Source: Mucilaginibacter geliditolerans
Lineage (GTDB): Bacteria > Bacteroidota > Bacteroidia > Sphingobacteriales > Sphingobacteriaceae
Assembly (NCBI RefSeq): GCF_014200495.1
Contig: NZ_JACHBY010000003.1
Coordinates: forward strand, 248,001 to 312,000
DNA: 64,000 nt
Direction: 5' to 3'
Positions 1-64,000 of this stretch are shown piece after piece. The notes under the pieces were generated by a model that worked only from the letters and a program-made list of their open reading frames with translations, ran no database searches and was not told the origin of the DNA. The stretch's first letter is position 1. The number at the start of each line of letters is the position of its first letter. The position numbers and the translations under genes were made by a program.

Positions 1-610
1 TGAACCGGGCGATTTAATATTGGTATTAGCAGGCCAGACCGATAAAGTACGCAAGCAACTGAATGAACTGCGCCTGGAGATGGGCACACGTTTAGGCCTG
101 CGCGATAAAAATGCCTTTGCACCGTTATGGGTATTGGACTTCCCGCTATTAGAGTGGGACGAAGAAACCAGCCGTTACCATGCTATGCACCATCCGTTCA
201 CCTCGCCTAAACCCGAGGATATAGCTATGCTGGATACTGATCCGGGAGCTGTACGCGCCAATGCTTATGACCTGGTTATAAACGGCACTGAAATAGGCGG
301 TGGTTCAATACGTATACATGACAGGGCGCTACAATCATTAATGTTCAAACATTTAGGCTTTTCGCCTGAAGAAGCTCAGAAACAATTTGGCTTTTTAATG
401 GACGCCTTTGAGTATGGCGCACCTCCGCATGGTGGTATCGCTTTTGGTTTCGACAGGTTGTGTTCAATTTTTGCAGGGCTGGATTCTATCCGCGATGTGA
501 TAGCTTTCCCTAAAAATAATTCGGGCCGTGATGTGATGATCGATTCACCATCAACCATTGCTGAGGCTCAATTAAATGAATTAAAAATAAAGACAACTGT
601 ACAAGGTTAA
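1..610 (+). CDS. aspS: Aspartyl-tRNA synthetase, C-terminal part
   Basis: Class IIb aminoacyl-tRNA synthetase that charges tRNA-Asp in the cytosol. The gene is cut by the window edge: the frame is open from base 2 and the N-terminal anticodon-binding OB fold and motif 2 lie outside. Visible are the end of the bacterial GAD insertion region ([16 protein letters not shown]), the conserved HHPFTSP segment, the [14 protein letters not shown] strand and class II motif 3 (GIAFGFDRL), followed by the usual [10 protein letters not shown] tail. About 200 codons remain of a protein of roughly 580. A terminator-like hairpin follows. Identification is firm. Confidence 0.96.
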
Positions 611-640
611 TTTCCTATGTAACAATAGGGTGCGATATAA

Positions 641-680
641 GCACGGGTAAATGTTTTTTATTAACTTGCCCGTGTTTATA
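641..680 (+). terminator. Rho-independent terminator after aspS
   Basis: GCACGGGTAA pairs with TTGCCCGTG across an AT-rich loop and is followed by a T-rich run. It lies 30 bases past the aspS stop and before the FKBP gene. Confidence 0.75.
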
Positions 681-751
681 TTTTATTGATAAAAATTAAA
701 AGCTGTATATAATTTTCAATTAAAAAAACAGTTATAGCGTTAAAGAATAAT

Positions 752-1246
752 ATGAAGAGAATTTTTTTACTATTTGGTTTACTTATCGTCCTATTTTCAG
801 CTTGCACAAAAACAAGCTATAATGCTACTAAACAGGCAGATATTGATGAAGTAAAAATACAGAAATACATAGCCGCCAATCACCTTAATGTAACTAAGGA
901 TAAATCAGGTATTTATTACCAGATCTTACAAACGAGCGCGGGCACTACTCGTCCATCGGTTGCTGACTCTGATACAGTGCAGGTTAGCTATACAGGCAAA
1001 TTATTAAACGGTACCACTTTTGATTCAGAATCTGTTACCTTGCTTCCTATGTCGGGTTTGGTTTCAGGTTTCCAGTCTGGCATGGAACTGCTTACAGCTA
1101 ATGGTTCTGCACCATATGCCCGGATACTGATGATCATCCCTTCAGCACTCGGTTATGGAACTACAACAGGAGGAACTGTCCCTGCAAATTCTGTTTTGGT
1201 ATTTACAGTCGATCTCATAGGTATTATCCCCGGCTACGGAAAGTAG
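752..1246 (+). CDS. FKBP-type peptidyl-prolyl isomerase lipoprotein
   Basis: Predicted periplasmic or outer-membrane-anchored peptidyl-prolyl cis-trans isomerase. Residues 1-17 form a hydrophobic signal ending in a lipobox (FSAC, Cys18). A linker of about 50 residues precedes one FKBP domain (about residues 70-164) with VQVSYTGKLLNGTTFDS, GFQSGMELL, IPSALGYG and LVFTVDLIGI, the usual core and C-terminal strand. At 164 aa it is a short single-domain lipoprotein typical of Bacteroidota. A small phosphatase gene follows 33 bases downstream, and a hairpin spans the stop codon. Confidence 0.9.
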   Translation: MKRIFLLFGLLIVLFSACTKTSYNATKQADIDEVKIQKYIAANHLNVTKDKSGIYYQILQTSAGTTRPSVADSDTVQVSYTGKLLNGTTFDSESVTLLPMSGLVSGFQSGMELLTANGSAPYARILMIIPSALGYGTTTGGTVPANSVLVFTVDLIGIIPGYGK

Positions 1247-1258
1247 CTACCGGGGATA
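1225..1258 (+). other. Hairpin spanning the FKBP stop codon
   Basis: TATCCCCGG (1225-1233) pairs with CCGGGGATA (1250-1258), and inside it CTAC pairs with GTAG around GGAAA. The inner right arm contains the TAG stop. No T-run follows, so it is not a standard terminator; it could protect the 3' end or attenuate read-through into the next gene. Confidence 0.55.
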
Positions 1259-1278
1259 AACTTTATCTATTTAACCTC

Positions 1279-1593
1279 TTGCCAGGGCTTCTCTTTATCT
1301 GCAGTAAAAATCAATGGCGAAGCCCAACAGCCGAGCTATTATTTAAAAACCATACTATTCATCAGGCCCGGTCAGCCGGCACAAGTGATAAGGCGCGAAT
1401 AAAGGTTAATCAAAAAATGATTGATTGGGCCGATGTTGTTTTGGTGATGGAACGCAAACATCAGCAAATATTAAAACAACGGTTTGATTTAACTGGCAAA
1501 CAAATTATTGTTCTGGATATTGAAGACAGGTACCAGTTTAATGATCCTGAACTTATTAACATTTTAAATACCCGCTTGCAAAATTATCTGTAA
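1279..1593 (+). CDS. Low-molecular-weight protein tyrosine phosphatase-like protein
   Basis: Small 104-residue protein of the predicted protein tyrosine phosphatase group resembling COG4551. The phosphate-binding loop is near the N-terminus: LLFICSKNQWRSPTAE, a C-x5-R signature (Cys9, Arg15) followed by Ser. A D-x-P-x-x-Y motif of classical LMW-PTPs is not obvious; instead the protein has LDIEDRYQFNDPELI near the C-terminus, as in this subgroup. The start is TTG at 1279: the codons upstream are open but contain no better start. It probably shares a transcript with the FKBP gene. Substrate unknown. Confidence 0.72.
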   Translation: MPGLLFICSKNQWRSPTAELLFKNHTIHQARSAGTSDKARIKVNQKMIDWADVVLVMERKHQQILKQRFDLTGKQIIVLDIEDRYQFNDPELINILNTRLQNYL

Positions 1594-1718
1594 GTTAATG
1601 AACAATAGCTTATTGGGTAATATTTTAACCGCCTGGTTATCCACATTTGCACTCTATTGCCTTTTTACATAAAAACCATACCGTATTTATCAACTTATTA
1701 ACATTTGTTAAATATTCT

Positions 1719-1750
1719 TTTGTCAATACGATTTATACATTTTATATTTA
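1719..1750 (+). promoter_or_regulatory. Bacteroidota-type promoter for the 1772 gene
   Basis: TTTG at 1719-1722, 20 bases, then TATATTTA at 1743-1750. This fits the -33/-7 consensus TTTG-N19-21-TAnnTTTG except for the last base, 21 bases before the ATG. Confidence 0.5.
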
Positions 1751-1771
1751 TGCACCTTATTAACAGAGAGC

Positions 1772-2194
1772 ATGACTCGCAACCGTTTCAAGAAGGTGCT
1801 TTTAGTTGCACCGGAAGTTTCATCACAAAAATTAACCGCCGAATATTCAAGCGTTAAACACATCGACTCGGTACACCAGGTCTTCCCCTCTATTTATCAA
1901 TTAAACCCCGACCTTATAGTTTTAGATTACAACCATTTCAGCAAGGACGTTGAAAAAATAGTACGCCGCATAAGAGGGAATAAATTTTATAGCAAAATAA
2001 AGATCTGCTGCTATAAAACCAAGCCACATACCAAACAGGATGGCTTATTAACCGCTATAGGAGTTGATTTTTTTATTTACCAGGAAGAATTAGTATTTGA
2101 CACTAAAAGCAAGAGCATACCAAATATATTTAGCAGTATATTTGATATAACTCATCTTGCAGGGTTGGTACCCAATCCATCTACAAACTTATAA
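1772..2194 (+). CDS. Receiver-like protein without clear output domain
   Basis: 140-residue protein of unknown role. The layout resembles a response-regulator receiver domain: first strand KKVLLVAP, a central PDLIVLDYN with an aspartate where phosphorylation occurs in receivers, and a later strand/turn IKICCYKTK followed by GVDFFIYQEEL. The acidic pocket after strand 1, usually two acidic residues, is absent, so it may not be a normal phosphoacceptor. It has its own promoter and converges on serS with 7 bases between the stops. No partner kinase is adjacent. Function not assigned. Confidence 0.6.
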   Translation: MTRNRFKKVLLVAPEVSSQKLTAEYSSVKHIDSVHQVFPSIYQLNPDLIVLDYNHFSKDVEKIVRRIRGNKFYSKIKICCYKTKPHTKQDGLLTAIGVDFFIYQEELVFDTKSKSIPNIFSSIFDITHLAGLVPNPSTNL

Positions 2195-2201
2195 TACGGA
2201 T

Positions 2202-3473
2202 TTAATCAATCCACTCAAACTTAGTATAAGGCACTAATACCTCAGGTATTTTTATGCCCCTGTCTGTTTGATTATTTTCCAGTAAAGTAGCAACAATACG
2301 CGGCAATGCCAATGCGCTGCCATTAAGCGTGTGGGCCAATTGGGTTTTACCTTCAGCATTGCGGAAACGCAGTTTTAAGCGGTTGGTCTGAAAAGTTTCA
2401 AAATTTGATACAGATGATACCTCCAGCCAACGTTGTTGTGCCGCGCTCCAGGTTTCCATATCATAGGTTAATGCTGATGCAAAGCCCATATCCCCACCAC
2501 ATAAACGCAGCACACGGTATGGCAGGCCTAAATTTTGTAATAAGCCCTGCACATGAGCGCTCATGCTTTCCAATACTCTGTATGAATCATCCGGGTGTAC
2601 AACTTGTACTATCTCCACCTTATCAAACTGGTGCAGACGGTTAAGGCCACGCACATGCGCGCCATATGAGCCTGCCTCGCGACGGAAACACGCGGTATAG
2701 CCACAGTTCTTTACAGGCAGCTCATCAGCCTTTAATATTACATCACGGTACAGGTTGGTGATAGGCACTTCGGCAGTTGGTATAAGGTATAATTTATCCT
2801 CGCCAACAAAATACATCTGGCCTTCTTTATCGGGCAGCTGTCCGGTTCCAAAGCCCGATGCTTCGTTAACCAATAATGGCAGCATCACCTCGGCATAGCC
2901 TGCTTTCTCAGCTTCGTCCAAAAAATAAGCGATCAGCGCCCTTTGCAGTTTGGCACCTTTACCTTTATATACCGGGAAACCTGCGCCGGTTATTTTTACA
3001 CCCAGCTCAAAATCTATCAAATTATATTTAGCAGCAAGTTCCCAGTGTGGCAACGCGCTTTCAGCCAGATGTGGTTTTTCGCCGTTCTCCAGCACTATTT
3101 CGTTTTCCTCGGGAGTTAATCCTTTAGGTACAGATGAATGTGGCAGGTTAGGCAACAGCACTATTTTTTGCTGTAACTCTTCTTCGGTTGCTGATAATAT
3201 ATCGCCCAGTTTTTTTATCTCTTCTTTCCAAACACCGGTATTAGCTTTTATGGCTTCCGCCTCGTCCTTTTTAGCGGAGCGCATTAGTTCGCCTATCTGT
3301 TTGGCAGCAGCATTTGCCTGCGCCGAAACAGTATCCATTTGGTTTTGAGTTGTACGGCGTTTTTCATCGAGTTGAATAATATCATCAACCAATTGGGGCT
3401 GTTTAAAATTTTTTACAGCCAAACGTTCTAAAACTTGTTCCCTGTTATCGCGGATATAACTAACTTGCAGCAT
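2202..3473 (-). CDS. serS: Seryl-tRNA synthetase
   Basis: Charges tRNA-Ser (and tRNA-Sec where present). The 423 residues are the normal bacterial length. The N-terminal arm (about residues 25-105) is a long helical hairpin rich in K/E/Q that contacts the long variable arm of tRNA-Ser. The catalytic core shows TAEVPITN, class II motif 2 (CFRREAGSYGAHVRG) and motif 3 (NGSALALPRIVATLLEN). The start ATG at 3473 is followed by the usual MLQVSYIRDNREQV. The upstream spacer shared with divergent rsmI contains an iterated-word palindrome. Confidence 0.97.
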   Translation of the reverse strand: MLQVSYIRDNREQVLERLAVKNFKQPQLVDDIIQLDEKRRTTQNQMDTVSAQANAAAKQIGELMRSAKKDEAEAIKANTGVWKEEIKKLGDILSATEEELQQKIVLLPNLPHSSVPKGLTPEENEIVLENGEKPHLAESALPHWELAAKYNLIDFELGVKITGAGFPVYKGKGAKLQRALIAYFLDEAEKAGYAEVMLPLLVNEASGFGTGQLPDKEGQMYFVGEDKLYLIPTAEVPITNLYRDVILKADELPVKNCGYTACFRREAGSYGAHVRGLNRLHQFDKVEIVQVVHPDDSYRVLESMSAHVQGLLQNLGLPYRVLRLCGGDMGFASALTYDMETWSAAQQRWLEVSSVSNFETFQTNRLKLRFRNAEGKTQLAHTLNGSALALPRIVATLLENNQTDRGIKIPEVLVPYTKFEWID

Positions 3474-3501
3474 TTAATTTATTTTTAGGCAAAGATATAA
3501 T

Positions 3502-3623
3502 CAGTTAGCGGTTTGCAGTAGCAGTTTGCAGTTTTTTTATAATCTATAATGGTTCGCACAAAATGCCGGCCGAAAAACGCAAGCTGAACAATGCCCACTG
3601 CAAACTAAAAACTGCAAACTGAA
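3502..3623. repeat. Iterated-word palindrome between serS and rsmI
   Basis: The left arm (3502-3537) repeats the word GTTTGCAGT twice; the right arm (3597-3622) carries its complement ACTGCAAACT twice and stops right at the rsmI ATG. The arms are imperfect and separated by about 60 bases. It occupies most of the divergent promoter space. The word does not recur in the other palindromes of the window. Confidence 0.75.
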
Positions 3624-4322
3624 ATGACTGGTAAACTCTACTTAGTACCCACCCCGATAGGCAATCTTGAGGATATTACCTTTAGAGCCATACGTGTTTT
3701 AAAGGAAGCCGACCTGATACTGGCCGAGGATACTCGTACATCTGCGCCATTACTCAAACATTTTGATATCCATCAAAAGGTATTCGCGCATCATCAGCAT
3801 AATGAGCACCAGTCATCAAACGAGATCATTAAGTTTTTAAAGGAGGGGAAAAATATAGCGCTAATATCAGACGCGGGGACGCCCGCCATATCCGATCCGG
3901 GATTTTATTTGGTGCGCGAAGCATTGAAACATGATCTGCAGGTTGAATGCCTGCCAGGTGCTACGGCTTTTGTGCCGGCTTTGGTTAACTCTGGTTTCCC
4001 TACCGACCGCTTTTGCTTTGAGGGATTTTTACCATTGAAAAAAGGCCGCCAAACACGCTATAAAATATTAAGCCAGGAAGAGCGTACCATTATACTGTAT
4101 GAATCGCCGCACAGGATTATGAAAACGCTTGAAGAAATGATCACTTATTTTGGTGCCGACAGGCAGTTATCCGTATCGCGCGAACTGACAAAAATGTTTG
4201 AGGAAACCGTACGCGGCACCGTTGAGGAGGTTAAAACTTATTTTGAAACACACCCCGTAAAAGGTGAGTTTGTAATTTGTGTGGCGGGCGCTGAAGGGAA
4301 GCCTTCAAAGGAAAGAGATTAA
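3624..4322 (+). CDS. rsmI: 16S rRNA (cytidine(1402)-2'-O)-methyltransferase
   Basis: SAM-dependent enzyme that 2'-O-methylates C1402 in the decoding centre of 16S rRNA. It is a tetrapyrrole-methylase-fold protein of 232 residues with the family landmarks: LYLVPTPIGNLEDITFRA at the N-terminus, LILAEDTRTS, ALISDAGTPAISDPG (SAM site) and CLPGATAFVPALVNSG. The length is slightly below the 270-290 of proteobacterial members because the short C-terminal helical domain is missing, which is common in Bacteroidota. It is divergent from serS, and a GTCAT-type palindrome follows the stop. Confidence 0.95.
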   Translation: MTGKLYLVPTPIGNLEDITFRAIRVLKEADLILAEDTRTSAPLLKHFDIHQKVFAHHQHNEHQSSNEIIKFLKEGKNIALISDAGTPAISDPGFYLVREALKHDLQVECLPGATAFVPALVNSGFPTDRFCFEGFLPLKKGRQTRYKILSQEERTIILYESPHRIMKTLEEMITYFGADRQLSVSRELTKMFEETVRGTVEEVKTYFETHPVKGEFVICVAGAEGKPSKERD

Positions 4323-4347
4323 TAATTAATAAGCTAAATAACCCAGG

Positions 4348-4432
4348 CGTCATTGCGAGCGATAGCGTGGCAATCCCCTACTTGCAAGTCCGCTCTGTAC
4401 AGTCGGGGATTGCTTCGTTCCTCGCAATGACG
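4348..4432. repeat. GTCAT...ATGAC palindromic repeat
   Basis: Outer arms CGTCATTGCGAG and CTCGCAATGACG enclose inner arms GGCAATCCCC and GGGGATTGC. Member of the TCATTGCGAG subfamily. It abuts the start of the DinB-like gene, so TTG 4435 just after it is an unlikely start. Confidence 0.9.
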
Positions 4433-4452
4433 TTTTGAAAATACATAACGAT

Positions 4453-4971
4453 ATGCATGACTATTTAACCAGCGTAAAAAAGAGGTTTGAACTTGAAAAA
4501 ATACTGGCGGAGAAAACCTTTGAGCAAATAAATGACGAAGCACTGTTTTGGCAATATAATGAGGAGAGCAACAGCATTGCCATAATTGTGCAGCACCTTG
4601 CGGGTAATATGCTTTCGCGGTGGACAGATTTTTTAACTACAGACGGAGAAAAACCCTGGCGCGAACGTGATGCGGAGTTTGAAAATAATATCATTACCCG
4701 GCAAGCGTTAATAGCCAGTTGGGACAGGGGTTGGGATTGTTTATTTAACTCACTTAACCTGGTACAGGTTGATGATTTAGATAAAGAAATATTCATCCGC
4801 AACGAAAGCCATACCGTTATTGATGCTATTAACAGGCAATTGGTACATGTAGCATACCATGTGGGGCAAATAGTATTTATTGGCAAAATGGTTTCCGGTT
4901 CAAACTGGACTGCATTAACCATTCCTAAAGGAAAATCAGCGGCTTTTAACGCCGAAAAATTTAACAAATGA
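4453..4971 (+). CDS. DinB-superfamily protein, DUF1572-like
   Basis: Predicted four-helix-bundle protein of the DinB/YfiT superfamily, many members of which bind a metal ion; the reaction is unknown. It shows IAIIVQHLAGNMLSRWTDF with an N-terminal metal-ligand histidine, an RQALIASWDRGW helix and a C-terminal QLVHVAYHVGQIVFIGK segment with two more histidines, giving the usual three-His pattern. I chose ATG 4453 over TTG 4435 because the latter overlaps the repeat edge. The stop overlaps the lnt start (ATGA at 4968), so the two genes are translationally coupled. Confidence 0.82.
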   Translation: MHDYLTSVKKRFELEKILAEKTFEQINDEALFWQYNEESNSIAIIVQHLAGNMLSRWTDFLTTDGEKPWRERDAEFENNIITRQALIASWDRGWDCLFNSLNLVQVDDLDKEIFIRNESHTVIDAINRQLVHVAYHVGQIVFIGKMVSGSNWTALTIPKGKSAAFNAEKFNK

Positions 4972-6587
4972 AGAAAAACATCCTGTTATCCATATTCTCC
5001 GGTTTATTGCTTTGGATAGCCTGGCCGCCTACCTCTTATACCACTTTCCTGCTGTTTGTTGGTTTTGTGCCGATGCTGATTATGATGGAGAATATCATAC
5101 AGTCGCATGTGGCTAAAAAAGGCAAAAAGATCTTCGGACTAACTTTTCTTGGCTTTTTTATATGGAATACGCTATGTATTTACTGGGTGTATAATTCATT
5201 AAAAATGATAGGGCCTATTACGGCTATCCCTATCAGCTTAATACCCTATTCGCTTGGGCCATTGCTGATGGCTACTGCCTGCTGGCTTTACTATAGGTTG
5301 CGTCGCATCACTAACCGGGGCTTGAGCCTGTTTGGTTTAGTTTGTTTTTGGGTAGGCTATGAATACCTGCACCAAACCTGGGACCTCAATTTTCCATGGA
5401 TGACATTAGGCAATGGTTTCGCCGTGAGCCACCAATGGATACAGTGGTATGAGTATACAGGCGTATACGGTGGTACCGTGTGGATCTGGATCATCAACAT
5501 CCTGCTGTTTTTAATATACACTGGCTTGCGCGAGGGCAAGAATAAAGCTTTAAGATTAAGCCTCATCGTGGCATTTGTGCTGGTACTTATTTTGCCGTTA
5601 AGCTATTCGTTGTACCGCTACCATACTTACCAGGAGCAGCCCAACCCATCAAACATTGTGATAGCTCAGCCTAATATTGATCCTTATGCTAAAGTATCCG
5701 ATATACCTACCAGTGAACAGCTCAGTATTTTAACCCATATTTCCGATTCTATAGGGCAGCCAAATACCGAGTTTTTCATCTGGCCTGAAACTGCTATAAG
5801 TGATCAGGTTGATGAAGACCGCATACACAGCAATAACTACTTTTTACAGGTACAACATTTCCTGAACAAATATAAAAACGGCAACGTGCTTACCGGTGCC
5901 GAAACCTTTAAACTGTATGATACCCGGGCTACAAAAACTGCCAGCCCAACAGATCAACCTAATCAATTCTATGATAATTTTAATACCGCGCTGAACATTG
6001 AAAACTCTGCCGAGGTACAGTTCTATCATAAATCAAAGCTGGTACCGGGCGCTGAGTCGATGCCTTTTGGCGATGCTTTATCATTCATGAAACCTGTGTT
6101 TGAGCATTTAGGTGGGGCAACGGGCAGCTATGCAGGTCAGTCGGAGCCGGGAGTATTTTATTCGCAGAGCGGCATTGGTGTTGATCCGGTTATCTGCTAT
6201 GAGTCTATCTGGGGGGAGTATATTGCCGAATCAGTACATAAAGGTGCACAGTTCATTGCCATAATTACCAATGATGGCTGGTGGGAAAACACATCGGGCA
6301 AAGATCAGCATCTTGATTATGCTAAGCTGCGGGCTATTGAAACGCGCAGATGGGTTTGCCGATCAGCTAATACGGGGATCTCTGCCTTTATTAACCAACG
6401 CGGCGATATCGTGCAGCATACCAAATGGTGGGTGAAAACTACTATAAAACAGGATATCAATCTCAATTCAGACCTTACGTTTTATGTGCTGTACGGCGAT
6501 TATATCCCAAGAGCGGGTTGTGTTTTGGCGGTGATAGGGATCATTCTAATATTGGGAACCGGGATTAAACGGATTAAAAAGATTTAA
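4968..6587 (+). CDS. lnt: Apolipoprotein N-acyltransferase
   Basis: Inner-membrane enzyme that adds the third acyl chain to the N-terminal cysteine of lipoproteins, consistent with the many lipoproteins nearby. The 539 residues start with about six membrane segments (residues 5-220), followed by a periplasmic nitrilase-type domain and a last membrane helix (about 515-535). The catalytic triad can be seen: Glu in FFIWPETAISD, Lys in YHKSKLVPGAESMP and Cys in PVICYESIWG. The DinB-like gene overlaps its start by 4 bases. Its last codons form the left arm of an inverted repeat whose right arm lies at the end of the convergent kinase gene. Confidence 0.95.
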   Translation: MKKNILLSIFSGLLLWIAWPPTSYTTFLLFVGFVPMLIMMENIIQSHVAKKGKKIFGLTFLGFFIWNTLCIYWVYNSLKMIGPITAIPISLIPYSLGPLLMATACWLYYRLRRITNRGLSLFGLVCFWVGYEYLHQTWDLNFPWMTLGNGFAVSHQWIQWYEYTGVYGGTVWIWIINILLFLIYTGLREGKNKALRLSLIVAFVLVLILPLSYSLYRYHTYQEQPNPSNIVIAQPNIDPYAKVSDIPTSEQLSILTHISDSIGQPNTEFFIWPETAISDQVDEDRIHSNNYFLQVQHFLNKYKNGNVLTGAETFKLYDTRATKTASPTDQPNQFYDNFNTALNIENSAEVQFYHKSKLVPGAESMPFGDALSFMKPVFEHLGGATGSYAGQSEPGVFYSQSGIGVDPVICYESIWGEYIAESVHKGAQFIAIITNDGWWENTSGKDQHLDYAKLRAIETRRWVCRSANTGISAFINQRGDIVQHTKWWVKTTIKQDINLNSDLTFYVLYGDYIPRAGCVLAVIGIILILGTGIKRIKKI

Positions 6588-6808
6588 GGATAAAATATTC
6601 ACATGTCATTGCGAGCGATAGCGCGGCAACCTCATCGCGTTAAATATGCATGCGACGAGGTTGCTTCGTCGTTCCTCCTCGCAATGACATGATTTTTATT
6701 TGCCTATGTAGAGATTGCTTCATTCCTCGCAATGACGCTTGGTGATATTCGCACCTCTACATCAGGAAAATCCTTCAAATCCTAAAAATCCTGGTTCCTA
6801 TCTGGTTC
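6555..6808. repeat. Iterated-word palindrome split by a GTCAT repeat
   Basis: The left arm (6555-6596) reiterates GGATT-like words at the end of lnt (GGAACCGGGATT, ACGGATT, AAGGAT). The right arm (6767-6808) holds the complement (ATCCTTCAAATCC, AAAAATCCTGGTTCC) at the end of the kinase gene. The space between holds a complete and a half GTCAT-type repeat, as if these had inserted into the loop. Confidence 0.6.
6603..6738. repeat. GTCAT...ATGAC repeat plus adjoining half copy
   Basis: A full copy lies at 6603-6690 (ATGTCATTGCGAGCG / CTCGCAATGACAT, with inner GCAACCTC / GAGGTTGC). A half copy at 6708-6738 (GTAGAGATTGCTTC to CTCGCAATGACG) has only the right arm. It sits between the convergent lnt and kinase genes. 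Confidence 0.9.
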
Positions 6809-7655
6809 AATTTCTCTCCAAAATAAACTGGAGCAGATCATGAATAGGTTGTTTGATGATCTTGCCGGTGCGTACGCCGGTCACTTTACAAAGTTCCTGC
6901 AGCTCATCGGCAAAAACATAGGCTATTGATCCTACAAAATTGCATTTGTATTTATTGTATTGCGGATACGATTTGATATTGGTATCAATAAACTCCAGCA
7001 GACCATCATGCAGTAGCTTTTGCGCATATTCCGTTTCCCGTATCTGACTTAGGAACCGGGAAAATGCTGCCAGGTATGAGTTTCCACCAGGTTTCTGGTA
7101 TACATTTTTTATTACATCCTCACGGGTTAAATGGTAGGCTGCTTCAAATTTCGCGTCGATATCCGCGGGCATTTTGCCGTACAGATAATCGGTTATCAGC
7201 GCTTTGCCAAACCAGGTTCCTGAGCCTTCATCGCCCAAAACAAAACCTAAGCCATGCTGGCCGGCATGTATATCCTCGCCGTCAAAAAAAGAAATATTGG
7301 AACCTGTACCCAGTACACAGCATAAGCCTTTCTCGTGCCCGCAGGTAGCGTATGCCGAACCCAGCAGATCGCTGTCCACACTCACATATGCTTTGGGGAA
7401 TAACTGGCTTATGGCATTTGAAACAATTTCGTGCCTATCCGGACTGGAGCAGCCTGCGCCAAAAAAATAGATCTCGGTAATATCAGCAGCAAAGGCTATC
7501 AGGTCGGCAGCCTGCTCCTGCAATATTTTAACGATATCTTTTTCTGATAAAAAGTAAGGGTTTAAGCCTGATGTCCTGAATTGTTGTGCTTCCTGTTGTG
7601 GTATAGCGAGCAGCCAATCTGTTTTTGACGATCCGCTATCAGCAACTAAGATCAT
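6807..7655 (-). CDS. N-acetylglucosamine kinase-like protein (BadF/BadG family)
   Basis: ASKHA-fold sugar kinase of 282 residues, probably phosphorylating N-acetylglucosamine or a related amino sugar salvaged from cell wall or chitin. It shows the phosphate-1 motif MILVADSGSSKTDWLL, the SVDSDLLGSAYATCG strand, the phosphate-2 segment CVLGTGSNISFFDG and GHGLGFVLGDEGSG-type loop, and an adenosine motif near FVGSIAYVFADEL. Its ATG overlaps the end of the upstream receiver gene by 17 bases, so the two are co-transcribed. Substrate is inferred from family only. Confidence 0.82.
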   Translation of the reverse strand: MILVADSGSSKTDWLLAIPQQEAQQFRTSGLNPYFLSEKDIVKILQEQAADLIAFAADITEIYFFGAGCSSPDRHEIVSNAISQLFPKAYVSVDSDLLGSAYATCGHEKGLCCVLGTGSNISFFDGEDIHAGQHGLGFVLGDEGSGTWFGKALITDYLYGKMPADIDAKFEAAYHLTREDVIKNVYQKPGGNSYLAAFSRFLSQIRETEYAQKLLHDGLLEFIDTNIKSYPQYNKYKCNFVGSIAYVFADELQELCKVTGVRTGKIIKQPIHDLLQFILERN

Positions 7656-8037
7656 GTGAAAATATTTCTTCCAGGCCTTTGTGAGTAACAGGTTTATGAA
7701 TAAACTGGCATACGTATTTATTCACCAATGATCTTTTAATATCAGTAGGATCAAGCGATGAGGAAAGCATATATATTTTTATAGCGTCTTTATTTTCAAT
7801 GGATATTTTTTCATATTCATCCAAAAATTCAAAACCGCTCATTTCAGGCATCCGGATATCCAAAAATATAAAATCGGGATGAACCGTACCATTGCGCAAG
7901 GCTTCTATAGCTTGCTCGGGCGATTGCAGGATGATAATGTTTTCGGCAAAATTACCACTTTCTAAAATTTTACTGGTAACAAAATTATCAATGTAATTAT
8001 CATCGATCAGTAAACAGGTTTTGTAACGGGCACTCAT
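7639..8037 (-). CDS. Single-domain response regulator
   Basis: Stand-alone CheY-like receiver of about 132 residues with no output domain. It shows the acidic pair in CLLIDDNYID, the phosphoacceptor in FIFLDIRMPEMSGFEFL, the conserved Ser/Thr strand YMLSSSLDPTD and the lysine in FIHKPVT. ATG 8037 is preferred over the upstream TTG at 8043. It heads a two-gene unit with the sugar kinase (17-base overlap). Its cognate kinase is not in the window. Confidence 0.88.
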   Translation of the reverse strand: MSARYKTCLLIDDNYIDNFVTSKILESGNFAENIIILQSPEQAIEALRNGTVHPDFIFLDIRMPEMSGFEFLDEYEKISIENKDAIKIYMLSSSLDPTDIKRSLVNKYVCQFIHKPVTHKGLEEIFSHDLSC

Positions 8038-8252
8038 AATCAAAATTAACTTTTAAATTGTTTAAAAGAGCATAATTGACAGATTATTAATCAACATTAT
8101 GTATTACATTTCTGCAATATTCGTAACTTTTTTGTTAGATAACAATCACTTATAAATTTTAGCAGCTATACACTTTGTTTGTTGCTAAATCATTAGAGAA
8201 CTAATATTGCTGACAGTTTAATATTCAATATAAATTTTTAATAAATTGCCGG

Positions 8253-10052
8253 ATGAAAACATTTCACTTAAATGCTTTTTTTTCTTTAATAATACTTTTA
8301 ATGTCTACCCATATCAGTACCGCGGCAACCATGTCACAAATTTCATATACCGTAACTTTTCCCGAAGCACAGGCTCATTATGCTGATGTTGAAATGAATA
8401 TCAGCCATTTAAAACAAAATACATTGGTGCTTAAAATGCCCGTTTGGACACCCGGCTCGTATCTTATACGTGAGTATGCCAAAAATGTTGAGTCTTTTAG
8501 CGTAAGCACAGGAGGCAATTCATTACCCTTTATTAAAACCCGCAAAAACTGGTGGAGCATTAACACGCAAGGTTTAAATGATATTACCATAAAATACAGG
8601 GTTTATTGTAATGAGATATCAGTACGCACCAGTACCGTTGATGCGTCGCACGCGTTTATCTCAACTTCAGGTTTTTTCATGTACCCTGAAGGGATGCTGC
8701 ATCATCCCTCTGCCATCCATATTATACCATACGATAGCTGGACGAAGGTTTCGACCAGTTTGGATATGGTGAATAATGATCCCTTTACTGTAACTGCCCC
8801 TAATTATGACATTTTGTTCGATTCGCCTATTGAGGTGGGTAACCAGGATATATTTGGCTTTAAAGCAGCGGGTGTAGATTACGAGATAGCCATGTTTGGC
8901 AACGGCAAATACGATAAAGAGCGTCTTAAAAAAGATATGGCCAAAATTATTGAGCAGGAAACTGCCGTTTATGGCGAAAACCCCAACAAACATTATGTTT
9001 TTATAGTGCACCACTATTTAAAAGGCGGTGGCGGCCTGGAGCATTTAAGCTCAACCGTAATGGGTGTCGCGCGCGATGCTTATACTACTGAAACCGGCTA
9101 TCAAAACTTTTTAAGCCTCTTTGCACATGAGCATTTTCACCTGTGGAACGTAAAACGCCTGCGCCCTATAGCCTTAGGTCCGTTTGATTATGACAATGAG
9201 AATTACACTACCGACCTGTGGATAGCCGAAGGATTTACTGCTTATTATGAGGATATTATACTAAGGCATGCTGCTTTAATCCCGGTTGATAATTACTTAA
9301 ATGTATTGAGCAATGACATTAATTCGGTTGAAAACCAGCCGGGCAGAAAATTCCAGTCTGTTACTGATGCCAGCTATGATGCATGGATAAAGGCTTACCG
9401 TCCTAATGAAAACTCAGCCAATACCACCATATCTTATTACAGCAAAGGATCAATAATAGCCATGTTGCTTGATCTGGAGATCATTAATGATAGTAATGCA
9501 AAATACTCGCTGGATGATGTAATGAAGCACATGTATGATGAGTATTATAAAGGAAAGCACCGCGGTTATACTGATATTGAGTTTAAACAGGGGCTCGAGA
9601 AATTTGCAGGTAAAAAACTGGATGATTTTTACAAAAAATATATCTACGGCGTTGCTGATATTGATTATAACAAATACCTGGGTTATGCCGGTTACAAAAT
9701 AACCGATGCGCTGGCAGCAGGTAACGATCCATCATTAGGCGCAGTAACCAGCAATGCCAATAATAAAATTACCGTTACCAGCGTATTACGTGGCGGCGCG
9801 GCATGGATAGCCGGTATTAATACCGATGATCAGCTGGTTGCTTTAAATGGCAATCCAATAGCCAGCATGCAGGATCTTTTAACCGGTAAAAAGCCCGGCG
9901 ATAAAATAACCGTAACCGTTAACCGCGATGGGCAGCCATTAACATTACAGGTAACGCTACTGAAAAATGCACAGGTAAAGTACAAAATAGACCCACTGGA
10001 TAACCCCACCCCACAGCAACTTACAATAAGAAATAAATGGCTTAAACTTTAA
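8253..10052 (+). CDS. M61-family aminopeptidase with PDZ domain
   Basis: Exported zinc peptidase of the M61 (glycyl aminopeptidase) family, 599 residues. It has an N-terminal signal (1-24, ending STAA), a beta-rich N-terminal domain containing PVWTPGSYLIREYAKNV, the catalytic domain with the gluzincin motif HEHFH in LFAHEHFHLWNVKRLRP and the third zinc ligand in DLWIAEGFTAYYED. A C-terminal PDZ domain (about 495-575) contains VLRGGAAWIAGINTDDQLVALNG. Likely periplasmic. It stands alone; the next gene is a tiny membrane protein. Confidence 0.93.
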   Translation: MKTFHLNAFFSLIILLMSTHISTAATMSQISYTVTFPEAQAHYADVEMNISHLKQNTLVLKMPVWTPGSYLIREYAKNVESFSVSTGGNSLPFIKTRKNWWSINTQGLNDITIKYRVYCNEISVRTSTVDASHAFISTSGFFMYPEGMLHHPSAIHIIPYDSWTKVSTSLDMVNNDPFTVTAPNYDILFDSPIEVGNQDIFGFKAAGVDYEIAMFGNGKYDKERLKKDMAKIIEQETAVYGENPNKHYVFIVHHYLKGGGGLEHLSSTVMGVARDAYTTETGYQNFLSLFAHEHFHLWNVKRLRPIALGPFDYDNENYTTDLWIAEGFTAYYEDIILRHAALIPVDNYLNVLSNDINSVENQPGRKFQSVTDASYDAWIKAYRPNENSANTTISYYSKGSIIAMLLDLEIINDSNAKYSLDDVMKHMYDEYYKGKHRGYTDIEFKQGLEKFAGKKLDDFYKKYIYGVADIDYNKYLGYAGYKITDALAAGNDPSLGAVTSNANNKITVTSVLRGGAAWIAGINTDDQLVALNGNPIASMQDLLTGKKPGDKITVTVNRDGQPLTLQVTLLKNAQVKYKIDPLDNPTPQQLTIRNKWLKL

Positions 10053-10156
10053 TGATATAATGCTGATTGACTGCACTGTTTTTTATAATTAAAACATATA
10101 ATACAATGCCTTGTTGTATTTATATCTATGAAAATCATTAATTAAATTAAAGCACT

Positions 10157-10312
10157 ATGAACTCATTATTGTATATCATAGCCGTTATCCTCCTGATTGG
10201 GTGGGCATTAGGCGTATTCGTGTATTCAGCCACAGGTATTATACATGTATTATTAGTTATTGCAATTATAGCCTTAATATTAGGTATAATAAGGCGACCA
10301 ACTACTATATAA
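10157..10312 (+). CDS. lmo0937-type small membrane protein
   Basis: 51-residue protein too short for many ORF filters. It starts MNSLLYIIAVILLIGWALG and continues with VFVYSATGIIHVLLVIA and a second hydrophobic stretch IIALILGIIRR, ending in RRPTTI. This matches the small two-helix membrane proteins usually named lmo0937 family, whose role is unknown. A clear terminator follows 23 bases after the stop, which supports it as a real transcription unit. Confidence 0.8.
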   Translation: MNSLLYIIAVILLIGWALGVFVYSATGIIHVLLVIAIIALILGIIRRPTTI

Positions 10313-10335
10313 TCCGGGTATCGGATTATTAAAAA

Positions 10336-10367
10336 GAGGCGTTTCATTTATATGAGACGCCTTTTTT
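10336..10367 (+). terminator. Rho-independent terminator
   Basis: AGGCGTTTC pairs with GAGACGCCT (one G-T pair) around ATTTATAT, followed by six Ts. It ends the small membrane protein transcript. Confidence 0.88.
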
Positions 10368-10390
10368 GATATAGCATTTTTATATCCAAG

Positions 10391-10432
10391 CGTCATTGCG
10401 AGGTACGAAGCAATCTCTATACTATACAGAGC
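10391..10432. repeat. Half copy of the GTCAT repeat
   Basis: Only the left arm is present (CGTCATTGCGAGGTACGAAG then CAATCTCTA). It abuts the larger element at 10455. Confidence 0.8.
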
Positions 10433-10454
10433 GGATTGGTACATCGTTTACACA

Positions 10455-10930
10455 TCGCTTGAAGTCGCTCATGGGCGCGGAGCCCTATTTCTTTTGTCTT
10501 GACACAAAAGTAACCAAAAAATCAAGACAAAAAGATCCTTCCTCCCACAGGCAAAACACCCAGGCCCGCGCTTTTTGTCGGGCCTTTGCACGCTTTTGAT
10601 CACGGTTCAATTAAAGTACCATCATCTTAAGAAATTACGTAGCTCCCGTCAGTAGAACAGCTTCGGGCTAAATCAGGCAAAACGATGGTGGCCTTGTGCG
10701 TGGTAGGGCATAGCAGATTTTTACAGCAGCGTAAAGGCCAGGTGCGTAGCGACAGCAGGGTGAAAATATAGCAGCCCTGGTTTTGCCTGATTTGCAGGGA
10801 AAGGCCTTGTGCGGCAAAGAAGCATTTCTAATGACTTGATTTATTCATAATATTATTTGTTTTTAAATGGTATTCATGAGCTCCCTCCGGTCGGGTTTTG
10901 CTACCTTTTGTATCAAGACAAAATTGCGAT
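10455..10930 (+). mobile_element. MITE-like element, copy A (degraded right end)
   Basis: Non-coding element homologous over most of its length, in opposite orientation, to 27204-27666. Its left end carries the terminal word TATTTCTTTTGTCTTGACAC. The right end is split: GACTTGATTT at 10833-10842 and TTTTGTATCAAGACAAAA at 10906-10923 are separated by about 60 extra bases that copy B lacks. Nested arms AAATCAGGCAAAAC (10670-10683) and GTTTTGCCTGATTT (10780-10793) are perfect complements. No convincing protein is encoded. The remainder of the spacer up to 11099 holds nothing I can name. Confidence 0.7.
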
Positions 10931-11099
10931 AGCAATCATGAACACCTATAAAAAAACAGACAACTGTGAATAACTAGTAGCCTCCGCGGCAATGAGCGGC
11001 TGCGCATGACAAGTAACCAGCCATCCAGTTGCAAACTGAAGCCAGTAAGATGCGAGGTGAGGACTACTTCAAATACTCAAACTTTCTTACTTTTGCCCC

Positions 11100-11765
11100 A
11101 TGGCACCCACCACCGCTTTAACGTTTACTTTACTCAATCAAACGCTACTGTTATTGCCCCAAAAAGCCATTTACTGGCAACAGGAAAAGGCTTTAATTGT
11201 GGCTGATGTACACCTGGGTAAGGTGGGCCATTTTCGTAAAGCGGGTATTGCTGTGCCGCGGGACATGGAGCAAAATGACCTGGCGGTATTGTCGGATCTG
11301 ATAGATGAGCATCACCCCGAAAAGATCATTTTTTTAGGCGACCTCTTCCACAGCGATAAAAATGCCGACTGGGATTGGTTTGTGCTATGGCGAAAGAATT
11401 TTCCGAAGCTGGAACTTATCCTGATAAGAGGAAATCATGATATCATCCATGATGACAATTACCTTGATCTGAACGTGGCTTTGCATGACAGCTTAACTAT
11501 TGGCCCGTTCCTGATGCTGCACCATCCATTGGGCAACGAGGTATTACTGCAAACCGATGCTTATGTTTTTTGCGGGCACATCCACCCGGGCATCAGCCTG
11601 AGCGGCAAGGCGCGGCAACAATTAACGCTCCCCTGTTTTGCGTTCGGCAACAGGCAAGCCATCCTACCCTCATTCGGAAAGTTTACAGGCAGGGTAGCAA
11701 TCCGTAATCGGCAAACAGATCACATATTTGCCGTATTACAAAATAAGGTGGTAGCTATTGATTAG
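11100..11765 (+). CDS. pdeM: PdeM-type metallophosphoesterase (DNA-repair-associated)
   Basis: Calcineurin-like metallophosphoesterase of 221 residues matching the ligase-associated DNA damage response endonuclease PdeM. Metal-binding motifs in order: IVADVHLGKVGHFRKAG, FLGDLFHSDKN, LIRGNHDII, MLHHPLG and FCGHIHPGI. A C-terminal FAFGNRQAILPSFG segment is characteristic of the subgroup. In many bacteria it sits beside a DNA ligase, an Lhr-like helicase and an exonuclease; none is adjacent here, so the gene is on its own. The ATG overlaps CCATGG after a repeat-rich spacer. Confidence 0.85.
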   Translation: MAPTTALTFTLLNQTLLLLPQKAIYWQQEKALIVADVHLGKVGHFRKAGIAVPRDMEQNDLAVLSDLIDEHHPEKIIFLGDLFHSDKNADWDWFVLWRKNFPKLELILIRGNHDIIHDDNYLDLNVALHDSLTIGPFLMLHHPLGNEVLLQTDAYVFCGHIHPGISLSGKARQQLTLPCFAFGNRQAILPSFGKFTGRVAIRNRQTDHIFAVLQNKVVAID

Positions 11766-11794
11766 TACTCTAAAAAGTAAATGTCAAAAACTAT

Positions 11795-11880
11795 TGTCAT
11801 TTCGAGCGATAGCGAGAAATCTTCTGCGCGCGTTAAGTCTACAGCAGAGGATTTCTCCTCGTTCCTCGTTCGAAATGACA
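11795..11880. repeat. GTCAT repeat, TTTCGA subfamily
   Basis: TGTCATTTCGAGCG pairs with CGTTCGAAATGACA; inner arms GAGAAATC and GATTTCTC. It lies between the convergent pdeM and TlpA-like genes. Confidence 0.88.
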
Positions 11881-11889
11881 GTGGATGAA

Positions 11890-13026
11890 TTAATTCTTTT
11901 TCAGTTGGTCTTTAATAGCCAGGTCAATATCATCAAATGATACATCGCGTTTAATAATATGCCAGTTGCCGTCAACCAGATCATAAGTTGGTAAGGTACT
12001 TATTCCCCAGTTCTGCATATTTGGTGATGCCTGTCCTTGCATATCATTAACCTGCGGCCAAGGCAACTTATCCTCATTAACGGCATTGGTCCATGCGATA
12101 TGTGCGGTATCAACAGAAACACTTATCACGGTAAAATCCTTATTATTCATCAGGTCTGAATTGGTCATCAGGCTTTTATGGTTGTTCCTGCTCACTTCAC
12201 TATCGGAGCGCCAGAATTCAACTAATATTACTTTCTTATTTATTGATTTGGGGTCGAATGATTTTCCGTCAAGTGTTTTACCTGTTAAAGCCGGGGCAAC
12301 CGCGCCCGGCGAAAGTTTTGCCAGCATTTTCAGATCATCGCCTTCACTTTTACCTTCGGGTGTATTTTGTTGATCGGTGGTAAATTTGTGATAGATATTA
12401 TAATAAGTTAAAGGGTCCTTTTTATAATCTATTTGGGCAAGTAAATGCGCCGCTACCTCGCTTTGCGGGTGCTTATTTATAAAATCAGCAAATACTGCCG
12501 ATACAATATTATCGCGTTTTGTGGCTGCGTCCGTTAACTTTTTAAGCTGCGCATCATACTTGGCGCTTGATACCGGCGCAGCATCATTGCCATATACCAG
12601 GTTAAATAATGAATCGGTTTCATTTTCAGCATCATGTGCCTTATCATTTAATACAGTATAATAAGCTGAAAGCTCATTCTGTATTGCCGAAGTCGTTGTT
12701 ATGGTTGGATATTTATATAATTCATTACCAGTAACTTTAATAGCATAAGTGCCCGGCTCCAGGTATACATCATAGCCTACGCGTCTGTTATCATGGTAAA
12801 TATCCTTTGCAATCTGCATGCTGTAATAACCCGGATTTTGTAATGCTTTTTTAAGATAGAATTTTTCACCCATAATAAACTCCGAGTATAAAGAGCTTTT
12901 ATCCAGGTTCTTAATCACAAAAACACCGTTATCAATACCCGGCATAGTGCCTTTAAACTCAATATAGCCAGTTTTTGTACAACCGGTAAACAATAAGGCG
13001 AATAGAAAAATGTGATAAAATTTCAT
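11890..13026 (-). CDS. TlpA-like lipoprotein lacking the CXXC motif
   Basis: 378-residue lipoprotein (lipobox LLFTGC, Cys16) with an N-terminal beta domain resembling DUF4369 (residues about 20-110), a helical middle and a C-terminal thioredoxin-fold domain (about 235-378). The fold is evident from KVILVEFWRSD, the TVISVSVD strand, LPWPQVND and the cis-Pro region ISTLPTYDLVDG. Where active TlpA proteins have WCGPC, this one has RSDSEVSR and no cysteine, so it cannot be a thiol reductase by the normal mechanism. It may be a structural or binding paralogue. It is divergent from sdhC. Confidence 0.78.
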   Translation of the reverse strand: MKFYHIFLFALLFTGCTKTGYIEFKGTMPGIDNGVFVIKNLDKSSLYSEFIMGEKFYLKKALQNPGYYSMQIAKDIYHDNRRVGYDVYLEPGTYAIKVTGNELYKYPTITTTSAIQNELSAYYTVLNDKAHDAENETDSLFNLVYGNDAAPVSSAKYDAQLKKLTDAATKRDNIVSAVFADFINKHPQSEVAAHLLAQIDYKKDPLTYYNIYHKFTTDQQNTPEGKSEGDDLKMLAKLSPGAVAPALTGKTLDGKSFDPKSINKKVILVEFWRSDSEVSRNNHKSLMTNSDLMNNKDFTVISVSVDTAHIAWTNAVNEDKLPWPQVNDMQGQASPNMQNWGISTLPTYDLVDGNWHIIKRDVSFDDIDLAIKDQLKKN

Positions 13027-13161
13027 TTGATAATTTTAGGTGGCGCTAATATAAGTTTGTGTTATATCGATACAAATTATTTGTAATACTTAGATTGTTT
13101 CTAAATAGCTATAAAACTGCTAATAACCTGAAAGCATTTATATCTTTTGGCATATAATAAA

Positions 13162-13169
13162 TACTTTTG
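13162..13169 (+). promoter_or_regulatory. -7 box of the sdh operon promoter
   Basis: TACTTTTG is an exact TAnnTTTG match 21 bases before the sdhC ATG. The -33 region holds only TTTA at the expected spacing. Confidence 0.5.
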
Positions 13170-13190
13170 CCAAAATAAATCTATTTCATA

Positions 13191-13970
13191 ATGAGCGAAT
13201 TTAAACAAACCTTTAACTCATCGCTGGGCAAAAAGCTGATAATGGCTTTAACAGGGTTGTTTTTGTGTACTTTTTTAATAGTACACTTAGGAGGTAACCT
13301 GCTATTGTTTAAAAACGATGATGGCTTTGGTTTTAACTTGTATGCCAATTTTCTTACCCATTTCCCACCCATCGAAGTTGTTGCTTACCTGTTATACCTG
13401 TGTATTATAGTTCACAGCTTGTACGCATTAATATTAACGGTAAAAAACCGCAGGGCAAGACCTGTAGGCTACGCGGTGGTAAACAAAGCGCCGGCAACAT
13501 GGCAATCAAAAAACATGGGCCTGCTGGGTACAGTGTTATTACTTTTTATAGTGATACATATGGGCGATTTCTGGTACAAATACAAGTTCACAAACACCGT
13601 GGCTTTTAAGGAGTACCGTACCGACCTGGCAACTAACACAACCACATCATCGGCCTACACACCGGCTTCTCCCGATTTTGAGCACTCTGTATCAACAGAA
13701 AACAATGTGGAGATAGTACGTGTAAAGGATCTGCATGCACGTGTGGTTGAAAGCTTTAGCTGCTTATGGTATGTAATACTGTATGTTGTGGCTATGGTTG
13801 CGGTATCGTTCCACTTATTGCATGGCTTTCAGAGTGCTTTCCGAACATTGGGTTGGGTGCACAGAAAGTACACGCCAATTGTTGAGTTTGTAGGCACATG
13901 GCTTTTCGCGGTTATCATACCTGTAGGGTTTGCCGCTATGCCGCTGGTATATTATTTTACGAATCATTAA
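13191..13970 (+). CDS. sdhC: Succinate dehydrogenase cytochrome b subunit
   Basis: Membrane anchor of complex II (di-heme, five-helix type B as in Bacteroidota), 259 residues, passing electrons from SdhB to menaquinone. Hydrophobic segments are seen at about 18-40, 60-82, 108-125, 185-210 and 230-255, with candidate heme histidines in IVHLGGNL, CIIVHSLY, VIHMGDFW and FHLLHGFQS. The loop between helices 3 and 4 (about 130-180) is long and polar. It is the first gene of sdhCAB; the spacer to sdhA contains an iterated-word palindrome. Confidence 0.94.
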   Translation: MSEFKQTFNSSLGKKLIMALTGLFLCTFLIVHLGGNLLLFKNDDGFGFNLYANFLTHFPPIEVVAYLLYLCIIVHSLYALILTVKNRRARPVGYAVVNKAPATWQSKNMGLLGTVLLLFIVIHMGDFWYKYKFTNTVAFKEYRTDLATNTTTSSAYTPASPDFEHSVSTENNVEIVRVKDLHARVVESFSCLWYVILYVVAMVAVSFHLLHGFQSAFRTLGWVHRKYTPIVEFVGTWLFAVIIPVGFAAMPLVYYFTNH

Positions 13971-13974
13971 TTAT

Positions 13975-14066
13975 AGTTGATTAAGTTGGATTAAGTTGAT
14001 CAGGTGAATGGTTTTTTGATAGATAACTCAATCAACCACTTAACCAAAATCAACCACTCAATAAAA
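13975..14066. repeat. Iterated-word palindrome between sdhC and sdhA
   Basis: The left arm (13975-14001) repeats AGTTGATTAAGTTGGATTAA; the right arm (14029-14064) has the complement as AATCAACCACTT and AATCAACCACTC. The arms start 4 bases after the sdhC stop and end 12 bases before the sdhA ATG. Confidence 0.72.
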
Positions 14067-14076
14067 CATACAAAAC

Positions 14077-16011
14077 ATGAGTTTAAATGCTAAAATCCCA
14101 CAGGGCCCACTAGCCGAAAAATGGAATAAGCACAAGTTTGACCTGAAGCTGGTTAACCCTGCTAACAAGCGTAAATACGACATTATTGTTGTAGGTACAG
14201 GTTTGGCAGGTGCGTCGGCAGCGGCTTCACTGGCCGAGCTGGGTTATAACGTAAAGGCATTTTGTTTTCAGGATAGCCCGCGCCGTGCACACTCTATTGC
14301 TGCACAGGGTGGTATAAATGCTGCAAAAAATTATCAGAATGATGGCGATAGCGTATACCGCCTGTTTTATGATACCATTAAAGGTGGCGATTACCGCGCC
14401 CGCGAAGCCAACGTTTATCGTTTGGCCGAGGTATCAGTAAATATTATTGACCAGTGCGTGGCACAGGGCGTACCCTTTGCCCGTGAATACGGCGGCTTGC
14501 TGGATAACCGCTCATTTGGTGGTGCGCAGGTTTCCCGTACTTTTTACGCGAGGGGCCAAACCGGACAACAATTATTATTAGGTGCATACTCAGCCTTAAA
14601 CCGCCAGATACACAAAGGAAAAGTAAAGATGTACACCCGTACTGAAATGCTTGATGTGGTTGTTGTTGATGGGCAGGCGAAAGGTATCATCACCCGTAGC
14701 TTAATTACCGGCGAAATTGATACCCATACCGGGCATGCCGTGTTATTATGTACAGGTGGTTATGGTAACGTGTTCTACCTCTCAACCAATGCAGCAGGAT
14801 CAAACGTTACTGCAGCATGGCGGGCACACAAACGCGGAGCTTTATTTGCTAACCCTTGTTATACACAGATACACCCAACCTGTATCCCTGTAACCGGTGA
14901 TCACCAGTCGAAGTTAACCCTGATGTCGGAATCATTACGTAATGATGGCCGTGTTTGGGCACCAAAAACTGTTGAAACTGCTGAAAAACTGCGCAAAGCA
15001 CAGCTAAAGGCCAGCGACATAAAAGAAGAAGACAGGGATTACTTCCTGGAAAGAAAATACCCATCATTTGGTAACCTTGTACCGCGCGACGTGGCTTCAC
15101 GTAACGCTAAGGAAATGGTTGACGATAATCGAGGCGTAGGCGGCTCGGGCATTGCGGTGTTCCTTGATTTTGCTGACGCGATAAAACGTTTAGGTAAAGA
15201 TGCGGTTGCCGCTAAATACGGTAACCTGTTTGATATGTACTACCAGATCACTGATGAGGATCCTTATACGCAACCAATGCGTATCTACCCGGCAGTACAT
15301 TATACCATGGGTGGCCTTTGGGTTGATTATAACCTGAGCACAAACGTACCGGGCCTGTATGCCTTGGGCGAATGTAATTTCTCTGATCACGGCGCTAACC
15401 GTTTAGGAGCTTCGGCACTAATGCAGGGTTTGGCAGATGGTTATTTTGTGATCCCATATACTTTAGGTGATTATTTAGCTACTATCGGCCCGAAACCGGT
15501 TGATGCAAATCATCCAGCCTTTGCAAAGACCAAACAGGAAGTTGTAGACTATATTGCTAAATTATTGGCACTAAAAGGCACTAAAACAGTAAACGAATAT
15601 CACCGTGAACTGGGCCTTATTATGTGGGAATATTGTGGTATGGCGCGTACTGCCGAAGGCTTAACAAAAGCAAAAGGTTTGATACAGGCTTTAAGAGCTG
15701 ATTTCTGGAAAAACGCCATTGTAATGGGCGAGAATGAGGAAGTTAACGCATCGCTTGAAAGAGCTGGCCGTGTGGCTGACTTCCTGGAGCTTGGCGAACT
15801 GATGGTTGATGACGCGCTGATGCGCAATGAATCATGCGGTGGCCACTTCCGTTTGGAATCACAAACACCAGAAGGCGAAGCACTACGTGACGACGAGCAC
15901 TTTGCTTTTGTTGGCGCATGGGAATTTAAAGGTGAAAACCAACCGGAAACCCTGCACAAGGAAGCACTGGATTTTGAATATGTTCATTTAACACAAAGAA
16001 ATTATAAGTAG
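14077..16011 (+). CDS. sdhA: Succinate dehydrogenase flavoprotein subunit
   Basis: Catalytic subunit of complex II oxidising succinate to fumarate, 644 residues. It shows the Rossmann FAD site [17 protein letters not shown], the covalent-FAD histidine in [17 protein letters not shown], the [12 protein letters not shown] second FAD strand, the active-site HPTCIP region with QIHPT, and GLYALGECN...HGANRLGAS. The length and the long insertion between 300 and 340 match the Bacteroidota fumarate reductase/succinate dehydrogenase group. It lies between sdhC and sdhB in one operon. Confidence 0.97.
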
Positions 16012-16082
16012 TAGCAAGTATTTAGTATCAAGTATCAAGACAAAAGAAATCCTGATACTTGATACCAGCTACTTGATACTAA
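16012..16082. repeat. Iterated-word palindrome between sdhA and sdhB
   Basis: The left arm reads AGTATCAAGTATCAAG with AGCAAGTATT before it; the right arm (16054-16082) reads GATACTTGATACC and CTACTTGATACTA. It fills nearly the whole 88-base gap. Confidence 0.78.
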
Positions 16083-16099
16083 CACCAATCTCAACAAAA

Positions 16100-16888
16100 A
16101 TGAGTAGTAATAATAACATGAATCTGACGCTTAAAGTATGGCGCCAAAAGAATGCACAAACAGCGGGCAAGTTTGTGACTTACAAGGCAGAAGGTATTTC
16201 GCCGGACATGTCGTTCCTGGAGATGCTGGACGTGGTGAATGAAAGCCTGATCCACAAAAAGGATGAACCTATACATTTTGACCATGATTGCCGCGAAGGT
16301 ATTTGCGGGATGTGTTCATTATATATCAATGGCCATCCCCACGGACCAAAGAAGGCTATCACAACCTGCCAGCTGCACATGCGTACTTACCATGATGGCG
16401 AAACAATCACCATTGAGCCATGGCGCGCTACAGCTTTCCCGGTTATTAAGGATTTGGCGGTTGACCGTTCCGCGTTCGACCGTATACAACAAGCAGGTGG
16501 TTATGTATCAGTAAATACCGGTGGTGTGCCTGATGCCAATGAGATCGCTATCCCTAAAGTTATAGCTGACGAGGCCTTTAACTCTGCTACCTGTATTGGT
16601 TGCGGCGCTTGCGTTGCTGCATGTAAAAATGCCTCTGCAATGCTATTTGTATCGGCTAAAGTAACACAGTTGGGCTTGTTGCCTCAAGGTCAGCCTGAGC
16701 GTTATAGCCGTGTACAAGCCATGGTAGCCCAAATGGACGAAGAAGGATTTGGTAACTGTACCAACACCCGTGCCTGCGAAGCAGAATGCCCTAAGGAAAT
16801 TAGCCTGACCAACATAGGCCGCATGAATAATGATTACTTCAGCGCGAAACTATTCAGGGAAGAGCATGTGCATGAGCATAATGAATAA
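16100..16888 (+). CDS. sdhB: Succinate dehydrogenase iron-sulfur subunit
   Basis: Iron-sulfur subunit of complex II, 262 residues from ATG 16100. The [2Fe-2S] ligands lie in [16 protein letters not shown] and TTCQLHMR, the [4Fe-4S] ligands in [13 protein letters not shown], and the last cluster ligands in [15 protein letters not shown]. The frame is open upstream to TTG 16073, but that stretch lies in the palindrome, so ATG 16100 (or 16118, MNLTLKVW) is preferred. Last gene of sdhCAB, followed by a good terminator. Confidence 0.95.
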
Positions 16889-16915
16889 CAAGCATTTAAA
16901 TTAAGCATAAAAGTA

Positions 16916-16947
16916 AAGCCCTTGTAGTTATCTATGAGGGCTTTTTT
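16916..16947 (+). terminator. Terminator of the sdh operon
   Basis: AAGCCCT pairs with AGGGCTT around a 14-base loop and is followed by a T-run, 28 bases after the sdhB stop. Confidence 0.85.
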
Positions 16948-16951
16948 ACGT

Positions 16952-17099
16952 ACTGTCGTCTGGAGACTACAAGCATAGTAGTCCGAAGTCAGAGACTTCG
17001 GACAGCGGTCAGCCGCGTAAATTGCCAGCGCTAGCGTCGCAATATCGCTGTTCGAAGTCTCCGACTTCGAACTACTAAGCCTGTAGTTTGCAACTACAG
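16952..17099. repeat. Inverted REP pair upstream of the transposase
   Basis: Two REP-like units face each other. The left unit (16952-17006) contains the mini-hairpins GTCTGGAGAC and CCGAAGTCAGAGACTTCGG, ending in ACAGCG. The right unit (17046-17099) is its imperfect complement (GCTGTTCGAAGTCTCCGAC, then CTGTAGTTTGCAACTACAG). The loop contains CCAGCGCTAGCG. Confidence 0.88.
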
Positions 17100-17136
17100 C
17101 ACTTCTTATTTATATTTATCAACCTAACAAACTCAC

Positions 17137-17691
17137 ATGTTCCGCAAAGGCTATATCATCAGCGATCAACAGGCAATTTATTATATGACCTTTACAATTG
17201 TGGGTTGGATTGATGTTTTCTCAAGGAAGAGCTATCGTGATATTTTCATTGAATCACTAAAATATTGTCAACAACATAAAGGTCAGCACTTGCATGCTTA
17301 CGTTATGATGAGCAATCATATTCATCTTATTGTTTCGGTAGATGAAAGTTGTAGTATAAGTGATTTTGTGAGGGATTGCAAAAAGTTTACGGCAAAGCGA
17401 ATACTGAATGATATTGAAACCAGCACAATTGAAAGTCGACAAGCTTGGATGCTTCATGAATTCAAGTATTATGCTTCGCGACATAGCCGCAATGAGAAAT
17501 ACCAGTTATGGCAACATGATAATCATTTCGTTGAATTAAGTTCCCCAGCTTTTATGCAGCAAAAGATCGACTATATTCATCAAAACCCGGTACAGGCAGG
17601 ATTGGTTTATAAAGCAGAAGATTATGTTTATTCAAGCGCGAGTAACTACGCAGGCATTGACCAGATAATTGATGTGGATTGTTTGTTTTGA
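17137..17691 (+). CDS. REP-associated tyrosine transposase (IS200-like Y1)
   Basis: 184-residue Y1/HUH single-strand transposase of the RAYT group. The HUH motif is in MMSNHIHLIVS (about residues 56-65). A candidate catalytic tyrosine lies in the helix FKYYASRHSRNEKYQLW, and the C-terminal QKIDYIHQNPVQAGLV is diagnostic for this family (IHxNPVRAGLV type). It is flanked on both sides by matching REP units, the arrangement expected if this protein recognises and spreads them. The gene looks intact; whether it is active cannot be told. Confidence 0.9.
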   Translation: MFRKGYIISDQQAIYYMTFTIVGWIDVFSRKSYRDIFIESLKYCQQHKGQHLHAYVMMSNHIHLIVSVDESCSISDFVRDCKKFTAKRILNDIETSTIESRQAWMLHEFKYYASRHSRNEKYQLWQHDNHFVELSSPAFMQQKIDYIHQNPVQAGLVYKAEDYVYSSASNYAGIDQIIDVDCLF

Positions 17692-17751
17692 TGCTGTAGT
17701 CTGGAGACTACGCGTTTAGTCGTCCGAAGTCAGAGACTTCGGACAGCGCTA
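17692..17751. repeat. REP unit downstream of the transposase
   Basis: Same orientation as the left upstream unit: GCTGTAGTCTGGAGACTAC, then GTCCGAAGTCAGAGACTTC and GGACAGCGC. It begins at the stop codon of the transposase. Confidence 0.88.
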
Positions 17752-17764
17752 GCAGGACTTTACA

Positions 17765-18226
17765 TTACAACATCTTCCTGTAAACCAAAAATCCCGATTT
17801 ATCCGCTACCTTATTATACAGCTCCATAGCAGTGTGATTGGTTTCGTGCGTCATCCAATATACCCGTGGTGAGCCGGCAAGTTTGGCCTGATTGTATACT
17901 TCATTAATTAGCGCCCTGCCAACTCCTTTACCACGTGCAGCTTCGGTGGTGAACAGATCCTGCAAATAGCAGGTTAAATTGATGGCAGTGGTACTGCGGT
18001 GATAGAGATAATGCGTTAAGCCGATCAATTCACCATTGCTCTCGGCTACCAGCGCATGCACCGGTTCGGCCGGGTCAAAAAAGCGGCTCCAGGTAGTGCG
18101 GGTGATCTCAGGGTCAAGTGCGGTATCACCGGAGCGGCCGTAGAAAGCGTTATAGCCATCCCATAAGGGGAGCCATTGTTCATAATCAGTAAGAGCTATT
18201 GGGCGGATGGTGAGAGTGGTTGACAT
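17765..18226 (-). CDS. GNAT-family N-acetyltransferase
   Basis: Acetyl-CoA-dependent N-acetyltransferase of 153 residues; substrate unknown. The N-terminus TLTIRPIALTDYEQWLPLWDGYNAF is typical of the family, the acetyl-CoA pyrophosphate loop is TEAARGKGVGRALINEVY (about 95-112), and the last strand reads VYWMTHETNHTAMELYNKV. Gene neighbours are REP units on one side and a 500-base repeat-rich spacer on the other, so context gives no clue. Confidence 0.88.
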   Translation of the reverse strand: MSTTLTIRPIALTDYEQWLPLWDGYNAFYGRSGDTALDPEITRTTWSRFFDPAEPVHALVAESNGELIGLTHYLYHRSTTAINLTCYLQDLFTTEAARGKGVGRALINEVYNQAKLAGSPRVYWMTHETNHTAMELYNKVADKSGFLVYRKML

Positions 18227-18292
18227 ATTATGGTTGTTTATTTAACAAACGTAATTGAATAATTTTAATTAGAGGTGTAATTAAATCCAAAT

Positions 18293-18386
18293 TGTCATTG
18301 CGAGGAGGAACGACGCGGCAACCTCGTCGCCTGCATATTGAACGTGACGAGGTTGTCGCTCCGCTATTCAGTGGATCGCAATGACA
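18293..18386. repeat. GTCAT repeat with degraded right arm
   Basis: TGTCATTGCGAGGAGG to GATCGCAATGACA; inner GCAACCTCGTCGC and GTGACGAGGTTG. The right arm has drifted (CTATTCAGTGG). Confidence 0.85.
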
Positions 18387-18412
18387 TGATGGAGATTTCA
18401 ATGTGATTCGTG

Positions 18413-18492
18413 TTAGGGATTGAAACGGATACCGGCCTTGAGCCTAATGCCTGTGCAGTATGAGTGTAAAGCCCGGCCCGTAGGGAAACACC
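18413..18492 (+). repeat. Dispersed GC-rich element, copy 1
   Basis: AGGGATTGAAACGGATACCG, then GGCCTTGAGCCTAATGCC and TGTGCAGTAT, ending GCCCGGCCCGTAGGGA. The reverse complement of 21222-21310 carries the same order of blocks. The rest of the 18227-18735 spacer holds two GTCAT-type copies and nothing else I recognise. Confidence 0.65.
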
Positions 18493-18562
18493 CAAATAAC
18501 AGCTATATAAATGTGTATCACAATATTCTTATAGATAATACTCACATCGCTATATCAAGCTA

Positions 18563-18597
18563 AGAAGATTTCTCCTCGTACCTCGTTCGAAATGACA
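18563..18597. repeat. Half GTCAT repeat, TTTCGA subfamily
   Basis: Right arm only: AGAAGATTTCTCCTCGTACC then TCGTTCGAAATGACA. Confidence 0.8.
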
Positions 18598-18735
18598 ATT
18601 GGATACTTTATCTTTAACGCAATTTTAACCGGACACTTATTGATTCGTACTTATTAAATGAACCAATCATGAGCTCACTCAAAATAAACAATTGCGCATG
18701 ATAGCTTCATTACCGACAAAAAACAAATTACTCAA

Positions 18736-20652
18736 ATGAAAAACAAATCTATTTTCCTGCTAATTCTGCTAATTTCGGGCATGACAGCGCATGCACAAAA
18801 CTTAATGACCCCCGAACTGCTTTGGAAACTGGGCAGGGTAAGTGGCAAGGGCATATCAAAAGACGGCAAATTTGTAGTTTTCAGCGTAGGCACGCCTGAT
18901 GTTGCCGCGAACAAGATAAACAGCAAAACTTATAAAATAGCGCTTACCGGTGGCCCGGCTATATTGGTTGCCAATGTGGATGAAGTATTGACCGACACCA
19001 AAATATCACCTGACGGTAAATATAAGATCAGCAGCAAGGATGTTAAGGTAAAGAAGGTTGCAGGCAGCGATTTCTACCCCAGCCTTACCAAAAGCAACGT
19101 ACTGATATATGACAGCCTAAACTATCGCCACTGGGATACCTGGGAAGATGGCAAATTTGGCCACGTGATGCTTACTCCCATTGTTAACGGCAAACCCGGC
19201 AAGGCAAAAGACCTGATGCCCGGCGAGCCATATGATTGTCCGCTGAAACCGGATGGCGGCGATGAAGGATATGTGTGGAGCAGTGACGGCAAACGTGTGA
19301 TATATTCCTGCAAAAAGAAATTCGGTACGGCCTATGCTATCAGTACCAATACTGATATTTATTCATACGATATCGCTTCCGGTGTAACTACCAATTTAAC
19401 GGTAGATAACTTGGGTTATGATGTGCAGCCCAGCTTTAACAAACAAGGGCAAATGGCCTGGCTGCAAATGAAACGTGATGGTTATGAAGCCGACAAACAG
19501 GACTTGGTTGCCATAACAGGCGACTTTAAATTAAACCTTACCGGCAATCGTGATGATATACATGTATCGGGCTATCAATGGGCCGAGGATGGCCGCAGTT
19601 TGTTCTTTACCGCGGCAGTGAATGGCACATCGCAATTATTTAATGTTACCTATCCGGGCCTAACCCGCATGATGCCTATTATAACCCAGGTTACCAACGG
19701 CGATTTTGATATAAACGATATTGTTGGGCAAAAAGGCAACACGCTAATAGTTACCCGTGCCGATTATAACCATGCTAATGAACTGTATACAGTAGATGTT
19801 ACCAATGGCTATATGAAGCAGTTGAGCCATGTAAATGATGCCATTTACGGGAGCATTGGCATGTGCAAAACTGAGCGCCGATCAGTAAAAACTGTTGATG
19901 GTAAGGATATGCTGGTTTGGGTGGTGTATCCGCCAAAATTTGATCCGGCTAAAAAATACCCGGCTTTATTATTTTGTGAGGGCGGCCCGCAATCTGCCTT
20001 AACTCAGTTTTACTCTTTCAGGTGGAATATTCAGCTGATGGCATCAAAGGGTTACATTGTTGTATTGCCAAATCGTCGCGGTATGCCGGGGCATGGCACA
20101 GCCTGGAACGAAGAGATCAGTAAGGACCATGGCGGTTTAGCCATGCAGGATTACCTGAGCGCTACTGACGACATGCTTAAAGAACCTTTTGTTGATAAAA
20201 CACGCTTCGGTTGTGTTGGCGCAAGCTATGGCGGCTACTCGGTTTATATGCTGGCCGGGATGCACAAAAAACGCTTTAAAACCTTTATAGCGCACGATGG
20301 CATCTTTGATTTCCGCAGCATGTACGGCACTACCGAAGAAATGTGGTTCCCTAACTGGGATTACGGCGGCCCTTATTGGGATAAAGACAATGTAGCGGCA
20401 CAGAAATCGTACAAAGAGTTTTCACCAAGCAATTTTGTAGCTAATTGGGATACTCCTATCCTCATTTTCCATGGCGAAAAGGATTTTCGCGTACCATTGG
20501 AGCAAGGCTTACAAGCCTTCCAGGCAGCGCAGCTACAAGGCATAAAGAGCAAATTGGTGGTTATGCAGGATGAGAACCATTGGGTGTTGCACCCGCAAAA
20601 CGCACTGGTATGGCAGTATGAGTTCTTTAAGTGGCTGAATGAAACTTTGTAG
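18736..20652 (+). CDS. S9-family prolyl oligopeptidase-like serine peptidase
   Basis: Exported serine peptidase of 638 residues related to dipeptidyl/acylaminoacyl peptidases. It has a signal peptide (1-20, cleavage after AHA), a beta-propeller domain built of WD40-like blades (about 30-380; for example ISKDGKFVVFSVG, WSSDGKRVIYSC, WAEDGRSLFFTA) and a C-terminal alpha/beta-hydrolase domain. The nucleophile is in CVGASYGGYSVYM, the aspartate in FHGEKDFRVP and the histidine in DENHWVLHP. It is alone between repeat-rich spacers; likely periplasmic peptide degradation. Confidence 0.92.
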   Translation: MKNKSIFLLILLISGMTAHAQNLMTPELLWKLGRVSGKGISKDGKFVVFSVGTPDVAANKINSKTYKIALTGGPAILVANVDEVLTDTKISPDGKYKISSKDVKVKKVAGSDFYPSLTKSNVLIYDSLNYRHWDTWEDGKFGHVMLTPIVNGKPGKAKDLMPGEPYDCPLKPDGGDEGYVWSSDGKRVIYSCKKKFGTAYAISTNTDIYSYDIASGVTTNLTVDNLGYDVQPSFNKQGQMAWLQMKRDGYEADKQDLVAITGDFKLNLTGNRDDIHVSGYQWAEDGRSLFFTAAVNGTSQLFNVTYPGLTRMMPIITQVTNGDFDINDIVGQKGNTLIVTRADYNHANELYTVDVTNGYMKQLSHVNDAIYGSIGMCKTERRSVKTVDGKDMLVWVVYPPKFDPAKKYPALLFCEGGPQSALTQFYSFRWNIQLMASKGYIVVLPNRRGMPGHGTAWNEEISKDHGGLAMQDYLSATDDMLKEPFVDKTRFGCVGASYGGYSVYMLAGMHKKRFKTFIAHDGIFDFRSMYGTTEEMWFPNWDYGGPYWDKDNVAAQKSYKEFSPSNFVANWDTPILIFHGEKDFRVPLEQGLQAFQAAQLQGIKSKLVVMQDENHWVLHPQNALVWQYEFFKWLNETL

Positions 20653-20667
20653 AGAGCAGTTGACATA

Positions 20668-20700
20668 AGACTTACGAAGTTTTTAAAACTTCGTAAGTCT
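20668..20700. repeat. Perfect 16-bp palindrome, copy 1
   Basis: AGACTTACGAAGTTTT pairs perfectly with AAAACTTCGTAAGTCT, one base between the arms. A near-identical copy lies at 21341-21373, on the other side of the 20734 gene. Confidence 0.9.
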
Positions 20701-20733
20701 GGATATCTGGTCAAATTAACATTTCCGCGATCT

Positions 20734-21135
20734 ATGGAAACATCAAGTATCAATAGAACCACCATAGCTAAACAATGGTGGTCATCAAAAAGAATTAAGT
20801 ACAACAAAGGCCTGGTAATTGCAGGAATAGTTGGCTTTCTTCTCTATTGTACCCTTGGGCCAATTTTTATTGCCCCACATGCAGTTGAATTTGAAGAAAC
20901 AATTTTTGATATTGCTTTTCAGGGTGTAGCTTACTTGATTATGATGGTAATCGCCAACGTTTTTTACACAGCAGGATCTTTAATTGATATATCATTCAAT
21001 AAAAATAATAGTCAACGTTTCAGAGAGCGGTTATTTGCATTGGGCTATTGGTTTTCTGTTGCATTACCCTCGGTATTTATTTTGGGTATTATGTTGCATT
21101 TCTTTTTAATGCCACCAGGTCAAATGGAAAAATAA
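20734..21135 (+). CDS. Hypothetical membrane protein
   Basis: 133 residues, not recognised. A positively charged N-terminus (WWSSKRIKYNKG) is followed by three hydrophobic segments: about 29-48 (LVIAGIVGFLLYCTLGPIF), 68-90 (GVAYLIMMVIANVFYTAGSL) and 107-128 (WFSVALPSVFILGIMLHFF). There are no motifs suggesting enzymatic function. It is bracketed by two copies of the same 33-base palindrome, which makes a gene cassette one possibility. Confidence 0.65.
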   Translation: METSSINRTTIAKQWWSSKRIKYNKGLVIAGIVGFLLYCTLGPIFIAPHAVEFEETIFDIAFQGVAYLIMMVIANVFYTAGSLIDISFNKNNSQRFRERLFALGYWFSVALPSVFILGIMLHFFLMPPGQMEK

Positions 21136-21145
21136 ATTTCTTCAA

Positions 21146-21174
21146 ACCCTCTTTGCCGCTTGCGGTAGAGAGGG
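21146..21174. repeat. ACCCTCT hairpin repeat
   Basis: ACCCTCTTTGCCGC folds back on GCGGTAGAGAGGGT around TT. It is followed by GTCGACGAGCGGAGCGATGT and a GGGGTGAGTC tail, a recurrent-looking Bacteroidota intergenic unit. I see only one copy here. Confidence 0.55.
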
Positions 21175-21221
21175 TCGACGAGCGGAGCGATGTCGGGGTG
21201 AGTCAACGGAGCGCGTAAATT

Positions 21222-21310
21222 ATACGGGCGTTACCTGCGGCCCGTGCTATCCGCTTATACTGCACAGGCCTTATGCTCAGGCCGGTATCCGCTCCTATCA
21301 CTAACGCAGC
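21222..21310 (-). repeat. Dispersed GC-rich element, copy 2
   Basis: Read on the minus strand: GAGCGGATACCGGCCTGAGC, ATAAGGCCTGTGCAGTATAA, then GCACGGGCCGCAGGTAACGC. It matches 18413-18492 in block order. Confidence 0.65.
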
Positions 21311-21340
21311 TTATCAATAAAATAACAATGGGTAATTATC

Positions 21341-21373
21341 AGACTTACAAAGTTTTTAAAACTTCGTAAGTCT
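21341..21373. repeat. 16-bp palindrome, copy 2
   Basis: AGACTTACAAAGTTTT faces AAAACTTCGTAAGTCT (one mismatch), followed by TTTT, so it may also terminate transcription of the upstream gene. Confidence 0.85.
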
Positions 21374-21384
21374 TTTTGCTGGTT

Positions 21385-21418
21385 CAACTAATCTCCAATC
21401 ACTAACCTCTAATCACTA
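21385..21418. repeat. Single iterated-word arm
   Basis: CTAATCTCCAATCACTAACC, then TCTAATCACTA. It repeats a CTAATCACT-like word at the end of the 21409 gene, like the right arms of the iterated-word palindromes, but I find no left arm. Confidence 0.4.
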
Positions 21419-22008
21419 TCCCTCAACTGCCCATTCACTTCCTCCAGTCGCTCAATCATATCATTTAAAGCTTTTCCTTTCTTTTTAATACCCCGTGGCC
21501 TCAGGTAAAACCAGGAAAATGCTATCCACCCAAAAGTCCAAACAACATAGGTTAAAGCCCATGCTGTATTCATGCGGGCAATAAACTGCAGCATGTATAA
21601 AGCCAGACCTGCTGATAGTAAAGTGAAATAAATATTTATCATCACTTTATTTAAAAAATCTTCCTTGCGTTTTATGCGGATCAGCTGGTTTAAATATTCC
21701 TGGCTGCTCATTTCAAAATCCGATTTAAACAGCATGGGCATTAGCTGGTTTGATACGGCCAGGTAAGACACAATTGCCAATACGATCAATATTAAGCCAA
21801 TCCTGGTGGTTAAATGCTCGTTATCAATATTAAACCACATGTATACCATAATGGCAGTAGTTGCAAGCAATATCAGGTTTAATTTTATCAGTTTATTGCG
21901 TGTTTTCTTTTTCAACTCGTCGGCGTTGGTAAACAGCGCTTTTGTATCGGGCATGTCACTTGTGGATTGCTTGTTCCACAAGGCTTTAAAATCCATTTCA
22001 GTGCTCAT
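21409..22008 (-). CDS. Membrane protein paired with ECF sigma factor
   Basis: About 199 residues, not a recognised anti-sigma family. The N-terminal cytoplasmic part (MSTEMDFKALWNKQSTSDMP, about 1-35) is followed by paired membrane segments at about 42-58 and 62-80, a polar stretch with YLNQLIRIKRKEDFLNKVM, and two more segments at about 128-145 and 150-168, ending in a charged KKKGKALNDMIERLEEVNGQ tail. ATG 22008 overlaps the sigma-factor stop by 11 bases, so the genes are coupled and this may modulate the sigma factor. That is inference from position only. Confidence 0.62.
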   Translation of the reverse strand: MSTEMDFKALWNKQSTSDMPDTKALFTNADELKKKTRNKLIKLNLILLATTAIMVYMWFNIDNEHLTTRIGLILIVLAIVSYLAVSNQLMPMLFKSDFEMSSQEYLNQLIRIKRKEDFLNKVMINIYFTLLSAGLALYMLQFIARMNTAWALTYVVWTFGWIAFSWFYLRPRGIKKKGKALNDMIERLEEVNGQLRDSD

Positions 22009-22468
22009 AATTTTCAAATTTTTTAGCTAATCGTTCCTTAATGCGGAAAACCTTTACCCTTATATTAGTTTCACTCAAGCCTACAATTTTGGCTATTTCG
22101 GCCTGCTTCACATCTTCCAGCTCCAGTGAAATAATTAGGCGGTCGGTTTCGGGCAGTTCAGCAATGCATTTGTATAAAAATTGAACCTGTGGTTCCCTGT
22201 CGGGCTCAATATGTTCTGCTATTTGTTCAGGCATTTCAGTGCGTGGCATTTTGTTCTGTCGCTCAATCTGCCTTAAACAGTGGTTTGATGCTATCCTGAA
22301 TATCCAGGTACCAATAGCCGATTCATTCCTGAACTTTGGCAGTTGTTGCCATATGGTAACAAAGGTTTCCTGCGCTATGTCCTTCGCCCAGTCGTGGTCG
22401 TTTACATAGCCCATACATATGCGGAAAACTTTGTTCCAGTATGTTTTATAGATATCGTTAAATACCAT
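21998..22468 (-). CDS. ECF-type RNA polymerase sigma factor
   Basis: Sigma-70 family, ECF subgroup, 156 residues. Region 2 is visible as VFRICMGYVNDHDWAKDIAQETFVTIWQ, with the DNA-melting part GTWIFRIASNHCLRQIERQ, and region 4 as LPETDRLIISLELEDVKQAEIAKIVGLSETNIRVKVF, a helix-turn-helix for the -35 element. Its start lies 3 bases after the stop of the upstream hydrolase gene and its end overlaps the following membrane protein gene, so the three form one operon. Confidence 0.93.
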   Translation of the reverse strand: MVFNDIYKTYWNKVFRICMGYVNDHDWAKDIAQETFVTIWQQLPKFRNESAIGTWIFRIASNHCLRQIERQNKMPRTEMPEQIAEHIEPDREPQVQFLYKCIAELPETDRLIISLELEDVKQAEIAKIVGLSETNIRVKVFRIKERLAKKFENYEH

Positions 22469-22471
22469 AGG

Positions 22472-23323
22472 TTATTTTATAAATGCTGCAAGCTGCTGGT
22501 TATACCAATCTGTATCATCGAACATTATAAAATGCTTGCCCTTATTGGCGTATGCAAATTGCGCGGTGCTAAGGTTTTTATATTGTGCTTCAATAGCTGG
22601 CTTAAATGTAGCAAAATAGCTTTCGAGTAATACTAAAGCCGGGCATTTTATGCCGGCTATTTTAGCCCGCAGGTCAGTATTCAGAAAATCGCAATACATG
22701 GTACCAAAGGTTTTCCTGTCGGATGTTACCGACCAGCCTACTACTTGTTTTAAATGCGCGGTATCAACTATTAGCTGCGGAATGCTGTGCATCTGCATCT
22801 GGTAAAATTGCCCATCGGTAAGGCTGGTTAGTTTAGCCACCATCGGACTGCAATCATTATTGGGGTTTGATTTAAAATCGGGATTACTCATCGCTGCCAG
22901 GCATGGCAAAGCATCAACTATAACTATTTTTGATACCAGGGTTGGATAATCGGCAGCAATAGCCAGTGCTAGGCCACCACCCATGCTGTGCCCAATAATT
23001 ATAGGTTTGTTAATTTTATTTTCGATGATGTAAGCGGCAATGGCATCTTCCCAACCTTTAAAGCTTGGTGTTGCTTCGGCAGGTACACCAGCAAATCCGG
23101 CCATGGTTAGGGTATAGCAGGTATATTTTTTTTCGTAGGTGCTTTTAGTGGCATCCCATACATCGCCCGAGCAGGCAAACCCCGGGATAAATAGTATGGC
23201 TTGTTTGCCTTTGCCTGAAACTTTTACCTGGAAGGGATAAGTTTTAGCTTCACCAAAAACGTTGATACATAATAATATAAATGCGAGCGCGATTAATAAT
23301 GCCGTTGTCTTTTTCATAATCAT
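22472..23323 (-). CDS. Alpha/beta hydrolase, exported
   Basis: 283-residue hydrolase with an N-terminal signal (about 1-24; ATG 23317 is an equally possible start, giving MKKTTALLIALAF). It has the oxyanion region ILFIPGFACSGDVWD, the nucleophile elbow PIIIGHSMGGGLALAIA (GHSMG), and a C-terminal histidine in YANKGKHFIMFDD. Substrate unknown. First gene of the operon with the ECF sigma factor (3-base gap), an uncommon pairing that suggests a secreted target of the regulon or mere operon sharing. Confidence 0.86.
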   Translation of the reverse strand: MIMKKTTALLIALAFILLCINVFGEAKTYPFQVKVSGKGKQAILFIPGFACSGDVWDATKSTYEKKYTCYTLTMAGFAGVPAEATPSFKGWEDAIAAYIIENKINKPIIIGHSMGGGLALAIAADYPTLVSKIVIVDALPCLAAMSNPDFKSNPNNDCSPMVAKLTSLTDGQFYQMQMHSIPQLIVDTAHLKQVVGWSVTSDRKTFGTMYCDFLNTDLRAKIAGIKCPALVLLESYFATFKPAIEAQYKNLSTAQFAYANKGKHFIMFDDTDWYNQQLAAFIK

Positions 23324-23520
23324 TTTAATTATTTAGCCGATTTTGACTTTTAGATACGGCGATTTTTAAAATGCTACACCCTGCCTGATTATTTTTTATA
23401 GAATACTGTTATCTGCCTGAAATTCATTAAATTAAACCAATAAATTATTACCAGTTATATTATCCACCGATACAGTAATGTAAAAGTGATTGCTACTCCA
23501 ACTATTCTGATAAAAATATT

Positions 23521-23712
23521 ATGGCAGAACGGCACCCTGTAAAATGCCTTAAATGTAAAAACGGAGCCGCAATGTTTCGTATAAGACGTGGCTTTGTTTT
23601 TAAGGTTCTGCTGGCATGGCTGCCTGTTAAAAGATACAGATGTACTAAATGCGCCAAAAAAACCTATATACTTGGCACACCCCGGCCTTTCAGGTTACAG
23701 GTAGTTCATTAA
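23521..23712 (+). CDS. Small zinc-ribbon protein
   Basis: 63 residues, basic, with two CxxC knuckles: VKCLKCKNG near the N-terminus and YRCTKCAKK near residue 42, spaced about 33 residues apart. Between them is a hydrophobic stretch GFVFKVLLAWLPVK. Such four-cysteine ribbons usually bind zinc; role unknown. The 200 bases upstream contain nothing else I can identify, and the next gene converges. Confidence 0.6.
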   Translation: MAERHPVKCLKCKNGAAMFRIRRGFVFKVLLAWLPVKRYRCTKCAKKTYILGTPRPFRLQVVH

Positions 23713-23728
23713 TACAGTCCACGGGAAG

Positions 23729-24472
23729 CTATTTCTTTACCAGTACCATACCTACCGCCGGGAATGTGGTGAGGTAATTAGCCGGTAATAGTTTTGTACT
23801 AAGGCCAAATTCATCGAAATTACGCTTGTACTCCCTTACATGGCGCCAGTCTGCAACAATGGCGGTGCCGCCTTTTTTTAGTACCCTGCTTATCTCTTTG
23901 CAGGCTGTTTTTCTGCCTTCTTTATTGTAGATATTGTGCAGGCACATATTGGTTAATATTACATCAAAACTTTCATCGGCAAAGCTCATTTCCATGGCGT
24001 TCTCATTCATTATCTCCACCTTATCTCTTACACCTTCCAGTTCAGCATTTTTCAAGGCATTCTCTACGTTATTGCCAGTCAGGTCCTCGACATTCCAGAT
24101 ATCAATGCCGATGGCTTTCCCTGTGGTCATTCTTTTGGCAGCACCTATCATCAGCAAACCTTTACCTGTACCAACATCTAAAACCTGTTCATTGCCTGTC
24201 CAGCTAATCAGGTTCAGCATTCTATCGCGGTGAATAAATTTACCCCATAACGAGTACGCCAACATCAGCACAGCGCCCAAGCCACAACCACATCCCGACC
24301 ATATTAATCCACTGGCATCAATATCAACCGAACCAATTTTTATTAAGGGGAAAAATATAGAAATTACACAAAGCGCTATAGCAGCCAGCACCAGGTTACG
24401 GATCACTCCAGGAGCATCAACACCATATTTAGCTTTACCTTCGGGTACTATTTTTTTATTGGTATCAAACAT
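23729..24472 (-). CDS. Class I SAM-dependent methyltransferase, membrane-anchored
   Basis: 247 residues. Two hydrophobic helices near the N-terminus (about 27-47 and 54-74) precede a Rossmann methyltransferase domain with motif I VLDVGTGKGLLMIGAA, the acidic strand-2 end GIDIWNVEDL, motif IV DVILTNMCLHNI and motif VI VLKKGGTAIVADW. Target unknown. It is monocistronic and convergent with the zinc-ribbon gene. Confidence 0.86.
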   Translation of the reverse strand: MFDTNKKIVPEGKAKYGVDAPGVIRNLVLAAIALCVISIFFPLIKIGSVDIDASGLIWSGCGCGLGAVLMLAYSLWGKFIHRDRMLNLISWTGNEQVLDVGTGKGLLMIGAAKRMTTGKAIGIDIWNVEDLTGNNVENALKNAELEGVRDKVEIMNENAMEMSFADESFDVILTNMCLHNIYNKEGRKTACKEISRVLKKGGTAIVADWRHVREYKRNFDEFGLSTKLLPANYLTTFPAVGMVLVKK

Positions 24473-24613
24473 GAAAGGCTAATTAATTATCATTAAATGA
24501 AGATAATGCATTAATTATATTAATTGCCCTAAAAATCCATTAAAACAGAAATTCCCACTCCTTTCAAGAATATTATATTTACCTTTAAGGCAACTAAACT
24601 TGCTTAATACTAT

Positions 24614-25774
24614 ATGAACAGCCCTGTTTCAAAAAAATATAGTAATAAAATCGCAATCCGCTCCACTGCAGATACAGTATTGCATCCTACAGAACCAGTT
24701 GAGCCAAAAGGCAAAGAGGTAACTTACCCATTTGTAAATCTCGTAAGATTTATTGCAACAATAGGTATTGTTTTTTTACACAGTGGTATACCATTGGGTA
24801 ATTACGATTATGATGATGTAATACACAAAGTAAATCATATTGAATACCATTTGCTATTGCGACAGGTTTTTAAATTCGCGACCATATGTTATTTTATGAT
24901 TGCAGGATTTTTGCTAGCAGATAAAGTAACAGATGCTAACCCTTTTGATTACTATAAGCGCAGATTGAATATATTGGTAAAACCATATGTGTTTTCATTT
25001 GCAATTTTTATTATCCTGCTGCTCATCCGGGATTATGCATTAACTGGCGCAGAGTTTAAATGGTACGATATATTAAAGTCAATGAAATTCTCATTGCTTT
25101 ACACGGCTTATTGGTACGTTCCTAATTATCTGGTAGCATTGCTTATCATAGTTGGGTTTGCAAGATATATACAGTCGCCATATTTTGGTGCATTGTTATT
25201 TATACTTACACTTTTTTATACCTGGTACGATGTATATTCTTCACGCCATACAGCCTCACATACTACTGCACTACTTGGATTTGTTTTTTATATGTGGCTT
25301 GGCGTTTATGTTAAAAAGAATAATGTAGTGCAAAAAATCAAAGATCTAAATTTTGTGTATTTGATGATTGTTGTTCTGGTCATCTTCCTGTTATCAAATT
25401 GTGAAAGTTATTACCTCTTCCATTATACACATACAAGGGATAGCCTTAATACACTGCGTATTTCAAACCAACTTTATTCAGTTGCAGTGTTTGTTATCCT
25501 GGTTCGGTATTGCGATAGGCCTCTAAATTTCGGGATCTTTAACCCCCGAAATGAAACTTATGGCATTTATCTGTATCATAGTTTCTTTACGTTTTTTATA
25601 CTTCCTTCGGTTGAAAACTGGATAAGCTACCACTACCATATAAGCTTATTTTCCTACAATGTTTTTGGTATGATAGGTATGACCCTTTTTAATTGCGCCA
25701 TCAGTTATTTTGCTACAACCGCCGTTGTTAAAATACTATTGCGTTATAAGCTTGCTTTTTTACCAGCTTTATGA
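24614..25774 (+). CDS. Acyltransferase 3 family membrane protein
   Basis: 386 residues, integral membrane O-acyltransferase of the OafA/WecH type that modifies cell-surface glycans. After about 35 cytoplasmic residues, VNLVRFIATIGIVFLHSG carries the conserved R...H signature, followed by MIAGFLLADKV and the basic KRRLNILVKPYVFSF. About ten hydrophobic segments follow. The C-terminal YGIYLYHSFFTFFILP is another family landmark. No glycan-synthesis genes are adjacent, so the acceptor cannot be inferred. Confidence 0.85.
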   Translation: MNSPVSKKYSNKIAIRSTADTVLHPTEPVEPKGKEVTYPFVNLVRFIATIGIVFLHSGIPLGNYDYDDVIHKVNHIEYHLLLRQVFKFATICYFMIAGFLLADKVTDANPFDYYKRRLNILVKPYVFSFAIFIILLLIRDYALTGAEFKWYDILKSMKFSLLYTAYWYVPNYLVALLIIVGFARYIQSPYFGALLFILTLFYTWYDVYSSRHTASHTTALLGFVFYMWLGVYVKKNNVVQKIKDLNFVYLMIVVLVIFLLSNCESYYLFHYTHTRDSLNTLRISNQLYSVAVFVILVRYCDRPLNFGIFNPRNETYGIYLYHSFFTFFILPSVENWISYHYHISLFSYNVFGMIGMTLFNCAISYFATTAVVKILLRYKLAFLPAL

Positions 25775-25832
25775 TAGTTAATGCTTGCATAAACATATAA
25801 TTTTATATGTTTATAGCCGATAATTAATCGCA

Positions 25833-27137
25833 TTGAAAAAAATCCGACCGGTACAGCTTGTCGCTGTTATTTTCTTTACCGTATCCGGAGGCCCATACGG
25901 GCTCGAACCCCTGTTAACTTATGCCGGGCAGCATGGCGCCATATTATTATTACTGATAACACCCTTATTATGGGATGTACCTGCAATTTATGCCGTGCTT
26001 GAACTAAACAGCATGATGCCCGTTACCGGGGGCTATTACAAGTGGGTAAAATATGCCTTAGGCACACGCTGGGGATTTTATGAAGGCTGGTGGACCTGGC
26101 TCTATACTTTTGTAGACCTGGCCATTTACCCGGTGCTGTTTGTGCAATATGCCGCATTCTTTTATCCGGAATTAAATTTACATAAAACGGAGATCTGCCT
26201 GATCATCATATGGGCGTCGGCAGGGTTAAATATTTTGGGTATTGTACCTGTGGGTAAGGTAACATTATTCCTGAGCGCGGTGGTGTTAACTCCCTTTATT
26301 ATTTTATTTGTGCTGGCATTTTATCATCATACGGGCAGTATTGCCTTACCATCGCCATCATTGAAGGGCATCGGGATTTCATCGTTAGGGATGGCACTGT
26401 ATACAGTAATGTGGAACTGCTTAGGCTGGGATAATACCACTACGTATGCCGAAGAGGTTGAAAAACCGGTACGCTCCTACCTGGTATCCATGATGATCGC
26501 CTTTATACTGGTGATCACCGTTTATATACTGGTGATATGGGTGGCACAATTTTCAGGCATCAACGCAACAACTTTAATGAATGATGGCTTCCCGGCATTA
26601 GCGGCACTGATTGGCGGCCATTGGCTGGGTGCGCTAATTGCCATTGGCGGCATGGCGAGCACTTTGGGTATTTACGCCTCGGTACTGTTATCCGTATCTC
26701 GCGTACCTATGGTAATGGCTGATGATAAGCTTTTACCTGCAGGACTAAAAAAGCAGCATAAAAAATTCAATACACCCTATATCTCCATCATAGTTTGCTC
26801 AATAGTAGTAAGCGGGATGATCCGCTGGGGATTTACCGACCTGCTGATCATCGATGTAATAGTTTATGGTGCAGGCTTATCCCTTGAATACATTTCCCTG
26901 ATAAAAATGCGTATAAAGGAACCCGACAGGCACCGGCCGTTTAAAATTCCGCTGGGTATTCCCGGCTTATGTATTGGCATATTGCTGCCTGTCGTCATTT
27001 ATTTTACCGCGCTTGGTGGTGCGCTTTCTTCAACTCCAGGTGCTGTATCTGCTGCTGTATTTGCTATTCTCACTTTGTTGAGCGCTGAGCTTTTGTGGCA
27101 GGTGATCAGGTGGAGTAAAAGAGGAAAGGTTTGGTAA
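25833..27137 (+). CDS. APC-family amino acid permease
   Basis: 434-residue transporter of the amino acid-polyamine-organocation superfamily with about 12 membrane segments. Landmarks are the unwound first helix AVIFFTVSGGPYGLEPLL, LNSMMPVTGGYYKWVKYALG, the helix-6 region MALYTVMWNCLGWDNTTTYAEEVE and the C-terminal DRHRPFKIPLG. Start is TTG 25833 (MKKIRPVQLV); no ATG fits. Substrate not determinable from sequence alone. It is 58 bases downstream of the acyltransferase. Confidence 0.88.
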   Translation: MKKIRPVQLVAVIFFTVSGGPYGLEPLLTYAGQHGAILLLLITPLLWDVPAIYAVLELNSMMPVTGGYYKWVKYALGTRWGFYEGWWTWLYTFVDLAIYPVLFVQYAAFFYPELNLHKTEICLIIIWASAGLNILGIVPVGKVTLFLSAVVLTPFIILFVLAFYHHTGSIALPSPSLKGIGISSLGMALYTVMWNCLGWDNTTTYAEEVEKPVRSYLVSMMIAFILVITVYILVIWVAQFSGINATTLMNDGFPALAALIGGHWLGALIAIGGMASTLGIYASVLLSVSRVPMVMADDKLLPAGLKKQHKKFNTPYISIIVCSIVVSGMIRWGFTDLLIIDVIVYGAGLSLEYISLIKMRIKEPDRHRPFKIPLGIPGLCIGILLPVVIYFTALGGALSSTPGAVSAAVFAILTLLSAELLWQVIRWSKRGKVW

Positions 27138-27203
27138 TGCGTTATGGCTTTTCGTATGATATCACTCATAATCCTCAACTTCAGTATTGCTTACTTATCG
27201 CAT

Positions 27204-27666
27204 GGTATCGCTCATAGCCGCTAAGGCCTATTTCTTTTGTCTTGATACAAAAGAAACAAAAAATCAAGTCAGCAGAAATGCTTCTTTGCCGCACGAGGCG
27301 GTTGCGCTGCAAATCAGGCAAAACCTGGGCTGCTATATTTTTACCCTGCTGTCGCTACGCGCTTAGCCTTTACGCTTCTGTAAAAATCTGCTATGCCCTG
27401 CCACGCACAAGGCCACCGTTGTTTTGCCTGATTTCGCCCGAAGCTGTTCTACTGACAGAGAAAAAGAACTTTACCTCACCCAATTCTTTTCAAAGAAGAG
27501 TACTCAATTGAACCGTGATAAAAAGCGGGTAAAGGCCCGACAAAAAGCGCGGGCCTGGGTGTTTTGCCGGTGGGTGGAAGGATCTTTTTGTCTTGACTTT
27601 TTGTTTCTTTTGTGTCAAGACAAAAGAAATAGGGCTCCGCGCCCATGAGCGGCTTCAAGCGATATT
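27204..27666 (-). mobile_element. MITE-like element, copy B (intact inverted ends)
   Basis: Non-coding element of about 460 bp, inverted relative to 10455-10930. Terminal inverted repeats of about 44 bp lie at 27226-27270 (CCTATTTCTTTTGTCTTGAT, then ACAAAAGAAACAAAAAATC) and 27590-27633. Outside them weaker matching blocks occur (ATCGCTCATAGCCGCT and its counterpart AGCGGCTTCAAGCGAT). Nested perfect arms lie at 27311-27324 and 27421-27434. No transposase gene inside. The rest of 27138-27830 shows only a weak TAGCTTTA box near 27804. Confidence 0.78.
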
Positions 27667-27830
27667 CATGCCAGCATATTCGCTCTGTATAGTTAGAGTA
27701 CTGCCTCTCTCAATGACGCGCGAACCAAAATGTTGCTTTTTGTAAAAACTCCGTTATAAATAGCATTCATAAAAATAAATGTCATTATCACAATTTTAGT
27801 TGCTAGCTTTATATCACCAATTGTAAAGTC

Positions 27831-29270
27831 ATGATAAAGAATCTTAATTCGCCACGTTATGCGGACAGAAAGAACTGGATAATTGTTCTGATCATATTAA
27901 TATGTTGTATTATAGCGAGCATATCAAATGCACAGGGCAGAAGGACCAGGAGAGTTACATTACCCGGCCAGCCGATTGAAATACAGCTAACACCTTATAA
28001 AACCACCATGCTTGGCAATGGCAGGGATACCGCCCTCATCAGCGTAAAAATAATCGACAAGGATGTTAAGGAAGTAGCCAATGCCAAAAAACTCATCACT
28101 TTTCATATTAAGGGCGATGCTAGGATCATTAATATTCATAACGCCAACCTTAAAGAAACTACAAATAATGATACCGTTTGGACAGTTCCTGTTACCGGCA
28201 GTTGCTGGTTGGTGCTGCAGGCAGGCCCTTCAAGAGGTATTATTAAGTTAGATGCTACGGCTGATAGCTTATACACCGGTTCAACAGAAATACATACGGT
28301 ACAGCCCGGCACACCGCACCCGGTTACAAACACAAACTACGTTCCGAGGAAAGTACAAGGGAAGATTTTAGGTGCAGATATTTCTTTTTTACCTGAACTG
28401 GAAAGTAAGGGAGAGAAATTCTCTGACAATGGTACACCCGGCGATGCTATTGAAATATTAAAAGCACACGGTTTTAATTACATAAGGCTACGTATTTTTA
28501 ACGAACCTGCAAACCCCAAGGGTTATTCGCCGGGCAAAGGTTTTTGCGATCTGGAACATACCAAGGTTATGGCCAAACGTATAAAAGCCGCGGGCATGAA
28601 GTTTCTGCTTGATTTTCATTACAGCGATTACTGGGCCGATCCGCAGCAGCAAAATAAACCTGCGGCATGGGTTGGTCAGGATTTCACGACGCTAAAAAAA
28701 TCGCTATATGATTACACCGTAAAGGTAATGACCGAGTTAAAAGCCCAGGGCACTACACCTGATATGGTACAGGTTGGCAATGAGATAAACCACGGCATGG
28801 TATGGCCAGATGGCGCTATCAACAATCTGGATAGTCTTGCGCAACTGATCTATTCAGGTGTACAGGGTGTAAAAGCTGTTAGTCCGTCGACCATTATTAT
28901 GCTGCATGTTGCGCTTGGCGGCCAAAATGCCGAGGCCCGTTTCTTTCTGGATAACATGACTGCGCGTAAGGTACCTTTTGATGTGATCGGCCTGTCCTAT
29001 TACCCAAAATGGCATGGCACACCTGAGGATCTGAAAAACAATATGGCCGATTTGGCTAAAAGATACAAACAGGAAGTAATGGTTGCCGAATACTCACAGC
29101 TTAAACAGGAAGTTAATGATATAGCCTTTACCGCGCCGGGCAAAAAAGCCGTCGGCTCGTTCATCTGGGAACCGCTTAGTACCTGGGAAGGCGTGTTCGA
29201 CAGGGATGGTAAATCAAATGCTTATTTGAATATTTACCCGGGAATAGCGAAGGAGTATGGGGTAAAGTAA
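27831..29270 (+). CDS. GH53 arabinogalactan endo-beta-1,4-galactanase
   Basis: Secreted glycoside hydrolase of 479 residues that cleaves beta-1,4-galactan in plant cell wall polymers. After a signal anchor (about 16-35) comes an immunoglobulin-like domain (about 45-160). The GH53 barrel starts at ILGADISFLPELESKG (about 182) and includes GFNYIRLRIFNEP, FLLDFHYSDYWADPQQQ, the acid/base glutamate in VQVGNEINHGMVWP and the nucleophile in MVAEYSQ. No SusC/SusD pair is adjacent, so it is not in an obvious polysaccharide utilisation locus here. Confidence 0.92.
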   Translation: MIKNLNSPRYADRKNWIIVLIILICCIIASISNAQGRRTRRVTLPGQPIEIQLTPYKTTMLGNGRDTALISVKIIDKDVKEVANAKKLITFHIKGDARIINIHNANLKETTNNDTVWTVPVTGSCWLVLQAGPSRGIIKLDATADSLYTGSTEIHTVQPGTPHPVTNTNYVPRKVQGKILGADISFLPELESKGEKFSDNGTPGDAIEILKAHGFNYIRLRIFNEPANPKGYSPGKGFCDLEHTKVMAKRIKAAGMKFLLDFHYSDYWADPQQQNKPAAWVGQDFTTLKKSLYDYTVKVMTELKAQGTTPDMVQVGNEINHGMVWPDGAINNLDSLAQLIYSGVQGVKAVSPSTIIMLHVALGGQNAEARFFLDNMTARKVPFDVIGLSYYPKWHGTPEDLKNNMADLAKRYKQEVMVAEYSQLKQEVNDIAFTAPGKKAVGSFIWEPLSTWEGVFDRDGKSNAYLNIYPGIAKEYGVK

Positions 29271-29287
29271 CAACTTTTCTCTTTCAT

Positions 29288-29471
29288 TGTCATGCTGAGG
29301 TACGAAGCATCTATTTTACAAGCAACAGGTAATCGCTTGCAGATTGAACGCGTATAGGTTCTTCGCTACCGCTCAGAATGACAATTTTATTTTTGGAATC
29401 AAGGGTGTCATGCTGAGCGATAGTCGAAGCATGTGGGCAATGGCTTTACGCTTTGAGTGCCTCAACATGAC
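29288..29471. repeat. Two GTCAT repeats, CTGAG subfamily
   Basis: Copy 29288-29383: TGTCATGCTGAGGTACGAAG to CGCTCAGAATGACA. Copy 29405-29471: TGTCATGCTGAGCGATAG to GCCTCAACATGACC, with a shorter unrelated centre. Confidence 0.85.
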
Positions 29472-29545
29472 CCTATATCACTTCAAGGAATTTAAAACCG
29501 TTTGCCACCTTATACAGTTATAGTAAAGCATTAAACAAGCTTACT

Positions 29546-30313
29546 ATGAGATCTATCTGGAAAGGTTCTATTGGTTTTGGGTTGGTTAGTATCCCCATTA
29601 AATTGTATTCGGCGGTGCAGACCAGCTCGCTTGATTTTGATATGCTGGATAGCCGCGATCATTCACGCATCCGTTACCAGCGGGTTAATGAGCATACACA
29701 TAAAGAAGTCCCTTACGATAAAATTGTAAAGGGCTATAAACTGGATGACAACTATTTTATAGTGGATGAGCATGACTTTGAAAGTGCCGCCCCCGAAAAA
29801 ACCAAAACAATTGAGATTGAAAGCTTTGTTGATATTGCCGATGTTAACCCCATGTATTACGAAACATCATACTATGCCGAGCCTGATACTCAAAACAGTA
29901 AGGCTTACGCCCTGCTGATACAGGCCCTCATCAAATCAAAAAAAGCCGGACTGGCACGTTTTGTACTCCGTAATACCGAAACGCTTTGCATTGTTCACCC
30001 GGTTAAAAATATACTGGTGGTAACCAATATCCGCTTTGCACAGGAAATACGTGATACCGATGAGCTTAAAGTTGATGATGCAAACGTGAGCAAAAAGGAA
30101 CTGGATATGGGCCTGGCACTTATTAATCAATACGCCGAGAAATTTGATATATCCAAATTCAAGGATGAATATAATGGCGAACTGTTAAAGATCATCCATG
30201 ATAAAGCAAAAGGCAAACAAGCTGTAATTAAAAAGCTAAAGCCACAAAAAGCTTCGGGCGATGACTTGTATGAGCAGCTGATCCAGAGTTTGAGTAATAA
30301 GAAGGGGGCATGA
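29546..30313 (+). CDS. ku: Ku protein (non-homologous end joining)
   Basis: DNA-end-binding homodimer of bacterial NHEJ, 255 residues. The start MRSIWKGSIGFGLVSIPIKLYSA is diagnostic, followed by RIRYQRVNEHTHKEVPYDKIVKGY, FVDIADVNPMYYETSYYAEP and the C-terminal DEYNGELLKIIHDKAKGK. A short basic tail, VIKKLKPQKASGDD, may recruit the partner ligase. LigD is not in the window. It stands alone between repeat elements. Confidence 0.95.
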   Translation: MRSIWKGSIGFGLVSIPIKLYSAVQTSSLDFDMLDSRDHSRIRYQRVNEHTHKEVPYDKIVKGYKLDDNYFIVDEHDFESAAPEKTKTIEIESFVDIADVNPMYYETSYYAEPDTQNSKAYALLIQALIKSKKAGLARFVLRNTETLCIVHPVKNILVVTNIRFAQEIRDTDELKVDDANVSKKELDMGLALINQYAEKFDISKFKDEYNGELLKIIHDKAKGKQAVIKKLKPQKASGDDLYEQLIQSLSNKKGA

Positions 30314-30319
30314 TCCCCG

Positions 30320-30407
30320 ATGTCATTGCGAGCGATAGCGTGGCAACCTCGTCGCTTGTATAATGAACGCGACGAGGTTGCTTCGTCGTTCCTTCTCGCA
30401 ATGACAT
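30320..30407. repeat. GTCAT...ATGAC palindromic repeat
   Basis: ATGTCATTGCGAGCGATAGC to CTCGCAATGACAT; inner GCAACCTCGTCGC and GCGACGAGGTTGC. It lies between the convergent Ku and kinase genes. Confidence 0.9.
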
Positions 30408-30425
30408 AGATTTTATATACTACTT

Positions 30426-31757
30426 TTAATATTCCCCTATCAAACCGGTTGAAAATATCAGCTTAAAAGTACTGCTTACATTCTTTTTTGATTCCACCTC
30501 GATTGTAATGTGGTGGAACTCGGCTATAGATTTTACTATCGGCAGGCCCAGACCAAAGCTGTCCTGTTGCAAGGATTGCTTGAGCTTTTTAAATCGATTA
30601 AAGATAAAGGGCAGGTCTTCGGGGGCAATACCTACACCGGTGTCTATAATTTTTACAACAAAGTTATTATTCTCTTTTACTGCTTCCACCCTTATTTTAC
30701 CATCCTCGCGGTTGTACTTTATGGCATTGTTCACCAGGTTAAAAAACAAGTTAAACAGCAGGAATTTATTAACGTTTACAAGGCACCAGTCGTCAGTTAC
30801 AATGCACTCATAGCTAATGTTTTTATCCTGTAAACGAATGGAGATCTCGTCATAAACCTCCTGCAATAGCTCGCCGATGGTTATCTTATCTTCCTTTAAA
30901 AACTGGTCGTTTTCTATTTGCGATATCAGCAACAGGGTTTTGGTGATGCTTTTTAACCGGTTCAGGATCTTCTGCATTTCCAGCAGGCGCACTTTGAGCT
31001 CGTCGGCAATGGCCTCCTCCTCAAACATATTCTCGATCTTTGATTGGAGAATGGATATTGGGGTCATTAGCTCATGCGAGGCGTTGGAGATAAACTCACG
31101 TTCTTTCAGGAATGTACTTTCTATGGTCTGGATCATCTGATGGATGCTGATATCCAGGTGCTGAAAATCGTTGGTACTGGTTTTCACCTCCTTATAGCTG
31201 CCAAAATTTGGGAATTTAGTGCCTACCAGCTTTGTTTTAATAATAAGGCGCAAAGGCCCGAGCACATAATTGGAATATAGCTGATCGGCAATAATGGTGA
31301 GGATAATCATCCCTACCAAAATTTCAAAGGCTATATTTTGCAGCGGACCGGTAGTTTCATTTACCGAATCAAGGCTGATACCTACTTCCAGCAGGTACTT
31401 CTTTTTATCTACATAAAAATCATGACTTAATATGCGGTATTCAATGGTATCCGTTTCTACTTTACGCTTTTCGTTATAGATGGTATCTAAATTCTCTATT
31501 AAAGAATCCTCATCCAAACTCACATAGGCATCCTTTATGGGCGTATAAGCAGCGTAGCCTTCGCCATCCTGAATGTAGTTTTTAATGCCCAATGCCTTTA
31601 CCGTTTGCAGCACCTTATCCTTTTGCTTACGCAGGCGGTTATCAGTATAGTTTTGGTTGATATTTTTAATAAGTACAGGCAGCAGCAAAACAAACAGCGT
31701 TACAATAACCAGTTTTGATATGGTATTAAACAGTGTAAGTTTTGTTCTGAGTTTCAA
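30426..31757 (-). CDS. Sensor histidine kinase
   Basis: 443 residues. It has two membrane helices (about 12-33 and 143-162) enclosing a periplasmic sensor, then a dimerisation domain with the phosphoacceptor in FISNASHELMTPISILQSK and a HATPase domain with the N box NLFFNLVNNAIKYN, G1 box IIDTGVGIAPEDL and G2 box FGLGLPIVKSI. Starts 4 bases after the response regulator; last gene of a unit that begins with a small exported protein and a predicted outer-membrane barrel. Signal unknown. Confidence 0.93.
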   Translation of the reverse strand: MKLRTKLTLFNTISKLVIVTLFVLLLPVLIKNINQNYTDNRLRKQKDKVLQTVKALGIKNYIQDGEGYAAYTPIKDAYVSLDEDSLIENLDTIYNEKRKVETDTIEYRILSHDFYVDKKKYLLEVGISLDSVNETTGPLQNIAFEILVGMIILTIIADQLYSNYVLGPLRLIIKTKLVGTKFPNFGSYKEVKTSTNDFQHLDISIHQMIQTIESTFLKEREFISNASHELMTPISILQSKIENMFEEEAIADELKVRLLEMQKILNRLKSITKTLLLISQIENDQFLKEDKITIGELLQEVYDEISIRLQDKNISYECIVTDDWCLVNVNKFLLFNLFFNLVNNAIKYNREDGKIRVEAVKENNNFVVKIIDTGVGIAPEDLPFIFNRFKKLKQSLQQDSFGLGLPIVKSIAEFHHITIEVESKKNVSSTFKLIFSTGLIGEY

Positions 31758-31761
31758 AGCG

Positions 31762-32445
31762 CTAATGATTTATCCTTATTTTGTATCCCAGTCCGCGCAC
31801 GGTTTCCAGCCAGTCTGCCGGGGCATAGGTATTTAGCTTTTTGCGGATATTTTTTATATGCGCGTCAATATAATTGGAGTCATAATCATCATTAATAATG
31901 CTCCCCCAAATATGCTCGCTTAGCTGGTTGCGGGTAACCGTACGGTTTTTATTCAGGATAAGGTAGGCCACCAGGTCAAATTCCTTTTTGGTGATGGCAG
32001 CTATATTATCATTATTATGGGTGATGGTGCGTTCGGTAAGGTTCACCAAAAAATCACCCAGCTCAACTACATTATTTTTAAGTCCGAATTTGCGGCGGGT
32101 AATAGCCTGCATTCGGCTTTGCAGTTCCAATAAGGAGAATGGTTTAGCCAGGTAGTCATCGGCACCCATATCCAAACCTTTAATGCGGTCATAAATTTCG
32201 GCACGCGCAGTCAGGATAATGTAGGCGGCGTCGGGGTTACTGCGCTTGGCTTCCTTAAGCAGGTCGAGCCCTTCATAATCCGGCAATCCCAGGTCAATCA
32301 GGATAAAATCATACAAATTAACAGCCACACGCTCTGATGCCGACGCGCCATCATAACAAACTTCGCATATATAGTTATAGTTTGTCAGAAATATCTCTAA
32401 CTCGCGGGCCAATGCCTTTTCATCCTCTATAATTAAAACATTCAT
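31762..32445 (-). CDS. OmpR/PhoB-type response regulator
   Basis: 227 residues. The receiver domain (1-120) has the acidic pair in VLIIEDEKALA, the phosphoacceptor in FILIDLGLPDYEGLDLL, the Thr in YIILTARAE and the Lys in YLAKPFSL. The winged-helix domain (about 130-225) shows KKEFDLVAYLILNKN, the recognition helix SNYIDAHIKNIRKKL and the wing VRGLGYKI. Two bases separate it from the barrel gene and four from the kinase gene. Confidence 0.94.
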   Translation of the reverse strand: MNVLIIEDEKALARELEIFLTNYNYICEVCYDGASASERVAVNLYDFILIDLGLPDYEGLDLLKEAKRSNPDAAYIILTARAEIYDRIKGLDMGADDYLAKPFSLLELQSRMQAITRRKFGLKNNVVELGDFLVNLTERTITHNNDNIAAITKKEFDLVAYLILNKNRTVTRNQLSEHIWGSIINDDYDSNYIDAHIKNIRKKLNTYAPADWLETVRGLGYKIRINH

Positions 32446-32447
32446 AC

Positions 32448-33338
32448 TTAATAAAATACGTAGTAAAATGTTAAATTGTAAAACGATTCCTTCCGGTTCA
32501 ATAACGCGCCTTCAACGTTAACAGGTATAGAGTATTTGTAAGAAAACTCAAATGTATAATGCGGCCTGTTATAAGCTATAGGTATTTTTATATTATAGTT
32601 AAGCGCATTAAACTGGCTGTTATCATGCGCCTGCCGTGGTGCATCCGGGTCACTGAAAAATATATTATCCACCTGTGTTTGGTACTGGTGATCCATAGCG
32701 TAACGCTGCACAAAGTTTTGCGTACCTAATATGGCTGTTATGGTTGGGTCGAATGTAAGATAATCCTTATCATCAAAAATATTGAAGTTGCTTTCAAAAT
32801 GCTTTGTTGTGTTTATGGTGACAAAAATATCGTCCTCATTGCCAAAAAGATAATCAACTATAACGCTTGATTTTGCAAATTTCCAATCGTAGGTATTTTT
32901 CAGGTCGATATCATTAGCCGATGCCGATTTGATAACCTGCGCGGCATCCCGGTTAAACAGGAAACGTGTATAACTCGCCGCACCTGAAAACTGTTTTGAA
33001 ATTTTGTATAAGTACCCTGCGCCCAGATCTATCTCATCAAACAAAGGATTATAACCCAAAACTTTTAATGCCGAGCCATAGGCGAAAAACCCATTTTTGG
33101 TGTTATATATCACATCTGTTGATACAAACGGGTAGGTTATAGGGCCAGTGCGGCCAAAAAACTGCACATCGCTGCCATATACCACTCCTGCTGATATTGA
33201 CATTTTACGTACAACCGTATCCGTCGTATCAGTATCAGTAGTTGATTTAACTGTAGTATCAGTACCCAGGCGTAGCTCTGCTGCTGCATTTACGGCATTA
33301 CAGGTTAATAAAAAAAGTACTACGCAAAAATATTTCAT
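32448..33338 (-). CDS. Predicted outer-membrane beta-barrel protein
   Basis: About 296 residues, family not recognised. It has a signal peptide (1-20, ending VNAAAE), a Thr/Asp-rich linker (TDTTVKSTTDTDTTD), then alternating amphipathic strands such as ISAGVVYGSDVQFF, FSGAASYTRFLF and YTFEFSYKYSI. It ends in YNLTFYYVFY, an aromatic-terminated last strand as in many outer-membrane barrels. It is co-transcribed with the two-component system, whose signal or target it may be (inference from position). Confidence 0.7.
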   Translation of the reverse strand: MKYFCVVLFLLTCNAVNAAAELRLGTDTTVKSTTDTDTTDTVVRKMSISAGVVYGSDVQFFGRTGPITYPFVSTDVIYNTKNGFFAYGSALKVLGYNPLFDEIDLGAGYLYKISKQFSGAASYTRFLFNRDAAQVIKSASANDIDLKNTYDWKFAKSSVIVDYLFGNEDDIFVTINTTKHFESNFNIFDDKDYLTFDPTITAILGTQNFVQRYAMDHQYQTQVDNIFFSDPDAPRQAHDNSQFNALNYNIKIPIAYNRPHYTFEFSYKYSIPVNVEGALLNRKESFYNLTFYYVFY

Positions 33339-33365
33339 CAATCAACAAATTGTCTGTTAAATATA

Positions 33366-33707
33366 TTAATTACCATTTCTCCTTGGTATTTCCGGCGGAC
33401 GTTCCAAACCTTCGGGCCGGCGCTGGCGTTTAGGTTTGGGCTTCGGCGGCGTTTTGGCATCATCGGTAGTACCCAATTTTTCAGGCTTAGGCTGCCGCTT
33501 TGCTTTAGCTATCTCCTTAATTTTTTTCTTTTCATCAAGCTCCTGCTGATGCTTTGTTTCTGAAGTATCTTTTGAAATTTGGTTATCGGGCACAGGCACA
33601 GTAAGATCATATTTTTTAAAAATAAGATGCCCGCTCCCCTTCTTGGCAAATGATGAATGCGGCGCCAGCATCAATATCAGGACAATATACGCAAACCACT
33701 TTACCAT
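33366..33707 (-). CDS. Small exported Lys/Pro-rich protein
   Basis: 113 residues, not recognised. Signal peptide about 1-21 (ends SSFAKKG). The mature part is very polar: FKKYDLTVPVPDNQISKD, then a K/E-rich stretch QELDEKKKIKEIAKAKRQ and a Pro/Arg/Lys-rich tail PPKPKPKRQRRPEGLERP. Probably unstructured in the periplasm. It is 24 bases upstream of the barrel gene, apparently heading that operon. Confidence 0.6.
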   Translation of the reverse strand: MVKWFAYIVLILMLAPHSSFAKKGSGHLIFKKYDLTVPVPDNQISKDTSETKHQQELDEKKKIKEIAKAKRQPKPEKLGTTDDAKTPPKPKPKRQRRPEGLERPPEIPRRNGN

Positions 33708-33911
33708 TTAGAAAGAGAAAAACTTAAAAATTGTTAAAACATTTATCATCGCTCAAAATCAACACAAGCAATTTATTAAGCTGCATTCAGGGGATATATA
33801 ATGAGCATGGTTATAACCTGCGTTTTATTAATAGCCTCTTTAGGCTAACGCAGATTTATGTGCTAAAATAACTTATTATATTAAAAGGGGATTGTAATAG
33901 AAAAATTAATA

Positions 33912-34835
33912 TCAATCGGCCTTATCTAGGCCTTTTGAGGTATAGATGCGGTTATGATCATCAATAATTAAACAGGATATTTGATTTAATTGATTTATTA
34001 AATAAAGGCCGGCATTAACACCCATATTCATTATCGGCGTAGCCATAGCATCAGATAGCTCGGCTGTTGGGCTGATAATACTCACACGCATGATCTCGCT
34101 AACAGGGAAACCTTTTTTAGCATTAACCATATTAACTTGCTGCTTGTTGCTGATTGCGGCGTGCCGCTCGGCATTAACAGAGGTAGCTATACACATATTG
34201 CCAATATTAAGATTAGCAAATGGCTGTGTTTGCAATTCCGGGTCGGCTGCACCTATAGTCCAGTCGGCATTGTTGGGTTGTGTACCCCAGGTAAGCAAAT
34301 CGCCGCCTGCATTAATTACGCCGCTGCTTACACCCTGCATTTGTAATATATATTTGGCCCTGTCGGCAGCATAACCTTTACCTATTGATGCAAAGCTTAT
34401 ACGCATACCTTTCTCTTTTAAAAATACTGTAACAGCCTGCGGGTCAAGCACTACATTTTTATAATTGCTATAAGTATTTACAAATGCCGAAGGTTTTGTA
34501 TCAACAGTTTTATCGGCAGAAACATAAGTTATATCAAAAGCGCCATAAGTAAGCGCTGATATTTGTAATGAACGGTCAATCAGCCTGAAAATTTCAGGGT
34601 CAACTTTGACTGGTTTTACACCGGCATTACGGTTTATCTCGTTCACTTTGCTGTTATCACCTAATGCGCTAAGTAATTTATCAACACGATTTATCTCATT
34701 TATGGCATCGGTTATTTTCGATTCGGCCCAAATCAGGTCATTAGCTACCAGGCTGATCTCAAATTGATTGCCCATTAGCCATATTGAACGCCTGAATATG
34801 TTTAAATTACTCCTTAAGGTTTTTACAGCCAGCAT
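33912..34835 (-). CDS. apbE: FAD:protein FMN transferase (ApbE family)
   Basis: 307-residue flavin transferase that attaches FMN covalently to threonines of periplasmic flavoproteins. Landmarks are FRRSIWLMGNQFEISLVA, INRVDKLLSALGDNSKVNEINRNAG, GAFDITYVS, SFASIGKGYAADRAKYIL, GVINAGGDLLTWG and ISPTAELSDAMATPIMNMG. Unusually, no signal peptide or lipobox precedes the domain. No in-frame flavin-binding target gene (FMN-bind) is adjacent. The gene is upstream, with a 204-base gap, of the small exported protein gene. Confidence 0.88.
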   Translation of the reverse strand: MLAVKTLRSNLNIFRRSIWLMGNQFEISLVANDLIWAESKITDAINEINRVDKLLSALGDNSKVNEINRNAGVKPVKVDPEIFRLIDRSLQISALTYGAFDITYVSADKTVDTKPSAFVNTYSNYKNVVLDPQAVTVFLKEKGMRISFASIGKGYAADRAKYILQMQGVSSGVINAGGDLLTWGTQPNNADWTIGAADPELQTQPFANLNIGNMCIATSVNAERHAAISNKQQVNMVNAKKGFPVSEIMRVSIISPTAELSDAMATPIMNMGVNAGLYLINQLNQISCLIIDDHNRIYTSKGLDKAD

Positions 34836-34981
34836 GTTGAATAAATTAAAATTTATGTGTGTAAACCATTATAAATACGAACCATTAAATTATTTTGCTA
34901 CATAAAACAGCAAAACATATAGCTTGACTAATATTTAAATCTAAAGTAGCCGGGTATTATGAAAATGAGATGAAAAACAAA

Positions 34982-35152
34982 TTCTTCGATTTGAAGATTT
35001 GAAAATGTGACAATTTGAAGATAAAGATTTCTTCGATTTGAAGACTCTTTGATTTGAAGATTTTAATTTAAAGATTTCAATTTAAAAATCCGGCAGCTTG
35101 AGGATCTGAAGACATCATCTTCAAATCCTCAAATTGTCAAATCTTCAAATTA
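34982..35152. repeat. Iterated-word palindrome after prfA
   Basis: The left part iterates GATTTGAAGA-like words (CGATTTGAAGATTTGAAAAT, CAATTTGAAGATAAAG, GATTTGAAGACTC, GATTTGAAGATTTT). The right arm (35115-35152) has the complement ATCTTCAAATCCTCAAATTG, then TCAAATCTTCAAATT, reaching the prfA stop. The remaining 34836-34981 is AT-rich with no gene that I can see. Confidence 0.75.
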
Positions 35153-36223
35153 AGCTACGGTCCCTTCTTTAAGTTTTTCGGCGTTTTCCGCGAATTGAAG
35201 GGCTTCCATAATTTCCAATATATCGCCGTTCATTACACCTGGCAGGTTGTAAATGGTTAAGCCAATACGGTGCTCTGTTAAACGCCCCTGTGGATAGTTG
35301 TAGGTACGCACTTTAGCTGAACGGTCGCCTGTTGATACCATAGTTTTACGTTTTTTGGATGTTTCTTCCAGGTGCTTCTGCAACTCCATTTCATAAACAC
35401 GTGAACGTAATACCTGTAGGGCTTTATCGTAATTTTTAAGTTGTGATTTTTGATCCTGACACTGCGCAACAATACCGGTAGGTAAGTGTGTTAACCTAAC
35501 AGCCGAGTATGTTGTATTTACCGATTGCCCACCCGGACCAGACGCACAGAAAAGATCCTTACGGATATCGCTCACCTGCAGATCGATGTCAAATTCATCA
35601 ACCTCTGGCAACACCACTACGGTTGCCGCTGAGGTGTGAACCCGGCCCTGTGTTTCGGTATCAGGCACACGTTGTACACGGTGTACGCCCGATTCATATT
35701 TTAATGTACCGTAAGCATCTTCGGCTATTACCTTAAACACAATTTCCTTATAACCGCCTGATGTACCTTCGGTATAATCAACCAACTCTGTTTTCCAGCC
35801 GTTCTTTTCGCAAAAACGCATGTACATACGGTAAAGGTCGCCCGCAAAAAGCGCGGCTTCATCACCACCGGTACCACCACGAATTTCGACGATCGCATTT
35901 TTAGAATCTTCCGGATCTTTAGGTATCAGCATCAAACGGATGATTTCTTCCATCTCATCGCGTTTTACCAATAGTTCATCCAGTTCGCCTTTAGCCATTT
36001 CCCTGAACTCTTCGTCCTTTTCAGTAGCTAAAATTTCTTTATTGCTATCAATATTGCTCATAATGTTGCGGTATATGTTATACTCGTCAACAATTTTGGC
36101 CAGGTCTTTATATTCCTTATTCAATTGGGCAAAGCGCTTCATATCAGCCATAGCATCGGGGCTGCTCAATTCAGCTTCAACGTTTTTCCAGCGTTGAAAT
36201 ATCGCTTCTAATTTCTCTAACAT
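35150..36223 (-). CDS. prfA: Peptide chain release factor 1
   Basis: Releases peptides at UAA and UAG, 357 residues. N-terminal coiled-coil domain, then stop-codon recognition loop region [17 protein letters not shown] (PxT type, here P-D-T), the catalytic GGQ in [19 protein letters not shown] and the C-terminal [18 protein letters not shown]. The downstream side carries a GATTTGAAGA-word palindrome whose right arm overlaps the stop codon; another palindrome of a different word lies upstream. Confidence 0.96.
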
Positions 36224-36346
36224 ATATTTATTTGAAATAATTATAGCCAGCGCCAGGCTAGTAATTCCAGGTTTTGACTATCGGCTTTATATAAAAAAGC
36301 GCACAAAAATACGATTTTTTAGCCACATTTTAATTCACCGGAGTGT

Positions 36347-36507
36347 AAGATGTGCAAATGTGCGGATATTCAGATGTGCAGATTATGGTTAATGCGCAGA
36401 TGATTGATAAATAAATATTGCAATGGCGCTTCATTTGCACATACGCACATCTGCATATTTGCACATCAAACTGCTTCATTTGCACATCTGCATATCCGCA
36501 CATCTAA
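36347..36507. repeat. Iterated-word palindrome between prfA and lpxH
   Basis: The left part has GATGTGCAAATGTGCGGATA and CAGATGTGCAGATTATGG. The right part (36431-36506) has ATTTGCACATACGCACATCT, ATTTGCACATCAAA, ATTTGCACATCTGCATATCC and GCACATCTAAC. Its end overlaps the lpxH stop. Confidence 0.78.
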
Positions 36508-37250
36508 CTAAAGTATTTCAAACTCAATTCCTCACCGTCAAACTCGGCGTAAGAGTTGTAGTTGATCCACTCGCCAAGGTTTATATAGCGGGTTTTATCG
36601 GTAAGCTGTATATCTAATGGCAAATGCCTGTGGCCAAATATCAGGTAATCATAATAAGTGGTTTGCAATACCTCACGACTGTAAGTGACCAACCATTCCT
36701 GCTCGTATATTTTGCGGTCTTCTTTTTTATCGTTAACAATCCTGCTGTTCTGCGACCAACGGTTAGCTATGCCTATGCCTAAATTAGGGTGCAGACGCGC
36801 AAAAAGCCATTGGCACAATTTACTGCGGAAAAATTTCTTGAGTACTTTGTATTTTCTGTCTCCCGGACCAAGGCCATCACCATGGTGCAGGAAGAACTTT
36901 TTGCCGCCACGTTCAATCACCAATTCATTGGTGATAATGGTTGCGCCCAACTCCTTTACAAAATAATCGAACATCCACATATCATGGTTGCCTTTAAACA
37001 TCCACAATTTTATGCCTGAGTCGGTTAATTCGGCCAGTTTACCTAATAAACGGATATAACCTTTAGGTACCACGGTTTTATATTCAAACCAAAAATCAAA
37101 AACATCGCCCATTAAAAAAACCTCGGCGGCATCTGCTTTTATGCTATCCAACCAGCGCACAAAACGGTCCTCACGTTGGCGCGATGAGGCATAACTACCT
37201 GCACCTAAGTGGATATCGGAAGCAAAATAAAGTTTATTTGGGGTTGGCAT
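36504..37250 (-). CDS. lpxH: UDP-2,3-diacylglucosamine diphosphatase
   Basis: Metallophosphoesterase of 248 residues that hydrolyses UDP-2,3-diacylglucosamine to lipid X in lipid A synthesis at the inner membrane. Metal motifs are YFASDIHLGAGSYAS, FLMGDVFDFWFEYK, WMFKGNHDMWMFD, FFLHHGDGLGPGD and LIFGHRHLP. The FDFWFEY segment is specific for the LpxH group as opposed to other phosphoesterases. It is upstream of prfA on the same strand, separated by a palindrome. Confidence 0.9.
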   Translation of the reverse strand: MPTPNKLYFASDIHLGAGSYASSRQREDRFVRWLDSIKADAAEVFLMGDVFDFWFEYKTVVPKGYIRLLGKLAELTDSGIKLWMFKGNHDMWMFDYFVKELGATIITNELVIERGGKKFFLHHGDGLGPGDRKYKVLKKFFRSKLCQWLFARLHPNLGIGIANRWSQNSRIVNDKKEDRKIYEQEWLVTYSREVLQTTYYDYLIFGHRHLPLDIQLTDKTRYINLGEWINYNSYAEFDGEELSLKYFS

Positions 37251-37313
37251 GTGCGCAAAAGTACGTTGTTAAGCTGAAAGGAGAAAACGATATGAAAAGC
37301 GATCCTTTATTTA

Positions 37314-37775
37314 CTAGCCCATCAGCAATCGTCCCAAAACCAGTACAGCTACAATAATCAATACAGGTTTAGCAATGCTTTTAGGGTAATAGTCATTATC
37401 CGGGAAATATTTCCTGAAGAAATATTGTGTTAAAATCAGTCCGCCGATAACATTAAACGAAGTAGATAAGCCCAATATAATGAGGTATGTTTTGTTTAGG
37501 TTCGTCAGATCAACTTTATAATCTACTATATTAATTTTTAAAGCCAATAAAATTTCACTGGTTATTATGTCTATCGCAAATAAATATGCCAGCAAAAATA
37601 TCAATACTATGTAAACTGCTTTTTTAAAGCCTGCAGCATACAAATTCAGCATTAACAAAACACCGCCAAATATAAAACTTGGGAATATTGAAAAACCGAA
37701 AATAGCCCATTTTGAATATATTTCAACGTAACTATCATCCTGTTGTTCCGGCCCGTTGTTCTCATCAATTTCCAT
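37314..37775 (-). CDS. Hypothetical membrane protein
   Basis: 153 residues, not recognised. After a polar acidic N-terminus (EIDENNGPEQQDDSYVE) there are four hydrophobic segments, roughly at 27-48, 51-75, 93-115 and 133-152 (for example FGFSIFPSFIFGGVLLMLNL and PVLIIVAVLVLGRLL), and YFFRKYFPDNDYYPKS between the last two. Located upstream of lpxH on the same strand with 63 bases between; relation unclear. Confidence 0.65.
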   Translation of the reverse strand: MEIDENNGPEQQDDSYVEIYSKWAIFGFSIFPSFIFGGVLLMLNLYAAGFKKAVYIVLIFLLAYLFAIDIITSEILLALKINIVDYKVDLTNLNKTYLIILGLSTSFNVIGGLILTQYFFRKYFPDNDYYPKSIAKPVLIIVAVLVLGRLLMG

Positions 37776-37979
37776 GTGTCAAATATAATACTAAAAAATA
37801 TTGGCGCTAAGTAAATTGTAAATGTTCCACTTTAAAATCGCCTTTCTACACTGGCTCTTATTTACATGCAATCCTTAATCTTATGTTGATAATAAAATAA
37901 CCCATCAATTAGACACAAACCCATTGTTTTAACGTTCTACCATTCATAAACAAGTTTGTTGATCAGCTCATGAAACATT

Positions 37980-38606
37980 ATGAAAATTAAGTCGCTTACC
38001 ATTTTCACGTTGTTTTTATTTATGCTGACAGCCGCATCTGCGCAGGATAAATGGGAATTAAGGCGAAATGAAGATGGTATCACTATTTATTCACGACAAT
38101 CGCCCGATGGTAAATTAGTGGAACTACGCCTGCTATGCCAGCTGGATGCCACACCCGGGGAGCTTATAAAGCAACTTATGGATATTGACAGCTATAGTAG
38201 CTGGGTTTATAGCAATAAAAAATCGGGCATTATAAAAAGGGTGAACGACCATGATATTATTTATTTTACCGAAGCTCACCTACCCTGGCCCATACAGGAC
38301 CGCGACCTGGTAGTCGAACTTAATATTGAACCCACCACTAGTCCAAATGCACAGCAAATTATACTGGTTAAAAGCATTAACGGTATACTGCCTCCTAAAA
38401 AACACTTCATCCGGATACCTTATTCGGTGGTAACGTGGCGAATAACCCCTGTGCCTGGTAACAAAATAAATGTAGACTATACTTTTAGCCTTGACCCGGG
38501 CGGCAGTATCCCCCGATGGCTGATAAACTTAACCCTTACAACAGGGCCCTATAAATCTTTTGTAAAACTCAGGGAATTATTGAAAGCAGAGCGGGATAAA
38601 CGGTAA
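37980..38606 (+). CDS. START-domain lipid-binding-like protein
   Basis: 208 residues with a cleavable signal (about 1-21, ASAQ). The mature part matches bacterial START/SRPBCC proteins: WELRRNEDGITIYSRQSPDG, VELRLLCQLDA, DIDSYSSWVYSNKKS, LPWPIQDRDLVVELNIE and DYTFSLDPGGSIPRWLIN. Likely binds a hydrophobic ligand in the periplasm; ligand unknown. The next gene starts 65 bases downstream on the same strand. Confidence 0.82.
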   Translation: MKIKSLTIFTLFLFMLTAASAQDKWELRRNEDGITIYSRQSPDGKLVELRLLCQLDATPGELIKQLMDIDSYSSWVYSNKKSGIIKRVNDHDIIYFTEAHLPWPIQDRDLVVELNIEPTTSPNAQQIILVKSINGILPPKKHFIRIPYSVVTWRITPVPGNKINVDYTFSLDPGGSIPRWLINLTLTTGPYKSFVKLRELLKAERDKR

Positions 38607-38671
38607 AATTCACCTTCCGTTTTAACTTTCACCTCAAAAAACTATCTTTATTACCTGTATTTAACTAAAAA

Positions 38672-40789
38672 ATGACAAAGACGACTTGCTTAGCTGTATC
38701 TGCATTTTTACTTTGCAGCTTTACGTACGCCCAACAAATGAATATTAAAACACTGCCCTACCCCAAAACCAAGAAAATAAATACCGTTGATACTTATTTC
38801 GACACAGAAGTGCCCGACCCATATCGCTGGCTGGAAGATGACCGTGCCGATGATACCAGGGAATGGGTAAAGGCTGAAAATACAGTTACAGAAAATTACC
38901 TGTCGCAAATACCTTACCGCGAGGCTATCCGTAAACAACTGGAAACCTTGTGGAACTATGAAAAATACAGCGCGCCATTTAAAGAAGGTCAATACACCTA
39001 TTTTTATAAGAACGATGGCTTACAAAGCCAGTCGGTTTTATATCGGCAGGTTGGCAATGGCACACCCGAGGTATTTTTAGATCCCAATAAGTTTTCGACA
39101 GATGGTACAACCTCCATGCAGGGTATCGATTTCACCAAGGATGGCAGCATGGCGGCCTACCAATTATCAGAAGGTGGCTCCGACTGGCGTAAGGTGATCG
39201 TTATTAATACAGCTGATAAAGGCATTATTGGCGATACGCTTACTGATATAAAATTCAGCGGCATTGCCTGGAAAGGCAACGAGGGATTTTACTACAGCAG
39301 CTACGATAAACCAAAAGAGGGCAGTCAGCTTGCAGGGATGACACAGTATCATAAACTATTCTATCACAAACTGGGCACACCACAAAGTACTGATAAACTG
39401 ATATTTGGCGGCGAAGCCACACCCCGCCGCTATATAGGTGCTTACTTAACCGAGGATGAGCGCTTTTTGGTGATAACCGCGGCCAATACAACAACAGGCA
39501 ACGAGCTTTACCTGGAAGACCTGAGCAAACCCGGCAGCGGCATTGTTAACGTGGTTGATAACTTTGATAATGAGCACAGCATTTTGGATAATGTGGGCAG
39601 CAAGCTGTACATTATTACCAACCTGTATTCGCCCAATTTTAAGCTAATTACAGTTGACGCGGCTAGCCCAAAAATTGTTTACTGGAAGGACCTGATACCT
39701 CAAACCAAAAACGTATTAACGGCATCAACCGGTGGCGGTAAAATATTTGCCGAATACCTGAAAGATGCCACATCATTGATTGAGCAGTATGATATGGAAG
39801 GTAAACTGGAACGTACCATCACCTTGCCATCGGTAGGTACTGCGGCAGGTTTCGGGGCAAAAAAGGAAGAGAAGGAAGTGTATTATACCTTCACCAGTTA
39901 TATTTATCCATCTACTATTTTTAAGTACGATATAGCCAGCGGACAATCAACCTTATATAAAAAATCGGGGGTAAAATTTGATCCGGATCAATACCAGTCG
40001 GAACAGGTTTTTTATGCATCAAAGGATGGCACTAAAATCCCGATGATCATCACTTATAAAAAAGGAACCGTATTAAATGGTAAAAATCCCCTGTTATTAT
40101 ATGCCTACGGCGGTTTTGGGGTGAGCTTAACGCCTGCTTTCAGTACATCAAACATCATATTTTTAGAGCATGGCGGCATTTATGCCGTACCTAACCTGCG
40201 TGGCGGCGGCGAGTACGGCGAAACATGGCACCGTAAAGGCATAAAGATGCATAAGCAAAATGTATTTGATGATTTTATTGCCGCTGCTGAATACCTCATC
40301 AAACATAAATATACCTCAAAGGATTATCTGGCCATATCAGGCGGCTCAAACGGTGGCTTGCTCATCGGTGCTATCATCACACAACGCCCTGACCTGTTTA
40401 AAGTGGCTTTCCCGGCTGTTGGGGTTTTGGATATGCTGCGTTATAATAAATTTACCGCAGGTGCAGGCTGGAGCTATGATTATGGCACAGCCGAAGACTC
40501 AAAAGAAATGTTCAATTACCTGTATAAATATTCGCCTTACCATGCTTTAAAACCCGGCAATTACCCGGCAACCATGATCACCACCGGCGATCATGACGAC
40601 CGTGTGGTACCTGCGCATTCCTTTAAATTCGCAGCACGTTTGCAGGAGGATCAAACAGGTCCGGCGCCGGTGCTTATCCGTATTGAAACCAAAGCTGGCC
40701 ATGGCGCCGGTAAATCAACCGCCCAGGTTATTAATGAGCAGGCTGATAAATGGGCGTTTTTGTTTGAGAATATGGGGATTGTGTGGTAG
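38672..40789 (+). CDS. Prolyl oligopeptidase (S9A)
   Basis: Exported post-proline endopeptidase of 705 residues, normal for the family. Signal peptide 1-20 (FTYAQQ). The N-terminal segment has VPDPYRWLEDDRADDTREWV, a signature of S9A. The seven-blade propeller follows, then the alpha/beta-hydrolase with LLYAYGGFGVSLTPAFS, NLRGGGEYGETWHRKG, the nucleophile in LAISGGSNGGLLIGA, the aspartate in TTGDHDDRVVPAHS and the histidine in KAGHGAGKS. Confidence 0.95.
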   Translation: MTKTTCLAVSAFLLCSFTYAQQMNIKTLPYPKTKKINTVDTYFDTEVPDPYRWLEDDRADDTREWVKAENTVTENYLSQIPYREAIRKQLETLWNYEKYSAPFKEGQYTYFYKNDGLQSQSVLYRQVGNGTPEVFLDPNKFSTDGTTSMQGIDFTKDGSMAAYQLSEGGSDWRKVIVINTADKGIIGDTLTDIKFSGIAWKGNEGFYYSSYDKPKEGSQLAGMTQYHKLFYHKLGTPQSTDKLIFGGEATPRRYIGAYLTEDERFLVITAANTTTGNELYLEDLSKPGSGIVNVVDNFDNEHSILDNVGSKLYIITNLYSPNFKLITVDAASPKIVYWKDLIPQTKNVLTASTGGGKIFAEYLKDATSLIEQYDMEGKLERTITLPSVGTAAGFGAKKEEKEVYYTFTSYIYPSTIFKYDIASGQSTLYKKSGVKFDPDQYQSEQVFYASKDGTKIPMIITYKKGTVLNGKNPLLLYAYGGFGVSLTPAFSTSNIIFLEHGGIYAVPNLRGGGEYGETWHRKGIKMHKQNVFDDFIAAAEYLIKHKYTSKDYLAISGGSNGGLLIGAIITQRPDLFKVAFPAVGVLDMLRYNKFTAGAGWSYDYGTAEDSKEMFNYLYKYSPYHALKPGNYPATMITTGDHDDRVVPAHSFKFAARLQEDQTGPAPVLIRIETKAGHGAGKSTAQVINEQADKWAFLFENMGIVW

Positions 40790-40812
40790 CACTATCTTGT
40801 CAATTTAGCCAG

Positions 40813-40919
40813 GCGTCATTGCGAGGTACGAAGCAATCTCTACGCAGGCAGGTCGAATATAAAAGGCCAACTCTTCGCTCTGTATAGTTTAGAGATTGCT
40901 TCGTACCTCGCAATGACGC
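40813..40919. repeat. GTCAT...ATGAC palindromic repeat
   Basis: GCGTCATTGCGAGGTACGAA, then GCAATCTCTA, facing TAGAGATTGCTTCGTACCTC and GCAATGACGC; arms of about 30 bp. Confidence 0.92.
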
Positions 40920-40975
40920 TTATTTAATAAAAGGTAATTAATAAGGTATTCCAAAGAGGGGGCTGTGTTTATATC

Positions 40976-41248
40976 ATGACCAATAAGTTACATACGGTAT
41001 TGTATGTTGGCGTTACTTCTGATATTATTAGTAGGACATGGGAACATAAAAATAATAAGTATCCCCGCAGTTTTACTTCAAGATATAAATGCAATAAATT
41101 AGTCTATTATACTTTTCATTCTCATATTGAAGAGGCTATTGCCACCGAAAAGTTAATTAAAGGAAATAGCCGGGAATATAAAAAGCAATTGGTGCATTCT
41201 ATGAATCCTGAGTGGAAAGATTTGTATGATGAATTAACAAAAGAATAA
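40976..41248 (+). CDS. GIY-YIG nuclease-like protein, start uncertain
   Basis: Small GIY-YIG domain protein (UvrC-like nuclease fold). From ATG 40976 it has 90 residues: TVLYVGVTSDIISRTWEHKN, KLVYYTFHSHIEEAIATEKL and MNPEWKDLYDEL. The frame upstream is open back to a stop at 40928 and reads FQRGGCVYI before the Met, which supplies the missing GIY part (C-V-Y) of the motif. No ATG, GTG or TTG lies in that stretch, so either a rare start (ATT) is used or the start was lost. It lies between two copies of the same repeat. Confidence 0.7.
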   Translation: MTNKLHTVLYVGVTSDIISRTWEHKNNKYPRSFTSRYKCNKLVYYTFHSHIEEAIATEKLIKGNSREYKKQLVHSMNPEWKDLYDELTKE

Positions 41249-41265
41249 AACGCATCAATAAAAAA

Positions 41266-41379
41266 GCGTCATTGCGAGGTACGAAGCAATCTCTACGCAG
41301 GCAGGTCGGATATGCAAGTTTTATACCTTTAGCTTGGCTCTGCACAGTTTAGAGATTGCTTCGTACCTCGCAATGACGC
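41266..41379. repeat. GTCAT...ATGAC palindromic repeat
   Basis: Very similar to 40813-40919 (same outer 30 bp and ACGCAGGCAGGTCG in the loop), in the same orientation. The two copies bracket the GIY-YIG gene. Confidence 0.92.
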
Positions 41380-41398
41380 GCGGAAAAATAACAAAACA

Positions 41399-41430
41399 AC
41401 AAAGGGCGGGGATTTTATCCCGCCCTTTGT
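41399..41430 (-). terminator. Strong terminator of the 41454 gene
   Basis: ACAAAGGGCGGG pairs perfectly with CCCGCCCTTTGT. On the minus strand TGTTTTG and further Ts follow. Confidence 0.85.
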
Positions 41431-41453
41431 CGTTTTGTATTAAAACTTTTTTT

Positions 41454-41933
41454 TTACCTGCCATCGTGACCGTGGTCATGTCCATTATCTCCATGTCCAT
41501 GATCACCGTGGCCATTATCACCATGCCAGTGATTGCGGTACTTGTCGTCATGACTATCGCGGATAACTACCTGGTCTCTTCTGCCACGGTATTGAGCATA
41601 TTTGGCCCTTATTTGGGAGTGGTGAACCCATGGCTGAGGCTGGTTCACAACTACTTTATAGCCATGATATACATCATAATTGCTGTATCTTGGCGGTAAG
41701 CCACGTGAATGTACCCATACGTTATTGCTGAAGTAAACATATTGATGCGCGTTAACATCGTAATAAGAATCAATATCGGGCATATAATAATAATCAGCAT
41801 GATCGTAACCAACAGGGCCCCATTCGGGCTGGCTACCAATGTTTATACCTACACTAAAATGAACTTGTGCGTCGGCAAATTTGAATGACAAGCAGCTAAA
41901 TAATATAACTGCCATAAAGATTAACTTTTTCAT
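41454..41933 (-). CDS. Exported protein with His/Gly/Asp-rich tail
   Basis: About 159 residues from ATG 41933 (MKKLIFMAVILFSCLSF; signal peptide about 1-22, cut near ADAQ). The mature part is Tyr-rich (HADYYYMPDIDSYYDVNAHQ, YVYFSNNVWVHSRGLPPRY) and resembles short Bacteroidota proteins of unknown role. The last 22 residues are a low-complexity run HWHGDNGHGDHGHGDNGHDH, then GHDGR, likely to bind divalent metals such as nickel, zinc or copper. No metal transporter is adjacent. Confidence 0.72.
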   Translation of the reverse strand: MKKLIFMAVILFSCLSFKFADAQVHFSVGINIGSQPEWGPVGYDHADYYYMPDIDSYYDVNAHQYVYFSNNVWVHSRGLPPRYSNYDVYHGYKVVVNQPQPWVHHSQIRAKYAQYRGRRDQVVIRDSHDDKYRNHWHGDNGHGDHGHGDNGHDHGHDGR

Positions 41934-42131
41934 GATATATATAGTTTGGATGTATGACAAATAATATCAATAATAGTTTAGCTATTTATTTAATATACAC
42001 TAACGCAAGAAAATAAATTCATCATAAAACACGCCACATCAATACACAACATATTGATATACAGGTATTATATATTATAAAAAGCAAAAAAAATTATATC
42101 TGAGCGTTATTAAAAGGTCTAATAATAATTA

Positions 42132-43868
42132 TTATTGATCGTCGCTATTATTGGTAGTGTCTGCTGCTTTTTTAGTTGATACTGCTGCTAATACAGGTTT
42201 GCCGATCACTTTGTAACTCCCCTCGCCCTTTAGTATGGCATCAAGCTGGGTTTTATCCTGCATAGTTTTTATAGCCTGGGCCAGCTCGGTATCATACTTA
42301 AAATTGGCCAGGTAACGGCCTTTTTCGTAATAATAACGTGATGATATCTCGTTTTCCAACAGCTGTTTTATTTCGTCCTTATGAATTTGCAGGTCGTTCT
42401 TTTTGCTTTCGAGCAGTTTGGCCTGCAGGTTATTGAACTCCGTTTGCACCTGGTCGAATTGTTTTTCCTTGGTAGCCTCTGTTTTAAGCTGGGTCAGCAA
42501 TTTTTCAGTAGGGCTGCTATAGCTATAATTTTTATCCGACAGGAACTTCACAAAATCGTTATAATCAGCATCAGACAGGGTGAAAGTACGAGGATCGGGT
42601 AATTTGGCGTGTTTTTCACGGTACAGGGTGGCATAATCAAATATCAGCAGTTTACTCAGTATGCTTTGCGTAACACTTGCAAAACGTTCCTGCTTTACAA
42701 AAATATCAGGGTAGATGCCGCTGCCATCATATACTGAACGGCCATCCTTGGTTTTAAATTCGTGGAGGAGTGAATCGGCTACTTTTACTACGCTGCCGTC
42801 ATCTTTGCGGTGGGTATAATCCAGCGCCTGTATACACCTGCCCGATGGCACATAATACTTAGCGATGGTTATCTTCACTAAACTATTGTATGGCAATGAA
42901 AATGTTTGCTGTACCAGCCCTTTGCCAAAGCTGCGCTGACCAATGATCACCGCGCGGTCGAGATCCTGTAACGAGCCAGCCACAATCTCGGAGGCTGAGG
43001 CCGAATGACTGTTAACCAACACCACCAATGGCATATCAGGCACCATGGGTATGTTAGTTGTGTTATAAGTAAAGTTTTTCTCTTTTATTTTACCGCGTTG
43101 TGATACTACTTCAACCCCTTTGGGTACAAAAAGGTTCACGATTTTTACGGCTTCCTGCAATATACCGCCGCCATTTGAGCGCAGGTCGAGGATGATACCG
43201 TTGGGATTATTCTTTTTCAGTTCGGTTAAGGCATTGGTTACTTCATCGCCCGAGTTTTCCAGGAACCTGTCGAGTTTTATATAACCCATATTACCATCAA
43301 CCATACCGTAATAGGATACGTTAGGCTGTTTTATCTCGTCCCTAACAAGGTCCTTTTCAATAGGGGCATTGTTATCGCGCTTAATCAACAGCTTTATTTC
43401 GGCGCCCTTTGAGCCTTTCAGCAACAAGCTCACATCGTCATTATTTTTACTGTTAAGGTCGATGCCGTTTATTTTCAGGATCTGGTCGCCGGGGCGGATA
43501 TCGGCCTTTTGTGCCGGGAAACCCTCAAATACTTCAGATACATATACACCACCGTTACGCACAAAAATACTGGTACCGATACCTCCGTATTGGGTGCTTA
43601 CATAATGCAGCTTATAATCTTCAATTTCTGATTCGGGAACAAATTCGGTATAAGGGTCGAGGCCGTCAAGCATGGCATCGGCACCCGTTTTTATCATTTT
43701 TGCAGAATTGATATCGTCAACATAATTAATGTTGACCTCTTTATATAGTGATGCAAAAACATCCAGATTTTTAGATATCTGGAACAGGTCATCATCAAAA
43801 CTCCATATAGCTGTTGCCAAAACTACTATCCCGGCGGATAGCAGCAGCCTTTTATAATTCCTTTTCAT
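42132..43868 (-). CDS. C-terminal processing peptidase (S41) with PDZ domain
   Basis: 578-residue periplasmic protease of the CtpA/Tsp type. An N-terminal signal/anchor (about 7-24) leads into an N-terminal cap, a PDZ domain (about 85-170: QYGGIGTSIFVRNGGVYVSE, FPAQKADIRPGDQILKING) and the catalytic core: GYIKLDRFLENSGDEVTNAL, GIILDLRSNGGGILQEAV, the nucleophile in LVNSHSASASEIVAGSLQD and the lysine in GQRSFGKGLVQQT. The long C-terminal region (about 460-560) is predicted helical and rich in K/E/Q. Confidence 0.94.
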   Translation of the reverse strand: MKRNYKRLLLSAGIVVLATAIWSFDDDLFQISKNLDVFASLYKEVNINYVDDINSAKMIKTGADAMLDGLDPYTEFVPESEIEDYKLHYVSTQYGGIGTSIFVRNGGVYVSEVFEGFPAQKADIRPGDQILKINGIDLNSKNNDDVSLLLKGSKGAEIKLLIKRDNNAPIEKDLVRDEIKQPNVSYYGMVDGNMGYIKLDRFLENSGDEVTNALTELKKNNPNGIILDLRSNGGGILQEAVKIVNLFVPKGVEVVSQRGKIKEKNFTYNTTNIPMVPDMPLVVLVNSHSASASEIVAGSLQDLDRAVIIGQRSFGKGLVQQTFSLPYNSLVKITIAKYYVPSGRCIQALDYTHRKDDGSVVKVADSLLHEFKTKDGRSVYDGSGIYPDIFVKQERFASVTQSILSKLLIFDYATLYREKHAKLPDPRTFTLSDADYNDFVKFLSDKNYSYSSPTEKLLTQLKTEATKEKQFDQVQTEFNNLQAKLLESKKNDLQIHKDEIKQLLENEISSRYYYEKGRYLANFKYDTELAQAIKTMQDKTQLDAILKGEGSYKVIGKPVLAAVSTKKAADTTNNSDDQ

Positions 43869-43869
43869 T

Positions 43870-44058
43870 AGATATGAGACGTGAGATTTGAGATATTAGA
43901 CATTATGAAAATTAAATCAATCTCCTAATAACAATTTATGTTATTAACGATATTTTATAAAAATAAATATAAGATTTTTGTAATTAGATATCGGTTTTAA
44001 TATAATCAAAGATTAGCCGAACTCTGAGCCTCAAATCTCATCTCTGAAATCTAAATCT
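43870..44058. repeat. Iterated-word palindrome upstream of the S41 gene
   Basis: Left arm 43870-43903: AGATATGAGACGTGAGATTT, then GAGATATTAGACAT. Right arm 44021-44058: CTCTGAGCCTCAAATCTC, then ATCTCTGAAATCTAAATCT, ending at the stop of the 44057 gene. Confidence 0.72.
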
Positions 44059-44272
44059 ATAACCTGTTATTATCAATATTTACCAGCGCTTTTTGCAGGG
44101 TAAATACTACATACTTTCTATCACGGTTCACCAGCTTCATTAAATTACCGATAAGGCTTTCTTCCTGGCCTTCGGTATATTGTAACTGCGCATCACTTAA
44201 ATGGTTATATTTTCTCTGGATCTTGATTTTTACCCGCTGCCAATCTTTATTTGATATGCTGATCTCTGCCAT
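44057..44272 (-). CDS. Small CsbD-like protein (tentative)
   Basis: 71 residues without signal or membrane segment. The stretch WQRVKIKIQRKYNHLSDAQL followed by QYTEGQEESLIGNLMKLVNR resembles the CsbD general-stress protein pattern (helix, LTDDDL-like turn, EGxxDxLxGxLQ helix). The C-terminal extension KYVVFTLQKALVNIDN is not part of that family. Function unknown; the assignment rests on weak similarity. Confidence 0.5.
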   Translation of the reverse strand: MAEISISNKDWQRVKIKIQRKYNHLSDAQLQYTEGQEESLIGNLMKLVNRDRKYVVFTLQKALVNIDNNRL

Positions 44273-44327
44273 GTTTAAAATTTTAACAAAAATATAAAAA
44301 TTGGAGTAAACTAGTAAACATTATACT

Positions 44328-44526
44328 TGTCATTCTGAGCGGTAGCGAAAAAACCGCACGTGCGTTAACCGGTTACTTGTAGAATAGATACTTCGTTCCT
44401 CAGCATGACAATTCCTTTTTATAAACTTCACTGTCATTCTGAGCGGTAGCGAAGAACCTACCCGCGTTTAATTTCCATAGGATAGTCTGACGCTTGCAAA
44501 TAGATGCTTCGTTCCTCAGCATGACA
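44328..44526. repeat. Two GTCAT repeats, CTGAG subfamily
   Basis: Copies at 44328-44409 and 44432-44526, both running TGTCATTCTGAGCGGTAGCG to GTTCCTCAGCATGACA. The centres differ. Confidence 0.9.
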
Positions 44527-44581
44527 ATGCGTTATTGAATTATGAATGATGAAGTTTTAAAAAAGCTTATAAACAAGTAAA

Positions 44582-44602
44582 GCCCCTGTTGGGCAGGGGC
44601 CT
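44582..44602 (-). terminator. Terminator-like hairpin after the tRNA pair
   Basis: GCCCCTG (44582-44588) pairs with CAGGGGC (44594-44600) over a 5-base loop. On the minus strand it is followed by TTTACTTGTTT. It lies 39 bases past the 3' end of the second tRNA. Confidence 0.7.
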
Positions 44603-44638
44603 TTACTAACCAATTATAAACCTAAATTATGAGAAGAG

Positions 44639-44753
44639 CTGTAGGAGAAGGGGTCGAACCTCCACGGAGTGGTTATTTTCATTGCTGAAAGTTTCCCAAT
44701 TTCTCCGCCACCGCGACAAGGAGGTGTGTCTGCCAAAATTTCACCATCCTACA
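44639..44753 (-). tRNA. tRNA-like gene, GUC anticodon, 44-base variable region
   Basis: Read on the minus strand: acceptor TGTAGGA/TCCTACA (7 pairs) with G73; U8-G9; D stem GTG/CAC with GG in the loop; anticodon arm CCTCC-TTGTCGC-GGTGG (one U-U mismatch), anticodon GUC, U33, C38; T arm GGAGG-TTCGACC-CCTTC. The variable region of 44 bases has an outer stem CGGAG/CTCCG, an inner TGG/CCA and a tip TTTC/GAAA. The body is leucine-type (class II) while the anticodon and G73 fit aspartate. No CCA is encoded. It is 115 bases long. Confidence 0.72.
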
Positions 44754-44782
44754 TTTTTGTTAATCTCAAGCCTTTGAGATTG

Positions 44783-44894
44783 CTGTTGGGGAAGGATTCG
44801 AACCTCCACATAGTGGTTAGCCCGCTTCGGGTTTTCCATGATCTACGCCACCGGGACAAGGAGGTGTGTCTGCCAAAAATTTCACCACCCAACA
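44783..44894 (-). tRNA. tRNA-like gene, GUC anticodon, 40-base variable region
   Basis: First of the tandem pair in transcription order. Acceptor TGTTGGG/CCCAACA with G73; D arm as in its neighbour; anticodon loop TTGTCCC (GUC, C38); T arm GGAGG-TTCGAAT-CCTTC. The 40-base variable region has an outer stem CGTAG/CTATG, an inner TGG/CCA and a tip CCCG/CGGG. Compared with the neighbour, acceptor and variable stems change on both sides, keeping pairing, while the stretch from D arm to anticodon is identical apart from one extra T. 112 bases; spacer 29 bases. Confidence 0.72.
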
Positions 44895-44940
44895 AGATTT
44901 TTTTAGAAAGAACGGTTAGCAATTGGTCGTTTGCATGTTA

Positions 44941-44972
44941 CAAATCTAATAGACCTATCGTTTCCTTGCAAA
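44941..44972 (-). promoter_or_regulatory. Promoter of the tRNA pair
   Basis: On the minus strand: TTTG (44972-44969), 20 bases, TAGATTTG (44948-44941). This is a full match to the Bacteroidota consensus, 46 bases before the first mature tRNA end. Confidence 0.72.
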
Positions 44973-45045
44973 TATTTCAACGAAATAATTTTATTTTTAG
45001 TTTTATTTTAATTAAACTTGTATATTAGTATAGAATTTAAAATTT

Positions 45046-45522
45046 ATGTCTCATAGAAAAGCCCCAAATTTAGAAATTGATAATCTTGACATACAGATCT
45101 TATCAATTTTAATGAAAAATGCAACCACTCCGTACACGGAAATTGCGAAAGAGTTGATCGTTTCGGGCGGAACCATACACGTGAGGATGAAAAAGTTGGA
45201 GGAGATGGGTGTAATAAAAGGTGCCACACTCGAGGTTGATCCTCAAAAATTAGGCTATGATATTACCGCTTTCCTGGGTATTTACCTGGAAAAGGGTTCA
45301 CAATATAATGAAGCCGTCAAACAGTTGAAAAATGTTAAGGAGATTGTTGAGTTGCATTACACAACCGGCAGCTGGAGCATTTTTGCTAAAATTGTATGCC
45401 ACGATACCAATCACCTGCGCGAAATACTGAATGAGAATATACAAGGTATAACAGGTGTGCAACGTACGGAAACCTTTATATCACTGGAAGAAAGCATTAA
45501 AAGGCAGATAACGCTGGAATAA
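45046..45522 (+). CDS. Lrp/AsnC-family transcriptional regulator
   Basis: 158 residues. The N-terminal winged helix-turn-helix (about 12-60) reads LDIQILSILMKNATTPYTEI and ELIVSGGTIHVRMKKLEEMG. The C-terminal RAM/ligand domain (about 75-150) shows AFLGIYLEKGSQYNEAV, VELHYTTGSWSIFAKI and GVQRTETFISLEES. Lrp-type proteins form octamers that sense amino acids. It is transcribed divergently from the unusual tRNA pair, with about 150 bases between, and ends in a strong terminator. Ligand not known. Confidence 0.93.
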   Translation: MSHRKAPNLEIDNLDIQILSILMKNATTPYTEIAKELIVSGGTIHVRMKKLEEMGVIKGATLEVDPQKLGYDITAFLGIYLEKGSQYNEAVKQLKNVKEIVELHYTTGSWSIFAKIVCHDTNHLREILNENIQGITGVQRTETFISLEESIKRQITLE

Positions 45523-45549
45523 TTATACAGTATATTATAATATTAGTAG

Positions 45550-45586
45550 GGGTATTAATAATCACTTGATTATTAATACCCTTTTT
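45550..45586 (+). terminator. Strong terminator of the Lrp-type gene
   Basis: GGGTATTAATAATCA pairs perfectly with TGATTATTAATACCC (15 bp, 2-base loop), followed by five Ts. Confidence 0.92.
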
Positions 45587-45617
45587 AGTTTACAACCTCA
45601 GTGAGTATTTTATAATT

Positions 45618-45714
45618 GCGCTCGTCTGTGACGAGTGCTTAACTCTTTATGGCATTTGCAATGCCGGACGATACAATCGCAAACCCATTTTAAGCACTCG
45701 TCACAGACGAGCGC
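45618..45714. repeat. REP-like inverted pair with 25-bp perfect arms
   Basis: GCGCTCGTCTGTGACGAGTG, then CTTAA, on the left; the exact complement at 45690-45714. Each arm also folds on itself (CTCGTC-TGT-GACGAG). The loop contains TTTGC and GCAAA arms. Confidence 0.88.
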
Positions 45715-45767
45715 GATACAAAAAAGGGGTAATTCTGGTGAACGATATGCTGCTCCGTAAGAGCAAT

Positions 45768-45911
45768 ATATTGGTAGAAAATATATACCCTGTTACCTAG
45801 CGCTGTAGGTGCTAAACTAATCACAGTGATTATGGCAAATATGTTATGTACCTACGGCACATCTCCATCTGTTATTCTATTTTCTACCAATATTTAACCC
45901 CTCTGGGGTTT
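45768..45911. repeat. Inverted repeat with CCCCTCTGGGG hairpin
   Basis: ATATTGGTAGAAAATA (45768-45783) is perfectly complementary to 45878-45893. AACCCCTCTGGGGTT follows at 45896-45910. The loop has weaker pairs (CTGTAGGTGC / GTACCTACGGCAC). It completes the 45523-45931 spacer; I see no gene there. Confidence 0.75.
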
Positions 45912-45931
45912 TCATCTGTCGCCGCGTTCTT

Positions 45932-48214
45932 CTATTTAAACTTACTCTTCAACGCCGCCAACTTCATTTGCAGATCGCCTTCTGGTTCCGGTGCAGCTTT
46001 ACTTGCATATGGTTTATTGAATGCAGGCTTTTGTACCGGTTTATTAAAGTTTGGTTTGACCGCAGACGGATTAGCAGGTTCACGTTTTTCGTTCTCTTTC
46101 ATACTTAACGAGATCCGTTTGCGGTTTACATCTACCTCGGTAACTGTTACCTCAACCTTTTGGGCAACCTTTAAAACTTCGTTCGGATCTTTAATATAGC
46201 GGTTGGTGATCTGGCTTAAATGAACTAAGCCATCCTGATGAACGCCGATATCAACAAAAGCACCGAAGTTGGTAATGTTTGTTACAATGCCGGGTAGTTT
46301 CATGCCTATTTTCAGATCACCGATGGAATTTACACCATCGGTAAAGCTGAACTGCTCGAACTGTTCACGCGGGTCGCGGCCGGGTTTGGCAAGCTCTGCC
46401 ATTATATCATTTAAGGTAGGCAAGCCTACAGTATCCGACGTATATTTTGTAAGCGGGATACTTTTGCGCAGCTTATCATCCTTCATCAGGTCATTTACGG
46501 TACACTTCAGGTCGGCTGCCATTTGTTTTACCAAATCGTACCTTTCGGGGTGAACACCGCTTGTATCCAATGGGTTATCAGCATGGCGGATACGCAGAAA
46601 ACCTGCTGCCTGCTCAAATGCCTTATCGCCTAAACGGGGAACTTTCTTTAGCTGCTCACGTTTTTTAAAGGCACCGTTCTGATCGCGGTACTCCACAATA
46701 TTTTGTGCCAATTGCGGGCCCAGGCCTGATACATAGGCCAGTATTTGTTTTGATGCCGTGTTCAGTTCCACACCTACCGCGTTCACGCAGTTAATAACGG
46801 TATCATCAAGCGAGGTTTGTAATTTATTCTGATCCACATCGTGCTGGTATTGCCCAACGCCTATTGATTTTGGGTCGATCTTTACCAGCTCAGCCAATGG
46901 GTCCATCAACCTGCGCCCGATGGATACCGCGCCCCTAACCGTAATATCCTTATCCGGGAACTCATCCCTCGCCACTTCTGACGCGGAGTAGATGGATGCT
47001 CCGCTTTCATTCACCATTACTATGGTAGCACCCGGTAAATTCAGGTTGCGGATGAAAACTTCCGTTTCACGGCCCGCTGTTCCGTTACCGATGGCTATGG
47101 CTTCAATATTATGTTTTTCAAACAAATGCTTAGCAGTTTTCTCCGCTTCCCTGGCCTGACCAGCACCGGTATGCGGGTAAATAGCGGTATCCTCCAATAG
47201 TTTACCCTGCTCATCCAAACAAACCACCTTACAACCTGTACGGAACCCTGGATCTATAGCCATTACACGTTTTTGGCCAAGCGGCGCGCCTAATAAAAGC
47301 TGGCGCGCGTTTTCGGCAAATACCCTTATCGCTTCCTCGTCGGCCTTCTTTTTGGTGAATAAGCGCACTTCAGTTTCCATTGATGGCTTTAACAATCTTT
47401 TATAACCATCGCCAATGGCCTGCTGCACCTGGTTTGATGCCGGGTTGTTTCCTTTTACAAACAGGTTCTCCAAGGTAGCAAGTGCTTCTTCTTCCTGTGG
47501 TTTTATATCCAGCCAAAGAATTTCTTCTTTTTCGCCGCGGCGCATGGCCAGTATCCGGTGCGATGGCGCTGTTTTTACAGCCTCCGTCCACTCGAAATAA
47601 TCCTTGTATTTAATACCTTCTTCTTCCTTACCGGGGATCACTTTCGATTCAAAAGTTCCTTTTTCAATAAACAGCTCCCTTACTTTGGTACGGGCCTCTG
47701 CATTTTCAGCTATCTGCTCCGCGATGATATCCCTCGCACCGGCCAGTGCTTCTTCAACACTGCTAACGCCTTTTTCCTCATCAATAAATTTAGCGGCTTC
47801 GGTTTCCGGGTCGATCCTGTGCTGCTCGAACAACAGATCAGCCAATGGTTGTAAGCCTTTTTCCTTAGCGGCAGTTGCACGGGTTTTGCGTTTAGGGCGA
47901 TAAGGCAGATAAATATCTTCCAATGCCACCATCGTCTCCGCTTCGTTCACCAGCTTTTCTAGTTCGGGCGTTAACTTACCAAGGTCGGCAAGCGATTTTA
48001 AGATAGCTTCACGGCGTTTATCCAGCTCGCGCAACTGTTGTATGCGATCGCGGATAGCGGCCACCTGTACCTCATCTAAGGTGCCTGTAACCTCCTTACG
48101 GTAACGGGAGATGAAAGGTACTGTTGCGCCTTCATCAAGCAAGGCAGCGGTAGCGCTTACCTGTTTCTCGGCGATGGAAAGTTCGTTGGCTATTTTTTTA
48201 TAATGCGTGCTCAT
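45932..48214 (-). CDS. tex: Tex-family S1 RNA-binding protein
   Basis: 760-residue nucleic-acid-binding protein related to Bordetella Tex and yeast Spt6. N-terminal helical region (EGATVPFISRYRKEVTGTLDE), YqgF-like domain (about 325-450: VMAIDPGFRTGCKVVCLD, IAIGNGTAGRETEVF), helix-hairpin-helix repeats (LAQNIVEYRDQNGAFKKREQ) and a C-terminal S1 domain (about 640-715: GMKLPGIVTNITNFGAFVDI, DGLVHLSQI). The tail is basic and Pro/Asn-rich. Role in transcription or RNA metabolism, not well defined. Confidence 0.95.
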   Translation of the reverse strand: MSTHYKKIANELSIAEKQVSATAALLDEGATVPFISRYRKEVTGTLDEVQVAAIRDRIQQLRELDKRREAILKSLADLGKLTPELEKLVNEAETMVALEDIYLPYRPKRKTRATAAKEKGLQPLADLLFEQHRIDPETEAAKFIDEEKGVSSVEEALAGARDIIAEQIAENAEARTKVRELFIEKGTFESKVIPGKEEEGIKYKDYFEWTEAVKTAPSHRILAMRRGEKEEILWLDIKPQEEEALATLENLFVKGNNPASNQVQQAIGDGYKRLLKPSMETEVRLFTKKKADEEAIRVFAENARQLLLGAPLGQKRVMAIDPGFRTGCKVVCLDEQGKLLEDTAIYPHTGAGQAREAEKTAKHLFEKHNIEAIAIGNGTAGRETEVFIRNLNLPGATIVMVNESGASIYSASEVARDEFPDKDITVRGAVSIGRRLMDPLAELVKIDPKSIGVGQYQHDVDQNKLQTSLDDTVINCVNAVGVELNTASKQILAYVSGLGPQLAQNIVEYRDQNGAFKKREQLKKVPRLGDKAFEQAAGFLRIRHADNPLDTSGVHPERYDLVKQMAADLKCTVNDLMKDDKLRKSIPLTKYTSDTVGLPTLNDIMAELAKPGRDPREQFEQFSFTDGVNSIGDLKIGMKLPGIVTNITNFGAFVDIGVHQDGLVHLSQITNRYIKDPNEVLKVAQKVEVTVTEVDVNRKRISLSMKENEKREPANPSAVKPNFNKPVQKPAFNKPYASKAAPEPEGDLQMKLAALKSKFK

Positions 48215-48298
48215 TTGTCAAATATTCGGGTTGCGAAAATGGTACTCTTTGAGTGAAAAACAAAAAGGAGTTTTAAACAAATCGTGAGAAAAAAATAT

Positions 48299-48502
48299 TG
48301 TCCTTTCGAACGGGAGTGAGAAATATTCTTCGATTTGCCTACCGAAGAGGTATGGCGAAGAGATCCTTCGCTAACGTTCAGGATGACAATTCTGACATAT
48401 TAACCGCCTTGTCATTTCGAACGAGGTACGAGGAGAAATCTTCTTCGCTATGCAAACGGTTATATTTTAACGCAAAAGATTTCTCCCTCTGGTCGAAATG
48501 AC
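48299..48502. repeat. Two GTCAT repeats, TTTCGA subfamily
   Basis: Copy 48299-48390 starts TGTCCTTTCGAACGG and ends CGTTCAGGATGACA, a hybrid of two subfamilies. Copy 48409-48502 runs TTGTCATTTCGAACGAGG to GGTCGAAATGACAA. They fill the 48215-48525 spacer between tex and the esterase. Confidence 0.85.
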
Positions 48503-48525
48503 AATAGTGGAATAGAATAAACGTA

Positions 48526-49440
48526 TTACTTCGCCTTCAACCAGCCATTCCCATCCATCCACTTAGCCAAACTATTGAACCAATCATCCTTAGTTACCTT
48601 GTTATGCAAACCAAAGCCATGGCCGCCCGACTGATAAATATGGATCTCGCCTTTTACCTTATTTTTCAGCATGGCATCGTAAAACATCAGGCTGTTTTGA
48701 ACTGGTACCAGGCCATCATCCTGAGCATGTACCAAAAACGTTGGCGGCGTATTAGGCGTCACCTGTTTTTCGTTGCTATACAGATTGACCAAAGCCTGCG
48801 GCGCATTTTTGCCGATCAGATTTTCCTTTGAGCCGACATGCGCCCACTGACCAAAAGTGATAACCGGGTATACCAATACCGCAAAACTCGGGCGCAGGCT
48901 GATATGCTTTTTATTCTCTATAACTTCTTTATCAAAATGTGTGGCGGCAGTTGATGCCAGGTGCCCTCCTGCAGAAAAACCAATGATACCCACACGTGCG
49001 GTATCAATTCCCCACTCAGCGGCACGCTGCCTAACCAGTTGTATGGCACGTTGCGCATCCTGTAGCGGACCAATGGTCTGGTCAACCATAACACTGTCAC
49101 TTGGAAGGCGGTATTTTAATATGAACGCAGTAACCCCTATTTTATTAAATGCTGCCGCGATCTGCGTACCCTCATTATCCATCGACAGGCCAATATAGCC
49201 ACCACCCGGGCATATAACTACTGCCGCTCCGTTGGCGTTGCCCTTTGGTGGAAAATAAGGGATGATGGTGGGCACAGTAACACCATCTATAAATGAATCT
49301 TTATCCGTTTCCTCTACATAATCCTTTGGTGCAGGCTTTGAATTAGGCACACCGTTTGGATACAACGGGATTTGGGTATGCTGGGCGAAGCTAAGGCTAT
49401 AAGCGCCCATTGCTAATAGAAATAAGCATATAAACTTCAT
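48526..49440 (-). CDS. Exported alpha/beta hydrolase (esterase/xylan-esterase-like)
   Basis: 304 residues with signal peptide (1-19, SFAQ). The core has AAVVICPGGGYIGLSMDNEG (oxyanion hole), the nucleophile elbow VGIIGFSAGGHLASTAA, the aspartate in FLVHAQDDGLVP and the histidine in YQSGGHGFGLH. This pattern is shared with Bacteroidota carbohydrate esterases and acetylxylan-esterase-like proteins, but substrate cannot be decided. Nine bases downstream of the LytTR regulator gene, so probably part of the same transcript. Confidence 0.88.
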   Translation of the reverse strand: MKFICLFLLAMGAYSLSFAQHTQIPLYPNGVPNSKPAPKDYVEETDKDSFIDGVTVPTIIPYFPPKGNANGAAVVICPGGGYIGLSMDNEGTQIAAAFNKIGVTAFILKYRLPSDSVMVDQTIGPLQDAQRAIQLVRQRAAEWGIDTARVGIIGFSAGGHLASTAATHFDKEVIENKKHISLRPSFAVLVYPVITFGQWAHVGSKENLIGKNAPQALVNLYSNEKQVTPNTPPTFLVHAQDDGLVPVQNSLMFYDAMLKNKVKGEIHIYQSGGHGFGLHNKVTKDDWFNSLAKWMDGNGWLKAK

Positions 49441-49448
49441 GCAGGATT

Positions 49449-50132
49449 TTATTTAATTAAATTGTAAAAGTTCTCTTTATAGGTTTCGGATATCGGGATA
49501 AGATTATCTTTTATTTTTATCCTGTCACGCTCAATACTTTCAATCTTATCCAAAGCTACAATAAATGATTTATGTACCCTGCAAAATTGTTTTGATGGCA
49601 AATCATTCTCTAAATCACCAAAGTTCTGCAGCGTCATTATTCTTTTTAAATCTAAATTTATGCAACGGTAATCGCGCATTCCTTCGATAAAAAAAATCTC
49701 ATCCAAATTTACCTTCTCCAGCCGGTATTCAGTTTTTATAAAAATAAAGTTCTTGATTTCGGGTTTATTAATTGCGATTAACCTGTCGTAAACTTTTGTA
49801 ACCGCCTGCATAAAACGCTCAAAAGTATAAGGCTTCAACAGGTAATCTGATACATTAAGATCAAATCCTTTTAAAGCATATTTGTCGAATGCCGTTGTTA
49901 TGATCACACCCGGCATTTTATTTATCGATTCGAGCAACTGTATACCTGTAAAGCCATCCATCTGTATATCTAAAAACAACAGGTCGACTGTCTCCTCACC
50001 TAAAAAGCTTATTGCTTCAATGGCGCTGTCAAAGCATTGCATTAAATTTAAAAAAGGCACTTTCAGCACAAAATCCCGCAGGCGCTGCATGGCCAAGGGT
50101 TCATCTTCAATTATAATACAATTAATTTTCAT
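49449..50132 (-). CDS. LytTR-family response regulator
   Basis: 227 residues. Receiver domain (1-118) with CIIIEDEPLAMQRL, phosphoacceptor LLFLDIQMDGFTGIQLL, Thr in IITTAFDKYA and Lys in YLLKPYTFERF. LytTR DNA-binding domain (about 135-227): FIFIKTEYRLEKVNLDEIFF, RIMTLQNFGDLENDLPS, FCRVHKSFIVALDKIESIE, IPISETYKENFY. Its start overlaps the histidine kinase gene by 11 bases. Bacteroidota LytTR pairs often control surface or carbohydrate functions; the downstream hydrolase may be a target. Confidence 0.94.
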   Translation of the reverse strand: MKINCIIIEDEPLAMQRLRDFVLKVPFLNLMQCFDSAIEAISFLGEETVDLLFLDIQMDGFTGIQLLESINKMPGVIITTAFDKYALKGFDLNVSDYLLKPYTFERFMQAVTKVYDRLIAINKPEIKNFIFIKTEYRLEKVNLDEIFFIEGMRDYRCINLDLKRIMTLQNFGDLENDLPSKQFCRVHKSFIVALDKIESIERDRIKIKDNLIPISETYKENFYNLIK

Positions 50133-51147
50133 GTAGTTTAACGGTTAAAGTTACTATAAACCGTTCATTGGTTTTATCAATTTTTAGTTGGTAATTTTCT
50201 TTATAAAGCAATTTAAGCCGGTTTTTTATCAGGTCGAGACCCAAGCCGCTTTTTGGCTGTGTTAGTTGCGCCGATATGTCAAAAGCATTGCTACAGATAA
50301 AATGGACCTCTCCATTCAGAATAGCTATATCAATTTCAATTGCGTTGTTTATCTTTTTATCGGTACAATGCTTAAAAGCATTTTCAATAAACGAAATAAA
50401 TAGCATCGGTGCTATACGCAAATCACCGGTATTGCCCTCAACAGTAAAACTAACAAAATCAGTATTAGAGGTACGTATTTTTTGTAGCTCAATATATTGA
50501 CTGATGTATTTTATTTCCTCGCTGAGGGCCACAGTTTCTGATGGGCTTTCATATAACGTAAATCTTAAAATATCCGAAAGTTTTTTTAAATAAACTGATG
50601 CCACCGCAGCATCCTTTTCAATCAGCACATCAATATTATTAAGGGTATTGAATAAAAAGTGGGGGTTAATTTGCGCCTTTAACAGCGCCAGTTCTGTTTC
50701 GAGGTTCTTTTTCTCTAATTGCCTTTTATAGAAAATATCTGAATACCAATTCAAGAATACCTTTGTCAGGTAGGCCATAAATGCAGCGTATATATTTAAC
50801 AGTAAAATATTAATCGGTAAAAACCATTTCAGGTTCATATAGTTAGGTGCGATAAGCTGTGATACACAATACCCAATAAATGATATAACCAAGACCACGA
50901 TGGATCCAAACCATAAAGCATATCTTATTTTTTCCTTATCTTTTGAGAACAGCAGCGGGGAGTAGAAGAAATAAAAGATGTAGAATACAACTATAGATTC
51001 AATAGTGCCTTCCAGGCTAAGTAAAAAATTGATTTTTACCTGAGGAGTCGCCAAATTTACCTGTGGTAGAGAAAAGATGAGTAAAGAGTAAAACCGTGGG
51101 ATCCAAACTAAGACGTTAAGCAAAATTGCCAAATGTGATTTTTTCAT
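50122..51147 (-). CDS. LytS/YehU-type sensor histidine kinase
   Basis: 341 residues. Four hydrophobic segments in the first 140 residues (IPRFYSLLIFSLPQV, IVVFYIFYFFYSPLLF, GSIVVLVISFIGYCVSQLIA, LPINILLLNIYAAFMAYLT), then a coiled linker and the His_kinase domain with the phosphoacceptor in LKAQINPHFLFNTLNNIDVL. The HATPase part shows APMLFISFIENAFKHC and KSGLGLDLIKNRLKLLY. It lacks a classical periplasmic sensor. Overlaps the LytTR regulator gene. Confidence 0.93.
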   Translation of the reverse strand: MKKSHLAILLNVLVWIPRFYSLLIFSLPQVNLATPQVKINFLLSLEGTIESIVVFYIFYFFYSPLLFSKDKEKIRYALWFGSIVVLVISFIGYCVSQLIAPNYMNLKWFLPINILLLNIYAAFMAYLTKVFLNWYSDIFYKRQLEKKNLETELALLKAQINPHFLFNTLNNIDVLIEKDAAVASVYLKKLSDILRFTLYESPSETVALSEEIKYISQYIELQKIRTSNTDFVSFTVEGNTGDLRIAPMLFISFIENAFKHCTDKKINNAIEIDIAILNGEVHFICSNAFDISAQLTQPKSGLGLDLIKNRLKLLYKENYQLKIDKTNERFIVTLTVKLHEN

Positions 51148-51255
51148 GCTATGATTGATAAATTAAACATGCTCAAAAATCATTTTTTGTTAAGGCTGCG
51201 CATAATTAGTTCTGCCAAATGGCTTATTGCGTCTGCAAAATACCAATATTATAAA

Positions 51256-51288
51256 AAAGGTGTCGCGGAATAATCCAGCGACACCTTT
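51256..51288 (-). terminator. Terminator of prfB
   Basis: AAAGGTGTCGC pairs with GCGACACCTTT, extended by GGA/TCC in the loop, with A- and T-runs on both sides. It lies 20 bases past the prfB stop. Confidence 0.88.
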
Positions 51289-51308
51289 ATATTTTTCATG
51301 ATTTAAAA

Positions 51309-52401
51309 TTAACTTTTAGGTCCGCCAAATTCCATTAAATAGGCTTTCAGAAAATCATCCAGATCGCCATCTAAAACAGCGGCCGCATTTGATGTTTCAT
51401 GATCAGTACGCAAATCCTTCACCAGTTTATATGGGTGCAGCACATAATTCCTTATCTGCGATCCCCACTCTATCTTTTTCTTATTACCTTCAATAGCATT
51501 GGTAAGTTCCATGCGCTTGCGCATTTCAGCCTCATATAATTGCGATTTCAGCAACCGGATGGCGTTATCCTTATTCTGCAATTGCGAGCGCGATTCCTGG
51601 TTTTTGATGATAATACCTGATGGTTTGTGATATAAACGAACAGCGGTTTCCACCTTGTTTACGTTCTGGCCACCTGCACCGCCTGAACGAAAGGTTTCAA
51701 ACTCAATATCAGCCGGATTAATATCTATCTCAATGGTATCGTCAACCAATGGGTATACATATACCGATGCAAATGAAGTATGGCGCTTAGCATTGGAATC
51801 GAAAGGAGAGATCCGTACTAAACGGTGTACGCCGTTTTCTCCCTTTAAATAGCCGTAGGCAAATTCGCCCTCTATTTGTAGTGTAACGGTTTTCACACCG
51901 GTAACATCACCTTCCTGGTAATCCTGTTCGGTTACTTTATGGCCATTCTTTTCGGCCCACATCATGTACATGCGCATGAGCATACCTGCCCAGTCGCAGC
52001 TTTCGGTACCGCCCGCGCCTGCTGTAATTTGCAGCACCGCGTTCAGCTGATCTTCATCAGCAGAAAGCATATTCTTGAATTCCAATTCTTCGACCGCCTG
52101 TATAGCTGCGTTGTATTGTTCCTGCATCTCCGCTTCGGTAGCATCGCCACCGTGGAAGAATTCATACATTACACCCGCGTCTTCAACTACCGCTACTACT
52201 TTTTGGAAAGCGTCGGTCCACACTTTTTTTGTTTTGATGGATGCCAGTACCTTTTCGGCATCTTTAGGATGGTCCCAAAAATTGGGGCCGAGGGTTATAT
52301 CCTGTTCTTTTTGCAAGGCATCGAGTTTGATATCGATGTCAAAGATGCCTCCTCAGGGACGTAACTCTATCCCTTAAATCCTGAATCTGTTCTTTAGTCA
52401 T
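51309..52401 (-). CDS. prfB: Peptide chain release factor 2 with programmed +1 frameshift
   Basis: Releases peptides at UAA and UGA. Translation starts at ATG 52401 (20 codons, [20 protein letters not shown]), meets UGA at 52341-52339 and shifts +1 (CTT-TGA-C read as CTT-GAC) into the long frame that ends at 51309, giving 363 residues. The long frame shows the SPF stop-recognition motif ([16 protein letters not shown]) and the catalytic GGQ ([19 protein letters not shown]). A reading from TTG 52316 alone would miss the N-terminus. The autoregulatory shift is classic for prfB. Confidence 0.95.
52339..52353 (-). promoter_or_regulatory. prfB +1 frameshift site
   Basis: On the minus strand: AGGAGG (52353-52348), CAT, CTT, TGA, C. 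The Shine-Dalgarno-like hexamer three bases before the slippery CTT codon matches the known E. coli arrangement. It is notable because ordinary genes here lack such motifs. Confidence 0.93.
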
Positions 52402-52417
52402 TTGGCAAAGATATGGG

Positions 52418-52579
52418 GAATTTCGGATTTCGGATGTTCGATTTCGGATTTATAGGTATTTCGGAATTCGAATTTGTGATTTCGGATTTATGGCATGCAG
52501 ATATTGATTTTCAGTCATCAACACTAAAATCCGAATAAAAAAACAAATCCGAAATCGAACATCCGGAATCCGAAATCAT
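52418..52579. repeat. Iterated-word palindrome upstream of prfB
   Basis: Left: GGAATTTCGGATTTCGGATG, TTCGATTTCGGATTTATAGG, ATTTCGGAATTCG and GATTTCGGATTT. Right (52527-52578): AAAATCCGAATAAAAAAAC, AAATCCGAAATCGAACATCC and GGAATCCGAAATC. It occupies the prfB leader. Confidence 0.8.
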
Positions 52580-52585
52580 AAAAAA

Positions 52586-52607
52586 GCCCACCAATAAATT
52601 GGCAGGC
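52586..52607 (-). terminator. Terminator of the 52635 gene
   Basis: On the minus strand: GCC-TG-CCAAT-TT-ATTGG-TG-GGC followed by six Ts. Confidence 0.8.
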
Positions 52608-52634
52608 CATATATGAGGTTGTTAAAATTTATAC

Positions 52635-53057
52635 TTAAGCTATAGCCATCTGGTTCATATCAACATGTATGCCGGTAAGCTTTGTGAATATGGCTGACAG
52701 TGCAAAATCCTTATTCTCGCCTTTTGATTCCTTTATTAATTCCTGCATAACAGGCGGGATCAAAGATCTTGAGATAGCAAGCGCTGACGCTGCATCAATA
52801 TTATAGTTGTTATTCAGTTTATTGGCAAATCTTTTAACCGCACTCGAGATAAGCGGATTGTTGTAAACTCCGGGAAACTGAAAGTACTTTATCGTATCTT
52901 TTAGCTTACCACCTTCCATATTACCCTTTAAAACTTCAATTATTGAACTTGAAGCTTCATTTATCACTGCATCGCGGTATTTTTCCGGTACCACCGGGTT
53001 GTTCATAACAGCCGTCCCGGCGTTATTTTTAACAAGCAAAAAGAGTTTCTCAAACAT
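52635..53057 (-). CDS. Conserved hypothetical protein
   Basis: 140 residues, not recognised. No signal or membrane segment; mostly predicted helical. Notable stretches are FEKLFLLVKNNAGTAVMNNP, NPLISSAVKRFANKLNNNYN and AASALAISRSLIPPVMQELI, the last resembling a helical core seen in proteins annotated as DUF937/YidB-like, but that is weak. It is followed by its own terminator and divergent from pgi. Confidence 0.62.
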   Translation of the reverse strand: MFEKLFLLVKNNAGTAVMNNPVVPEKYRDAVINEASSSIIEVLKGNMEGGKLKDTIKYFQFPGVYNNPLISSAVKRFANKLNNNYNIDAASALAISRSLIPPVMQELIKESKGENKDFALSAIFTKLTGIHVDMNQMAIA

Positions 53058-53281
53058 GAATTAAAAATTTAAGAGCCGATTAACAATTTGATTATAAATA
53101 GATGTTTTCTTTACAAGATGTACAAATATGGTAAATAAATATTTTAAATATGTAAACAAAGTGTAATTATTTTTTGAAATTTTATAATCAACATGGTGTA
53201 AAACAAACACTAAGTGAGGTGTGTTAATAATACACTGATCATACATGAAAAAGTAAACTTTCAGATTAATTTATCACCTGA

Positions 53282-54967
<1,686 letters not shown>

Positions 54968-54987
54968 GTTCAGTTTGCTAAAACAAA

Positions 54988-55143
54988 GCGTCATTGCTGT
55001 AAGGGTACGAAGCAATCTCTACATAAGCAGGTCAGTCGGCTCTGTATAGTTTAGAGATTGCTTCGTTCCTCGCAATGACGCTTGGGTTATTTTGCAGGTC
55101 CGCCCTGTATAGTTTGGGATTGCTTCGTTCCTCGCAATGACGC
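54988..55143. repeat. GTCAT repeat plus half copy
   Basis: Full copy 54988-55082, with a small insertion in the left arm (GCGTCATTGCTGTAAGGG), right arm GAGATTGCTTCG to GCAATGACGC. Half copy 55110-55143: GTTTGGGATTGCTTCG to GCAATGACGC. Confidence 0.88.
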
Positions 55144-55175
55144 TTTTTTATTTTAGATGAAGTTAGAGGCTTACG

Positions 55176-56234
55176 CTACTTCTTCACAAATTCCACCTGG
55201 TACAAATGCGGCCATTTTTTGCCTGTTACAAAGAGCCTTTTGCCTTTTTCGTCCCAGGCTATGCCATTAAGTACGTTTTCGCCATTATCAAAACCGGGCG
55301 GGCGACTTGCCATCGGCCAAAGGTTTTTCATATCCACCCGCTGCAATACCGCGCCGTTTTTAGGGTTGATCACCAAAATGGTATCGTGCTGGTAAATGTT
55401 CGAATATAGTTTATGATCGATGTACTCCAGTTCGTTTACTGAGTCTATTGCTTTTTTATTATCGTACACATCGATATAACCCGTGGCATGGTAATTATTT
55501 TTATCAAGGAACCATATGCGGTTCGAGCTATCATCCAGATACAGCTTATTACCATCATAGGTAACGCCCCAACCCTCAATACCCACATTATTAGTGAACG
55601 TACTGAGCATTTTAAATGTGTTCTTATCAAACACAAAACCCAGTTTTTCTGTGTAGGTGAACATTACTATTTTATCATCAATTATAGCGCTGCCCTCACC
55701 AAAATATTTAGGACCGAGTTTGGCCTGCATTACGGTTTTACCTGTTTCAAGATCAACTTTTTTCAATGCTGAATTTGGCTTATTCCCGGTACTTTCATAT
55801 AAATAACCATCGTGATACAGCAGGCCTTCGGTATAAGCGCTGGTATCATGCGGGTAAACTTTTATCACCTTATAAGTATATTCTTCGGGCGCTTTAGCTG
55901 CCAGTAAAACTATATTGGTTGATGCTTCCTGATTTTTGCTGCCAATATAAACCCGTGCAGTTATTACCCTTGGGCCTAAAAGCATGCTATCTGTTTTTAA
56001 TGATAATACCGATGAATCCTTCAGCATACCCACTCTTACCGAGTCAACCAAATAAACAATGGAATCCGGTTTGGTATCAGCCGAATAATGCGCCTTTACA
56101 GCAACCACATCGCCGCTTTTATAGCTGGTGCCCGCATCCGGACTTATAGTAACAATATTTTCTGTTGGATTATGGTGGCAGCCCAATGCCAGTAAGGCAA
56201 ACGAGGCAAGGAGTAACTTAATCTTATTATTCAT
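55176..56234 (-). CDS. Glutaminyl-peptide cyclotransferase-like lipoprotein
   Basis: Glutamine cyclotransferase (plant-type five-blade propeller), which forms N-terminal pyroglutamate. ATG 56234 gives about 352 residues with a lipobox (ALLALGC); the frame upstream overlaps yraN and is less likely. An Ig-like region (about 25-120) precedes the propeller: HDTSAYTEGLLYHDGYLYES, LGPKYFGEGSAIIDDKIVMF, EGWGVTYDGNKLYLDDSSNR, VNELEYIDHKLYSNIY and VLNGIAWDEKGKRLFVTGK. It follows yraN by 8 bases. Confidence 0.9.
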   Translation of the reverse strand: MNNKIKLLLASFALLALGCHHNPTENIVTISPDAGTSYKSGDVVAVKAHYSADTKPDSIVYLVDSVRVGMLKDSSVLSLKTDSMLLGPRVITARVYIGSKNQEASTNIVLLAAKAPEEYTYKVIKVYPHDTSAYTEGLLYHDGYLYESTGNKPNSALKKVDLETGKTVMQAKLGPKYFGEGSAIIDDKIVMFTYTEKLGFVFDKNTFKMLSTFTNNVGIEGWGVTYDGNKLYLDDSSNRIWFLDKNNYHATGYIDVYDNKKAIDSVNELEYIDHKLYSNIYQHDTILVINPKNGAVLQRVDMKNLWPMASRPPGFDNGENVLNGIAWDEKGKRLFVTGKKWPHLYQVEFVKK

Positions 56235-56241
56235 ATTCAGT

Positions 56242-56610
56242 TTATGTGGCATGTGGCCAAAACGCATCTTCAATATGCTTTATTTTATAATTTGCTTGTT
56301 TATCAAATAAAATGGAGATGATATCAAAACGCACATCGCCCTGGTGATTCATCAGGTAAATATATTCATCTGCGGCATTAACCAATAATTTTTGTTTACG
56401 GTCATCTACAAAATCTTCAGGTTCGCCATAACCATTGCCCGTGCGGGTTTTTACCTCCACAAATATAATCACCTTGTCTTTATAGGTAATCAGGTCGACT
56501 TCGGCTTTGCCATGCGTCCAGTTTTCATCCAGTATTTCATAACCGGAATTTTCGAGAAGTGTTTTAGCAATGCTTTCGCCTTTACGGCCCAGATCGAGGT
56601 GTTGGGCCAT
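56242..56610 (-). CDS. YraN/UPF0102 family protein
   Basis: 122-residue member of the UPF0102 family with a restriction-endonuclease-like fold. Features are HLDLGRKGESIAKTLLENSG and GYEILDENWTHGKAEVDLIT with the D-(V/I)-x-F-V-E-V-K catalytic-like series in VIIFVEVKTRTGNGYGEPED. Its ATG overlaps the dnaG stop (TAATG), so it is translationally coupled to dnaG. Biochemical role not established. Confidence 0.9.
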   Translation of the reverse strand: MAQHLDLGRKGESIAKTLLENSGYEILDENWTHGKAEVDLITYKDKVIIFVEVKTRTGNGYGEPEDFVDDRKQKLLVNAADEYIYLMNHQGDVRFDIISILFDKQANYKIKHIEDAFWPHAT

Positions 56611-58538
56611 TATTTTATAATTACGGAACCTAAGTAATCAGATATGCTTTTCTCCACCTTTTTCATATGAATGTACTGGCTCAACAATATATCCTGATCG
56701 GCCGCATCTGGCGTTTTTTGCAGTTCGGTGCGCAAGCCATCCAATATTTTGCCAACTTTCTGTTTTTTCAGGTGAAATATAGCACCTAAAATTGTGGCCT
56801 TCATATTCTTCTGCTCATCGTTCACCAAAATATGGTGCATCTCGTACCAGTTTTCGCTCAGGATGTATTTTGTGGCGATGAGCGTAACGGTTAAATCTAC
56901 TATGGCCTTATCCTGGTAATGGATAAAATATTGCTCATCGGGTAATACACCATTTTCTACTTCCTTACGGTATAGCTCAACAAATTGCTTGCTAACAGAG
57001 TGTTCAAATTCCACATCGCTCAATTCCGCTATCATGAACGGGCCAATATAGGTATTGGCAATGCCATCCCAGTCTATCATACGGTTACCGTAAAGTAATA
57101 ATAAGCGTATAATTTCCTTTTCCTGGCCGGACTCATCCTTAACCTCCTGCTCAACAGGCTCGTAAAGCAATGTTTCATCAACAGGCACAAACTGTCTTGA
57201 ATTTGAATTTGGCTGCTGCGAATCTTTTTTGGCCTTCGCCATCCGCATTTTGTTGAGCTCGGATAGCAGGGCGCGTTCGTCAATCTTTAACAGATCGCTG
57301 CATTCTTTTATAAATACCGATGCTTTTATAGAGTCGGGTATTTTAGCGACACTTTCAACAATCTCACGTATTACCTCTGCTTTTTTTATGGGGTCGTTAC
57401 CCGCATCTTTAAGCAGCAGGTCGGTTTTATACAGGATGAAATCCTTCTTGGTATCCTCAATATATTTTTTGAAGGCGCTGGTACCTACACTGCGCACATA
57501 TGAATCCGGGTCATGCCCATCGGGGAACAGCACTACTTTTACGTTGAGGCCTTCCTCCAAAATCATATCCAGCCCGCGCAGCGAAGCCTTTATACCTGCC
57601 GCATCGCCATCATATAAAATGGTGATATTTTTGGTGAGGCGGCCTATCAGCCTGATCTGTTCAACAGTTAATGACGTGCCCGATGAGGCCACCACATTCT
57701 CGATCCCTGCCTGGTGTACCGATATAACATCGGCATACCCCTCTACCAAATAGCAGTTATCCTCGTCCCGGATGGCTTTCTTAGCGAAAAATAAACCATA
57801 GAGTACGCTTGATTTATGGTAGATCTCCGACTCGGGCGAGTTTACATATTTAGGTACGTTCTTATCGTTTTTTAAGGTACGGCCGCCAAAAGCTATCACA
57901 CGCCCGGTAAAGCTATGTATCGGGAACATCACACGGCCACGGTAACGATCATATAGCGAGCCGTTATCACGTTTAACTGATAGTCCGCTTTCCTCTAAAA
58001 ACTCCTGCTGATAGCCTTCTTTTATGGCTTGCCCGGTAAAAGCCTCCCATTGATCGGGAGAATAGCCCAGCTCAAACTTGGTGATGGTATCTTTATTAAA
58101 GCCACGCTCTTTAAAATAGCTGAGGCCTATATTTTTGCCTTCATCGGTCTCCAGTAAGCTTTCATGAAAAAATTTGGCAGCATAACCCGTAACTATCATC
58201 AGGCTTTCGCGATGATTGTCGGCTTCGCGATTCTCGCTGGTATCAACGGTTTCTTCTACCTCAATACTATACTTTTTTGCCAGCCACTTGAGTGCCTCGG
58301 GATAGGTAAATTTCTCCAGCTCCATTAAAAAGGTAACGGCTGAGCCGCCTTTGCCTGATGAAAAATCCTTAAAAATACCCTTAGCCGGCGATACCGTGAA
58401 TGATGGCGTACGCTCATTTACAAATGGCGACAAGCCAACATAGTTTGCACCACGCTTTTTTAATTGCACAAACTCCCCTATCACCTCCACAATGTCGGTG
58501 GCTTCCATAATCTTGTCAATGGTGGGTTTTGTTATCAT
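56610..58538 (-). CDS. dnaG: DNA primase with zinc-ligand-free N-terminal domain
   Basis: Makes RNA primers for replication, 642 residues. The N-terminal CHC2-type domain is present (residues about 1-100), but GLSPFVNERTPSFTVSPAKG and IFKDFSSGKGG have S, V, D and S where the family has the Cys, His, Cys, Cys zinc ligands. The RNA-polymerase/TOPRIM core is intact: VMFPIHSFTGRVIAFGGRTL, VEGYADVISVHQAG, ITILYDGDAAGIKASLRG and VVLFPDGHDPDSYV. The C-terminal helicase-binding domain is helical. Followed by yraN. Confidence 0.94.
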   Translation of the reverse strand: MITKPTIDKIMEATDIVEVIGEFVQLKKRGANYVGLSPFVNERTPSFTVSPAKGIFKDFSSGKGGSAVTFLMELEKFTYPEALKWLAKKYSIEVEETVDTSENREADNHRESLMIVTGYAAKFFHESLLETDEGKNIGLSYFKERGFNKDTITKFELGYSPDQWEAFTGQAIKEGYQQEFLEESGLSVKRDNGSLYDRYRGRVMFPIHSFTGRVIAFGGRTLKNDKNVPKYVNSPESEIYHKSSVLYGLFFAKKAIRDEDNCYLVEGYADVISVHQAGIENVVASSGTSLTVEQIRLIGRLTKNITILYDGDAAGIKASLRGLDMILEEGLNVKVVLFPDGHDPDSYVRSVGTSAFKKYIEDTKKDFILYKTDLLLKDAGNDPIKKAEVIREIVESVAKIPDSIKASVFIKECSDLLKIDERALLSELNKMRMAKAKKDSQQPNSNSRQFVPVDETLLYEPVEQEVKDESGQEKEIIRLLLLYGNRMIDWDGIANTYIGPFMIAELSDVEFEHSVSKQFVELYRKEVENGVLPDEQYFIHYQDKAIVDLTVTLIATKYILSENWYEMHHILVNDEQKNMKATILGAIFHLKKQKVGKILDGLRTELQKTPDAADQDILLSQYIHMKKVEKSISDYLGSVIIK

Positions 58539-58588
58539 GTGCTAAAATGCAAATGTAGGGCAAATCATCAATGGATAATTAACAAACG

Positions 58589-59458
58589 TTAAGATACAAT
58601 TTTATTTGATTGATTACCTGCCTTTAAAAATGTTACGGCTATGCCGCCCAGCACAATTACACTGCCTATAATTTCATTGGCACCCAGTCTTTCGTTCAGT
58701 ATAAACGCAGCTAATAAGCCTGCAAACACGGTTTGGCTCAATAAGGTAATGGCCACTTTGGTCGACTCCAGGTAACGCAGCGAGTAATTGATGGTGAGCC
58801 ATCCGGTAAGCTGGCAAATTAAGCCCATCCCCACAAAACAAAACCAAACACGGGGCGAATAATCAATAATATCATTCCCCATAAATAAATTCACCAGCAA
58901 GAGGAAGGCGCTTGCCCCCAGCATGCTGTAAAACATAAACGTGAACACATCAATACCCGCCATAATATTTCTGGTGATCATGATGTAGGCCGCATAAAAT
59001 AAGCTGGCCAAAATGGCCAGTAGAATACCCGTATTCAGTTCCAGGTGTAAGATATGCTGGTAGCCTACTAATATTATCATGCCTGTTATGGCAATCAGGG
59101 TGCCTATCCAAAACAATATACCTGAGCTTTTTTTGAGCAGAAGGAAAGTAAATAAACCAACCCAAACAGGCGCCAGGTTAGCAATAAGGGTTGATACCGT
59201 AGCGCTGATCTTTAACAGGGAGATATTCCAAACAGCTACATCCAAAGCAAAAACTACACCGGCAGTTAACGCTATAATGAGTTGCTTTTTATTGATCTTG
59301 AGTTTTTTAGCCGCTATGCAATAGGGCACCAGGCAAAGCCAGGCAATCAAAACCCTATAAAAAGCTGCCCCTAAAGGCGATACTCCTGCAAGCTTCACAA
59401 ATATTGGCGAAAACGATATACACAGGATGCCAATAACCAGGCTTAGTTTGGGGTTCAT
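58589..59458 (-). CDS. EamA/DMT-family transporter
   Basis: 289-residue inner-membrane protein with ten predicted helices in two EamA repeats (about 5-135 and 150-285). Landmarks are FVKLAGVSPLGAAFYRVLIA, LIANLAPVWVGLFTFLLLKK, NLFMGNDIIDYSPRVWF and TLLSQTVFAGLLAAFILNER. Drug/metabolite transporter superfamily; substrate unknown. Confidence 0.9.
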   Translation of the reverse strand: MNPKLSLVIGILCISFSPIFVKLAGVSPLGAAFYRVLIAWLCLVPYCIAAKKLKINKKQLIIALTAGVVFALDVAVWNISLLKISATVSTLIANLAPVWVGLFTFLLLKKSSGILFWIGTLIAITGMIILVGYQHILHLELNTGILLAILASLFYAAYIMITRNIMAGIDVFTFMFYSMLGASAFLLLVNLFMGNDIIDYSPRVWFCFVGMGLICQLTGWLTINYSLRYLESTKVAITLLSQTVFAGLLAAFILNERLGANEIIGSVIVLGGIAVTFLKAGNQSNKIVS

Positions 59459-59603
59459 ATTCTTATATTGGCGGCAAACTTAAACAAATACACATTAATT
59501 TTTCTTAATGTTTTACTGAGAAAATTTTATTATTTACAACCGCTATCTCATTATTAATTAACTAATTACTGAATATTTTCTTCTGTATATATCATAATAT
59601 CCG

Positions 59604-59611
59604 TAGCTTTG
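59604..59611 (+). promoter_or_regulatory. -7 box upstream of the small lipoprotein
   Basis: TAGCTTTG, exact TAnnTTTG, 77 bases before the ATG, giving a leader of about 70 bases. Confidence 0.42.
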
Positions 59612-59688
59612 TAGTCCCCCATATAAATTGGGATTGCTCTATTTATATTAATGCTTAATTTTTAACTTTAAATCTAATTCTTAATCAT

Positions 59689-59943
59689 ATGAAAAAAACA
59701 AACTTGCTTGTTTCCGGCTTATTGCTGATCTCAATATCTGCCTGTACTAAAAACAATAGCGTTACACCTGCTACACATAGCAAAACTAACACCACCGGGA
59801 TAAACGATAGACTTAAAGACACTATTGATGCAAAAAGCCCTTTACTAAAAAGGGATACTATTGATTTGCACAATCTTAGGTTTAAGGACACTATTGACAT
59901 AAAATTGAAGAGCCCTTTACTTAGGAAAGATACTATTGACTAA
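59689..59943 (+). CDS. Small lipoprotein with DTID repeats
   Basis: 84 residues, not recognised. Signal and lipobox at the N-terminus (LLLISISAC, Cys19). The mature part from about residue 41 is a repeat: RLKDTIDAKSPLLKRDTID, then LRFKDTIDIKLKSPLLRKDT and ID at the end. The K/R-DTID unit occurs four times, in two larger units joined by LHN, and the DNA is correspondingly repetitive (GACACTATTGA, GATACTATTGA). It has its own terminator. Role unknown. Confidence 0.7.
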   Translation: MKKTNLLVSGLLLISISACTKNNSVTPATHSKTNTTGINDRLKDTIDAKSPLLKRDTIDLHNLRFKDTIDIKLKSPLLRKDTID

Positions 59944-59965
59944 AAATAGTTTCGTTATAAAATAT

Positions 59966-59998
59966 AAACTCCGGCACATCACCGGGGTTTTCTTTTTT
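59966..59998 (+). terminator. Terminator of the small lipoprotein gene
   Basis: AAACTCCGG pairs with CCGGGGTTT (one mismatch) around CACATCA, followed by TTCTTTTTT. Confidence 0.82.
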
Positions 59999-60049
59999 AG
60001 TTTCGCAAATAGTTTTTCAAAGGCTTATCGGCAATAAATCAAATAATTG

Positions 60050-60057
60050 TATTTTTG
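60050..60057 (+). promoter_or_regulatory. -7 box upstream of asnS
   Basis: TATTTTTG, exact TAnnTTTG, 20 bases before the asnS ATG. It lies inside the TTG-initiated upstream extension, which argues for ATG 60077. Confidence 0.5.
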
Positions 60058-60076
60058 CCGCTCAAAAGATATTTAC

Positions 60077-61525
60077 ATGAGCCAGCGGACAAAGATCAAA
60101 GCATTATTAGAGAGTGAACAAACCAATATCGAGATAACTGTAAAAGGATGGGTACGGGCGTTCCGTCAAAATCGTTTTATAGCTTTAAATGATGGCTCAA
60201 CTAATAATAACTTACAAATCGTTGTCGATTTTGAAAATACCGACCCTGACCTGTTAAAAAGGATCACTTTTGGCGCTGCTATAAGCGTTACCGGCGAACT
60301 GATCCCATCTTTAGGGCAGGGCCAGAAGGTTGAAGTTGTTGCAAAAGATATTGAAATTTTAGGCGATTGTAACCCTGATGAATTCCCTTTACAACCTAAA
60401 CGCCAAACCTTAGAGTTTTTGCGTGAGAACGCTCACCTTCGTTTCCGCACCAATACATTCGGCGCTATATTCCGTGTGCGCAATACGCTGTCATTTGCGG
60501 TGCACCAATTTTTCCAGGAGCGTGGGTTTGTTTATTTACACACACCTATCATTACTGCATCTGATGCGGAGGGAGCGGGCGAAACTTTCCATGTAACCAA
60601 TTTCGATCTGGATAACCCACCAAAAACAGAAACCGGCGAAATTGACTTCAAACAGGATTTCTTCGGCAGGCCTACCAACCTTACCGTTTCCGGTCAGCTG
60701 GAAGGTGAGCTTGGTGCTATGGCTTTGAGCGATATTTATACCTTCGGCCCAACTTTCCGTGCTGAAAACTCAAACACAACCCGCCACTTAGCGGAGTTTT
60801 GGATGATAGAGCCCGAAGTTGCCTTTAACGACCTGGTTGATAACATGGACCTGGCTGAAGACATGCTGAAATACGTGATTAAATATGCCCTTGACAAAAA
60901 CAAGGATGATATTGAGTTTTTAACGCAGCGCTTAACCGAGGAAGAAAAACAAAAGCCACAAAACGAGCGCTCAGAAATGACGCTGCTTGATAAGCTGCAA
61001 TTTTGTTTAGATAATAATTTTGAACGCCTTACCTATACTGAGGCTATCGACATATTAAAAGAATCGACCCCGAATAAAAAGAAAAAATTCGTGTACCCGG
61101 TTGAAGGCTGGGGAACCGACCTGCAATCAGAACATGAGCGTTATCTGGTAGAGAAGCACTTTAAAAAACCGGTAATATTAACCGATTACCCAAAAGCTAT
61201 TAAAGCGTTTTACATGCGCCAGAATGAGCCGGATGCACAGGGCCGCGAAACTGTTCGCGCTATGGACATTTTGTTCCCTGGTATTGGCGAAATTGTAGGT
61301 GGCTCGCAGCGTGAGGAACGTTTAGACAAATTGGAGCAGCGTATGGATGAAATGGGCATACCAAAAGAAGAGCTTTGGTGGTACCTGGATACAAGGCGCT
61401 TCGGCTCTTGTCCGCATTCGGGGTTTGGCTTGGGCTTTGAGCGTTTGGTGCTGTTTGTTACCGGCATGGGCAATATCAGGGATGTAATACCTTTCCCAAG
61501 ATATCCGAAGAACGCGGAATTTTAA
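60077..61525 (+). CDS. asnS: Asparaginyl-tRNA synthetase
   Basis: Class IIb synthetase charging tRNA-Asn, 482 residues from ATG 60077. OB-fold anticodon domain first ([20 protein letters not shown]), then the catalytic core: [35 protein letters not shown], motif 2 [20 protein letters not shown], and motif 3 [18 protein letters not shown] helical insertion (about 270-330, [14 protein letters not shown]) is usual in this group. With asnS present, the aspS at the window start is probably discriminating. Confidence 0.96.
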
Positions 61526-61541
61526 CCGCTGATTTAATCAC

Positions 61542-61732
61542 CTGTCATGTTGAACTTGTTTCAACATCCCACATGCTAAGTCGGCTAGATGTTGACTACT
61601 TGGCATGTGAGATCCCGAAACAAGTTCGGCATGACTGCATCCCCTGTGTCATTGCGAGGAGGAACGACGCGGCAACCTCATCGCTTGTATATTGAACGCG
61701 ACGAGGTTGCCACGCTATCACTCGCAATGACA
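61542..61732. repeat. Two GTCAT repeats of different subfamilies
   Basis: 61542-61635: CTGTCATGTTGAACTTGTTT to CCGAAACAAGTTCGGCATGA (GAACTTGTTTC subfamily, as at 63219). 61646-61732: TGTCATTGCGAGGAGGAACG to CACTCGCAATGACA. Confidence 0.88.
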
Positions 61733-61748
61733 TACATTATATAACCAT

Positions 61749-62210
61749 ATGCCAACAATAGAGTTGATCACCGAGATAAATGCTCCTATTGAAACGGTTT
61801 TCAACCTTTCGCGCAGTATTGATCTGCACATGGAATCAACCAAACAAACCGGTGAGCGTGCTATTGCCGGGCGCACCAGCGGATTGATCGACCTGAATGA
61901 AAACGTTACCTGGCGGGCAAAGCACTTTGGCATATGGCAAAATTTAACTTCAAAAATTACTGTATTTGATTTTCCATACCTTTTTGTTGATGAAATGGTT
62001 AACGGAGCATTCAAAAGTTTCACGCATGAACATCATTTCACTATGGTTGATGATAAGCATACGGTAATGAGGGATGTATTTGTATTTGAATCACCATTAG
62101 GTTTACTAGGCAAGCTGGTTAACCGGCTCGTATTAAAGAGATATATGACCAAGCTGTTAGCTAAAAGAAATGAGGTGATAAAAGCGGTGGCTGAAGCAGG
62201 TCATTGGTAG
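61749..62210 (+). CDS. SRPBCC-family (polyketide cyclase/START-like) protein
   Basis: 153 residues of the ligand-binding-SRPBCC group. The N-terminus TIELITEINAPIETVFNLSR is the family hallmark, followed by TSGLIDLNENVTWRAKHFGI, DFPYLFVDEMVNGAFKSFTH, HHFTMVDDKHTVMRDVFVFE and a C-terminal amphipathic helix with VLKRYMTKLLAKRNEVIKAV. Cytosolic; ligand unknown. It is preceded by two repeats and followed by a half copy. Confidence 0.86.
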   Translation: MPTIELITEINAPIETVFNLSRSIDLHMESTKQTGERAIAGRTSGLIDLNENVTWRAKHFGIWQNLTSKITVFDFPYLFVDEMVNGAFKSFTHEHHFTMVDDKHTVMRDVFVFESPLGLLGKLVNRLVLKRYMTKLLAKRNEVIKAVAEAGHW

Positions 62211-62217
62211 TCTACTT

Positions 62218-62236
62218 CTCCTCGCAATGACGCGCG
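62218..62236. repeat. Terminal fragment of a GTCAT repeat
   Basis: TCCTCGCAATGACGCGCGG, only the right end of the TCATTGCGAG subfamily, 8 bases past the stop of the SRPBCC gene. Confidence 0.65.
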
Positions 62237-62257
62237 GAGAAAGGCATTAGCCTTTTA

Positions 62258-63190
62258 CTACGGCGTAAAATCCTTCTGCACTATCAAAAAACTGGCCCGT
62301 TCTGTTTTGTGGAACGGGATGTCCCAATTGCCCTGGTAGGTTATTTTAGTGGGCAATAGCTCGCCATTAAACCTGTTCAGCTCCATATTCATCTGCACAT
62401 CAAAATCAATGAACATGTTGTGGAAACTGAGGTTAACGTAACGGCCCAATATCTGGAAAGTGCGGGTATCAAAAATAGTGGTAAGTTCTTTTATCACTAC
62501 ATCATTATCCTGTGTGCTTGATTTTTGTATCACCTTAAAACGATAAACGGGAATACTATCTAAATACTTACCGCGGGCAAACTGGTAATCGTAATACTGC
62601 CGCATGTCCGGCGAAAAGATCTCTGTTTTATTGCTGATGAAAGGAATACCATCAACCCGGTGACCGGGTGCGAATATGAGGGTTTTAAGCTTGTCTTTAT
62701 ACGATTGATCCTTACCACCATTGGTGCTTTTAGCACCTAACGGACTACTGTTACCATTGCTGTTGTAGGCATTGGTAAAAATGTAATCGAACATATTTAC
62801 AGTATACAGCTGATATTTGCCATCCTTTTTGTACATATTGCCGCTATCGCGTTTAGCCAGGTATTCAACTTTATGACTTCCGTTGGCATAAGTGCGTTTT
62901 ATTTTACGGTATATTTTGCCGTCTATTTTATTGTGCTTATCGTAAGTATAAATGTAGTTCTCCGCAGTAAAGGAGGCATGTTTCATATTGCGGAAAGCCT
63001 GGTAGAAGCTGGTATCATTTAATACGGCATCAATAAAATCCTGCACATTTAGTTTGTGCGAATGGATGTTGATGGGCGAATCGATAACAATGGTGCGGAT
63101 GGTATCAGGGTTAAAGCGCTTTACCTGTTGGGCGTTGGAGGTGAAAGCTAAAAGGAGAAAGCTGAAAGCTAATAAAACGCTTTTTTTCAT
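62258..63190 (-). CDS. Exported hypothetical protein
   Basis: 310 residues, not recognised beyond general Bacteroidota secreted proteins. Signal peptide 1-20 (TSNAQQ). The mature part starts VKRFNPDTIRTIVIDSPINI; strand-rich segments such as SFTAENYIYTYDKHNKIDGK, IPVYRFKVIQKSSTQDNDVV and YVNLSFHNMFIDFDVQMNME suggest a beta-sheet fold as in outer-membrane-associated proteins. No catalytic motif seen. Convergent with the SRPBCC gene. Confidence 0.65.
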   Translation of the reverse strand: MKKSVLLAFSFLLLAFTSNAQQVKRFNPDTIRTIVIDSPINIHSHKLNVQDFIDAVLNDTSFYQAFRNMKHASFTAENYIYTYDKHNKIDGKIYRKIKRTYANGSHKVEYLAKRDSGNMYKKDGKYQLYTVNMFDYIFTNAYNSNGNSSPLGAKSTNGGKDQSYKDKLKTLIFAPGHRVDGIPFISNKTEIFSPDMRQYYDYQFARGKYLDSIPVYRFKVIQKSSTQDNDVVIKELTTIFDTRTFQILGRYVNLSFHNMFIDFDVQMNMELNRFNGELLPTKITYQGNWDIPFHKTERASFLIVQKDFTP

Positions 63191-63218
63191 GGGTAATTTT
63201 AATTTTATCTAACAACCC

Positions 63219-63311
63219 CGTCATCCCGAACTTGTTTCGGGATCTCAAAAGCCAAGTAGCCCGCATATAGTACACCTTGCAGATGGGATGCTGAAACAAG
63301 TTCAGCATGAC
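63219..63311. repeat. GTCAT repeat, GAACTTGTTTC subfamily
   Basis: CGTCATCCCGAACTTGTTTC, then GGGATCTC, facing GGGATGCTGAAACAAG, then TTCAGCATGAC. The same subfamily as 61542-61635, in inverted order of arms. Confidence 0.88.
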
Positions 63312-63332
63312 AAAGAATAAATTTCAATTACC

Positions 63333-64000
63333 TTAATTCCCTAACTGTTTAATAGCCAGATAAGCCATTAAACCGGTGCTTAGTTCTAATGCTGACTCTT
63401 CTACATCAAAGGTTGGTGTATGTACCGACGATACGATGCCGCGACTTTCGTTACGGGTACCTAAGCGGTAAAAGCATGAATCAGCTTGCTGTGAGTAGAA
63501 GGCAAAATCTTCGGCAGCCATCCATATATCCAGGTCGAGCACGTTCTCTTTACCTAAATAATCTTCGGCATGGCCACGGGTTGATGCGGTTAGTTTTTCT
63601 TCGTTCACCAAAAAAGGATAGCCCTTCATAATGTTGAACTCGCAGCTGCCGCCCATGCTCTCGGCAATGCCTTCAGCCATTTTTTTCATGCGGATGTGCG
63701 CATCAACGCGCCATTTTTCATCCATGGTGCGGAAGGTACCTTCCAAATAAACCTCGTTAGGTATAACATTGGTAGCGCCATTGGCAATCACTTTACCAAA
63801 CGATAATACCGATGGATTTTTAGGATCGGCAAAACGGCTTATTACCTGTTGCAGGGCCGTTAATATATGCGCGGTAATAATTACCGGGTCAATATTTTGC
63901 TGGGGTTGCGCAGCATGGCCGCCCTTACCTTTTACAGTCACATACAGCTCATCAGCCGATGCCATATATTTTCCAGCGCGGAAACCTACTTTACCGGCAT
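63333..64000 (-). CDS. M20-family amidohydrolase, C-terminal part
   Basis: Zinc-dependent N-acyl-L-amino acid amidohydrolase/hippurate hydrolase-like enzyme; about 222 residues remain of roughly 395, the start lies beyond the window. The frame is open to the edge (GKVGFRAGKYMASADELYVT). Visible are the dimerisation domain (VKGKGGHAAQPQQNIDPVII, IPNEVYLEGTFRTMDEKWR) and the C-terminal catalytic segments WMAAEDFAFYSQQ and VSSVHTPTFDVEESALELST, with the metal-ligand histidine. The N-terminal metal ligands are outside the window. Confidence 0.92.
   Translation of the reverse strand, partial: AGKVGFRAGKYMASADELYVTVKGKGGHAAQPQQNIDPVIITAHILTALQQVISRFADPKNPSVLSFGKVIANGATNVIPNEVYLEGTFRTMDEKWRVDAHIRMKKMAEGIAESMGGSCEFNIMKGYPFLVNEEKLTASTRGHAEDYLGKENVLDLDIWMAAEDFAFYSQQADSCFYRLGTRNESRGIVSSVHTPTFDVEESALELSTGLMAYLAIKQLGN

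Follow-up and report, generated by a model that had tools for sequence, protein, structure and literature searches.

A tandem pair of tRNA-like genes in Mucilaginibacter geliditolerans, together with the RNA family to which it belongs, is best read as a set of carrier tRNAs dedicated to asparagine synthesis and not to decoding, a reading to which we give a probability of about two in three. We observe directly the determinants, the gene neighbourhood, the covariation and the genomic distribution on which it draws. If the reading is right, it provides a source of asparagine in the many Bacteroidia that have asparaginyl-tRNA synthetase (AsnRS) and GlnRS without AsnA or an E. coli-type AsnB, a reason for the retention of GatCAB in those Bacteroidia, and a case of a tRNA that has gone from translation to the role of carrier in amino-acid biosynthesis. 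A literature search, conducted mostly at record level, returned no description of this RNA family.

Structure and conservation of the RNA family

Both genes lie on the minus strand of the window, by which we mean the whole 64,000-nucleotide stretch of DNA analysed. They form tandem type II cloverleafs with GUC loops, assigned by hand: copy A (44783..44894) is 112 nt long, with a variable region of 40 nt and the acceptor TGTTGGG/CCCAACA, and copy B (44639..44753) is 115 nt long, with a variable region of 44 nt and the acceptor TGTAGGA/TCCTACA. Both share an acceptor of 7 bp and a T stem of 5 bp closed by a TTCGA loop, together with U8, A14, GG in the D loop and G73. The anticodon-like loops, their positions counted from the start of each copy, read TTGTCCC in copy A (44853..44859, minus strand) and TTGTCGC in copy B (44713..44719, minus strand), giving G34, U35, C36 and C38 in both. 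A preliminary description of this DNA had reported such a pair, with GUC, C38, G73 and 40- and 44-nt variable arms, and this anatomy is confirmed; the leucine-type D arm that it mentioned does resemble, by eye, that of the host tRNA-Leu(taa). A normal tRNA-Asp(GUC) was looked for elsewhere in the host genome and is present at another place.

Such an RNA is easily overlooked, because ARAGORN, run on the whole window, found no tRNA and missed both copies, while the Rfam tRNA model RF00005 listed copy B alone, at 29.9 bits for a cut-off of 29. A covariance model that we built from 30 copies scores the two at 113.9 and 114.5 bits, both having been part of its training alignment. The unconstrained minimum-energy folds of the copies fall short of a full cloverleaf and are lower in energy than the cloverleaf by 3.1 and 3.5 kcal/mol, a prediction that would count against the carrier reading and calls for caution.

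That ARAGORN misses both copies might be taken to mean decayed tRNA genes or assembly noise, but the pair or a single copy was recovered by blastn in 35 of 36 genomes of the same genus (the exception being a 71% complete genome), with a promoter and with covarying stems, and we consider decay so unlikely as to be negligible. An exact 20-mer search returned at least 120 stretches; 119 of the 120 listed come from records named for Mucilaginibacter, Pedobacter and related genera, or from Sphingobacteriales/Bacteroidetes MAGs, and since the query contains the anticodon, GUC is favoured among loci from that search. One 20-mer match in Petralouisia (L123), around which no cloverleaf was parsed and ARAGORN found no tRNA, was taken as a chance occurrence.

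The covariance model was run on 301 genomes of the family Sphingobacteriaceae and 395 genomes of the class. Matches of ordinary tRNA length (80-84 nt) score up to about 66 bits, and long matches and strong scores were accordingly read as members; the model being trained on Sphingobacteriaceae, absence outside the family may hide divergent members. The 58 loci fetched outside the family, which by our count come from 54 genomes of 18 Bacteroidia families, yielded 65 full-length members, one of which (L308) has its loop deleted. In the alignment of 67 other-Bacteroidia matches (66 distinct, with one chance match and one truncated row included), 97.9% of pairing cells hold a pair versus 86.9% after shuffling, and two-sided changes are seen in 19 of the 27 pairs, in 211 cells versus 60.3 in shuffles. 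This agrees with the selection on structure proposed in the preliminary description. Covariation in that alignment extends to the variable arm, in its outer and its middle stem, and the geometry of the acceptor and T arms, 7/5 in both window copies as assigned by hand, holds across alignments. In the Sphingobacteriaceae copies examined, the usual variable arm has an outer stem followed by a bulge of some 4 nt, then 3 bp of stem, an internal loop and a freely varying inner hairpin. Copies with long variable arms from Pedobacter and from several distant families (L066, L073, L155, L264, L265, L271 and others) have the string GGGTTGACCAC in common in that arm, which suggests a contact with a protein or another RNA. 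Five tandem copies of the RNA occur in the loci of Solitalea longa (L157) and Pedobacter sp. SYSU D00535 (L095).

The exact anticodon arm, including the U29.U41 mismatch noticed earlier, recurs in 259 of 260 acceptor-anchored copies from fetched loci. The mismatch is thus real, and is a trait of the Sphingobacteriaceae lineage, the stems of other families being different and covarying. The 5' strand of this arm, CACCTCCTT (minus strand, window positions 44858-44866 and 44718-44726), is near invariant in Sphingobacteriaceae and matches the 16S anti-Shine-Dalgarno string. An anti-Shine-Dalgarno role was rejected as the function of the family, CACCTCCTT being present in 1 of 58 other-family loci, where the stems differ; a lineage-specific role in Sphingobacteriaceae may exist. 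Targets of the form AAGGAGGTG show no excess in the host genome (32 sites versus 35 for the reversed control). Bacterial Y RNA (YrlA, a partner of Ro60) is a noncoding RNA with a tRNA-like part. The window RNA, unlike Y RNA, has full acceptor and anticodon arms, and TROVE (PF05731) has no match in the host genome, so that this identity was also discarded.

Two sets of identity elements and the drift of decoding features

Across 274 distinct full-length copies (164 from Sphingobacteriaceae, 64 from other Bacteroidia and 46 viral), U1-A72, G2-C71 and G73 are present in every one, whereas pairs 3-7 differ between copies and in most cases remain complementary. The three sets differ in how they were gathered: the viral set is the cleanest, having been picked by the anticodon arm alone; the Sphingobacteriaceae copies were located in part through their acceptor; and of the other-Bacteroidia rows only those with a final AG were kept, which removed a truncated row and a chance match. 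In the other-Bacteroidia copies, the loop keeps U35 (65/65), C36 (65/65), G34 (61/65) and C38 (64/66). The account of aspartate identity in PMC9976931 gives five strong AspRS determinants, G73, G34, U35, C36 and C38, and describes the G1-C72 pair of bacterial tRNA-Asp as strictly kept and important for identity; U1-A72 is the pair that GatCAB reads, as described in PMC4206432. Among the 32 distinct host tRNAs (ARAGORN, 30 fetched tRNA loci), U1-A72 occurs in tRNA-Asn and tRNA-Gln only, and tRNA-Asp has G1-C72. The kept positions unite two identities, that of AspRS and that of GatCAB, and the RNA therefore reads as a chimera freed from decoding. AspRS specificity is a weak point of the carrier reading, the G1-C72 pair of tRNA-Asp being an identity matter.

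Features needed on the ribosome follow another course. U33 is found in 50 of 65 other-Bacteroidia copies and lost in 15, and position 37 is a U in 59 and a purine in 5 of 65. The Sphingobacteriaceae loop is T-[T/C]-GTC-[T/C/G]-C over 236 copies, with U33 lost in 10 of them, and position 37 across the two sets (65 and 236 copies) is U, C or G, with A once only. All 32 distinct host tRNAs, by comparison, keep U33 and a purine at 37. The loss of decoding features is an argument at the level of the family, where positions 33 and 37 drift; in the window, copy A carries C37 and copy B carries U33 together with G37. Set against tRNA-Asp, the family has GUC, C38 and G73, and lacks both G1-C72 and, at family level, the combination of U33 with a purine at 37; set against a GatCAB substrate, it has U1-A72 as its first pair, with GatB encoded in the same genome in all carriers examined.

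These positions bear on whether the RNA is simply a translating tRNA, charged with Asp, Asn or Ser and reading GAC/GAU, perhaps under special conditions. The cloverleaf with GUC fits such a role, as does the presence of the RNA beside ordinary tRNAs in viral tRNA arrays. We nevertheless find it quite unlikely in view of the drift at positions 33 and 37, which none of the 32 host tRNAs shares, and of the normal tRNA-Asp already available; Asn inserted at Asp codons would moreover do harm. The recoding raised in the preliminary description is for the same reason unsupported, and the non-translational role that it named as a possibility was, in our judgement, rightly named. It was also right about the Asp-type determinants. 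It entertained charging with Asp, with Ser or not at all; the kept G34, U35, C36, C38 and G73 fit Asp best, although G73 and the long arm would allow Ser.

Glu-type anticodons, UUC or CUC, were seen in 4 of 65 other-Bacteroidia copies (L283, L286, L258 and L303). AsnA is present, and a GlnRS match absent, in one genome with such a copy (G498). It is conceivable that a glutamine variant of the RNA exists.

An AsnC-like neighbour and the distribution of GatB and AsnB

Divergent from the pair lies a gene for an AsnC-type Lrp/AsnC regulator (45046..45522, plus strand) with 46% identity to E. coli AsnC; its best solved match is AsnC (2cg4, 4.8e-37) and its best NCBIfam model is AsnC, at 176.6 bits, under the cut-off of 227. 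Among the 20-mer matches listed, 99 of 119 named loci have a divergent AsnC-like gene some 143-207 nt away from the first copy, as do 93 of the 102 named loci with at least 700 nt of room. The arrangement extends to other families, where 32 of 58 loci have the gene divergent at a distance of 131-289 nt; the stretches examined from f3 and f63 loci hold no AsnC-like gene, and f15 is mixed. Of 15 larger loci, 10 again contain the AsnC-like gene, the other reading frames being listed without annotation. The E. coli genes asnC and asnA are a divergent pair, and AsnC activates asnA, an activation abolished by asparagine according to PMC4482635. The two systems are alike in that AsnC is divergent from an asparagine-synthesis gene and differ in that here an RNA array, with no protein gene, occupies the place of asnA. 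In genomes with AsnA or AsnB, no AsnC-like gene was found beside those enzymes (L311-L321), which argues against a simple swap in place.

Upstream of the pair is a Bacteroidetes-type promoter, TTTG-N20-TAGATTTG (44941..44972, minus strand), recognised by the Bacteroidetes consensus. Among the 20-mer matches listed, 106 of the 110 upstream regions from named loci contain TTG-N18..22-TAnnTTTG, versus 2% in shuffles, and the motif mostly ends 46-50 nt before the first copy. A scan of the minus strand for sigma-70-type promoters found none. After copy B come a conserved trailer, ATAATTTAGGTTTATAATTGGTTAG (44606..44630, minus strand), whose core is found with at most 2 mismatches in 67 of the 110 named loci among the listed 20-mer matches, and a terminator-like hairpin (44579..44603, minus strand; 1 found versus 0.3 expected from shuffles). 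Past the 3' end of the array, at 44330-44530, two imperfect repeat copies can be seen by eye, starting with TGTCATTCTGAGCGGTAGCGAA and ending with CAGCATGACA.

Enzyme content was profiled in 80 genomes that we chose by model score, from both groups, out of 681 scanned: 42 carriers of the RNA and 38 non-carriers. GatB is above cut-off in all 42 carriers, the host included, versus 16 of 38 non-carriers. An E. coli-type AsnB, defined by a profile range of about 1-385 and a length of about 560 aa (the PRK09431 scan was applied to the G062 protein alone, and the 438-aa frame of G044 was counted), is found in 0 of 42 carriers versus 16 of 38 non-carriers. AsnA is found in 3 of 42 carriers (G615, G646 and G498) versus 5 of 38 non-carriers. 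Within the host's own family, the same 80 genomes give GatB in 17 of 17 with the RNA versus 2 of 15 without, and AsnB in 0 of 17 versus 11 of 15. The cross-tables, here and below, were compiled by hand. The genomes are related, so that P values overstate independence. The contrast recurs within genus g44 (G100 and G114 versus G080 and G134) and within family f2, where G430, with AsnA and no GatB, stands against G037, G398 and G516.

The 56 genomes with both GlnRS and AsnRS, one of which (G066) has a divergent AsnRS match only, should not need GatCAB for translation; GatB is present in 32 of 32 with the RNA versus 2 of 24 without. GlnRS, AsnRS and GatB occur with no RNA detected in G071 and G538. 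Over the 301 family genomes, a search with one E. coli-type AsnB query (PRK09431, 923 bits), in which at most 4 candidates were scored per genome, gave AsnB only in 86, the RNA only in 193, both in 1 and neither in 21; the single genome with both, G257, has an AsnB with 63% identity to the query.

Two further explanations have to be weighed against this distribution. As a regulatory decoy or sensor, the RNA would bind AspRS, GatCAB or both, charged or not, and tune aspartate/asparagine metabolism without acting as a carrier in synthesis: it would have use for the same determinants, the same association with the AsnC-like gene and GatB, and the long structured variable arms. We hold this to be unlikely, as it leaves unexplained the absence of E. 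coli-type AsnB where the RNA is present, and the intact acceptor end with G73 suggests charging. Non-decoding tRNAs with donor roles outside the ribosome are known, and the RNA could be an aspartyl or asparaginyl donor for some other non-ribosomal reaction, for instance in lipid, peptide or cell-wall modification, its elaborate variable arm binding a transferase. To this we give little credence: the exclusion of AsnB and the AsnC link, the latter weakly through the recurrence of the AsnC-like gene in the larger loci, point to asparagine itself.

The carrier reading has its own weak points in the AsnA of 3 carriers, in long AsnB-like proteins and in the non-cloverleaf minimum-energy folds; G257, G071 and G538, the Glu-type anticodons and the loci in which AsnA or AsnB stands without an AsnC-like gene also count against it. 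Some TIGR01536 match is present in 37 of 42 carriers, mostly in long proteins, which may have asparagine synthetase activity; the host protein passes TIGR01536, fails PRK09431 and lies, by eye, among glycosyltransferases. In favour of the reading, 5 of 42 carriers (G063, G077, G084, G037 and G606) have neither a TIGR01536 match at 1e-40 nor AsnA. The carrier model leaves unexplained the asparagine source of 20 of 38 non-carriers that have neither AsnA nor an E. coli-type AsnB. Overall, the earlier interpretation is partly supported; it had missed the meaning of U1-A72, the AsnC-like neighbour and the GatB/AsnB distribution.

A carrier model, related systems and viral copies

For the steps of charging, amidation, release and regulation we infer the following scheme. 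AspRS would recognise G34-U35-C36, C38 and G73 and load aspartate on the RNA; GatCAB would recognise U1-A72 and amidate the RNA-bound aspartate to asparagine. With its loop free of decoding demands, the Asn-RNA would be kept off the ribosome, and no Asn would enter at Asp codons. Asparagine would be released spontaneously or by some hydrolase and then used by AsnRS, encoded in the window at 60047..61525 (plus strand; PRK03932, 641.9 bits, cut-off 414). The AsnC-like regulator would raise expression of the array under asparagine shortage, in the way that AsnC acts on asnA in E. coli.

The closest parallel is the two-step Asn-tRNA(Asn) pathway, in which a non-discriminating AspRS likewise places aspartate on an RNA for amidation by GatCAB through U1-A72, and which PMC4206432 suggests for bacteria, among them some Bacteroidetes, that lack AsnA and AsnB. 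In that pathway the aspartate sits on the decoding tRNA-Asn; in the present case the carrier would be a separate non-decoding GUC RNA with a long variable arm, for which, unlike in the two-step pathway, a discriminating AspRS could suffice. Allo-tRNAs, Ser isoacceptors with a 12-bp acceptor domain of 8/4 or 9/3, are similar in their long variable arm and non-serine anticodon, GUC being listed among the common ones in PMC7609411, where their genes are reported from Clostridia, Proteobacteria and Acidobacteria. The present RNA differs from them in its 7/5 arrangement, its near constant GUC loop and its occurrence in Bacteroidia.

Viruses carry the RNA too. A search for the anticodon-arm pattern retrieved 58 IMG/VR contigs (L376-L433), 57 of which have a long model match over the pattern; several contigs with the tRNA-like gene exceed 100 kb, and the gene often sits inside tRNA arrays. 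Ordinary tRNA genes, up to 25, occur in 18 of 20 viral loci scanned. The viral acceptor stems are varied, yet U1-A72, G2-C71 and G73 are constant. A blastn search of the window pair against plasmid and GenBank phage collections gave no match. We lean slightly towards a wider formulation, that an RNA acts as cofactor for the making of a free amino acid: a non-decoding chimera of AspRS and GatCAB identities that would replace AsnA/AsnB, be governed by AsnC and be borne by phages within their tRNA arrays. In one viral locus (L383, positions 3080-8300; also L386, L421 and L426), several more tRNA-like elements adjoin ordinary tRNAs; their AGTCAGG acceptor and their T arm hardly vary, and their middles are very different.
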